From NCBI GenBank assembly GCA_030145325.1, contig JAQYVW010000021.1, forward strand, positions 1 to 40,927: DNA of 40,927 nucleotides, read 5' to 3'. A program made the position numbers and the translations under genes. The notes below the pieces were generated by a model, which did not search any database, was not told where the DNA came from, and saw only the letters and a list, made by a program, of their open reading frames with translations. Positions 1-40,927 of the stretch are shown in pieces. This stretch comes from Desulfurivibrionaceae bacterium (GTDB lineage Bacteria; Desulfobacterota; Desulfobulbia; Desulfobulbales; UBA5123). Within the stretch, counting starts at the first letter, position 1. Each line of letters starts with the position of its first letter.

Positions 1-70
1 CGGAAGTTAAGCCTCTTTGCGCCGATGGTACTGCATGGGTGACTGTGTGGGAGAGTAGGTCGCCGCCGGA
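1..70 (+). rRNA. rrf: 5S ribosomal RNA, 3' part
   Basis: The first 70 bases match the conserved 3' half of bacterial 5S rRNA, including the GGTACTGCATGGG segment and the terminal GGGAGAGTAGGTCGCCGCC. The 5' half lies outside the window. An intrinsic terminator follows directly, so this should be the end of an rRNA operon. Confidence 0.93.
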
Positions 71-81
71 TTTTTTATTTT

Positions 82-125
82 AAACGTCTTTTTCTTGGCT
101 TGCCAGGGAGAAGACGTTTTTTTTT
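82..125 (+). terminator. Intrinsic terminator of the rRNA operon
   Basis: AAACGTCTT (82-90) pairs perfectly with AAGACGTTT (111-119) and runs into a T tract to 125. The loop is about 20 bases. It lies just after the 5S rRNA, the expected place for an rrn terminator. Confidence 0.85.
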
Positions 126-132
126 GCTCTTT

Positions 133-282
133 TGCTGGGAGCTGGGAGCTGGGAGCTGGGAGCTGGGAGCTGGGAGCTGAGGGCTGAGGGCTGAGGGCTG
201 AGGGCTGAGGGCTGAGGGCTGGGGCTGGGGCTGAGGGCTGAGGGCTGAGGGCTGAGGACTTAGGACTGAGGGCTGAGGGCTA
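133..282. repeat. Heptanucleotide tandem repeat array
   Basis: About 20 head-to-tail 7-mers: first about six copies of GCTGGGA, then many copies of GCTGAGG with a few variants (for example GGCTGGG, GAGGACT, TAGGACT near the end). This is a short tandemly repeated array of the kind seen in noncoding DNA of several bacterial groups. Frames through it translate to Ser/Pro/Gln repeats, but no start context or domain supports a gene. The following stretch to about 440 holds no convincing gene. Confidence 0.9.
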
Positions 283-439
283 GTAATCTGTTTATTCGGA
301 GGGGAAAAGCAGAAAGGTCGATAGCCTAGTTTGTCAAGGATAACAGAATCAACATTGGCAAGTGCCTCTGCTTTACCTAGGTGTATTTTCATGTACAAGC
401 TTGTACAACAAGTCCAGCGCACTATAGAAGCCTCATCGC

Positions 440-739
440 TTCCATTAACGGATGCAATGGAAGCGGTACCTCAAAGTGTATCCCTTGATCGTCCGTTGTG
501 AAGGTGGTTAGATGAAGTAAATTTTAGGTGGATTCACTACCTATATCCTGCTGAACATTTACCGAAGAGAACAGTATGGTGAGGATGTTAGCCATCAGTT
601 GGATCAGGGAATTGTGTCGTAAAATCTGCAATGAAGCCGACAATGTGGGCGGGGAGAAGAAACAATAAAAGGACGCAGAAGAAAAACAAACGCTTATGAC
701 ATAGAGTTAGGCCAGCAAGATTCTAACTTGACAACACGG
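440..739 (+). mobile_element. Decayed right end of an IS4-family insertion sequence
   Basis: This stretch is colinear with the 3' end of the intact IS element at 30897-32212. By eye, 466-735 aligns with about 31935-32210: shared strings include CTTGATCG, ATTTT-GG-GGATT, CACCTAT-like/CACTACCTAT, CTGCTGAACATTTAC against CTGTTGGCCATTTAC, and the terminal AAGATTCTAAC..GACAACAC. The reading frame (…EQYGEDVS…, compare EQHGEPVS in the intact copy) is broken by stop codons. Only the right terminal third survives; no left end is visible. It is an old relic of the same or a sister element. Confidence 0.82.
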
Positions 740-744
740 ACCTG

Positions 745-2406
745 TTAGAGCAGGTTGTAATTTTCTTTCATTTGCTCATAGATTAAGGATGAGGCGCCGC
801 GGATCACGTTGCTCCGAACCATCTTCCAGCGTCCGTAGTTGTGGGCCTTGTGCTGTTTTTCGATGATTCCAACCACAATGTAAGGGTAGCGATGTCCGTT
901 TTTGGCTTTTGGGGCCAGAATGCCCATATCCCCACAGAGTTTTGCGGTTGTGCCGGTCTTGTTATAGACCAGGGTACCTTCAGGGATTGGGGTGCCGTAG
1001 TAAAGTCGGTCGCGACCAGGGAGAGCCATCAGGCGGCGGAGCTCTTTGCCGTGGGGTAATTTTTTTTGCCAGAGGGCAACCAGGAAGCGACCGTAATCCT
1101 TGGCTGAGGCTTTGTTGCGGTAGGTTCTACCGTTGTGCGGGATATATTCGACGATGCTGGTTTCCTGTAAAAGATGGCCGTAATGTTTGTTGAGAATTTT
1201 CTGAGCAGCTCTGGGCCCGCCGATCTGTTTCAGGACCCAGTTAGTGGCGGCGTTGTTGCTACGTTGGATCATCGCTGCCAGTTTTTTGTGGCTCTTGGGG
1301 CCGTAAACCAGTTTACCTTCCTTGACCCGATGGAAAAAAGCCAGGGCAATGAATGGTTTGATCATGCTGGCAGCCTGGTAGGGGCTGTCAACATTGATAT
1401 CGACGATGGTTTTTCCTTTGGTCAGGTCAATGACCAGCCAGCCGGTTTTTTCGTCCTTGGCAACCTTCCCTTGGTGGCGTAATCCTTTGATATAGTGTTC
1501 AAGGCGTTTTTCCAGCTTGTTACTATGGGGGGTGGTCATTTTTGCTGTTTGCTTGATGGCTTTTTTCTTATCCCCTGCAATAATTAAAGATGATTTTGGC
1601 GAAGAATCAGGTTTGCTAATCTTGGCAACCTTGATTTTAGGGGCCGCAGTGGCCGCAGGCGCATCTTTTTCTTCATCATCAAGATAGCTTGACTCGCCGA
1701 ACACCACTTCGTTGTTTTCTTCCCTGGTGATGGAGGCTGAGATTCCCTTCTTCTTTAATAGTTTGCCATGGCGGCGGGCGGCGGTGAGGGTTGATTGTCT
1801 GTCTGCTTGTCTTCTGTAAATGAGGGTGTAATTACCGTCATCGGATTGTTCAATATAGAGGTTTTTGCCCACCTCGGTGCCGAGGTAGTGGTAAATTGTT
1901 TGATATTGCACTTTTAACGCAGCCAGATTGGGGCCGTGACCATAGCAGACATTGTAAAGTTCATGATAGCCTTCATCTTTAATCGCCCTGGCGTCGCCCA
2001 TCCCGGCTTTGTTGAGGATGGCATTATGGTGAATTGCTACTTTTGCTGATGAAATGGCGGTACCATCACGATCATAAATAATCCCGAAAAGGTTGCCTCT
2101 TTCTATAAGTCTTAATTTTTTACTAACTCCGGTGCCCAGTAAGTGTTCCAGTTCTTCTTTGTAATCCAGCAGGTTATTAAGATCTTTGTCCCAGATATAG
2201 AGAACGTCATAGCGGCTTTGGGGCCGACTGGTTTTTTTTGCATTGCTAAGGATTGGAAGCAGGGTGAAGATGGTGCAGAGCAGAAGCGTGGCCGTGGTCT
2301 TTTTGGCAAAAGGGAATGGGCGGGCCGTTTTTTTGATGGGGCGAAGGGTATGGTTGTAGGTTAGGGTGCGCATATGTCCGTAAATTAGGTTAAGATTTAT
2401 GCTCAT
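745..2406 (-). CDS. Exported serine beta-lactamase-like hydrolase (transpeptidase/beta-lactamase fold)
   Basis: Predicted periplasmic serine hydrolase of the beta-lactamase/D,D-peptidase fold. Counting from the ATG at 2406, S347-M-I-K carries the acyl-accepting Ser and general-base Lys, S383-N-N is the SxN motif, and K483-T-G the third motif. An N-terminal basic stretch plus the hydrophobic run TLLLCTIFTLLPILSNA looks like a signal peptide. About 230 residues between signal and catalytic domain are poorly recognisable, then a Lys/Ala/Pro-rich linker. The S347-S383 spacing is shorter than in class A enzymes, so actual beta-lactamase activity is uncertain and a peptidoglycan-related role is possible. 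Start choice is uncertain: ATG at 2406 or 2373, or TTG at 2433, none with a strong ribosome-binding site. It is divergent from the selenoprotein gene. Confidence 0.8.
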   Translation of the reverse strand: MSINLNLIYGHMRTLTYNHTLRPIKKTARPFPFAKKTTATLLLCTIFTLLPILSNAKKTSRPQSRYDVLYIWDKDLNNLLDYKEELEHLLGTGVSKKLRLIERGNLFGIIYDRDGTAISSAKVAIHHNAILNKAGMGDARAIKDEGYHELYNVCYGHGPNLAALKVQYQTIYHYLGTEVGKNLYIEQSDDGNYTLIYRRQADRQSTLTAARRHGKLLKKKGISASITREENNEVVFGESSYLDDEEKDAPAATAAPKIKVAKISKPDSSPKSSLIIAGDKKKAIKQTAKMTTPHSNKLEKRLEHYIKGLRHQGKVAKDEKTGWLVIDLTKGKTIVDINVDSPYQAASMIKPFIALAFFHRVKEGKLVYGPKSHKKLAAMIQRSNNAATNWVLKQIGGPRAAQKILNKHYGHLLQETSIVEYIPHNGRTYRNKASAKDYGRFLVALWQKKLPHGKELRRLMALPGRDRLYYGTPIPEGTLVYNKTGTTAKLCGDMGILAPKAKNGHRYPYIVVGIIEKQHKAHNYGRWKMVRSNVIRGASSLIYEQMKENYNLL

Positions 2407-2557
2407 GAGAACCGACTCAGCAGGGAATTGCAATGTCCTGAGTTATTATTTTTCGTTCTGGCGACGGGAATTGCCTTGCGATCCGGGATAGTTTTGATAG
2501 ATCTTTTGCAAGAGTTTTGGCTATAAGATGATTTTACCACCATCAGGGAGGAGTTAA

Positions 2558-2902
2558 ATGCAGATTCACTGGGCTTATCTTCGTAATGGCTGAACCTCTT
2601 GTCGGAAGGCTCAGGAGGTTCTTGAGCGCGCGCAGGTAACTGTTGCTGAGGTGGTTGACGCTCGTAAGGTGCGGATTGATGCGGCGTCCGCATGGTGTTT
2701 ACTGAAAAATGTTTCCAAAATAACCGTGGCCAAGGGGCAGAAATTTATGGACTTAGCGCCGCAACTGGATAAGAAAGAGGATATTCTTAAGAAGGTAATG
2801 GGACCCAGCGGTAATCTTCGCGCTCCGGCCTTTTTGATTGGCGATGGATTTGTCATTGGTTTCAATGCTGATTTATACGAAAAATTATTTAAAGAAAAAT
2901 AA
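2558..2902 (+). CDS. ArsC/Spx-like selenoprotein with Sec-Thr-Ser-Cys redox motif
   Basis: The frame opens at ATG 2558 behind a strong AGGGAGGAG site (2545-2553), reads MQIHWAYLRNG, meets TGA at codon 12 (2591-2593), and continues in the same frame to TAA at 2900-2902, giving 114 residues. The TGA and codon 15 (Cys) form U-T-S-C, the position of the CxxC/CxxS redox pair in arsenate-reductase-like thioredoxin-fold proteins. The C-terminal part (GPSGNLRAPAFLIGDG…VGFN-like) resembles the ArsC family (seleno)proteins of anaerobic bacteria. A perfect 7-bp hairpin begins at the second base of the TGA. The cytochrome lipoprotein gene starts 22 bases downstream, so the two are probably co-transcribed. 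A conventional gene caller would report only the part after the TGA. Function is likely thiol/selenol redox; the substrate is unknown. Confidence 0.88.
2591..2621 (+). promoter_or_regulatory. Candidate bacterial SECIS hairpin
   Basis: GAACCTC (2592-2598, overlapping the UGA) pairs perfectly with GAGGTTC (2615-2621), enclosing a 16-base apical region with G and GU-rich 5' side. Bacterial SECIS elements sit inside the coding region just 3' of the UGA and are bound by SelB. Position and stem fit; the apical loop has not been tested against a covariance model. Confidence 0.7.
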
Positions 2903-2924
2903 CAGGATTCAGGGTGGCAAAGTG

Positions 2925-3533
2925 ATGAAGATGAAATACCTGCTGGTAGTCGTATTGGTCGGAGTTTTATGTGTTGGTTGTGGTCAGGATGAAAACAAGT
3001 CGAGCAAGGTTGGGAAAAGCTCTCCTGTGGTTGACCAACAAGATCAGGAGCAGATGTTTACCCAGGAAACCATGGACAAGATTAACAAGGTTGCTAAGCC
3101 CATGCTGGTCAAGGCCGAAAAAGCTACCGGCGAGGTTGCCGCTCAGGTGGCCGTGCAGGCAGAGCAGGCCCGGCAGCGGACCGCGGAATTTACTGCCGCT
3201 TTACAGGAAGAATCTGCTCCGGTAATGAAGAAAACCGGCTCTGCTCTGATTGTTGCCGGAGAAAAGGTTCAGCAGGTGGCCGAGGTAATGGGCGCCGCCA
3301 AGACGGTGGTGATCAAAAACAAGAAAGGGAAGATCGTTTTGCCCCATCGCCAGCATGGTAAATCATTTGGTTGTAGCGCTTGCCATGGCGACAAAAAACC
3401 GGGACCGATGAAACTTGGTAAGGATAAGGCCCATAAGCTCTGCAAGGGTTGTCATAAACTGAAGGGTAAGGGGCCCAGTAACTGTTCCGGCTGTCATGAG
3501 AAGAAAAAGGCGGCTGCCGTTGAGGGGTGCTGA
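2925..3533 (+). CDS. Triheme c-type cytochrome lipoprotein (cytochrome c7-like)
   Basis: Predicted membrane-anchored periplasmic electron carrier of 202 residues. Residues 1-19 form a lipoprotein signal (KYLLVVVLVGVLCVGC, probable lipidated Cys19). Residues 25-135 are an Ala/Gln/Glu-rich, probably helical spacer. The C-terminal domain has three CxxCH heme motifs, C150SACH, C173KGCH and C187SGCH, with extra His (HRQH before the first motif, H upstream of the second) as likely sixth ligands, as in class III/c7 cytochromes. Start ATG 2925 follows AGGGTGG (2911-2917). It lies 22 bases after the selenoprotein gene, suggesting a redox pair, which is inference. Confidence 0.88.
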   Translation: MKMKYLLVVVLVGVLCVGCGQDENKSSKVGKSSPVVDQQDQEQMFTQETMDKINKVAKPMLVKAEKATGEVAAQVAVQAEQARQRTAEFTAALQEESAPVMKKTGSALIVAGEKVQQVAEVMGAAKTVVIKNKKGKIVLPHRQHGKSFGCSACHGDKKPGPMKLGKDKAHKLCKGCHKLKGKGPSNCSGCHEKKKAAAVEGC

Positions 3534-3565
3534 ACAGATTTGGTGGTGTGGATATATAAATAAAA

Positions 3566-3697
3566 GAAGGCAGGGCGATTAATCGCTCCTGCCTTCCGCG
3601 GGAATAGCCTCACTTAAAGTATACGAGCGTTACGGCTGCCGTTTTAGATGTAAGGTTAGGCTCTCCCTCGTTAGAAACAGGCTATCACTTCCCGGAA
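3566..3697. other. Structured noncoding region with nested inverted repeats
   Basis: A near-perfect hairpin, GAAGGCAGG (3566-3574) with CCTGCCTTC (3588-3596) and inner GCGATT/AATCGC, is followed by a second long pairing, GGGAATAGCCT (about 3599-3610) with AGGCTA…TTCCC (about 3680-3697). On the plus strand no T tract follows the first hairpin, so it is not a standard terminator for the cytochrome gene; on the minus strand a T-rich run follows. The second structure lies 100 bases before the DsrE-like gene and could be a leader RNA. I could not match it to a known riboswitch. Confidence 0.4.
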
Positions 3698-3800
3698 GAA
3701 AAAGTAAAGCGGCTTTTATTGGAATAAGAAAACTTTTTTGATAAATCTTGTGGTTTCAGCGTGTTCCCAGTGATGAATAATACAAGGAGGCTGAATAAAG

Positions 3801-4148
3801 ATGGAAAAGGTCGTGATATTTGCTTTTGTTGGTGAGTTGCCCTGCTTTGCCCACGCCTTGATAAATGGTCTGGATATGAAGAAGCGGGGCTGGGATGTGA
3901 AGTTGGTCATTGAGGGGTCGGCAACGCGGTTGATCAAGGATCTGGCCGATCCGGAAAAGCCCTTTGCTTCTTTGTATCAGAAGGCCAGAGAGGCTGGGCT
4001 TATTGACTGTGTTTGTCGGGCCTGCGCCAAAATGATGGGGACATTGGCCGAAGCCGAAAGGCAAGGTTTGCCCCTCTGTGATGAATTGGGTGGTCATCCC
4101 AGTATGGCTCGTTATAGCGAGTCCGGTTACCGGGTTATCACACTGTAA
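3801..4148 (+). CDS. DsrE-family protein (sulfur-relay-like)
   Basis: A 115-residue cytoplasmic protein with the DsrE/DsrF-like fold pattern: hydrophobic beta strand VVIFAFVGEL, a helix with a Cys (PCFAHALING), VKLVIEG, and a CVCRACAKMMG segment typical of the small Cys-containing DsrE-like proteins common in sulfate reducers and other anaerobes. It ends GYRVITL. The family includes persulfide-handling proteins, but the subfamily here has no established reaction. Start ATG follows a clear AAGGAGG (3782-3788). It is co-oriented with the downstream desaturase-like gene (23-base gap). Confidence 0.82.
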   Translation: MEKVVIFAFVGELPCFAHALINGLDMKKRGWDVKLVIEGSATRLIKDLADPEKPFASLYQKAREAGLIDCVCRACAKMMGTLAEAERQGLPLCDELGGHPSMARYSESGYRVITL

Positions 4149-4171
4149 TTGCCTAAGGTTATGGTTACGGG

Positions 4172-4957
4172 ATGAATATTGAGATCTTAAAACCTGCGCT
4201 GTACTGGGCCGGGGTGGTTGTATTTTTGCTTCTGGAATTGAAGTTCAGTTATCGACCGGACTCCGTTGCCAAGGGTGGCCGTTGGCTTGCCAACCTACCC
4301 CTTTCCATTATTAATGGGGTTGTTTATCACGGCCTTTTTGCCGGAACCATTGCTCTCTTGCTGGTCTCTTCCTATCGTGGAGAGCAAGGCCTGTTGAATC
4401 TGGTTACCATGCCCTGGTTGTTGAAGACGGTGCTGGGGGTGTTGCTGCTTGATTTCAGCATCTATCTCTGGCATCTCCTTAACCATGTTCTGCCGCTTTT
4501 GTGGCGTTTTCACCGGGTTCATCACAGCGACATGAATATGGACGTTTCCACCGCCAACCGTTTTCATCTCGGTGAAATTCTTCTCTCCGGGTTGGTGCGG
4601 CTGGCAGTGATTCATCTCTTTGGGATTCCACTCCTCTCCTACCTTGTTTTTGAGATTCTGGTCAATCTCTCCATTCAGTTTCAGCACAGCTCTATCCGGG
4701 TTAATCACGGTTTTGAAAGGGTTTGGGTGTTACTCTTGGTGCCGCCATTTCTGCACCGTATTCATCATTCGGTAAAGATTTACGAACGTGACGCCAACTA
4801 TGGGGTCATTCTTTCGGTGTGGGATCGAATCTGCGGTACTCTGCTGACGGATGTTGACCAGAAAGCCATTGTCATCGGTATCGGTTCGCATCGAGATATT
4901 GAAAAGCTTGGTTTCTGGCGGTTGCTGTTGATGCCGTTTTCCCGTGCTACGCCATGA
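4172..4957 (+). CDS. Sterol desaturase / fatty acid hydroxylase family membrane protein
   Basis: A 261-residue integral membrane protein with the eight-histidine di-iron signature of this superfamily: HLLNH, HRVHHSD and HRIHHS. Several hydrophobic segments occupy residues 5-25, 45-70, 85-110 and 135-170. Family members use O2 to hydroxylate or desaturate lipids; in an apparently anaerobic organism the role may be lipid modification under micro-oxic conditions, which is inference. The start ATG at 4172 has only a weak ribosome-binding site. It converges on the minus-strand operon that ends at 5019, with no terminator hairpin seen between. Confidence 0.85.
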   Translation: MNIEILKPALYWAGVVVFLLLELKFSYRPDSVAKGGRWLANLPLSIINGVVYHGLFAGTIALLLVSSYRGEQGLLNLVTMPWLLKTVLGVLLLDFSIYLWHLLNHVLPLLWRFHRVHHSDMNMDVSTANRFHLGEILLSGLVRLAVIHLFGIPLLSYLVFEILVNLSIQFQHSSIRVNHGFERVWVLLLVPPFLHRIHHSVKIYERDANYGVILSVWDRICGTLLTDVDQKAIVIGIGSHRDIEKLGFWRLLLMPFSRATP

Positions 4958-5018
4958 TCTGGTAAACGGATGATGATATTGGGGATTCGGTAATTCCGGC
5001 CCGTCGTGGTTTGTTCTT

Positions 5019-5522
5019 TTAGAGCAGATTCAGAATACTTTGTTCCAAATCGGTCTGGCCGCGAAGGATGTCGCCGGTGGCCGTGGCCAGGGAGGTGAGG
5101 AGGGCAGGGTCTTGGGCGAGGATATGGCGACAGTTGTAGTTGAGACAGAACATCGGCTTGGGGGAGAGGGTGCAGCCGGTTTCGCTGTTGAGAAACATAC
5201 ATTCAATGTCATCCTCTCGTTGCCGGGCAACCTCCCGTCCTTGCAGCAGGTTGATCAGTAGCAAAATAGCGTCCGTTTCATTGGCCATGTAGGCACTACA
5301 ACAGCCACCGTTTGCGCGGCTGGCGCATTGACTACAGCATGGGCCCATGTCCAGCGCAGCCATCTTTTCGGCCAGGGACATGCTCAGCTTGGTCAGGCCT
5401 GCCAGTTGGTCGCTGATGGTTGGGTTAGCCAGCAATGTTTTGCCATGCCGATTGTATAAGGTGTGGGCTAGCTTGATTTTAGTTGCCAGGGTGCCGAAAT
5501 AGATTTGGTCGCAGTTCAGCAT
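5019..5522 (-). CDS. YkgJ-like cysteine-cluster protein
   Basis: A 167-residue protein whose middle holds a Cys-rich metal-binding pattern: CCSQC, GGCCS, then CMF…GC and FCLNYNC. This resembles the YkgJ/CxxCxxCC family, thought to bind Zn or an Fe-S cluster; no reaction is established. I chose the ATG at 5522 because it overlaps the PrmA-like stop codon (ATGCTGA) and has AGGA at suitable distance, implying translational coupling. A longer frame reaches 5552. It is the last gene of the minus-strand operon. Confidence 0.72.
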   Translation of the reverse strand: MLNCDQIYFGTLATKIKLAHTLYNRHGKTLLANPTISDQLAGLTKLSMSLAEKMAALDMGPCCSQCASRANGGCCSAYMANETDAILLLINLLQGREVARQREDDIECMFLNSETGCTLSPKPMFCLNYNCRHILAQDPALLTSLATATGDILRGQTDLEQSILNLL

Positions 5523-6337
5523 TGGCCAGTCCTGATTAGAACCCACAAACACCAGTTATCGGTACGTAGCCGTTCCAGAAAACGGAATCCTTTTTCCGGC
5601 AGGGCGGCTAGCAACTCTTCTTCCATACCGCTGATAAATCCCGAGATGATGTAGAGATTGCCCTGCCAGAATTCTTTATTCTGGAACAGTTGTCGCAAGA
5701 GATCCCGATAGAGGTTGGCCACCACCAGATCGACCTTGGTATTGGGTAGTCCCTTGAGCAGGTCTCGTTGCTCCACCACGATTTTGTTGTTGACCCCGTT
5801 TATTTTCGCATTACTGGCAACCAGATCGCAGGCTAGGGAATTGTAATCTACGGCGGTAATCTTCTCCACCCCGCGCATGGCCGCAGCGATGGCCAACAGG
5901 CCGGTGCCGCAGCCTAGTTCCAGCATGGTGCGGTGCGGCAGTTCCGGAGCACTCAGGTATTTAAGCAGCATGGCCAGGCACATTCGGGTGGTGGGGTGAA
6001 AACCTGAGCCGAAGATGACGCTGGGGTCAAGGCGGATGTCGGCAGGGGTATCCTCCCAGACCGGGGCCACGGTGAGATCGTCGACGCCGAAGGCGGTTAT
6101 TTCGTGACCCGCCTCCCAATCCTTGTAATCGAGATCTGCTTGATAAAAGACGGTGCCGTTATGCTCTTGGCAGAGTCGATCCACCAGTTGTTGCTTATCG
6201 TGGTGGAAGAAGAGAATGGGTTTGCCGTCTTCCAGCCAGCCGCCGATAAGGTCGGGGTCGTTGATCTCCGGCAGGATGTCCATTTCGAGATGATAAACGT
6301 ATAAGCGGTGGTAGCGTTGATGGGGTGGGCGCAGCAT
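5516..6337 (-). CDS. prmA: PrmA-like ribosomal protein L11 methyltransferase
   Basis: A 273-residue SAM-dependent methyltransferase. The family hallmarks are present: GSGFHPTTRMCL, the SAM-binding motif I LELGCGTGLLAIAA, acidic residue after motif II (TAVDYN), and VVANLYRDLL at the post-motif that in PrmA reads as a variant of NxxxxxL. PrmA trimethylates ribosomal protein L11; this protein is somewhat shorter than usual and its N-terminal substrate domain is divergent, so another protein substrate is possible. It sits 10 bases downstream of the nitroreductase gene and overlaps the Cys-cluster gene by 7 bases. Confidence 0.82.
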   Translation of the reverse strand: MLRPPHQRYHRLYVYHLEMDILPEINDPDLIGGWLEDGKPILFFHHDKQQLVDRLCQEHNGTVFYQADLDYKDWEAGHEITAFGVDDLTVAPVWEDTPADIRLDPSVIFGSGFHPTTRMCLAMLLKYLSAPELPHRTMLELGCGTGLLAIAAAMRGVEKITAVDYNSLACDLVASNAKINGVNNKIVVEQRDLLKGLPNTKVDLVVANLYRDLLRQLFQNKEFWQGNLYIISGFISGMEEELLAALPEKGFRFLERLRTDNWCLWVLIRTGQC

Positions 6338-6346
6338 TGTTTTTAC

Positions 6347-6919
6347 CTATCCTTCGATGATGATATCGGCGAGACGCCGCTTGGGAACATGGTGGGTGTG
6401 ATTTGGGGTGTGCCAGTAGCGGATATCGCTGTCAGGTCCTGCTTCTTCAATACATACTTTTTCTTTGGGAACGCCCAGGGCGATGACTAAGAGGATTTTG
6501 AGGTGGTCAGCCAGGTTTAGCTGATGGTGTAATTTGGGGGCCACGGAAGCAATTCTGCACCCGGCAAGGCCGCGGGCTGTGGCACCCAGGAGGATATTTT
6601 GGCTGGCGATGCCGAGATCGCAAGCCGCTTCTGCGGCCAGTCTGCTGTCGAGCAGGCAGATTATATAGGCGGCAGGGCGTTCTCCTTCCGCAGGCCCTGG
6701 CCATTCCGGGAGATAGCCAGCCCAGCCGAGATGGGAAAAGATGGCCTCATTCTTTTTCGTGTCGTTAATGGCTAGATATTTGAGTGGTTGCAGGTTCTTT
6801 GCCGAGCCTGCCAGGCGGGCGAGATCGATTAGTTGGCAAAGGGTTTCTTTGCTAATGGCTTGCTCTTGATGGAAGCGGCGGCAGGTACGGGTTGCCCGGA
6901 TCAGTTGTTCTATTTTCAT
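6347..6919 (-). CDS. Nitroreductase-family FMN protein
   Basis: A 190-residue flavoprotein of the nitroreductase superfamily. The N-terminal RATRTCRRF is the FMN-phosphate-binding Arg cluster; LARLAGSAKNLQPLKYLAI is the family's second signature, DLGIASQNILLGATARGLAGCRIA the third, and LVIALGVPKE the C-terminal strand. Family members transfer electrons from NAD(P)H to nitro, quinone or other acceptors; the natural substrate cannot be read here. The start overlaps the stop of the upstream DUF748 gene as ATGA, so the two are translationally coupled. Confidence 0.86.
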   Translation of the reverse strand: MKIEQLIRATRTCRRFHQEQAISKETLCQLIDLARLAGSAKNLQPLKYLAINDTKKNEAIFSHLGWAGYLPEWPGPAEGERPAAYIICLLDSRLAAEAACDLGIASQNILLGATARGLAGCRIASVAPKLHHQLNLADHLKILLVIALGVPKEKVCIEEAGPDSDIRYWHTPNHTHHVPKRRLADIIIEG

Positions 6920-9900
6920 GGTGTCCCCTCTGTTTTACCTAAGGGGATAAAGGTAAATTCAACCCGGTTGCCCGGCCCGGAGGTGTGGTTGCTGATGGAG
7001 TTTTGGGTTGTCAGGGTGTTTAGGTGGAGACGAGTAGCCTCAAGATGAGTGGTATTGCGTAGAAAGTCATCCACTGCCTGAGCTCTTCTGGCGGCAAGGC
7101 TCTGTAGTTGCGCGTTGTCAATGGGTGGCGCGTCTTCAATGCGGATGGGAAGGGTATTGATCGGTTCCTCTGCCGTTGTTTTAATCTCTTCATGACCGTA
7201 GGATGCGGCCAGATCCTTGGATTGTTTGTCGGCCTGTCGTTGTTGGGCGGCGATTTGGCGGCCGATAAGCTTACGTTGTATCTCTTCCTGAATGGCTTGT
7301 CGATCTGTCACCCCATCGGCGTAGCCGGTGATACTAAGGCCGAGCAGGGGGTGTTGCTGCATTATGTTGCTAAGATCGGTAAGTTGTGCCCGGCCCTGAT
7401 TGGTAATGGTTTCTTTGCCGACGGTAAAGATGAGCTTGGTTGCCGGGATGTTGTTTTGATTGGCTTTGCCAAGAAGTGCCGCCGGGGCCACCGCTGTTTT
7501 AAGGAGTAGGTTGCGTAAGCCCCGGATCAGGCCATTTCGATAAGAAAAGTCATCATCGCTTAATGCGCCGCTGATGGGAATATTAAAGGTTAGTTGCTGG
7601 TTGGGGTCGGTGAGCAGGGCAATGGCCAGAGGCAGGTGCTGGCCGTTATTGATTTTTTCCCCTGCATCAAGAGCGCTTATTTGCAGATGGTTGGCGCTAT
7701 CCACAGCTGTTCCCTGTCGGTGGTAGGTGGTCTGCATGGCAAGTCGGCCAGCGGCCAATTTATATCCTAAATGAGGAATCAGGTACGGTGAGAGGCGGGC
7801 AACGGCAAAATTTGTCACTTCGCCTTTAAATTCAGTGTTTTTGTCGGGATGAAAAAGATTGGTGGCGCCGGTGAAATGTAAGGGCGCTTCATCGTCAATC
7901 ATCCCTTGCAGGGAAATTCTACTGCGTTGTTTGGCTTGGTCGGAAAAATTTTCAATTTGCCCCTGCACATTACTGATGATGGCGCGGAAGGGAGGGGTGA
8001 CGCTACCGTCGTTGATGGGGGTGACGCCGTGGGTGATGTTAAGTTGTTTGATCTCCCATGTTGATTGGTTGGCGTTACTTGACTCCGGCAACAGTAAGCG
8101 GGCCAATTCCGTGTGGCGATCAGCCTGCAAGCGCCAAACAACAATGGGGTGGTCAATGTCCAGCCGGGCCGCTTTTATGGAAAATGGGCGCGGGGTATAG
8201 AGAAGGTCGGTGGCCGTTGCCTTTTGCCAGCGGATGGTCTCTTTGCCGCTGGGGTCGCAGCCGATAAAGTCGTCCAGTTGCGCTTGGCCGCTAAAGTGGC
8301 AGGCAGGCAGGGTGAGGATCCCTTTTGTTGAGAGAAAGCCATCGGTGGCATGGAGTCGAAGGCCTTGGCCGAAGAGGGAGGCCACTGCGGTGAGCGGAAC
8401 TTTGGTCGCGGTGGCGTTAAGGTTAGCGGCAAAGGGGGCAAGGGATATCTTGCCGTCGAGCTTGAAGGAGTCGTCAGCGCTCAAGTGTCCAGCAATTGTC
8501 AGGTGTTTGTCTTTTGCCCCTTTTTCGGCGGGATTGAGCTGAATATCCAGATCGTTTACGGTCAGGAAGAATGTTTTTGCTCCAGGCTGTTCGATGGCGA
8601 CCATGGCCTTGGTAAGAGTGAAGAGTTTTGACGCGAAGCTCCAGGAATGTCGATCCTTGGCTAATTTGTTATTGTTTGTCGTCTGTTGGTCGTTTCTGTC
8701 TAGAGAGAGGTTTATGGTGCCGGTTGTCCCCTTGATGTGGCCGAAATTTATCGTCTGTTGGTTGAGGTCGGCCATTCCTCCCGTTACGGTAAGCTCCGGC
8801 GCGGTCAGTCTTTCGATATTATTTTTAGTGATGATGAGGTCATGGATCCGCATGGCGCTGTCGCTGAACTTTAGCGAAAAGTTTTTACCACTGTGGTTTT
8901 GCTGAATGATAAGGCGGGTTTCAAGTTTGTCGGCCCAACCGCTCTTGATGGTGAATCCGGCGCGGTTGTTGAAGTAAGAAGAAAAGCGGGGGAGGTTCAG
9001 CCGATCGGCGATGAGCAGGGTTGAGATGTGCAACGGCTGTAGGGTGAGTTCGCCTTGGGCAGCGAGGTGGCCGCCATCCTTGTTCTGGCCGTTGACGACA
9101 AAATGGCCTGGCTGGCCGAGTTTGGCAGGGGGGAATTTGAGATCAAAATGGATTCCTTCCCAAGTGTCGGTAAAGCCCCCCGATACGACCCGATCTAAAA
9201 AGGTTAGATGGCCGTTGTTGAGAACAATTCTGTCCACTGTCCCTGAACTGGTCTGGCTAAGGTGCAGTTGGGCCATGGACCAGTTGCCGGGAGAGGTTCG
9301 TTCGATAAGGAAACGTGGCGCATCAAAGTTCAGTTCTTCAAGGTGAAACTTACCATTCAGGGGGGAGATACTACCTTTAAAAGTTAGTTGCGGAAGTTGG
9401 GCTAATTCCCGGCCTTGGTCATCTTGGAGCCAGATGTCACGGGCAGTGCCGGTTCCCTCTAAGTGCAGGCTGTTGTCTCCGCTGATATTGTTGGTAAAAA
9501 GAAGGTTCAGGTCGAGGTCGGCTTCTCCTTTTACGGCTTTGCAGTTAAGGATCGGCGGCAGATAAGCGAAGTTTTTGGCAAGATCGAATTTTCGTAAGTG
9601 TAGGCTAAGGCGGGCAGTGAGACCGGAGTTGTTTACCTCTGTTTCACCGGTAAGTTGTAATGGGCTACCGTCGATGACGGCGGAAAATTGTGGTCGGATA
9701 TATTGGCTGACCCGGTGATTGACATTGGCAAGAGCGGGCAACTTAAGAGAAATGTTCTCCACCTTGTGGATCTTGGCGGTGGGTTGATCATCAAAAATAA
9801 GGCGGCTGTTGTTGATACTTATATTGTTGAGTGCAAAAAGGGGGGGAGTGGACGTGGCTGTGGCTGAGCTGAATGGGGACAGAAGCGCGGCGAGATTATA

Positions 9901-10377
9901 GGTGTTGTCCGGCTTGCGAATCAGATGGATGAATAAATTGTCAATTTCGGTTTGACTACTGAATATCCCCCCCTTGAAAAGTGAAGCGGCGGCGAATTTG
10001 GTGCGCAGCAGCCCAAAGGAGAGGATCGGATCCACCGAATCCTCGCCAACCGAGAGGTTTGGGCCGACAATGGCGTTATGCAGGGTCAGGGTCAAGGTGA
10101 AGGGGTTGAAGTCAGCTCCGCCGATGGTGACCGGGCGATTAGTTGCCTTGGCTAACTGGTCGGGCAGAGCGGTACGGGCAAGGTATGGGAGCAGCACAAA
10201 GCCGCCCACCACATAACAGAGAAACAGCACTGCCGGAATTAACAGCAGCCAAAGGCGTGAACGTTTTGTTTTTTGCGGCGGAGCCGATGGCGGTGATGGC
10301 GGTGATGGCGGTGATGGCGGATTTTCTCCGGCGATGGAAATGGTCCCGATGTGATCTGCTGATGGTTGTTGAGTCAT
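6916..10377 (-). CDS. DUF748/AsmA-like large envelope protein
   Basis: A 1153-residue protein. Residues 18-33 are a Pro/Ser repeat, then KTKRSR and a single transmembrane helix (LWLLLIPAVLFLCYVVGGFVLL-type, about 40-62), leaving about 1090 residues in the periplasm. The body is rich in amphipathic beta strands with recurring patterns, consistent with DUF748/AsmA-TamB-like bridge proteins that span the envelope and are implicated in lipid transport. Near the C-terminus KLIFTVGKETITNQG…LSITGYAD resembles an OmpA-type peptidoglycan-binding segment. It heads the minus-strand operon. Start ATG 10377 has no strong ribosome-binding site. Function is inferred only from family. Confidence 0.8.
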   Translation of the reverse strand: MTQQPSADHIGTISIAGENPPSPPSPPSPPSAPPQKTKRSRLWLLLIPAVLFLCYVVGGFVLLPYLARTALPDQLAKATNRPVTIGGADFNPFTLTLTLHNAIVGPNLSVGEDSVDPILSFGLLRTKFAAASLFKGGIFSSQTEIDNLFIHLIRKPDNTYNLAALLSPFSSATATSTPPLFALNNISINNSRLIFDDQPTAKIHKVENISLKLPALANVNHRVSQYIRPQFSAVIDGSPLQLTGETEVNNSGLTARLSLHLRKFDLAKNFAYLPPILNCKAVKGEADLDLNLLFTNNISGDNSLHLEGTGTARDIWLQDDQGRELAQLPQLTFKGSISPLNGKFHLEELNFDAPRFLIERTSPGNWSMAQLHLSQTSSGTVDRIVLNNGHLTFLDRVVSGGFTDTWEGIHFDLKFPPAKLGQPGHFVVNGQNKDGGHLAAQGELTLQPLHISTLLIADRLNLPRFSSYFNNRAGFTIKSGWADKLETRLIIQQNHSGKNFSLKFSDSAMRIHDLIITKNNIERLTAPELTVTGGMADLNQQTINFGHIKGTTGTINLSLDRNDQQTTNNNKLAKDRHSWSFASKLFTLTKAMVAIEQPGAKTFFLTVNDLDIQLNPAEKGAKDKHLTIAGHLSADDSFKLDGKISLAPFAANLNATATKVPLTAVASLFGQGLRLHATDGFLSTKGILTLPACHFSGQAQLDDFIGCDPSGKETIRWQKATATDLLYTPRPFSIKAARLDIDHPIVVWRLQADRHTELARLLLPESSNANQSTWEIKQLNITHGVTPINDGSVTPPFRAIISNVQGQIENFSDQAKQRSRISLQGMIDDEAPLHFTGATNLFHPDKNTEFKGEVTNFAVARLSPYLIPHLGYKLAAGRLAMQTTYHRQGTAVDSANHLQISALDAGEKINNGQHLPLAIALLTDPNQQLTFNIPISGALSDDDFSYRNGLIRGLRNLLLKTAVAPAALLGKANQNNIPATKLIFTVGKETITNQGRAQLTDLSNIMQQHPLLGLSITGYADGVTDRQAIQEEIQRKLIGRQIAAQQRQADKQSKDLAASYGHEEIKTTAEEPINTLPIRIEDAPPIDNAQLQSLAARRAQAVDDFLRNTTHLEATRLHLNTLTTQNSISNHTSGPGNRVEFTFIPLGKTEGTP
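10286..10320. repeat. 9-bp microsatellite in the DUF748 coding region
   Basis: Four consecutive copies (last one shortened by one base) of GATGGCGGT. On the coding (minus) strand they give the Pro-Pro-Ser repeat near the N-terminus. A 9-bp unit keeps the frame, so copy-number changes would only alter the length of the cytoplasmic Pro-rich segment. Confidence 0.85.
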
Positions 10378-10648
10378 GGGTTTGGTAATGGAAGTTGTTT
10401 CGGAGGCGGTTATTATCGCATTGTCATTGGGTTAATTAGTATTCGCCAGAGTACAATATTTTTCTGGGAATGCAATCAGCCTTTTATGGCCTGAGCATCC
10501 TTGCTTGGCAAGAACTTCCGCCTTACATTCAGTTGTGAATCTGGTATCTTGTTTTGAATCTGCTGCTGGCTGGGCAGAGGCAATGGCGACGTCTTTTTTG
10601 CTTACGAAGATGATATGCTTTTTATGACTTGAGGGAAGGATTAATAAT

Positions 10649-11392
10649 ATGCATGTTGGTCAATTTTTGCGTGGGGGGGCTGTTCTTGTCTTGGCCCCGA
10701 TTCTAACCATTATAACCAGCATCGCCGGTCTCCTTGGAACCATGGTTTTTGGCATGTCAACCAGCAGCGTGCAGCGTTTCCCGCGCCTCTGGGCGAGGAT
10801 TATCCTGAAATTGAGCGGCGTTACGGTAATCATCAAGGGTGATGGGGCGTTGGCTGCTGATCATCCTTATATCTTTGCCGGTAATCATCAGAGTCAGTTT
10901 GATATTTTCGCTCTGCAAGGATACTTGGGCTATGATTTTCGCTGGCTTGCTAAGAAGGAATTGTTTGCGGTGCCGGTTTTTGGCACTGCCATGCGGCGGG
11001 TGGGATATATCCCGGTGGATCGCTCCCATAGCCGGGCGGCGGTGAAAAGTCTTGATGAAGCGGCACAGCGCATTGCCGCCGGGACCTCGGTGATCATCTT
11101 CCCGGAAGGAACCAGAAGTGTTGATGGCAAACTGCTGCCGTTTAAATCCGGAACCATGGTGTTAGCCATCAAGGCTGGGGTGCCAGTGGTACCCATGGCC
11201 ATCGTTGGCACCAATGCTATTCTCCCCAAGGGGAGCTTGTTGGCTAAGTCTGGGCAGGTGGTGATCCGCATCGGCGAACCCATTGAGACCAGCGGTTATA
11301 AAGTTAAGCAGAAGCATGAATTGGCGGTACGGCTGCAGGAGGCGGTGGCCGCCTTGATGGCTGTGGAAAAAAGCGGGATTGGGGCAGAGTGA
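10649..11392 (+). CDS. plsC: 1-acyl-sn-glycerol-3-phosphate acyltransferase
   Basis: A 247-residue membrane-associated acyltransferase that converts lysophosphatidic acid to phosphatidic acid. It has the catalytic NHQSQFD (HxxxxD), the glycerophosphate-binding FPEGTRS motif, and VPMAIVGTN later. Two hydrophobic segments lie in the first 45 residues. Start ATG follows GAGGGAAGGA. It converges tail to tail with ldcA (6-base gap). Confidence 0.93.
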   Translation: MHVGQFLRGGAVLVLAPILTIITSIAGLLGTMVFGMSTSSVQRFPRLWARIILKLSGVTVIIKGDGALAADHPYIFAGNHQSQFDIFALQGYLGYDFRWLAKKELFAVPVFGTAMRRVGYIPVDRSHSRAAVKSLDEAAQRIAAGTSVIIFPEGTRSVDGKLLPFKSGTMVLAIKAGVPVVPMAIVGTNAILPKGSLLAKSGQVVIRIGEPIETSGYKVKQKHELAVRLQEAVAALMAVEKSGIGAE

Positions 11393-11398
11393 AAATGG

Positions 11399-12325
11399 TT
11401 ATTCCGGGGCGGCTGTGCAGAGAGCGTTAAATTGCAGTTGGCCCACCGCTGAGTTCATTTTAGCGGTGAGTCCCATGGGCAGAGTGAAATTTTGTTTGCC
11501 GTGACCAGCTGGAAAGTTACCCCAGACCGGTATTTTACCTTGAGTCAGCTCCAAGGCCCGTTGCCAAATGGTTTCAGTGTTGCCGCAATCGGTGAAATCT
11601 CCCAAGAGCAGGCCGGCAATTTTCGTAAGTTTTCCGGCCATGGCAAGCTGGGTGAGCATTCTGTCAACCCGGTAGGGAGGTTCGCCCACATCCTCGAAGA
11701 AAAGAATTGTCTGATCCCAGTCTGGTTCAAAAGGTGTGCCCAGGAGATGACAGAGGTTGGTCAGATTGCCGCCCCTGAGGCATCCTTGTGCATCTCCGGG
11801 GGCAAGGATTTCAAGGCCTTCGGGCCGGATTGGCTCGGGGGGGCGCGGGTTGGCAATGGTATTGAACAAGCTGTGGGCCGATTGGCCATCGCTGGTGCCG
11901 AGGGTGGAAACGGTGGGGCCGTGAAAGGTGACCAGGTCGGCCCCCTTACCGATGGCACAGAGCAGGACGGTGAGGTCGCTGAACCCGACCAGGACCTTGG
12001 GTTGACTGCGGATCAGATCCATGTCGAGGCTGGCTGCCATTCTCAGCGAGCCATAGCCGCCGCGGGCAGCGAAGAGGGCTTTTACTTCCGGGTCTGCCCA
12101 GAGGGAGTTGAACTCGTCAGCTCGGCGGCTGTCTGTTCCGGCCAAATAGCCTTCCTGGCGATAGATATCCCGGTGGAATTTGACTTGGAAACCCATCTCT
12201 TTGATCAAGCGGATTCCGGCGGCAAACTGTTCCCGGTCGCGAATGGGGCCAGCGGGAGCAACGATGCCGATGGTGTCGCCGCGTTTCAGGCGTAGTGGCA
12301 GGATGTTAATCTTTGTGGCGGTCAT
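11399..12325 (-). CDS. ldcA: LD-carboxypeptidase (S66 family)
   Basis: A 308-residue S66-family serine peptidase. LKRGDTIGIVAPAGPI is the typical N-terminus; GGYG and VLVGFSDLT contain the nucleophile Ser (GxSD), and the C-terminal part has FFEDVGEPPYRVDRML (Glu) and GHGKQNFTLPMG (His) for the Ser-Glu-His triad. LdcA trims the terminal D-Ala from murein tetrapeptides in cytoplasmic recycling; the related MccF group cleaves microcin C, but the general LdcA layout fits better. It overlaps the coaX stop by 20 bases, so the pair is co-translated. Confidence 0.9.
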   Translation of the reverse strand: MTATKINILPLRLKRGDTIGIVAPAGPIRDREQFAAGIRLIKEMGFQVKFHRDIYRQEGYLAGTDSRRADEFNSLWADPEVKALFAARGGYGSLRMAASLDMDLIRSQPKVLVGFSDLTVLLCAIGKGADLVTFHGPTVSTLGTSDGQSAHSLFNTIANPRPPEPIRPEGLEILAPGDAQGCLRGGNLTNLCHLLGTPFEPDWDQTILFFEDVGEPPYRVDRMLTQLAMAGKLTKIAGLLLGDFTDCGNTETIWQRALELTQGKIPVWGNFPAGHGKQNFTLPMGLTAKMNSAVGQLQFNALCTAAPE

Positions 12326-13082
12326 GGATTAGTCGTAAACCTTCAAGGGTGAGCATTGGTTCCATTGCCTCAATGGAAGGGGCGTGTGGGGCGATCAGGG
12401 CTGCCATGCCACCTGTGGCGACAACCCTTACCTCTGCGGGAGATAGTTCTGTTTTTAGGCGGGCGACTAAGCCTTCCACCATGCCGCCATAGCCGAATAA
12501 AATGCCGGATTTGATTGCTGTCACGGTGTTCGTGCCGATGGCCTTTTCCGGCGGGGTGGAGATATCCACTGATGGCAGTCTGGCGGTTCGTTGGCTGAGA
12601 GCATCAAGGGAGATGGCCATGCCGGGGGCGATGGCGCCGCCAAGATATTCACCCTGGGCCGAGATGCAGTCAAAGGTGATGGCGGTACCGAAATCAATGA
12701 CGATGAGCGCGGACTGGTGTTTTTCATAAGCGGCAATGGCATTAACGATACGGTCGGCGCCCACTTGCTCTGGGTTGTCAATCAGGATTGGCATCTCAAG
12801 GTTGAGGTCATCGTCGTTGATAAAAACCGGGTTCAATTCGATATGGCGGCGGGAGAAATGGACCCAAGCTGACTGCATCTGTGGCACAACGCTGGCGATG
12901 ATGATGCCGTGCACATGCTCGAAGGTAAGCTTTTCCAAGATGAAAAGACTGTGGAAAAGGGCGGCAAGTTCGTCTCCGGTGCTGTTGCGGTGGGTGTTGA
13001 CCCGCCAGTGATAGCGAAGGATGGAGTCTTTGAAGAGACCAATCACCAGATGACTGTTGCCGACGTCGATGGTTAGAAGCAT
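12306..13082 (-). CDS. coaX: Type III pantothenate kinase
   Basis: A 258-residue kinase for the first step of CoA synthesis, of usual family length. The N-terminal LLTIDVGNSHLVIGLF is the ASKHA phosphate-binding motif; NPEQVGADRIVNAIAA and IDFGTAITFD are the family's signature motifs, with catalytic Asp in GADR. GGAIAPGM and VVATGGMAA complete the fold. Pantothenate precursor synthesis is also encoded here (panB). It lies upstream of ldcA on the minus strand. Confidence 0.95.
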   Translation of the reverse strand: MLLTIDVGNSHLVIGLFKDSILRYHWRVNTHRNSTGDELAALFHSLFILEKLTFEHVHGIIIASVVPQMQSAWVHFSRRHIELNPVFINDDDLNLEMPILIDNPEQVGADRIVNAIAAYEKHQSALIVIDFGTAITFDCISAQGEYLGGAIAPGMAISLDALSQRTARLPSVDISTPPEKAIGTNTVTAIKSGILFGYGGMVEGLVARLKTELSPAEVRVVATGGMAALIAPHAPSIEAMEPMLTLEGLRLIHDRHKD

Positions 13083-13253
13083 GAGTTTTACCGCTAAAGA
13101 TTAGATGGGGCTATGATCCGGTCTTTATTACCGGTGCTTTGGGGAAATGCAACACTAGCATGTTTATAATATGAAAACGAGTCCTTGAGAAGGTTGTTGT
13201 TGCTGTGGTTTGTTGGTTGCTTACTGGTGAGCGGGTTGGGGAGGAGAAAGATT

Positions 13254-13580
13254 ATGACGGATTGTATCCAAGTGATGACCACTGTGGAAGAGCGGGAGCA
13301 AGCGGAGGCTATTGCCGAGATCCTTTTGGCCGAGAAGTTGGCTGCCTGCGTGCAAGTAGTGGGGCCGATCACCAGTTATTTTCATTGGCAGGGGAAGAAT
13401 GAAAAGAGCACCGAGTATCTTTGCCTGATCAAGAGCCGTCGTTATTTGTTTGCAAAAATAGAGGCGGCAATCAAAAAGGCGCATCCTTACGAGGTGCCGG
13501 AGATTCTTGCCGTACCAGTGGTGGCGGGAAGTGATGGCTATCTTGATTGGTTGGCCCACCAGGTTCGGGAGGAAGATTAG
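13254..13580 (+). CDS. cutA: CutA1 divalent-cation tolerance protein
   Basis: A 108-residue trimeric CutA1-type protein. CIQVMTTVEEREQAEAIAEIL, KLAACVQVVGPITSYFHWQG and HPYEVPEILAVPV are the signature segments. CutA1 has been tied to copper tolerance, but its mechanism is not settled. I chose ATG 13254 because GGGGAGGAG precedes it; an upstream extension in frame reads through a hydrophobic run from 13185 and is probably not translated. Confidence 0.93.
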   Translation: MTDCIQVMTTVEEREQAEAIAEILLAEKLAACVQVVGPITSYFHWQGKNEKSTEYLCLIKSRRYLFAKIEAAIKKAHPYEVPEILAVPVVAGSDGYLDWLAHQVREED

Positions 13581-13789
13581 TGAGTGAGAAAAAAGAAGGT
13601 TCTTACAGCCGCCGTCGGCGTGGCGGCAAGGAATTTCAGTGTCATTGTTGTCAGCAAAAGTTACCTTTTTGCTGGAATTGTCCCTGCGGCTTTCAGATCT
13701 GTGAGCAGTGTTTTCAAGAGAATAAGTGGGGGATTACCAATGGCCCCACCTGGATTTGTCCTGATTGTGGCCGGGTACGGATGATGTAG
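13580..13789 (+). CDS. Small cysteine-rich zinc-ribbon protein
   Basis: A 69-residue protein starting at GTG 13580, whose first base is the last base of the cutA stop codon, behind GGGAGGA (13567-13573). It carries three Cys pairs: CHCC, CWNCPCGFQICEQC, and CPDCG, which suggest two zinc sites. A basic patch (SRRRRGGK) lies at the N-terminus. Small DNA/RNA-binding or chaperone roles are conceivable, but no family is recognised. The tight coupling to cutA suggests a metal-related context; that is inference. Confidence 0.72.
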   Translation: MSEKKEGSYSRRRRGGKEFQCHCCQQKLPFCWNCPCGFQICEQCFQENKWGITNGPTWICPDCGRVRMM

Positions 13790-13846
13790 CTTCCTGTGCT
13801 ATGTGGCCGATTTGGTGTAGTTCTTTACGCTTGCCGGAAGCCAGTT

Positions 13847-13863
13847 AAGGGGGCTCCCCCCTT
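13847..13863 (+). terminator. Weak hairpin after the zinc-ribbon gene
   Basis: AAGGGGG (13847-13853) pairs with CCCCCTTT across a very short loop. Only three T residues follow, so termination would be weak. The region to 14005 otherwise shows no gene. Confidence 0.35.
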
Positions 13864-14005
13864 TGCTATACAGGCCCCTCCTTATATATTTCCTGAGAAA
13901 TCCAAGTATTATTGATGTGTGATGCAATGGATGTGGCAAGGGTGGCACCCATCATGGATGCCATGTTTGTCTGTAAGGCAATAAAGTACCAGGAGGAAGC
14001 GTGTC

Positions 14006-14314
14006 ATGAGTGGCTATTTTGTGATTACCCCTGTTCTTGAAAAGCGATCCGGGTTACTGGAGGACAAAGCGGTTGCCGAGGCACGGATAGACATTAATGT
14101 TGAGTGTGAAGCTGGCTATGACGGTGAGGAAACCCCTTGTCGTTTTTCTCTTTGCAGCCACCCCCGAAAGGTGACCGAGGTGCTTGACCGGTGGTTGGAC
14201 GGTGATCAGCTCAATTTCAAGGTCAAGGGGGATGATGGCGGGTTGTATGTTCTTCGGCACATGATAATGGCAAATCGTTGGGAACTGACTCTTTATGCCG
14301 GAGGCGAGTGTTGA
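14006..14314 (+). CDS. Conserved-looking hypothetical protein
   Basis: A 102-residue acidic soluble protein (starts MSGYFVITPVLE, ends TLYAGGEC). No signal peptide, membrane segment or recognisable motif. It has three scattered Cys and a C-terminal Cys. The ribosome-binding site CAGGAGGAAG is strong, and a CheY-like gene follows 36 bases later, so a signalling-related operon is plausible but unproved. Confidence 0.65.
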   Translation: MSGYFVITPVLEKRSGLLEDKAVAEARIDINVECEAGYDGEETPCRFSLCSHPRKVTEVLDRWLDGDQLNFKVKGDDGGLYVLRHMIMANRWELTLYAGGEC

Positions 14315-14350
14315 ATGGCATTACGCTGCAGGTAAGGATGGGGGTTAAAT

Positions 14351-14860
14351 ATGGATTTAAAAGTATTATATATTGATGATGAAAGGGTTAACCTTTCCAA
14401 TTTTGAGTTGACCTTTGAGGGTGAATTTGAGACCGCCATTTTTTTGGGTCCAGAAGAGGCTCTGGTCTGGCTTGATGCTAATCCGGATGTTGCCGTTATT
14501 ATTGCTGACCAACGGATGATTGGATTAACCGGCCTGCAATTTCTTGAAAAGGTTTCTCAAAAGGTTCCGAAGGCGATTCGTATTCTGGTTAATTCATATG
14601 TGGTTACTGTAGAGATACGAGATGCGGTTGAGAGTGGATTGATTCTTCGGTGTATCCAGAAGCCGTGGTATGTGGATGATTTTGTTTTCACCATCAGGCA
14701 GGCCTGTGAGAAATTTATTTTACTCAGGCAAAAAGAAGAACTGTTACAGGAATTGGCGCAAACCAAGGAAGCCTTACTGGCGTTATCGCCAAAATCTGAG
14801 TCGTCTTTGCGCTCAGGTATTGTAGAGCTTTCTGCCTCCAGGGCAGGGGGGGGGCACTAA
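14351..14860 (+). CDS. CheY-like response regulator without DNA-binding domain
   Basis: A 169-residue protein with a receiver domain at residues 1-125: acidic pair in YIDDE, phosphoacceptor D53 (IIADQRM), the Ser/Thr position occupied by Ser/Asn (VNSYVV) and Lys in IQKPW. Residues 125-160 form a short coiled coil (KEELLQELAQTKEALL), and the tail ends in Gly-Gly-Gly-His encoded by a G9 tract (14846-14854). With no output domain it probably acts by protein contact. The histidine kinase at 15310 is a plausible partner. Confidence 0.82.
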   Translation: MDLKVLYIDDERVNLSNFELTFEGEFETAIFLGPEEALVWLDANPDVAVIIADQRMIGLTGLQFLEKVSQKVPKAIRILVNSYVVTVEIRDAVESGLILRCIQKPWYVDDFVFTIRQACEKFILLRQKEELLQELAQTKEALLALSPKSESSLRSGIVELSASRAGGGH

Positions 14861-14894
14861 TCGATCTTGTTCCCCCCTTGGGGGGCTTCAATAC

Positions 14895-15160
14895 GAAAGA
14901 CAGAGCGGGATCTTTTTGATCTTTCGATATGTGAAAAAATTGCGTCCAGGAAGGTAATTGGAAGTAAATCTAAACAGATACCGAGATGGATTTTCGGTAT
15001 ATAATTCAGTTACGGTGTTTGACTGGATTGTCTCGGGCAGCGTAGGATGCCTGATAAGTTTTTAGATTTGAACTTCCCCCCCCATGATGTCCACCGTTTA
15101 TGACGGTGGTTGTTTGCAAAACGGTGAAGCGGGTTCCTGACCTGCTTCACCGTTTTTTTT
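14895..15160 (+). ncRNA. Candidate Csr/Rsm-type small RNA (CsrA sponge)
   Basis: In a 449-base stretch without a gene, three successive hairpins each display GGA in the loop: ATACCGA/TCGGTAT (14978-15000; loop with ATGGA), GAC/GTC (15021-15032; loop TGGATT) and GGCA/TGCC (15036-15051; loop ending AGGA). Two more GGA motifs (AGGAAGG at 14948, TTGGAAG at 14958) lie just upstream, and a strong intrinsic terminator ends the unit at 15160. This is the layout of CsrB/RsmZ-like RNAs that titrate CsrA. Stems two and three are short and could be chance; promoter and start are not identified. Confidence 0.35.
15119..15160 (+). terminator. Strong intrinsic terminator
   Basis: ACGGTGAAGC (15121-15130) pairs perfectly with GCTTCACCGT (15144-15153) and is followed by eight T residues. 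A second small hairpin, CCACCG/CGGTGG, precedes it. It ends either the transcript of the CheY-like gene or a small RNA. Confidence 0.9.
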
Positions 15161-15309
15161 GGGGCGCGGGTGGGGTGACTGGTATGCTTGCGGAGCTTAC
15201 AGCACTGGACTTTCGGTCAGTTTTTAGGGTAGGTTAGCTCACAACTGCTACGAAAATGGGCTGGGGTTATTTCTTCGTTGTGGTTCAGGATACTCCGGGA
15301 ACGGGAAGG

Positions 15310-16137
15310 ATGGAAAGTATGGTTGAGGTAACAAAGGAAGAAGCCTGGGAGCGGGCCTATCTCGCCCAGTGTCATGATGCCGTGGTCGGTCGTCTTTTTA
15401 AGGGGCTGATTCACAACTTGAATGGGGTGGTGCAGGCCTTTGCCATGCAGGGTGAATTGTTTGGGATGATGTTTGAACAGGCTGACGAAATGTTGGAGGA
15501 GATTCTCGCCCACCTGCCTCCCGGCACCGGTCGCGAGCAAGTCGAAAAACTTGTGGATCTTCTCTGTCGCCGTTCCCAAGGGGTTACTCTGTTGGATGAA
15601 AAGATCCGTGAGGGGCAGGAAATTATGGGCCGCACCCTGGAATTGGTTGACTTCTCACCCTCCGTTGGCGGTGGTTTCTATACGATGAACGCGGTGGTTC
15701 GTACTGAAATGGAGTTCTTGAACGCCGATCGTTTTTTTAAGCATGTTTTGCAGAAAGAATTGCATTTGGCCAACGATCTGCCGCCGTTATCTGGTGGGCA
15801 GGTGGAGTTGCATCAGGCTGTTTTCGCCATTCTTGAAAACAGCCTTGAGGCGGTGCGGGATCAAGACGGTGCGTTAATCACCATCAGTACTGCCATTGAT
15901 GAGGAGGTAGTTTCTGTAAGGATTGAGAATAATGGTCCGGAAATTCGCGCGGAGGATGCGGAGCGTCTTTTTGAACCATTTTTTACCACCAGAGAAAATT
16001 GTTCCGGTCTTGGCCTTTATCTGGCCCGAAAATTGGTGGTTGCTTTCGGCGGTGAGATCTGTTGCGAGGAGAGCACCCCTCAGCGAACCTGTTTTGTCCT
16101 CACTGTGCCGGTGGGCGAGGGGGTGATCGGTGACTGA
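15310..16137 (+). CDS. Cytoplasmic histidine kinase-like ATPase
   Basis: A 275-residue soluble protein. H35 in GLIHNLNGVVQ is a likely phosphoacceptor in an unusual H box. A long helical region follows to about 150. The C-terminal ATPase has the N box (AILENSLEAV), G1 (IENNGPEI), F box (LFEPFFTT) and G2 (SGLGLYLARK). No transmembrane segment or sensor domain is seen, so it probably senses through protein contact. Start is ATG 15310 or 15319; both have purine-rich upstream sequence. It overlaps rsmI by 8 bases (GTGACTGA). Confidence 0.85.
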   Translation: MESMVEVTKEEAWERAYLAQCHDAVVGRLFKGLIHNLNGVVQAFAMQGELFGMMFEQADEMLEEILAHLPPGTGREQVEKLVDLLCRRSQGVTLLDEKIREGQEIMGRTLELVDFSPSVGGGFYTMNAVVRTEMEFLNADRFFKHVLQKELHLANDLPPLSGGQVELHQAVFAILENSLEAVRDQDGALITISTAIDEEVVSVRIENNGPEIRAEDAERLFEPFFTTRENCSGLGLYLARKLVVAFGGEICCEESTPQRTCFVLTVPVGEGVIGD

Positions 16138-16987
16138 TCTTAAATTGACTACTGGCACTCTTTATGTGGTGGCCACCCCCATAGGCAATCTTGAGGACAT
16201 TACCCTGCGCGCGATCCGGATTCTTAAAGAGGTGGCGCTGGTCGCCTCGGAGGATACTCGACATACCAGAAAACTCCTTTCCCATTTGGGGATCAGCACT
16301 TCGTTGGTCAGTTATTATAAGGGCAAAGAGGCGTCTCGGGCTGAGCCCATTCTTAAACGTTTACAGGGCGGTGATGATGTTGCCCTGGTTTCCGATGCTG
16401 GCACTCCAGGTATTTCTGATCCCGGTGCTTTGCTGGTTAAAAAAACGCGGGAGTTGGGGATAACCGTAGTTCCGGTTCCCGGCCCTTCTGCTCTTACCGC
16501 CGCGATGAGTGTTGCCGGTTTCGAGGAAACCGGCTTTCATTTTCTTGGTTTTCTGCCCTCCCGTGCAGCAGAGCGGCGTAAGTTTTTGAAAAGCCTTACT
16601 TCGGAGAAAAATCTACTGATTTTTTATGAATCGCCACAGCGAATTGTGGCCACCCTTGAGGATTGTTTGGCTATCCTGGGTGATCGGCGGTTGTCGGTGG
16701 CCAGGGAGATAACTAAATTGTATGAGGAGTTTCTTTGCGGTTCTCTGGCCGAGGCGGTGGCAAGCTTTAAGGGCCGAGATAAGGTCAGGGGCGAGTTTGT
16801 GGTCATTGTTGAGGGTGGCGGTGAGGATGAAGAGCCAACGGCGGCTGATCTTGATGCTCTCTTGGTTTGGTATCGGGATAATTCTGAACTCTCCCTTAAG
16901 GATGCATCTAAACGGATCTCCAAGGATTTGGGTTTGTCTCGCTCGCAGGTGTACCAGAAAGCTCTTGGGGTTTGGCGGAAACCTTAG
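16130..16987 (+). CDS. rsmI: 16S rRNA (cytidine1402-2'-O)-methyltransferase
   Basis: A 285-residue tetrapyrrole-methylase-fold enzyme that 2'-O-methylates C1402 of 16S rRNA. Hallmarks: LYVVATPIGNLEDITLRA, ASEDTRHTRKLL, VALVSDAGTPGISDPG and VPVPGPSALTAAM. The C-terminal helix-rich RsmI domain is present. It starts at GTG 16130 inside the end of the kinase gene, with GAGGGGG upstream. Confidence 0.96.
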   Translation: MTDLKLTTGTLYVVATPIGNLEDITLRAIRILKEVALVASEDTRHTRKLLSHLGISTSLVSYYKGKEASRAEPILKRLQGGDDVALVSDAGTPGISDPGALLVKKTRELGITVVPVPGPSALTAAMSVAGFEETGFHFLGFLPSRAAERRKFLKSLTSEKNLLIFYESPQRIVATLEDCLAILGDRRLSVAREITKLYEEFLCGSLAEAVASFKGRDKVRGEFVVIVEGGGEDEEPTAADLDALLVWYRDNSELSLKDASKRISKDLGLSRSQVYQKALGVWRKP

Positions 16988-17176
16988 GGTGTTCGTCCTG
17001 TGTTAATTTCGGATAAGGTAAAGACCATGACGATTTGTTGTCTGCCGGGATTCATTCCGGTATCTCCTTCCGGTAAATCTCCTTGTCAATAAACGGTAAA
17101 TGGGCTAATTAATTACGGTTCAGGTTGCCATTTGCAGGTGGGGTTTCGTGCCGATTCAGGCTGTCCGGGAGAGCCA

Positions 17177-17773
17177 GTGAAAGAAGTTCAGGATTTTTAT
17201 TTTAAGAAGGCGAAGAAAGAAGGTTATCCGGCTCGTTCCGTTTATAAGCTTGAGGAAGCGCAGCTGAAGCATCGGTTGCTGAAAAAGGGTGACAAGGTAC
17301 TTGATCTCGGCTGCCATCCCGGTAGTTGGTCTCTGTATGCCGCCAGGGTGGTTGGGGTGCAGGGGTTGGTGGTGGGCATTGATCTCCAGAAGACACGTGG
17401 GGTCGGTAAAAAAGATATGGCCCCCATTCATTGGTTGCGTGGTGACATTACCGATGAGGAGATGCTTGCCTCGGTGCGGGAGTTGGCGCCTGCCTTTGAT
17501 GCGGTGGTTAGTGACATGGCGCCTCGAACCACCGGCAATAAGTGGTCCGATCAGCAACAGGCCTTGAACCTTGCTCGGCGATCACTGGCCGTGGCTGAAG
17601 ATATGTTGAAACCCGGTGGCAACTACTATTGCAAGGTGTTTCAGGGTGAGGATGTCGATGAGTTTGTTAAAGAGGTTCGGAGTCGTTTTAAAACGGCCCG
17701 GTTGGTGAAACCAAAGAGTTCGCGTTCGGAAAGTCGTGAAATGTTTGTCTTGGGGATGGGGTTCGGTGGTTAA
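17177..17773 (+). CDS. rlmE: 23S rRNA (uridine-2'-O)-methyltransferase, RlmE/FtsJ family
   Basis: A 198-residue SAM enzyme that methylates U2552 of 23S rRNA. FKKAKKEGYPARSVYKLEE holds the first catalytic Lys; LDLGCHPGSWSLYAA is motif I; VVSDMAP the catalytic Asp; YYCKVFQG the second Lys; and SRSESREMFVL the Glu, completing the K-D-K-E tetrad. Start chosen at GTG 17177, which has GGGAG five to six bases upstream; an in-frame TTG lies at 17132. Confidence 0.93.
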   Translation: MKEVQDFYFKKAKKEGYPARSVYKLEEAQLKHRLLKKGDKVLDLGCHPGSWSLYAARVVGVQGLVVGIDLQKTRGVGKKDMAPIHWLRGDITDEEMLASVRELAPAFDAVVSDMAPRTTGNKWSDQQQALNLARRSLAVAEDMLKPGGNYYCKVFQGEDVDEFVKEVRSRFKTARLVKPKSSRSESREMFVLGMGFGG

Positions 17774-17817
17774 GTTGAACTCAGTGCCTTAGGGGGGAAC
17801 GTTTTAAGTCAATAGGC

Positions 17818-18001
17818 TATCTTGAAAAATTGCCCTTCGATTCTCGTCAAGCGAGTTGTCTCGTCCGTTTTTGGCGTTGTGGCCAAAAGAAAAATGCTCA
17901 CATATCCTTAAATATGCTGCGCTTTTTATTTTGACCGTGCCTCGGAGTCGCGAGAACTCGCTTACCTGTCTTCGAACAAAATTGCTAATTTTTTAAGACA
18001 C
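17818..18001. repeat. Imperfect inverted-repeat element
   Basis: CTTGAAAAATT (17821-17831) mirrors AATTTTTTAAG (17987-17997; 10 of 11), and AAGCGAGTT (17849-17857) mirrors AACTCGCTT (17955-17963; 9 of 9). The interior contains TGCTCACATA (17895-17904), identical to part of the element at 36819. It looks like a degenerate small mobile repeat and could act as a hairpin between rlmE and yebC. Confidence 0.65.
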
Positions 18002-18041
18002 CCAATATATTAAGGAAGTAGAGACCAGTAAGGAGTAGACA

Positions 18042-18791
18042 ATGTCCGGACATTCTAAATGGGCTAATATCAAGCATCGCAAAGGAGCGATGGATGCCAA
18101 GCGCGGCAAGATCTTCACCCGCTTGATCAAGGAAATAATGGTCGCGGCGCGGATGGGCGGTGGCGATCAGGCTGCTAACCCGCGTTTGCGCACCGCCATT
18201 GCCGGAGCTAAGGCGGTGAACATGCCTAAGGATAATATCGAGCGGGCCATCAAAAAAGGCACTGGCGAGCTTGAGGGCGTGGTCTATGAGGAAATTACCT
18301 ATGAAGGGTATGGCCCCGGCGGCGTAGCGGTGCTGGTTGAGTGTATGACCGACAACCGGGTGCGAACCGTTGCCGATGTCCGTTATATCTTTAATAAAGG
18401 TAACGGCAATATGGGTGAGTCGGGCTGCGTTAACTGGATGTTTGATCGTAAGGGCTCAATCCTTATTGACCGGTCGGCAGCCGATGAAGAGCAGCTGATG
18501 GAGCTGGCCATTGAAGCAGGTGCCGAGGATGTGGTCGAGGAAGAGGAGACCTTTCAGGTTCTGACCGCTCCTGATGATTTCGATGCGGTGCGTGAGGCAT
18601 TGGAAGGGGCCGGGATTGTTTTTATTGAGGCTAATATTGCCATGGTGCCTCAGAACGTTGTCGATGTTACCGAAGAGAAGCCAGCCGGACAATTACTTAG
18701 GCTCTTGGAGATGCTTGAGGATAACGACGATGTACAGCATGTCCATGCCAATTTTGATATTCCAGACGCAGTGATGGAGGCCCTTTCCTAG
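18042..18791 (+). CDS. yebC: YebC/PmpR-family regulator (translation or transcription factor)
   Basis: A 249-residue protein of the YebC/TACO1 family, of usual length. It begins [25 protein letters not shown], with [27 protein letters not shown] and [13 protein letters not shown] in order. Members have been described as DNA-binding regulators and more recently as ribosome-associated factors for difficult translation. It heads the ruv gene cluster, a common arrangement. A clear AAGGAG precedes ATG 18042. Confidence 0.96.
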
Positions 18792-18800
18792 GGGATGGTG

Positions 18801-19319
18801 ATGGAGGCCGTCTCCCGGCAAGCGCACCGGATTCGTATCTTGGGGATCGATCCCGGTTCGCGGATTACCGGCTATGGGGTTGTTGATAAGATTGGTGATA
18901 CGTTTCGTTTTGTAAGTTGCGGGGCTATCAAGGTATCAGCCAAATCTTCATTTCCGTTACGTCTCCAGGAGATTCATACCGGCATCTCCGAGGTTATTGC
19001 AACCTTGCAGCCTGACGTAGCCGCGATTGAGGATATCTTTGTCGCTATCAATCCCCGCTCGGCGCTAAAGCTTGGTCATGCCCGCGGGGTGTTGATCCTG
19101 GCTGCCATGGAGCAGGGCTTGCCGGTTCATGAATATGCGGCCCGAATGGTCAAACAGGCGGTGGCTGGATACGGGCAGGCATCCAAAGCCCAGGTGCAGC
19201 AGATGGTGCGTGCCCTTCTGCAACTTTCCGGTACTCCCAGTGAGGATGCTGCCGACGGTCTTGCCGTTGCCCTCTGTCATGCCAATCATTGCAACAGTTT
19301 GCAGAGCATAGTATCCTGA
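18801..19319 (+). CDS. ruvC: Crossover junction endodeoxyribonuclease RuvC
   Basis: A 172-residue Holliday-junction resolvase. Catalytic acidic residues are visible in LGIDPGSRITGYG, AIEDIFVAINPRSALKLG, and SEDAADGLAVALCHAN. It lies 9 bases after yebC and precedes ruvA and ruvB. ATG 18801 is preferred over ATG 18795 because AGGGG then has a normal spacer. Confidence 0.97.
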   Translation: MEAVSRQAHRIRILGIDPGSRITGYGVVDKIGDTFRFVSCGAIKVSAKSSFPLRLQEIHTGISEVIATLQPDVAAIEDIFVAINPRSALKLGHARGVLILAAMEQGLPVHEYAARMVKQAVAGYGQASKAQVQQMVRALLQLSGTPSEDAADGLAVALCHANHCNSLQSIVS

Positions 19320-19409
19320 TTTGTCACGGGTGGCGGTGCTTTTTTTGCGTGGCCAAGGGGAAGTAAGGTTGGGGGCGCACTCCAGAGTGTTATACGGGAA
19401 GAGAAGGTC

Positions 19410-20027
19410 ATGATTGCCTGTCTACGTGGTAAGTTACTCCAAAAGTTGCCGGAGACGTTGATTATAGATGTCGGCGGGGTGGGCTATGAGGTGTTTTTTT
19501 CTGCCAGCGGGCGGCATCCGTTGCCCGACCAGGGGGAGGAGTTTTTTCTTCATATTCAGACCGTGGTTCGTGAGGACGCTTTTCTCTTATACGGCTTTGT
19601 GGAGCCGGAAGAGAAGGCGGCTTTCTTGTTGCTTACCGGGGTGAGCGGTATTGGCCCCAAGGTAGCGTTGGCGGTGTTGGCAGGGTTAAGTCCGGCAGAA
19701 CTGTCCCGCGCTGTTGCCGGTGATGACCTCAATACCTTGGTTAAGTTGCCCGGAGTGGGTAAGAAAACAGCGGAGCGGATCTGTCTGGAACTTAAGGACA
19801 AGATCCTGTTTGTGCCGGAGTCTCTGGGCGCGCCTTCTGCTCCAGGAGCTACCCACCCTGTTGATGAATTGAGTATGGATGCCGTTTCTGCGCTGGTTAA
19901 TCTCGGTTATCCGCAGGCCAGAGCTGAAGAGGCCTTGCAGGATGTGCGTCGGAAATTAGAACCGGCAGCCGTGCTCTCCATGCCCCTTGAAGAGTTGTTG
20001 CGGCAGGCCTTGAGAGCGCTGGTATGA
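19410..20027 (+). CDS. ruvA: Holliday junction branch-migration protein RuvA
   Basis: A 205-residue protein that binds four-way junctions and loads RuvB. Domain I begins [20 protein letters not shown] is in the OB fold; [19 protein letters not shown] and [19 protein letters not shown] are the two helix-hairpin-helix motifs; the C-terminal RuvB-binding domain includes [17 protein letters not shown]. It overlaps ruvB by ATGA. Confidence 0.97.
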
Positions 20028-21064
20028 AACACGAAGAAAGAATCGTCTGCGCTGAGGTGGAGCCGTGTGAGGTCGTTGAGGAGCGGGGTTTGCGGCCCCA
20101 GCGTTTGTCCACTTATATCGGCCAAGAGAAGCTCAAAGAAAATCTTTCCATCGCCATCCAGGCCGCCAAGGGGCGCGGCGAAGCGTTGGATCATGTCCTT
20201 TTTCACGGCTTTCCCGGTTTGGGAAAAACCACCCTTGCCTACATCATTGCCAATGAGATGGGAGCCCATATTAAGGTTACCTCGGGGCCGGTGATCGAAC
20301 GGGCGGGAGATCTGGCCGCCATTCTTACCTCCCTACAGGCTGGCGATGTTCTTTTCATCGATGAAATTCATCGCTTGAATCATGTGGTTGAGGAAATTCT
20401 TTATCCGGCCATGGAGGATTATCAGCTTGATCTCGTGGTGGGGCAAGGGCCAGGAGCCAAATCGGTCAAAATGAGTCTGCCGCCCTTTACCCTGGTGGGG
20501 GCAACCACCCGTACCGGTTTGCTTACCCCGCCGTTGCGCGACCGTTTTGGGGTTATCCTGCGGTTGGATTTCTATTCTCCAGACGAACTTGTGGAAATCG
20601 TCAAGCGTTCGGCAAGCCTTCTCGATATACCGATTGATGATGCCGGGGCCCTTGAGTTGGGCCGCCGTTCCCGAGGGACGCCAAGAATTGCCAATAGATT
20701 ATTAAAGAGATTACGAGATTTTGCCGAAGTAAAGGCAGATGGGCGGATCACCGCTGAGGTTGCTGACCAGGCCTTATCCATGCTGGCAGTTGATCGTAAC
20801 GGTCTCGATGAGATGGATCGGCGGGTGCTGCTGACCATTATCGACAAGTTTGATGGTGGTCCCTTGGGCATTGATACCCTTGCCACTGCCGTTTGTGAGG
20901 AGCGCAATACCCTGGAAGATGTCTACGAGCCATTTCTTATTCAGTGTGGCTTGTTGGTTCGCACCCCGCGCGGGAGAATGGCGACCTTGGCCGCCTACGA
21001 GCATTTCGGGCGGGTGCGTAACGAGAATAAGAACGGCGATAATGTCGCGCCAACCCTTTTTTAA
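20024..21064 (+). CDS. ruvB: Holliday junction ATPase RuvB
   Basis: A 346-residue AAA+ motor. [18 protein letters not shown] starts the ATPase core, [12 protein letters not shown] is the Walker A motif, [10 protein letters not shown] Walker [19 protein letters not shown] sensor 1 and arginine finger, [18 protein letters not shown] sensor 2, and the C-terminal winged helix ends [17 protein letters not shown]. Start overlaps ruvA (ATGA). Confidence 0.97.
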
Positions 21065-21124
21065 TCCTCCGTGGCTGTTGGTCGCCGGCGGCGGTAACCA
21101 GCAGCGGCAAGCCGGACAATTATT

Positions 21125-21994
21125 ATGACCCGAAAAAAACTTACAGCCCCTGATATCGTTAATAAAAAGGCACGCGGTGAAAAAATCATCATGCTTACCG
21201 CCTATGATGCCAGTTTTGCCCGCATGGTTGACCAGTCGGGAGCTGATATTATTCTGGTTGGTGATTCTCTGGGGATGGTGATTTTAGGCTATGACTCCAC
21301 GGTGCCGGTAACCATGGATGAGATGCTGCATCATGCCAAAGCGGTGCGGCGTGGGGCCGGGGAGGCCTTCGTGGTGGGAGATATGCCGTTTCTTTCCTAT
21401 CAGGTTTCCCCTCACGAGGCCATTGGTAACGCTGGTCGTTTCATGAAGGAAGCGGGTTGTGACGCTGTAAAGCTTGAGGGTGGCGAAGAAGTGGCCGCAA
21501 TAGTGCAAGCCTTGGTTCGGGCGGGCATCCCGGTGATGGGGCATATCGGCCTTACCCCACAGACAGCAGGGCAACTGGGTGGTTATAAGGTGCAGGGGCG
21601 TGATGTTGATTCGGCCCGTGACTTGCTTAGTGCGGCTCGTGCTCTTGAGGCGGCTGGTGCCTTTGCGGTGGTGCTTGAGTGTTTGCCGGATCGACTGGCC
21701 AAGGTCATTTCCCAGGCCATCACCATTCCGACCATTGGCATTGGGGCCGGAGTTGACTGTGATGGGCAAGTTCTGGTGACCCATGATCTTCTTGGGATGT
21801 TTGAAAAATTTGTGCCGAGTTTTGTGAAAAACTATGCGCAACTGGCGCCGCAGATGAAGGAGGCTTTGGCCTCTTTTCGGCGTGAGGTTGTTGATGGTGT
21901 ATTTCCTGATCCGGAGCATAGTTTTACCATGCAGCTTGAGGTAGAGAAACTACTCGCTGCTGCTGGTGGTGGGACCGATGCTGACGAAGAATAG
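21125..21994 (+). CDS. panB: 3-methyl-2-oxobutanoate hydroxymethyltransferase
   Basis: A 289-residue enzyme of pantothenate synthesis that makes ketopantoate from alpha-ketoisovalerate and methylene-THF. Mg-binding acidic residues are seen in VGDSLGMV; KLEGG, VMGHIGLTPQ, VLECLP and GIGAGVDCDGQVLV(T)HD match family motifs. It follows ruvB after 60 bases in the same direction; coaX on the other side of the window acts later in the same pathway. Confidence 0.96.
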   Translation: MTRKKLTAPDIVNKKARGEKIIMLTAYDASFARMVDQSGADIILVGDSLGMVILGYDSTVPVTMDEMLHHAKAVRRGAGEAFVVGDMPFLSYQVSPHEAIGNAGRFMKEAGCDAVKLEGGEEVAAIVQALVRAGIPVMGHIGLTPQTAGQLGGYKVQGRDVDSARDLLSAARALEAAGAFAVVLECLPDRLAKVISQAITIPTIGIGAGVDCDGQVLVTHDLLGMFEKFVPSFVKNYAQLAPQMKEALASFRREVVDGVFPDPEHSFTMQLEVEKLLAAAGGGTDADEE

Positions 21995-22029
21995 AGCTGT
22001 TTAACAGGGTTTCTAGTGTCTTTATCGTA

Positions 22030-22328
22030 TCTGATTACCACCGTGTTTCAGCCAAGGTTTTTTAGCCTTCTCAGTTAAAGATTTTCCCATTGGCACGCCG
22101 TCGAGTACCGGAAAAGTTGCCGAAAAGGAGCAAAAACTGTTTGAGTCCGCCCCATAGGCGGGCGAGTTTTTTTGATCCCGGCAACTTTGAGGAACACAGG
22201 GTATCCGCCGCAGGCGGACAAGTGACACCGGGTGCCGTTTCTTTTGGATCGTTTTCTTTGGGAAACAAAGAAAATGAACATGAAATGAGATTATTCCTAA
22301 AGTTGACCGAAACTCGGTGGTAATCAGA
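22030..22328. mobile_element. 299-bp non-autonomous element (MITE-like) with 8-bp target duplication
   Basis: Inverted ends TCTGATTACCACCG…(22030) and …CGGTGGTAATCAGA (22328) are perfect over 14 bases and continue with few mismatches to about 20. The 8-mer TTATCGTA flanks both sides (22022-22029 and 22329-22336), a clear target-site duplication. The interior is made of palindromes: AAAGTTGCCG/CGGCAACTTT enclosing CCGCCC/GGCGGG followed by seven T, and TCCGCCgcaGGCGGA. No transposase gene is present. It fills most of the 384-base gap between panB and motA and may end panB transcription. Confidence 0.85.
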
Positions 22329-22378
22329 TTATCGTAAGCAATGTATTTCCCAGTTTTGCGGGATGAGGTGGAAAGCGT

Positions 22379-23140
22379 ATGGATATCGCTACAATTATAG
22401 GTTTGGTTTCTGGTTTTACTGTTCTGGCGGCCGCTATTCTGCTGGGTGGCTCTGCAATTCTGTTTGTGAATATCCCCTCTATCTTGGTTGTCTTTGGTGG
22501 CACCATTGCCACCGCCTTTATTCGTTATAGCATGTCTGATGTTGTTAACTCGATGAAGGTGGCCCTCAATGCCTTTACTTCTAAACTTAGTGTGCCCCAG
22601 GAAGTTATTCAGGAAATTGTTAATCTCGCCAATATTGCTCGTAAAAATGGCCTGATTGTCTTGGAGCAGCAGCCGATTACCGATGCTTTCCTGAAAAAAG
22701 CGATCATGTACTGCGTTGATGGTCATGAAGCTGACTTTATTCAGGAGGTTCTTGAGAAAGAAGTGGAACTAACCGTTGAAAGGCATGGGGTTGGCCAGAG
22801 CCTGTTCAAGGGAATGGGGGAATCTGCCCCGGCCTTTGGGATGATCGGCACCTTGGTGGGGTTGGTGCAGATGCTTGCCAATATGAGCGATCCCGCGTCC
22901 ATTGGCCCGGCCATGGCGGTGGCCCTGCTTACCACCCTCTATGGTGCGATTCTCGCCAATGTGATTTTTATTCCTCTGGCAGACAAACTTGAGTTACGTA
23001 GTGCAGAGGAGGAGCGGAACCGGCGACTTATTGTCGAGGGTGTCTTGGGGATCTTGAAAGGTTTGAATCCCAGGGTTATGGAAGAGTTCCTGGAAACCTT
23101 CCTTCCTCCTAAGGATCGTGGTCAGAGCCAGAAAAAGTAA
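22379..23140 (+). CDS. motA: Flagellar motor stator protein MotA
   Basis: A 253-residue inner-membrane stator subunit. It starts MDIATIIGLVSGFTVLAAAIL, has four hydrophobic segments (about 5-25, 30-50, 150-170, 180-205), the conserved GMGESAPAFGMIGTLVGLVQML and MAVALLTTLYGAILAN stretches, and a charged cytoplasmic loop. GAGGTGG precedes ATG 22379. MotA with MotB forms the ion-driven stator; whether it uses protons or sodium cannot be read with confidence. Confidence 0.96.
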   Translation: MDIATIIGLVSGFTVLAAAILLGGSAILFVNIPSILVVFGGTIATAFIRYSMSDVVNSMKVALNAFTSKLSVPQEVIQEIVNLANIARKNGLIVLEQQPITDAFLKKAIMYCVDGHEADFIQEVLEKEVELTVERHGVGQSLFKGMGESAPAFGMIGTLVGLVQMLANMSDPASIGPAMAVALLTTLYGAILANVIFIPLADKLELRSAEEERNRRLIVEGVLGILKGLNPRVMEEFLETFLPPKDRGQSQKK

Positions 23141-23179
23141 TTTGGCGGTGAAGATGTTTTCTGATTTGCGAGGTTTATA

Positions 23180-23920
23180 ATGGCTGATAAGAAAAAAAAA
23201 TGTCCGCCGGTGGGTGCTCCTGGCTGGATGTGTACCTTTGCCGACATGATGTCTCTGCTGCTCTGCTTCTTTGTCTTACTGCTTTCTTTTGCCAATATGG
23301 ATGAAACTAAGTTCGAAGAGGTGGCAGGCTCCTTGGAAAAGGCCTTTGGCACCCAGCGGGATCGGCCCTTGCTCGGCACTCCCATGGGGCAGGAAATGAT
23401 CTCCAAGGAGTTTGCCGGCCAACCCATCGACCTCACAGTGCAAATACAGATTGTCCAGGAAATGGCCGACGAGATGAAGGACGGTTTGGTCGAGGTTGAG
23501 GAAGATGAGAACGGGATCACGGTGCGGGTCAAGGAGTCGGTTGCTTTTGATTCCGGGCGGGCGGTGATTAAACCACGCTTTAGGAAGGTGCTGGATAAAC
23601 TTGGTAAATTATTTGCCAAGATGAATGTTGATATTGAGGTTAGTGGGCATACCGACAATACTCCGCTTAAGAAAAAAGGTGAGTATGTCAGCAATTGGGG
23701 GTTGTCCACCGCTCGGGCGGTTAATGTTGTTGAGTATTGGGTGAAAAGGTATAAAATTGCCTCCCGTAGGCTTTCGGCTGTAGGTTATGCTGACGGGCAT
23801 CCTTTGACCAGTAATGGTACCGCCGTCGGACGTGCCAAAAATCGGCGGGTGGAATTTAAGGTGCATGGCAAGGGTGGCGGTGAATCGGCGTTCGAGGGTT
23901 TTGATCCCTTAACGGAATAA
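23180..23920 (+). CDS. motB: Flagellar motor stator protein MotB
   Basis: A 246-residue partner of MotA. Short N-terminus with CPPVGAPGWMCTFADMMSLLLCFFVLLLSF: D22 at the start of the single helix is the ion-carrying residue. The periplasmic plug follows, then an OmpA-like peptidoglycan-binding domain with VSGHTDNTPL, NWGLSTARAVNV and GRAKNRRVEFKV. It lies 39 bases after motA. Confidence 0.96.
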   Translation: MADKKKKCPPVGAPGWMCTFADMMSLLLCFFVLLLSFANMDETKFEEVAGSLEKAFGTQRDRPLLGTPMGQEMISKEFAGQPIDLTVQIQIVQEMADEMKDGLVEVEEDENGITVRVKESVAFDSGRAVIKPRFRKVLDKLGKLFAKMNVDIEVSGHTDNTPLKKKGEYVSNWGLSTARAVNVVEYWVKRYKIASRRLSAVGYADGHPLTSNGTAVGRAKNRRVEFKVHGKGGGESAFEGFDPLTE

Positions 23921-23978
23921 GGGCGATTACGCTTGTTTAATGATTGAACAAACTTTCCCGTAGGGAGGGAATGCGGTT

Positions 23979-24578
23979 ATGGCTGAGCAACAGAAGGGCG
24001 GCAACCAACGACAGGCGGTACGGATCAACGAGCGGGTGATGCTTTCTCATGCCACTGTTCCGCCCGCCCGTTATAAGGCGATTGCCGATGCCTATGTGAA
24101 AGGGATTCCTCCTTACAATCAGGAAGAGTTGATAGATGTGCAAATGTTTGTCGGCGCTCAGAATGCGTTGAATAGATTGCGTGATCGGGATAATGATCTG
24201 GCTGCTTTTCTGCAGCATCTTGATACCAAGGTCAATATGATCCTGAAAAAGATCGGTAATGTGGATTCACCTTTTGACCGGCTTAAGTTCCAAGAGGTCA
24301 ACTTGAGTGGCAGCGGTATTGCTTTTGCTGCCGCCAAGCCGATGAAAGTGGATGAGGTGGTGGAGTTTCATCTTATCCTTCTTCCTGAATACATCTATAT
24401 CTATTGTTTTGGTAAAGTGGTTAACAGCAAAGAAGATAAACGACCGGACGGTTCTGTTATTTATAGAATTCACACCAAATTTATTCTGCTCATGGAAGAG
24501 GATCAGGAAAAGCTGGTTCAGCATAATTTCAAGCAGCAGAGCCTGCATCTGCGTAATCGGCGGCGTGAAAACCGCTAG
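23979..24578 (+). CDS. PilZ-domain protein, probable c-di-GMP effector near the motor genes
   Basis: A 199-residue soluble protein. FQEVNLSGSGIAFAA is the (D/N)xSxxG core of a PilZ domain in the C-terminal half, followed by beta strands (VVEFHLILLPEYIYIYCFGKVV). An N-terminal NQRQAVRINERV Arg cluster may supply the RxxxR element. Residues 60-95 form a helical region. By position right after motAB (strong GGGAGGG site upstream of ATG 23979) it could act as a motor brake like YcgR; c-di-GMP binding is inferred. Confidence 0.75.
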   Translation: MAEQQKGGNQRQAVRINERVMLSHATVPPARYKAIADAYVKGIPPYNQEELIDVQMFVGAQNALNRLRDRDNDLAAFLQHLDTKVNMILKKIGNVDSPFDRLKFQEVNLSGSGIAFAAAKPMKVDEVVEFHLILLPEYIYIYCFGKVVNSKEDKRPDGSVIYRIHTKFILLMEEDQEKLVQHNFKQQSLHLRNRRRENR

Positions 24579-24622
24579 TCGATCCAACCAACGCAATTTT
24601 TTTCTCAACTTTTGGAACAACT

Positions 24623-25459
24623 ATGCGCGAAATTGACAGTGACGTTATTGTCCAAGCGGTCAAGGAGTTGGCGATTACTGCTGCCCATGACCTGGAGCCT
24701 GATATTTTAGAGGCTCTCCTTGCGGCCCGTGATCGTGAGATCTCTCCGTTAAGTAAAAATGTTCTTGAGCTGCTGATTTCCAATGCTGACATAGCCAGTC
24801 GGGAACGAATTCCGGTTTGTCAAGATACTGGGATCTGCGCAGTTTTTGTTTCTCTGGGGCGTGAGGTGTTGGTGACCGGCAATCTTGAGGAAGCGGTGCA
24901 GGAGGGGGTGCGGTGCGGTTACGAAGAGGGGGTTCTGCGAAAATCGGTCTGTGATCCGGTTACTCGCAAGAATACCGGTACCAACACTCCGGCGGTGGTG
25001 CATCTTGAGTTGGTGGATGGCGAGCAGATTTTGCTCCGTTTTCTGCCCAAGGGGTGTGGTAGTGAAAATATGAGCAGTCTTGTCATGTTGCCGCCTTCTT
25101 CTGGTCTTGATGGGGTGGTGGATTATGTGGTGGAGCGGGTGCATGGCGCTGGCTCTAATCCCTGCCCGCCGATGGTGGTTGGGGTGGGGGTGGGCGGTAC
25201 CTTTGAGAAAGCCGCAATCATAGCTAAAAAAGCATTGTTGCGACCGGTGGGAGAAAAGAATCCCCGCTCCGAGGTGGCTGCCCTAGAGGAAAAGATCTTG
25301 GCCCGGATAAACGAAAATGGTCAGGGGGTGCAAGGCTTTGGTGGTAATAATACCGCTCTTGCCGTCCATCTCGATACCTTCCCCACCCACATCGCCAGTT
25401 TGCCGGTGGCGGTGAATATCCAATGTCATGCCCATCGCCACAAAGAAGTGACGCTTTGA
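24623..25459 (+). CDS. Class I fumarate hydratase, alpha (N-terminal) subunit
   Basis: A 278-residue subunit of the two-part [4Fe-4S] fumarase that interconverts fumarate and malate. Cluster-ligand Cys are probably in [19 protein letters not shown] and [17 protein letters not shown] and [14 protein letters not shown] are typical of the family. The beta subunit follows after 114 bases instead of the usual short gap, with a small inverted repeat between. Confidence 0.93.
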
Positions 25460-25484
25460 GCCTGGTTTGTGTTGTTCTTTTATC

Positions 25485-25539
25485 GTAACTGCTCACGGAG
25501 TAGCTACGTTGAGTCCCTCTTTACCCCGTGAGCAATTAC
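25485..25539. repeat. Small inverted repeat between the fumarase subunits
   Basis: GTAACTGCTCACGG (25485-25498) mirrors CCGTGAGCAATTAC (25526-25539; 13 of 14), with a 27-base loop, followed by CTTTTTT. The ends match those of the element at 36819-36976, so this is a shorter relative of the same repeat. As RNA it would form a hairpin with a T tract and could attenuate transcription into the fumarase beta gene. Confidence 0.75.
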
Positions 25540-25573
25540 CTTTTTTCAACCATTTAACCGTCTGTGAGCAGCA

Positions 25574-26161
25574 ATGTCTTTATTGAGATACCGTCCCGCC
25601 TTTTTTGATGAATTGCAGGAAGTCGAGGTGCCTTTTCGTGCGGAGGACTTACAGTCCCTGGCGGCTGGTGATCTGATCAGCCTCACCGGCACCTTTTATA
25701 CCGGTCGGGATCAAACCCACCGGCGCCTCTGCGCTCTCCTTGCTGATGGTAAGGATCTGCCGGTTGATTTTGCCGGGCAACTCCTTTATTACGTTGGCCC
25801 CAGTCCAGCTCGACCAGGTCGGGTGATCGGCGCTGCCGGCCCCACCACCAGTTATCGGATGGATACCTATACCCCGCAGTTGTTGGCGTTGGGGTTGAAG
25901 GCTACTTTGGGGAAGGGGGCGCGGTCTCCGGCGGTTCGGGAGTCAATGCGTGAAAACGGGGCGATTTATCTCGCCACCATTGGTGGCGCTGGCGCCTTGC
26001 TGTCTAAATGTATTAAATCGTGTGAGTTGGTGGCATTTCCGGATGCTGGCCCGGAAGCTCTTTTTCGATTGGAAGTGGAAGGATTCCCGGCGGTGGTTAT
26101 TAACGACGCCAATGGCCGGGATTATTATGAAATGGTCTCGACCCAGCGCAAGGCTGGTTGA
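25574..26161 (+). CDS. Class I fumarate hydratase, beta (C-terminal) subunit
   Basis: A 195-residue partner of the alpha subunit. LSLTGTFYTGRDQTHRRL-like start (LISLTGTFYTGRDQTHRR), YVGPSPARPG, GPTTSYRMDTYTP, the LGKGARS loop and IYLATIGGAGAL match the fumarase C-terminal domain. A terminator hairpin follows the stop. The ribosome-binding site before ATG 25574 is weak (GAGCAGCA), in line with disruption of the leader by the repeat. Confidence 0.93.
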   Translation: MSLLRYRPAFFDELQEVEVPFRAEDLQSLAAGDLISLTGTFYTGRDQTHRRLCALLADGKDLPVDFAGQLLYYVGPSPARPGRVIGAAGPTTSYRMDTYTPQLLALGLKATLGKGARSPAVRESMRENGAIYLATIGGAGALLSKCIKSCELVAFPDAGPEALFRLEVEGFPAVVINDANGRDYYEMVSTQRKAG

Positions 26162-26184
26162 AACCGGTAGGCAATGTTGATTCG

Positions 26185-26219
26185 ACTCCGGCTCGATTCC
26201 TATCAAGCCGGAGTTTTTT
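26185..26219 (+). terminator. Intrinsic terminator after the fumarase operon
   Basis: ACTCCGGCT (26185-26193) pairs perfectly with AGCCGGAGT (26206-26214), followed by six T. Loop 12 bases. It separates the plus-strand fumarase genes from the convergent ctpA. Confidence 0.92.
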
Positions 26220-26249
26220 GCAATTCGAAATGTTTAGCTGAATAAAAAT

Positions 26250-27626
26250 CTACCGTTTCTCTAGGCTGCCGAAAACGTTGACTCCTTTGAGGAGCATCAG
26301 GGCGGTGCTGAGTTGGTGGTCTTTTTTTAGTTTTTCCTCTTCTATTTTCTTGATGTTCGCTTCTTTATTCTTGTCGTCATTCTCTTTTGGTTCAATTTCT
26401 GCATCTTTTTCTTCGTGGCCATTGCCGTTTTCTATGTGGTGTTTAAGATCTTTTTCCCGTAGAAATTGAGGTTGTTTCTTGGTGGTAACGTCTTCCTCGG
26501 TGTTGTGGCTACGGAGGACGGTGGGCACCAAGACGTCCGGAGTGATACCGGTTGCCTGAATGGAGATGCCACTGGGGGTGAAATAGCGAGCGGTGGTAAG
26601 CCGCAGGCCGGCTCCGTCGGCCATGGGGATAATGGTTTGTACCGATCCCTTGCCAAAGGTTTGGGCACCCAGGATCAAGGCTCGTTTGTGATCCTTGAGG
26701 GCTCCGGCGACGATTTCCGAGGCGCTGGCGCTGCCTTCGTTGACAAGGATAACCATGGGGAAGTCGTAATGGTGGCTCTTGTCCGCATGAGCCTTGAAGA
26801 TCATGTTTTGTTCCTTGATTCGTCCCTCGGTGGAGACGATGACGCCTTCATTGATGAAGATGTCGGACACCTGCACCGCCTGATCCAATAGGCCGCCGGG
26901 GTTGTTGCGCAGGTCTAGAATAAGTCCCTCCAGTTTACTGTCGTTGGTGAGTTCTTCCAGTGCGGATTTTAGGTCTTTGGCTGTTTTGGATTGAAAGCTG
27001 GTGATGCGGGCATAGCCATAACCAGGCTCCAAAATGCGGGATCGGACGCTGTGGATGGGAATAACATCACGAATGATGGATACTTCTTTAAGTTTGTTCC
27101 AACCTTCCCGGTGGATGGAGATGGTAACCTTGCTGCCCTTGGGGCCCCGCAATTTCTTCACCGCCTGCATCAGCGACATGTCGTTGGTAAGTTCGTCTTC
27201 AATTTTGACTATCTTATCTCCAGCCTGTAGGCCCTGTTTGAAGGCGGGGGTGCCCTCAATGGGAGAAACCACGGTGAGAATACTGTCCTTCATGGTGATT
27301 TCAATGCCGATGCCGGAAAAACTGCCCTTGGTTTCAACCTGCAATTCTTTGAAATCGTCTGGTTTCATGTAGGATGAGTGTGGGTCAAGGGAGGCCAGCA
27401 TACCGGTAATCGCCCCTTCAATGACCTTTTGGCTGTCTACCTCTTCGACATAATTCTTCTGGATGATACTTAGAACATCAGCAAAAATTTCCAGGTTTTT
27501 GTAAGTGTCCTGGGTTCTAGCCGAGCTAGTGGGGTGTTGCCAAAGGAGAATGGTGATGGTGGCAGGGATGCAGATGGCTGCGAAAAGCAGGATTCTTTTT
27601 GCCACAGAGCGTTTTTTTGTCGTCAT
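26250..27626 (-). CDS. ctpA: Carboxy-terminal processing protease CtpA/Prc (S41)
   Basis: A 458-residue exported serine protease. Residues 10-27 form a signal anchor; FADVLSIIQKNYVEE and SYMKPDDFKELQ lead into a PDZ domain (about 90-175, GIEITMKDSILTVVSPIEGTPAFKQGLQAGDKI). The catalytic Ser lies in VNEGSASASEIVAGAL and Lys in LGAQTFGKGSVQ. The C-terminus is a Lys/Glu-rich segment. It follows envC on the minus strand, a frequent association with cell-wall hydrolase control, and has its own promoter-like sequence. Confidence 0.94.
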   Translation of the reverse strand: MTTKKRSVAKRILLFAAICIPATITILLWQHPTSSARTQDTYKNLEIFADVLSIIQKNYVEEVDSQKVIEGAITGMLASLDPHSSYMKPDDFKELQVETKGSFSGIGIEITMKDSILTVVSPIEGTPAFKQGLQAGDKIVKIEDELTNDMSLMQAVKKLRGPKGSKVTISIHREGWNKLKEVSIIRDVIPIHSVRSRILEPGYGYARITSFQSKTAKDLKSALEELTNDSKLEGLILDLRNNPGGLLDQAVQVSDIFINEGVIVSTEGRIKEQNMIFKAHADKSHHYDFPMVILVNEGSASASEIVAGALKDHKRALILGAQTFGKGSVQTIIPMADGAGLRLTTARYFTPSGISIQATGITPDVLVPTVLRSHNTEEDVTTKKQPQFLREKDLKHHIENGNGHEEKDAEIEPKENDDKNKEANIKKIEEEKLKKDHQLSTALMLLKGVNVFGSLEKR

Positions 27627-27717
27627 GTTCGTTTCCGAGAGATGAGTGAGTTGGCGGTAATTATCTTAATAGATGAATGAAGATGTCTTTGACATTAATA
27701 TCTTATATGAAGATTCG

Positions 27718-27746
27718 ATAATAGCATGAGGTTGGCGTCTGGACAA
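27718..27746 (-). promoter_or_regulatory. Sigma-70-like promoter for ctpA
   Basis: Read on the minus strand: TTGTCC (27746-27741), 17-base spacer, TATTAT (27723-27718). It lies about 90 bases upstream of the ctpA start in the gap after envC. Match to consensus is 4/6 and 5/6. Confidence 0.5.
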
Positions 27747-27776
27747 TGGATTTGTCAAGTCAATACTGACAGAACC

Positions 27777-29069
27777 TCAGCGGGGTGGTTTTGGGTTTTT
27801 AATTTTCAGTTTGCTGGTATCCAGCCAGAGAAGAGGATCCAGTGGTTTGGTGCCATGACGAATTTCAAAGTGCAGCCCCTCAGCCAGTAGCCCTTGCGTG
27901 TTGCCCATGGTGCCTATTGTCTGGCCGGATTTTACTTTAACTCCTTCTTCTGTCCGCAACTTGGCAATGCGTGAAGAGAGGCTGTAGTATTCACCGCCAT
28001 GATCGATGATGACCATATTGCCGTAGCCGCGTAGGACACCGGCAAAGGCGATGGAGCCGTCTTGGATGGCATGTACTTCGGTGCCTGGTTTTGTGGCGAT
28101 GTCGATACCGTTTTGGAAAGTAGTGATACCAAATTTTTGCGTAATGTTGCGGCCGAAATTTGTGGTGATTGTTCCTACCACTGGTGGGGGAAGACTGCCC
28201 CTTTTGGCAGCGAATCCTGTTGCGGTTCCTGGTTGCGGCCCTTTGGGTCTTCTCTTCTTGGGTGATTGCAGGTGGGGGTATTTCTTGGTGCGCTTCGGTG
28301 GTTTTGCCACCGAAGCTTTTTTCAATTTTTTAATGGTGGTCGCAAGGTCGTTGGCCGCTTCCTGCATTTCCACCACCGCGCGGCTGTATAGTTTCTTTTC
28401 GGTTTTGACCCGGTTGAGAAGGGTGATTCGATCCGCGCGGGTAAGGGCAAGCTTTTGTTGCTGGGCGTTTATGCCGGCAATGGTTTTGATTAGTTGCTCT
28501 TTTTTGTGTTGCAGGTCGGCTTGGGCACGGCTCAATTTGCTGAGAGTTTGCCGGTAGCCGGTAATTATCTTTTCATCATACTGCACCACTCGGTGAAAAT
28601 ACTCTTTAAACTTGAGCAAATCCGGTAATGATGATGCGGAAAAGAGTAGGTTCATGACCCCGATGTCACCAACTCGATAATAGGCGGCCAAGCGTTCTTT
28701 GACTGGCCCTTGGCGCTGTGATTTTTCTTCAGATACGGTGGATACTTCGACCTCGGTGTCGCGTAAGGCTTGCTCTTGTTCGGCAAGAAATGAGTTTAGC
28801 CCTTGTAGTTGCTTGCGTTCATCGTCCAACCTGGTGTCGATGGCGCCAAGTTCGGAGAGGAGCGCGCCCTCTTTTTGTTTGGCCTGCGAGATGCGCTGGC
28901 TATGTTCTTTGATTCCTTGCTGAAGGCGATGGGCTTTCTTTTGTTGTTGGAGAAGTTTGTTTTTGTTGCTGGTCATTTTCTCTGCGCCGGGGGCAAGGGT
29001 CGGCAGGGTGCAGAGAATAGTCAGCACCGCGCAGAAAGTAATAATTGGCAGGAGGGGTGAGTTTCTCAT
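27777..29069 (-). CDS. envC: EnvC-like murein hydrolase activator with degenerate LytM domain
   Basis: A 430-residue periplasmic protein: signal peptide (LPIITFCAVLTILCTLPTLAPGA), long coiled coil (about 40-250), then a C-terminal M23/LytM domain (about 300-425). Zn ligands are not conserved: the first-motif His is Asn (QNGIDIA) and the middle-motif His position reads SSRIAKL; only LHFEIRH remains. This matches catalytically dead EnvC proteins that activate amidases. Start ATG 29069 is 5 bases after the ftsX stop, so ftsE-ftsX-envC act as one unit recruited to the divisome. Confidence 0.9.
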   Translation of the reverse strand: MRNSPLLPIITFCAVLTILCTLPTLAPGAEKMTSNKNKLLQQQKKAHRLQQGIKEHSQRISQAKQKEGALLSELGAIDTRLDDERKQLQGLNSFLAEQEQALRDTEVEVSTVSEEKSQRQGPVKERLAAYYRVGDIGVMNLLFSASSLPDLLKFKEYFHRVVQYDEKIITGYRQTLSKLSRAQADLQHKKEQLIKTIAGINAQQQKLALTRADRITLLNRVKTEKKLYSRAVVEMQEAANDLATTIKKLKKASVAKPPKRTKKYPHLQSPKKRRPKGPQPGTATGFAAKRGSLPPPVVGTITTNFGRNITQKFGITTFQNGIDIATKPGTEVHAIQDGSIAFAGVLRGYGNMVIIDHGGEYYSLSSRIAKLRTEEGVKVKSGQTIGTMGNTQGLLAEGLHFEIRHGTKPLDPLLWLDTSKLKIKNPKPPR

Positions 29070-29074
29070 TCGGT

Positions 29075-29962
29075 TCAGACCCGGAGAAATTTCCGAATGG
29101 AAAACAGACTGCCACCGGTGCAGAGGAGGATGCTGACAACGAGAATTATGCTGGTGGTGATGGGAGGGAAAAAGGTGAAATCGAATAGTTTGAGCAACCC
29201 CGGGCCGCTGAATCGTTCTTTGATCCATAGAAATAAGGTGAATAGCGAAATGAGACCGATGGCTGAGCCCAGTAATCCCTGAAGAAGTCCTTCTAGCATC
29301 AGCGGGCCTTGGATATACGTGTTGGTGGCCCCCAGCATGCGAAAGAGTTCTAGTTCGTCGCGGCGGGCGATCACCGTCAAGCGAATGGTGTATGAAACCA
29401 TGAAGACGGTGGTCATGATCAATAAGCCGCCGCTTAAGACGACAATGAGGCGGAGCAGGTTGGTGACATAGCCGAATCGTTCCACCCAATCATGGCCGTA
29501 TTGAACCTTGTCGGCGTTGGGGAGGGTGGCGAGATAATCTGAAAATTGTTTGATGCGGGCCAGGCTTTTCAGGCTTTTGTTAGGGTATACTTCAATGGAA
29601 GGGGGCAAGAAGTCATGGCCCAGATCGGTGAGGATGTCACGATCTTGATCCAGCTGCTTACTCAGGCGCGTAAAGGCTTCCTGGCGTGAGATGAAAACAA
29701 CTTTTTCCACTTCGCTGAAGTCACGGATCTTACGTTCTATTTGTGGTTGCAGTTCGGGGATGATTTCTTCATGGAGAAAAACAATCAATCGCAACTCGTC
29801 GCCTAGCTTGGCCCCGACTTTCTGGAAATTAGCATAGACCAGAAAGAAAAAGGCGAAGATAAGAACGGAGAGGCTGACGGTGATCAGGGTCATTAACTGC
29901 GTTCCCCAAGTCTGTCTCAGGTTACGCCCGGTTTGGGCCAGGATGTAGGGCAAAAAATTCAT
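29075..29962 (-). CDS. ftsX: Cell division protein FtsX
   Basis: A 295-residue membrane subunit of the FtsEX complex. N-terminal helix (LMTLITVSLSVLIFAFFFLVYA), a periplasmic loop of about 120 residues that would contact EnvC, then three C-terminal helices (LIVVLSGGLLIMTTVFMVSY, LLQGLLGSAIGLISLFTLFLW, SIILVVSILLC). RRDELELFRMLGATNTYIQGP is the conserved cytoplasmic coupling segment. ATG 29962 chosen because GGAG sits seven bases upstream; a longer frame to 30013 lacks this. Confidence 0.94.
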   Translation of the reverse strand: MNFLPYILAQTGRNLRQTWGTQLMTLITVSLSVLIFAFFFLVYANFQKVGAKLGDELRLIVFLHEEIIPELQPQIERKIRDFSEVEKVVFISRQEAFTRLSKQLDQDRDILTDLGHDFLPPSIEVYPNKSLKSLARIKQFSDYLATLPNADKVQYGHDWVERFGYVTNLLRLIVVLSGGLLIMTTVFMVSYTIRLTVIARRDELELFRMLGATNTYIQGPLMLEGLLQGLLGSAIGLISLFTLFLWIKERFSGPGLLKLFDFTFFPPITTSIILVVSILLCTGGSLFSIRKFLRV

Positions 29963-30032
29963 CGATTTTCTCCAGGCTTTCGCCGCAGGATCTTGGTGGG
30001 GTTGTGGCTCCACGTAGGCTATAGTTGAGCGT

Positions 30033-30734
<702 letters not shown>

Positions 30735-30818
30735 GGTTGGTAGTCGTTTGTTGGGTCGGTAAGCGTCGGCTGTCTGCGTCAGCAGTACCGTTTCCGCCTA
30801 TCCCGACAATTTTTAGCG

Positions 30819-30846
30819 ATTATAGCAGGTGAAAATAAATTGACAC
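30819..30846 (-). promoter_or_regulatory. Sigma-70-like promoter for ftsE
   Basis: On the minus strand: GTGTCA (30846-30841), 16-base spacer, perfect TATAAT (30824-30819). It lies 85 bases upstream of the ftsE start. Its -35 overlaps the -35 of the opposite-facing promoter at 30840. Confidence 0.6.
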
Positions 30847-30869
30847 TTTTTTTATGGATATTGTATACA
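30840..30869 (+). promoter_or_regulatory. Sigma-70-like promoter now separated from the sigma-54 activator gene
   Basis: Consensus TTGACA (30840-30845), 18-base spacer, TATACA (30864-30869). Without the IS element it would lie about 65 bases upstream of the regulator at 32244. The IS inserted 27 bases past the -10, so any transcript now crosses the transposase gene first. Confidence 0.6.
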
Positions 30870-30896
30870 AAAGATCAGTAATGTCTGAAATTTATT

Positions 30897-32212
30897 CAGT
30901 GTTGTCCGGTTTGAAAATTGCTTAGGTAAATGATGAAATAAATAACCTACCAAATGCGTTTTTTTTGTTGCAAATTAAAAAAACCTCTTACGAGGGGCTT
31001 CTTGAAAGAAAAATTATTTCAAGGAGTTAGACATGAAACGCATCAAATTCTATTCGAAGGCTTTTATTTTACCATCCTACAGAACATTGCTACAGCCCTT
31101 TAAACTACTGGTGCCCAGTGCTCCGGAATTACTATCACGATCAAATAAGCCGCTAGCCATGAATCTCGAAGAGCTTGTCAACATACTCGTCTACTTTCAC
31201 CTTCAAGAGCACTCTTCTGGGCGAGCCATGCTACAGGAGTTGAAGCAGGATGATCTTGCAAAAAAGATGATTGCCCCTGAAGGCGGGCTTAGTCGATCAA
31301 CTTTCTTTGAGACCCTCAATGAGCGCGGTGTTGAGCAACTCATGTTTGTGTTTCAGGAGTTACAGAAGCAAGCCGCCTCCATCCTACCTAATCAGCACCC
31401 GGAACTCGGAAAACTCGTTGCCGTGGATGGTTCACTTATTGAAGCTGTTCTATCCATGCACTGGGCCGAATATCGATCTAACTCCAAAAAAGCTAAACTC
31501 CATCTTGGATTTGATGTCAGCCACGGCATACCCAAAAAACTTTCTCTTACCACCGGTAATGGTGGCGAACGACCTTTTGTCAGCCACCTTGTCGACCCTG
31601 GCGAGACTGGTGTATTAGATCGTGGTTATCAAGATCATCATCTTTTTGACCAATGGCAGAAAGATGGTCGTCATTACGTTTGTCGTATAAAGGCGGCCAC
31701 CAAAAAAACAGTCCTTGAAACCTTTGCCTCTCAAGATGAAACAGGCTTTTATGATGCCAAGGTGTTGCTCGGAACCAAAGGCATAAATCAGTCACAAGAA
31801 CCATTGAGACTGGTAGGGTACAAGGTTGACGGCAAGCAATACTGGATTGCCACCGACCGTTTTGACTTGTCAGCCGCGCAAGTTGCTATGGTCTACAAGC
31901 TCCGCTGGGATATTGAAAAATTCTTTGGTTGGTGGAAACGTCACCTTAAAGTGTATCACTTGATCGTGCGCAGTGAACATGGCCTGATGATGCAAATTTT
32001 GGGCGGATTAATCACCTATCTCCTGTTGGCCATTTACTGTCATGAGCAGCATGGTGAACCCGTAAGCATCAACCGGGTAAGGGAATTGCGATGCCAAATT
32101 CGCAATGAAGCCCTCCGGGCAACGGAGAGTCGGAACACTAAACGCCCTCCGAAGAAAAACAAGCGGCTACGACGCAAAAGAAGGCCTGCAAGATTCTAAC
32201 CGGACAACACTG
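30897..32212 (+). mobile_element. Intact IS4-family insertion sequence, 1316 bp
   Basis: Perfect 15-bp terminal inverted repeats, CAGTGTTGTCCGGTT at 30897 and its complement ending at 32212, flanked by the 9-bp target duplication AAATTTATT (30888-30896 and 32213-32221). One complete transposase gene fills it. A relic of the same family lies at 440-739. The intact frame, ends and duplication indicate a recent insertion. Confidence 0.95.
31033..32199 (+). CDS. IS4-family transposase
   Basis: A 388-residue DDE transposase. The first Asp is in LVAVDGSLIEAV, the second in TGVLDRGYQDHHLFD, and the Glu in the Y-2-R-3-E-6-K signature YKLRWDIEKFFGWWKRHL. The C-terminus is very basic (KRPPKKNKRLRRKRRPARF). 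AAGGAG precedes ATG 31033. The frame is uninterrupted, so the enzyme may be active. Confidence 0.95.
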   Translation: MKRIKFYSKAFILPSYRTLLQPFKLLVPSAPELLSRSNKPLAMNLEELVNILVYFHLQEHSSGRAMLQELKQDDLAKKMIAPEGGLSRSTFFETLNERGVEQLMFVFQELQKQAASILPNQHPELGKLVAVDGSLIEAVLSMHWAEYRSNSKKAKLHLGFDVSHGIPKKLSLTTGNGGERPFVSHLVDPGETGVLDRGYQDHHLFDQWQKDGRHYVCRIKAATKKTVLETFASQDETGFYDAKVLLGTKGINQSQEPLRLVGYKVDGKQYWIATDRFDLSAAQVAMVYKLRWDIEKFFGWWKRHLKVYHLIVRSEHGLMMQILGGLITYLLLAIYCHEQHGEPVSINRVRELRCQIRNEALRATESRNTKRPPKKNKRLRRKRRPARF

Positions 32213-32243
32213 AAATTTATTATAATAAAATCATTTCGTCCAT

Positions 32244-33263
32244 ATGTTTTCCATGAGTGAACTTTCCATAGATGACCGGTTTGCCAATATAATTGGCGAT
32301 AGTGAAAAGATGCGGCAAGTCTTTTCGCTAATCGAACGGGTGTGCGACGCCGACACCACGGTTCTGGTCCGCGGTGAATCTGGCACCGGCAAGGAACTGA
32401 TTGCCCAGGCTCTTCATTACCACGGAGTTCGTCGCGACGGTCCATTTGTGCCGGTCAACTGCGGTGCCATCCCCGGCGAATTGCTGGAGAGTGAACTTTT
32501 CGGTCACGAGAAAGGGGCCTTTACCCACGCCATTCGCACCCGCATGGGGCGTTTTGAATTGGCTGACGGCGGCACGGTTTTTCTTGATGAAATTTCCGAG
32601 ATGAGTCCCATGCTGCAAGTGAAATTGCTGCGGGTCTTACAGGAGCGACAGTTTGAACGAGTGGGTGGCACCAAGACGATTAACTCCGACTTCCGGGTTA
32701 TTGCCGCCACCAATCGCGATTTGGAAGAAGAGGTGCGGAAGGGTACTTTTCGTGAAGATCTGTACTATCGACTCAATGTGATTCCCATTGAATCGCCGCC
32801 TTTGCGTGAACGTGAAAGTGATATCGTGTTGCTGGTGAATCATTTTATCGACAAATTTACTAACTCCAAGCGCAAGCGGATATCCGGGGTCATGCCAGAG
32901 GTCTTGACTTGTCTACGTCGTTATCAGTGGCCCGGCAATGTCCGAGAGTTGGAAAACGTTGTGGAGCGGATGGTGATCTTATCCATGGCTGAAGAACTGA
33001 CCGTTGCTGATCTTCCTGAGCGTCTTCTGGAAGGATCTGGTGGTAAGCTTTCCGTCTCCACTGAGATGGGGGAGATTCCTGCCGAAGGTTTTGTTCTAAG
33101 TGTCTCGGTGGCGGATTTTGAGAAGAAGCTTATATTGCAAGCGCTCACCCAAACCGGTTGGGTGAAAAATCGAGCCGCCAAGTTACTCAATGTCAACCGG
33201 ACAACGTTGATCGAAAAATTGAAACGCTATGAAATTACCGCCCCTCCGGCTGTGGATCAATAG
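32244..33263 (+). CDS. Sigma-54-dependent activator without receiver domain
   Basis: A 339-residue AAA+ enhancer-binding protein. It begins almost at the central domain: [14 protein letters not shown], Walker [14 protein letters not shown], the sigma-54 contact loop GAFTHA (91-96; normally GAFTGA), Walker [22 protein letters not shown], then a Fis-type helix-turn-helix ([22 protein letters not shown]). With no sensor domain it may be constitutively active or controlled by level or by a partner. It heads the flagellar regulatory cluster. Start is ATG 32244 or 32253; upstream frame is closed by stops, so the IS did not truncate it but cut its promoter off. Confidence 0.88.
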
Positions 33264-33317
33264 CAGCTCGGTTTGGCGGCAAGGCGTAGTTTTCTGGCGC
33301 CTTCCTTCAACAGGAGT

Positions 33318-35417
33318 GTGAACCGTAAACCTGTGTCTTTCTCCTATCCTCTTCGTATCTCGTCGCTTTCTATGCCGAGCGGTTCCTTACTGGGATCATT
33401 GCTCTGGTCTCTTTTCCTGCTTGCTTGGCCTCTGTTTGTTTTTCCGGCCGCAGCGGCAGAGTCTCCCGTTGTCAAAATAACCCCTGAGACTTTGTGGCAA
33501 CGGGCTGTAGACGCTCGTGATGGTGACAGAAGTATGGCCGCCGCCGTTTATTTCCAACGTTTGCAGGACAAGTTCCCTGATGCCGAGCAGGCCGAAGAGG
33601 CTCTTTGGCAGGCGGCGCAGCAGGCTAAAAAGTATGCGCTGACAGCTAAAGAGCCGAATTGGCGCTATGTGCGAAATCTTTTTAAACGTTATACCGTTGA
33701 TTATCCTAAGTCGCTACGCTACGAGGAGGCTTATTACGAGGGAGCGGTGGCCCATTACAACATGAAGCTGTTTCGGGAGGCATTGATCTACTTCAATCTC
33801 TTCTTGAAGCGGTTTCCTGCTTCGCCATTGGTGCAGAAGGCTCGTTATTGGCAGGGAGAGACCTTCCTTGAGGTTGATCGTCTGGATGAGGCCACCAAGG
33901 TTTTTGAAGAATTGAGCCATGCCGAGGACAAGGCCATGCGGCTGCGCGGTTTTATTGGTCTGGGTGATGCCCTCTTTGCCAGGGAGCAGTATTTGGCCGC
34001 TCTGGCTGCTTATAAAAACGTGCTTGCTAAAAGTCCAAGTTATTATTTCGATGATCCCTCCTTGCTGGTCAAGCTGGGTAAGACCTATTTTAAGGTAGGC
34101 AACGAGGCGCAAGGGCGGAAACAGCTTTTTCATTATCTGAATTTGGATAAAACTTCCCGTCTGCGTGCCGAGGTGTTTTTCGAAATAGGGGAGAGTTATC
34201 ATCGGCATGATGATGAGGACGCGGCCCAGCGTTTGTACGAAATGGCGGTGAAGGAAGGGGGGAGAGATGCGCGGGCGGTGGTTCTGAGCCGGTTTCGACA
34301 GGCGCAGTATCGCGATGATCCGCAGCGGGTTGTCCCGGACTGGAAAAAACCGACGGATCTGGCTGATCCGGCTGGTGACAAGCCTTATGTCGATGTGCTT
34401 GACCGGTATTATCGTGATCCGGTGGCACAAGAGGCTCGTCTTGCCCTTATTCGTCGTTACCAAGCGAGAAAGGATAGTTCGCGGTTGCTTGAGGTGGCGA
34501 TTAACTTTATCCAACATGCCCCGGATGGTCCTCAGCGGCAAGAGATAGAGGGGCTGGTAGGTGATTTTTTGGTGGTGCGTGTTCAGGAGGATCTGGCTGC
34601 CCAGCGTTATCAGGATGTCTATGACCTCTATCGTGCCGACTATCGGCATGTGACGGCCTATGGTCAGGGTCGCCTGCTGTATCTCATTGGTCAGGCCTTT
34701 GAGGCATTGACTCTCTACGATCAGGCGGCAGTGGTCTATTATCGTGCCCTGGCCCTGCCTCTCACTGATCTTGAAAAGGTTGATCTCTACTATCGGCGAG
34801 CTCGGGTGTATCTTGCCAAGAAAGATTGGGCTGCTGCTGATCGTCTTTTGACCCACCTCCGGAAGATATATAAGGGTGATAAGGTGGTGGGTGAGATTTT
34901 TTATCTGAGTGGTCAACTTCAGGAAGCCACGGGCAAGGCATCCCAGGCGTTACCCTTTTACCTTGAGGCGGTTGATATTTGTTCCGTTCCTGAGCATAAA
35001 CCTCTGTATGCTGCCGCAGCGTTGAAGGTGTTGATCCAGCAGGAACGCAATGATGAAGTGCAAGCTCTGTTGAAGCGCTTTGCAAAGGATAAGTGGCTGA
35101 CTCCTGAAGTTCTGCAGGAGTGGGATGGCCGTCTGGGAGACAATCTGCTTCGGGGCGGGGATAATTTAGGGGCAGTTAAATTGTATCAAGCTGGGTTGGC
35201 CGACGGGATGCCCATGGAAGGGGAGTTGGCGCAGTCGTTACAGGTTCGCTTGGGAACGGCTCTTTCCTTGCTGGGCAGATTAGAAGAGGCGAAGGCCTCT
35301 TTTGAGGCCGCTCGTGCCGGTGCAGGTAAGATGTGGAGTAGGGTGGCTGAAGAGCGTCTTAATCAGTTGGCAATTGATAGTTCGATGCTGAAGGTGGAGA
35401 CGGTTCTGGGGCGATGA
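33318..35417 (+). CDS. Exported tetratricopeptide-repeat protein
   Basis: A long periplasmic protein (about 699 residues from GTG 33318) made of helical TPR-like repeats. The N-terminus has basic residues and a hydrophobic core (SLLGSLLWSLFLLAWPLFVFPAAAA), a signal peptide. Repeats such as AAVYFQRLQDKFPDAEQAEEALW, EALIYFNLFLKRFPASPLVQKARYW and YLAALAAYKNVLAKSP are clear. No enzyme motif. Placed between the sigma-54 activator and the sensor kinase it may have a scaffold or flagellum-linked envelope role. Start is uncertain (TTG 33273, GTG 33318, ATG 33372). Confidence 0.78.
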   Translation: MNRKPVSFSYPLRISSLSMPSGSLLGSLLWSLFLLAWPLFVFPAAAAESPVVKITPETLWQRAVDARDGDRSMAAAVYFQRLQDKFPDAEQAEEALWQAAQQAKKYALTAKEPNWRYVRNLFKRYTVDYPKSLRYEEAYYEGAVAHYNMKLFREALIYFNLFLKRFPASPLVQKARYWQGETFLEVDRLDEATKVFEELSHAEDKAMRLRGFIGLGDALFAREQYLAALAAYKNVLAKSPSYYFDDPSLLVKLGKTYFKVGNEAQGRKQLFHYLNLDKTSRLRAEVFFEIGESYHRHDDEDAAQRLYEMAVKEGGRDARAVVLSRFRQAQYRDDPQRVVPDWKKPTDLADPAGDKPYVDVLDRYYRDPVAQEARLALIRRYQARKDSSRLLEVAINFIQHAPDGPQRQEIEGLVGDFLVVRVQEDLAAQRYQDVYDLYRADYRHVTAYGQGRLLYLIGQAFEALTLYDQAAVVYYRALALPLTDLEKVDLYYRRARVYLAKKDWAAADRLLTHLRKIYKGDKVVGEIFYLSGQLQEATGKASQALPFYLEAVDICSVPEHKPLYAAAALKVLIQQERNDEVQALLKRFAKDKWLTPEVLQEWDGRLGDNLLRGGDNLGAVKLYQAGLADGMPMEGELAQSLQVRLGTALSLLGRLEEAKASFEAARAGAGKMWSRVAEERLNQLAIDSSMLKVETVLGR

Positions 35418-35492
35418 AAGTGCCGACAACTGTACAACTGAAGATAGCTAAACAAGAAGTTTGATATACCGGTAAGTGATTCAAGGGGGAGA

Positions 35493-35569
35493 CTCCGAGG
35501 CGCGGTGGTGTCGCGAAAGCGGAGGCATACATGTGGTATGTTGAGCATTTCGCTAACCTGCCGCAATGC
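35493..35569 (+). other. Potential structured leader of the sensor-kinase gene
   Basis: Three hairpins in a row: CTCCG (35493-35497)/CGGAG (35520-35524) with inner CGCG/CGCG, CATAC/GTATG (35526-35540), and GCATT/AATGC (35545-35569). They lie 75-150 bases before the kinase start in a 225-base gap. No known riboswitch was recognised. Confidence 0.3.
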
Positions 35570-35642
35570 AGTAGAGCGGACTTTTTGTGACGCTATCAAT
35601 ATTTTCCGCTGGTTGTTCGCAACCGGTAGCCATAAAAGAGAT

Positions 35643-36722
35643 ATGAGTCAAGTTTCCTTTGATGAAGCCGACCAGCTTCGAGAGTTCCTTTTTGCGGTTA
35701 TTGAAAGCCTGCCCAATGGGATGTTGTTTGCCGACCGTGATGGTTTGGTGGTCGCCATCAACCAGAAGGCCCGTAAACTCCTCGGTCTGGTTGGTTTCTC
35801 CGTGCAAGATCGTTCCTGTTGGGATCTTTTGCAACATGTGCTGCAAGTGAGTCGCGTGGATTTAGCCAGGTTGCAGGGGGCGGGTGCAAATCTTCTCTGT
35901 GAGGTGGCAACCAGCGATAAAACCGGGCCAAAACGGTACCTCTCCATTGCTCGTAAAGAGCTGAGAAGTCCATTCTTGCAGATGGGAGGATTCTTTCTTT
36001 CGGTGGAGGATGTTACCTATCTTCATCTAGCCGAGGCCCAGTTTGATCGCCAGCGTCGCTTTGAGGCCATGCAGGAAATGGCGGTTTGTATGAGCCAGGA
36101 ATTGAAAAATCCTTTGGGGAGCTTGGAGTTGTTTGCGTCGATGTTGAATCGGGAGTTAGCCGCCGACCCTGATAGTCAGCGCATTACCACCCGGATGATC
36201 GGTGCCATCCATACCATGGATCATCTGCTCAACAACTATGTTACCTTTGCCAGTCTCCCTGAGCCATGTTTGGGGCGGGTTAATGTTCGCCGCTGGTTGG
36301 ATGAAGTGGTGGAGCAGGTGCGGCAACTTGATAAGGCTGACAAGGTATCGTTTTCGTGTCATTATACCCATGGGCAAGAGGAGATTGTCGGCGATGAGGC
36401 GCTGTTGCGGCAGTTGCTTTTCAATCTACTACTGAACGGGGTGGAAAGCATGGCCGGAGGGGAGGTATCGGTATTCAGTCGCAGTCTCCCTGCCGAGGAA
36501 GGGAATTCGCCGTTTCTTGAAGTAAAGGTTGTTGACCAAGGAAGCGGCATTGCTGCGAAGAATCTCCAGCGGATATTTGATCCCTTTTTTACCACCAAGG
36601 ATCGGGCTAGCGGTTTGGGCCTTGCGGCTGCGCATTATATTGTCGGGGCGCATCATGGCTTGATTCGGCAGGAAAGTCGGGAAGGCGAGGGGGCAGTTTT
36701 TACGGTGCTGCTTCCTGAGTGA
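35643..36722 (+). CDS. FlrB-like sensor histidine kinase lacking the phosphoacceptor His
   Basis: A 359-residue soluble kinase: PAS-like sensor (about 10-120, VIESLPNGMLFADRDGLVVAINQKARKLLG), then the H-box helix and an HATPase_c domain with N box LLFNLLLNGVE, G1 VVDQGSGI, F box RIFDPFFTTK and G2 GLGLAAAHYI. At the H box the sequence is MSQELKNPLGSLELF: Gln152 (CAG, 36096-36098) occupies the place of the usual His in HEIRNPLGS. So ATP binding looks intact but His phosphorylation does not. ATG 35643 is preferred (AAAGAGA upstream). The response regulator downstream is the obvious partner. Confidence 0.85.
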   Translation: MSQVSFDEADQLREFLFAVIESLPNGMLFADRDGLVVAINQKARKLLGLVGFSVQDRSCWDLLQHVLQVSRVDLARLQGAGANLLCEVATSDKTGPKRYLSIARKELRSPFLQMGGFFLSVEDVTYLHLAEAQFDRQRRFEAMQEMAVCMSQELKNPLGSLELFASMLNRELAADPDSQRITTRMIGAIHTMDHLLNNYVTFASLPEPCLGRVNVRRWLDEVVEQVRQLDKADKVSFSCHYTHGQEEIVGDEALLRQLLFNLLLNGVESMAGGEVSVFSRSLPAEEGNSPFLEVKVVDQGSGIAAKNLQRIFDPFFTTKDRASGLGLAAAHYIVGAHHGLIRQESREGEGAVFTVLLPE

Positions 36723-36818
36723 AACTTGTTAGTGTCTTGGGGATGTCCCTTTTTTCTCTTTTTCCGTGGCATTGCGTGTAATTGCTTGTTTCCTGATGGG
36801 TACGAGTTAATCAAAAAA

Positions 36819-36976
36819 GGTAACTGCTCACAGGGTACCGAATCTGCCGCGTTATCGCCCTGCTCACATACCAATGTATGTTTCGCAGAACGATGCCTTT
36901 CATCTCCGGCACCCTGCAAACAGTTAAAATTACGCTCATATTGGGAGAATTAGCCGCGCCCCCGTGAGTAGTTACC
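36819..36976. mobile_element. 158-bp MITE-like repeat in front of the response regulator
   Basis: Ends GGTAACTGCTCAC (36819-36831) and GTGAGTAGTTACC (36964-36976) are inverted (12 of 13) and flanked by AAAAAA on both sides, a possible target duplication. The interior contains TGCTCACATA shared with 17895. The ends match the repeat at 25485. The right end supplies an in-frame GTG to the regulator gene. Confidence 0.75.
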
Positions 36977-36993
36977 AAAAAAGATATGAATTG

Positions 36994-38421
36994 ATGACGG
37001 TAAACGGACAAAAAATACTGGTGGTGGACGATGAGCAAAACATGCGCATCGCTCTCTATGAAGCCTTAAGTCGGAACGGTTACGAGGTGTCGGTGGCCGA
37101 AAACGGTCAGATGGCTTTGGAAATGGTGGAGAAGAGTCCGCCGGATATGCTGATTACCGATATCAAGATGCCCTCATTGGATGGGATTCAGCTTTTGGGT
37201 CGGATCAAGGCGTTGCGGCCTTCTTTGCCGGTGGTGATCATCACAGGTTTTGCCACCGTGGATACGGCCGTGGAGGCAATGAAGCAGGGGGCGGTTGATT
37301 ATATCATCAAGCCTTTTTCCGTTGAGGTCATCGAGGAAACGGTGGCGAGAGTTTTTGCCTCTAAGGTCGAACTTCCTTCTGCTGTTTCAGCGCCGTTGCC
37401 GGCGAAGAGCACTGGCCGGGATAATTCTGTAACATCCCGACCTGTTATTGGTAAGGACGATCAATTGCTAAAATTACTTGCCAAGGCCAAGAGTGTGGCT
37501 TCAAGCAAGGCAACGGTGTTGATCCTTGGTGAGTCCGGTACCGGCAAGGAGGTTTTTGCCCGTTATCTACATGAGCAGAGTGATCGGCGTGATGCGCCCT
37601 TTGTTGCCTTGAACTGTGCAGCATTGCCGGAGGGATTATTGGAGAGCGAGTTGTTCGGGCATGAAAAGGGGGCGTTTACCGGCGCCATTGCCACCAAAAA
37701 AGGTAAATTTGAGTTGGCGGATGGTGGTACCTTGTTGCTTGATGAAATAGGTGAGGTGCCGTTGCATTTGCAGGCCAAACTCCTGCGGGTATTGCAGGAG
37801 GAAGAGGTGGATCGTCTTGGCGGCAAGGGGCCGACCAAGGTGGATGTGCATGTTCTCGCCACCACCAACCGCGATCTTAAGGAAGCGGCGGCGGCAGGAG
37901 AATTTAGACAGGATCTCTATTATCGCCTGAATGTGATTCCGTTGCGGCTACCGCCCTTACGGGCACGGCCAACGGATATTCCGTTGTTGACTGAATTTTT
38001 TATAGAGAAATATTCAGGACGTTACAATAAACCGCTTAAGAAACTTTCCCGCGCCGCGCAGGGGTTATTTCTTGCCAATCAATGGCCCGGTAATGTCAGG
38101 GAGATGGAAAACCTTATTGAGCGAGGGGTGCTTCTTTCGGCTGGTGATGAATTGGAGCCCTGGGATTTTTGGGATGATGCCGAGTTGTCGTCGGGTGACG
38201 ATGTTCCCGCCATTGTTCCCGGCAGCGGAGAAGCAGTCTCGCCGGTTGTTGAAGACTCGGGTGAGGTCAAGAGCCTCAGGGATGTTGAGCGTCAAATGAT
38301 CCTACAGGCCCTTCGGAAAACTGACGATAATCGAACCCACGCTGCCAAAATGTTGGGGATCAGCGTGCGGACGCTTCGTAATAAATTACAGGAATATCGT
38401 GAGCAGGGGCACCTTGCCTGA
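36994..38421 (+). CDS. NtrC/FlrC-family sigma-54 response regulator
   Basis: A 475-residue regulator. Receiver: VVDDEQ, D56 in MLITDIKMPS, Thr in IITGFATVD, Lys in YIIKPFS. AAA+: Walker [13 protein letters not shown], intact GAFTGA, Walker B GGTLLLDEIGE, NVREMENLIERG. Fis-like HTH: THAAKMLGISVRTLRNKL. It likely activates the flgB promoter downstream and other flagellar genes. ATG 36994 (MTVNGQKILVVDDE) fits the family start; an in-frame GTG at 36964 lies inside the mobile repeat. No strong ribosome-binding site is seen for the ATG. Confidence 0.93.
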   Translation: MTVNGQKILVVDDEQNMRIALYEALSRNGYEVSVAENGQMALEMVEKSPPDMLITDIKMPSLDGIQLLGRIKALRPSLPVVIITGFATVDTAVEAMKQGAVDYIIKPFSVEVIEETVARVFASKVELPSAVSAPLPAKSTGRDNSVTSRPVIGKDDQLLKLLAKAKSVASSKATVLILGESGTGKEVFARYLHEQSDRRDAPFVALNCAALPEGLLESELFGHEKGAFTGAIATKKGKFELADGGTLLLDEIGEVPLHLQAKLLRVLQEEEVDRLGGKGPTKVDVHVLATTNRDLKEAAAAGEFRQDLYYRLNVIPLRLPPLRARPTDIPLLTEFFIEKYSGRYNKPLKKLSRAAQGLFLANQWPGNVREMENLIERGVLLSAGDELEPWDFWDDAELSSGDDVPAIVPGSGEAVSPVVEDSGEVKSLRDVERQMILQALRKTDDNRTHAAKMLGISVRTLRNKLQEYREQGHLA

Positions 38422-38551
38422 CCGAGAGGAACGGCTTGCAGGTGTTCATTTCTTCTTGTCTGGCAATGGTTTAGGTGTGAAAGGGGTGGGTTGAGGTAGT
38501 TGCTGGTGGCGAGGTTGGGTGTTGTTGCCGTGACGGGTTTAAGGTGTCTTC

Positions 38552-38567
38552 TGGCATTGTATTTGCA
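38552..38567 (+). promoter_or_regulatory. Sigma-54 promoter of the flgB operon
   Basis: TGGCATTGTATTTGCA keeps the invariant GG and GC with the required 10-base separation and fits the -24/-12 consensus TGGCAC-N5-TTGCA well. It lies 47 bases upstream of flgB and directly downstream of two sigma-54 activator genes. Confidence 0.9.
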
Positions 38568-38613
38568 TGTTTCTTGTCTGTACTGTTTGGGCCAATTGAA
38601 TCGGGAGGATACA

Positions 38614-39000
38614 ATGCTGACTAGTAAACTATTTGGAGGAGCGCTGGCGACAACGGCAAAGGCGCTGGATCTTCGTATGGAGCGGCAAGGACTGATCCAG
38701 TCCAACATCGCCAATATGGAGACTCCTGGCTACAAGATGAAGGATTTCTCCTTTGCTAAGGTGATGGAAAGTGTTGCCAGTGGGCAGGAGGAGTTAACCA
38801 GGACCAACGCCAAACATATCGCCCTTGATCCCATGGAGGTAAGTAAGTCCAGCTCTTTTGCTGAGGAAGAGCGACCAGTGGACCTTGATGAAGAGATGGG
38901 CAAGCTCGCCGAGAATCAGTTGATGTATCAGGTAACGACGAAGATGATAACCAAGAAGTTGGGTTGGCTTCGTTATGCCATTGATGAGGGAGGGAAATAA
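38614..39000 (+). CDS. flgB: Flagellar basal-body rod protein FlgB
   Basis: A 128-residue proximal rod protein. LDLRMERQGLIQSNIANMETPGYK is the N-terminal rod/hook motif with ANxxTPGYK; NQLMYQVTTKMITKKLGWLRYAI is the C-terminal helix. GGGAGGA precedes ATG 38614, which is the family start; in-frame sequence before it is leader. First gene of the basal-body operon, behind the sigma-54 promoter. Confidence 0.96.
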   Translation: MLTSKLFGGALATTAKALDLRMERQGLIQSNIANMETPGYKMKDFSFAKVMESVASGQEELTRTNAKHIALDPMEVSKSSSFAEEERPVDLDEEMGKLAENQLMYQVTTKMITKKLGWLRYAIDEGGK

Positions 39001-39003
39001 TAA

Positions 39004-39438
39004 ATGGATATCCTGACCGCAATGCAAATTAGTGGTTCTGCCTTGAAGGCTGAACGGGCCAGGCTTAATATTACGGCCATGAATATGGCCAATGCCAATA
39101 CCACCCGAACCATCGAGGGCGGTCCTTATCGAGCCAAGTCGGTTGTTTTTGCCGCCAAGCCTTTGGCTAAATCTTTTCAAGATACCTTGGAATCCAGCAA
39201 TGAGCGGTTACGCAAGGTCGAGGTGGTCAAGGTGGTTGAAGACAAGACACCTTTTCGTGAGATTTATGATCCCTCCCATCCCGATGCCGATGCCAATGGT
39301 ATCGTCCAGATGCCCAATGTTAATATTGTTGAACAGACCGTTGATATGATGAATGCGCGGCGGGCATACGAGGCCAATGTAACGGCGTTGAGCGCGGCCA
39401 AAAGTATGGCTTTGAAGGCCATGGATATCAGCCGATAA
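39004..39438 (+). CDS. flgC: Flagellar basal-body rod protein FlgC
   Basis: A 144-residue rod protein. MDILTAMQISGSALKAERARLNITAMNMANANTT is the N-terminal motif; GIVQMPNVNIVEQTVDMMNARRAYEANVTALSAAK the C-terminal flagellar-rod motif. It starts four bases after flgB with GAGGGAGG in the flgB end. Confidence 0.97.
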   Translation: MDILTAMQISGSALKAERARLNITAMNMANANTTRTIEGGPYRAKSVVFAAKPLAKSFQDTLESSNERLRKVEVVKVVEDKTPFREIYDPSHPDADANGIVQMPNVNIVEQTVDMMNARRAYEANVTALSAAKSMALKAMDISR

Positions 39439-39477
39439 TGGATTCAGGATTGATTTTTTTTGATCAAGGAGATGGCG

Positions 39478-39780
39478 ATGAGTGACATGATGATAAAAGG
39501 ATTGGCTAACAGTCCTGTAACGGCAGGCATCAGCAAGCAAACTGGTGAGTCATCTGCCGCTGGTGGTTTCGGGGCAGTATTGAAAGATGCCATTGCCTCC
39601 GTAAATAAAAGTGAGCAAGAGGCTAATACCATGATTACCGGTCTGGCCAGTGGGCAGCACGCTAATATTCATGAGACCATGATCGCCATGGAAAAAGCGG
39701 ATATCTCTTTTCGGCTTGCCACCAAGGTCCAGGGAAAGGTGCTTGAGGCGTATAAAGAGGTAATGAGGACGCCGTTGTAA
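39478..39780 (+). CDS. fliE: Flagellar hook-basal body complex protein FliE
   Basis: A 100-residue adapter between MS ring and rod. FGAVLKDAIASVNKSEQEANTMITGLASGQHANIHETMIAMEKADISFRLATKVQGKVLEAYKEVMRTPL is typical, ending in the conserved YxExMR-like tail. ATG 39478 is seven bases after AAGGAG. Confidence 0.95.
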   Translation: MSDMMIKGLANSPVTAGISKQTGESSAAGGFGAVLKDAIASVNKSEQEANTMITGLASGQHANIHETMIAMEKADISFRLATKVQGKVLEAYKEVMRTPL

Positions 39781-39849
39781 TCCGGGTGGTGAGGATGCTT
39801 GGTATGGTTACGTTTGGGGTTGACGGTTTGAAGCAGGAAAGGTGAATTG

Positions 39850-40927
39850 ATGGCAGCAGGCAAGGATATTTTTGGTCAGATCAGCGCAATGTTTTCCGGG
39901 GTTAGTATGACCCAGAAGATTATTGGCGGCGTGGTGCTTGCCGTCTTGCTGGGTGGACTTCTGACCTTGGTCTTCAGAGGGGGGGGGCAGTCTGGAGATT
40001 ATCAGGTTCTTTATAGTGGTTTGACCCAGCAAGATGCCTCTGAGGTTGTTGCGCGTCTCAAAGAACAGCGTGTTGCCTATCAGCTTGCCGGTAATGGCAG
40101 CGCAATTATGGTTCCCAGCGGGCAGGTGTATGAGGTTCGGCTTAATTTGGCCGGTGAAGGTTTGCCGCGCGGTGGCGGGGTTGGTTTCGAGATTTTCGAC
40201 AAGACCAATCTCGGCACCACCGATTTTGTCCAGAGGCTTAATTATCAGCGTGCCTTGCAGGGGGAGTTGGCCAGAACCATTCGCACCTTCGATCAGGTTG
40301 ATGAAGCGAGGGTGCATATCGCCACGGCCAAAGAATCGGTGTTCATTGAAGATCAGAAACAACCCACGGCCTCGGTGAGCGTTCGTTTGCGCCGGGGTAA
40401 AAAGCTTTCTCAGAATCAAATTCAGAGTATCGTTCATCTGGTGGCAAGCGCTATCTCTGGGCTTACTGCCGAAAATATCACCGTGGTTGATACTGCCGGG
40501 CGTCTTCTTTTTCGACAGGAAGGTGATGAAACTTCTCTGCTTTCCGCCACCCAGCTTGAGTATCAGCTAAAAATAGAAAAAGGACTCCGCAAAAAGGTGG
40601 AGGCGATGCTTGAAGAAGCGGTTGGCGTTGATCATGTCAGGGCTCGGATAACAGCGGAGATGGATTTTAGTCGAAGAAATGTTACTGAGGAAAGTTTTGA
40701 TCCCGAGAGTAAGGTGGTGCGCAGCGAGCAGGTTATGCGTGAGAATGATCAGGGTGGCGACTCGCAGCCGCAGGGGATTCCCGGGGTGAAAGGAAATCTC
40801 GCCACCTTTGCCGGTAGTGGTGAGGGTAGCGATGGGGCCAGTGGCTATCAGCGTAATAATGTCACCAGAAATTATGAGATTAGCCGGGTGACTAAAAATG
40901 TGCAGGAAGCAACCGGTGGGGTCAAGC
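39850..40927 (+). CDS. fliF: Flagellar MS-ring protein FliF, N-terminal part
   Basis: The open frame runs past the window end with at least 359 residues. One N-terminal membrane segment (IIGGVVLAVLLGGLLTLVF), then the ring-building motifs: YQVLYSGLTQQDASEVVARLKEQ, LPRGGGVGFEIFDKTNLGTTDFVQRLNYQRALQGELARTI and VHIATAKESVFIEDQKQPTASVSV. Codons 44-46 are GGG GGG GGG (39979-39987). AGGAAAGG precedes ATG 39850. Confidence 0.97.
   Translation, partial: MAAGKDIFGQISAMFSGVSMTQKIIGGVVLAVLLGGLLTLVFRGGGQSGDYQVLYSGLTQQDASEVVARLKEQRVAYQLAGNGSAIMVPSGQVYEVRLNLAGEGLPRGGGVGFEIFDKTNLGTTDFVQRLNYQRALQGELARTIRTFDQVDEARVHIATAKESVFIEDQKQPTASVSVRLRRGKKLSQNQIQSIVHLVASAISGLTAENITVVDTAGRLLFRQEGDETSLLSATQLEYQLKIEKGLRKKVEAMLEEAVGVDHVRARITAEMDFSRRNVTEESFDPESKVVRSEQVMRENDQGGDSQPQGIPGVKGNLATFAGSGEGSDGASGYQRNNVTRNYEISRVTKNVQEATGGVK

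Follow-up and report, generated by a model that had tools for sequence, protein, structure and literature searches.

An ArsC-related gene of family NF041106 in a Desulfurivibrionaceae bacterium is predicted to read UGA codon 12 as selenocysteine

The window analysed here, a stretch of 40,927 nucleotides (40.9 kb), carries on its forward strand a predicted ArsC-like selenoprotein gene of family NF041106 (2558-2902), assigned by translation and profile match. A Shine-Dalgarno sequence, GGAGGAG (2547-2553, + strand), lies 4 nt upstream of the ATG, and purine-rich stretches of a similar kind precede the ATG in most relatives. From the ATG (2558), 11 codons lead to an in-frame TGA (2591-2593, + strand), which is followed by 102 sense codons and a TAA (2900-2902). 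With U in place of TGA, the readthrough product has 114 residues, with Sec at position 12, and begins MQIHWAYLRNG-U-TSC. The coordinates, Shine-Dalgarno sequence and codon counts of the original prediction all agreed with the sequence and its translation.

Codon 12 specifies the first residue of a U-T-S-C redox motif, as identified by codon comparison across the family, and the Cys15 codon (TGT, 2600-2602, + strand), an invariant column in 34 sequences, specifies the putative resolving residue of this UxxC motif. The TGA had been correctly placed three residues before a Cys, but that Cys had been described as occupying the redox position, whereas the UGA takes the N-terminal, nucleophilic position and the Cys the resolving one. 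On both strands of the window, this is the sole TGA that combines an upstream in-frame ATG, a downstream stretch of at least 80 open codons and a Cys at +3, and it is also preceded by a Shine-Dalgarno sequence. Under the standard code, the same frame yields only an 83-aa ORF that starts at a GTG (2651-2902). Therefore, an ordinary gene caller would miss the active site, as had been anticipated, although curated family models (NF041106) do detect the protein.

A small lipoprotein-like gene (2925-3533, + strand) lies 22 nt past the selenoprotein gene and encodes three CxxCH haem motifs (residues 150, 173 and 187); its product had no match in Pfam. It is followed by a DsrE-like gene and then by a fatty-acid-hydroxylase-like gene, and the same downstream arrangement was found in one congeneric genome (L057). 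Across 27 loci, no partner gene was conserved beyond the genus. Judged by eye, the recurrent genes closest to the selenoprotein gene were a YifB-like ATPase (five loci) and a KAPA-synthase-like gene (three loci), and both look lineage-specific. Because the neighbours differ outside the genus, linkage is weak evidence of function and singles out no substrate. The divergent neighbour (745-2433, - strand) combines a C-terminal Beta-lactamase2 domain (PF13354) with a long N-terminal part that has no Pfam match. A plasmid search with the selenoprotein sequence returned no match.

Against NCBIfam NF041106 (ArsC_rel_Se_1, "ArsC family (seleno)protein"), whose cut-off is 85 bits, the product scored 123.2 bits, with a match covering positions 1-107 of the 107-position profile, which supports the ArsC family (seleno)protein identity that had been proposed from the sequence. 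All 34 aligned relatives matched the same model. Among 146 genomes, comprising the organism's own genome and relatives from its order, a member was present in 84, and nearly all copies contained exactly one TGA. Additional members were taken from Desulfuromonas, Malonomonas, Geopsychrobacter, Zixibacteria and Anaerolineales records. In a Geopsychrobacter MAG copy (L053:3001-3318), codon 20 is a second in-frame stop and a one-residue gap follows soon after, possibly reflecting a frameshift or an assembly error.

An AlphaFold2 model based on 34 sequences had a mean pLDDT of 93.4. Profile and fold comparisons with the PDB both ranked Spx chains first, followed by ArsC-like and glutaredoxin chains. 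The top Foldseek matches, 6gho and 1z3e, had E-values of about 1e-4 and TM-scores of 0.50-0.55; as these scores are moderate, the predicted Spx/ArsC-like (thioredoxin-like) fold is assigned on general architecture. Sec12 immediately precedes helix 1 and Cys15 is invariant, an arrangement like that of thioredoxin-fold CxxC enzymes. Ala89-Pro90 (2822-2827, + strand) belong to an invariant L-R-A-P motif that aligns to the Spx "LRRP" and in which Pro90 is presumed to be the cis-Pro. Within the invariant R88-A89-P90, Ala89 thus occupies the place of the Spx Arg that precedes the cis-Pro. Because the Arg adjoining the cis-Pro is lost, the protein should not be presumed to reduce arsenate or to regulate as Spx does.

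The resemblance to Spx/MgsR proteins (TIGR01617; PDB 1z3e, 3l78 and 6ghb) in architecture and in the position of CxxC/UxxC, with Spx chains giving the best profile and Foldseek matches, raises the idea that the protein regulates as Spx does, by binding RNA polymerase, with UxxC serving as a redox switch. We consider this unlikely: the protein reaches only 20.3 bits against the NCBIfam Spx/MgsR (TIGR01617) cut-off of 75.05, identity is about 17-20%, and Ala replaces the second Arg of "LRRP". Moreover, Sec usually resides at catalytic sites, which does not favour a regulatory switch. Still less probable is a true arsenate reductase (ArsC) in which Sec replaces the catalytic Cys, a reading encouraged by the broad fold class that the protein has in common with E. 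coli-type ArsC and by the names "ArsC-like" and "arsenate reductase-like" in the literature. The match to Pfam ArsC (PF03960) is 14.1 bits against a gathering cut-off of 24. In E. coli-type ArsC, the Arg preceding the cis-Pro is part of the arsenate-binding set, and the invariant Ala of R-A-P here contrasts with the x-R-P of that enzyme and the R-P Arg found in Spx and the ArsC-like chain 2m46. Additionally, the UxxC motif better suits a dithiol-type redox protein, and no ars gene is present among the Pfam-identified neighbours in the window. A stand-alone selenol-thiol oxidoreductase is the role that we regard as most likely.

The codon comparison bears directly on whether the UGA is translated. 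Among 61 distinct sequences, which include Zixibacteria and Anaerolineales MAGs, codon 12 was TGA in 56, TGT in four and TGC in one, with nothing else observed. Homologues with neither Cys nor Sec at position 12, which the original prediction had named as evidence that would count against it, were therefore absent from this set. Conserved residues flank the UGA, with M.IDWAYLRKG before it and TSC.KAQE after it; W5, R9 and C15 are invariant in the 34 aligned sequences, and identity along the frame is 41-67%. This conservation of the protein on both sides of codon 12 indicates that translation through the UGA is required. It was also considered at the outset that translation might start only after the TGA, and the conserved M.IDWAYLRKG argues strongly against such a start. 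The 83-aa GTG ORF does exist, and it could in principle represent the functional protein, with the UGA as a true stop and the internal GTG (2651) as the start. However, the residues upstream of this GTG, including W5, R9 and C15, are conserved across the order, and according to the predicted structure the truncated protein would be deprived of the first strand and first helix, which makes this reading very improbable.

We sought selA, selB, tRNA-Sec and selD in the genome by family searches. SelA (626 bits), SelB (382 bits), SelD (337 bits) and tRNA-Sec (74.9 bits) were all detected in the same genome, and ARAGORN identified the tRNA as tRNA-SeC with anticodon TCA. The look-up of selA, selB, selC and selD that had been suggested therefore yielded a complete set. 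The genome's selD (L010:1402-2550, - strand) carries an in-frame TGA within RTCGUAAK, and SelD is very probably a selenoprotein itself; this in-frame TGA makes it very probable that Sec decoding in the organism extends to at least one further gene.

A SECIS apical hairpin (2609-2627, + strand), recognised by covariation, begins 15 nt past the UGA codon and consists of an 8-bp stem (2609-2616 with 2620-2627) closed by a GGT loop (2617-2619). In 30 family members, which were picked mainly for the same hairpin register and thus favour this hairpin somewhat, 90.8% of cells were paired and 15 cells were changed on both sides, compared with a shuffle mean of 2.6. None of 500 shuffles matched this covariation, and every slid version was far worse. 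A synonymous-codon null, independent of the choice of the 30 rows, was run on all 61 genes. The G-loop hairpin score of the 56 UGA genes averaged 15.7 versus 7.1 for synonymous recoding, with 44/56 at p<=0.05, while minimum free energy alone discriminated weakly, placing 11/56 at that level. An Rfam scan of 2450-2950 gave only chance matches to eukaryotic families, far below gathering scores, and left the hairpin unmatched.

The original prediction had proposed a different element, a 7-bp stem beginning at the TGA (2592-2598 with 2615-2621, + strand). This stem is present and perfect here, but its covariation across the 30 family members was no better than that of shuffles, and it is not supported as the SECIS. 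Since it pairs without covariation and is mutually exclusive with the covarying hairpin at 2609-2627, it is probably the wrong stem.

Several relatives (L026, L029, L024, L025, L036 and others) use a second register, in which the hairpin lies one codon nearer the UGA and has a GGC loop. In this group, the loop is at +23 to +25, versus +26 to +28 in the first register (T of TGA = 0), and the residue following AQ is mostly Ala. The occurrence of the SECIS in two registers one codon apart, by lineage, would be a smaller novelty.

That an ancestral Cys codon (TGC or TGT) simply mutated to TGA in a pseudogene, or was misread in sequencing, has almost no probability left: TGA is one base from both TGT and TGC, which a few relatives do have, but it is conserved across the order in 56/61 distinct genes, nearly all of which have no other internal stop and keep the frame at the identity given above, compensatory changes maintain the hairpin at 2609-2627, and the genome holds the Sec decoding machinery. 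Instead, the codon pattern, the machinery and the hairpin point to an NF041106-family gene that very probably reads UGA codon 12 as selenocysteine. SelB, together with tRNA-Sec, would decode this codon, and the hairpin just downstream, with its GGU loop, would aid Sec decoding; we thus infer that Sec is incorporated in the cell. In the redox mechanism that we envisage, Sec12 would act as the attacking nucleophile and Cys15 as the resolving residue.

Five relatives of genus g16 (L022, L032, L038, L079 and L091) have Cys at position 12 and a decayed SECIS hairpin. The G-loop hairpin score of the Cys genes averaged 4.2 against a null of 6.3, with 0/5 at p<=0.05. All five Cys-bearing g16 genomes contain a tRNA-Sec above the cut-off, and four contain a full SelB, with partial SelB matches only in the fifth (G104). 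The view of these Cys variants as a mark of lost Sec decoding is ruled out by the tRNA-Sec in 5/5 and the intact SelB in 4/5; the Sec/Cys exchange is thus not a consequence of lost Sec decoding. We tentatively suggest that this is a Sec-dependent Spx-fold protein in which some g16 members have replaced Sec with Cys, with decoding kept and the SECIS decayed, although we hold this scenario to be doubtful rather than probable.

Related proteins have been reported previously. An ArsC-like selenoprotein in Desulfotalea psychrophila and a "distant ArsC homolog" in Desulfuromonas acetoxidans were described in 2006 (PMC1794560); likened by description, these Sec-containing, ArsC-like proteins of related anaerobes probably belong to the same family as the present gene or to a close one. 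A list from 2022 includes an arsenate reductase-like UxxC selenoprotein (PMC9312934), and a 2026 review lists the family as NF041106, with UxxC, and describes the biochemical role of such proteins as largely uncharacterised (PMC13188914). A literature search on Desulfuromonas and arsenate reductase found nothing. Compared with NF041106, to which the present protein matches at full length, with Sec first in UxxC and Cys homologues existing within the family, nothing substantive differs apart from the genus-specific neighbourhood. The gene is an added member of an already named and catalogued family, and represents neither a new family nor a new function.

Taken together, these results indicate that reading the raw sequence can correctly pick out a UGA-recoded gene. 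For the family, they add a SECIS backed by covariation and, within one order, a comparison of Sec with Cys. If the proposed exchange in g16 is true, the family would allow a clean test, set up by nature, of the advantage of Sec over Cys in this fold.
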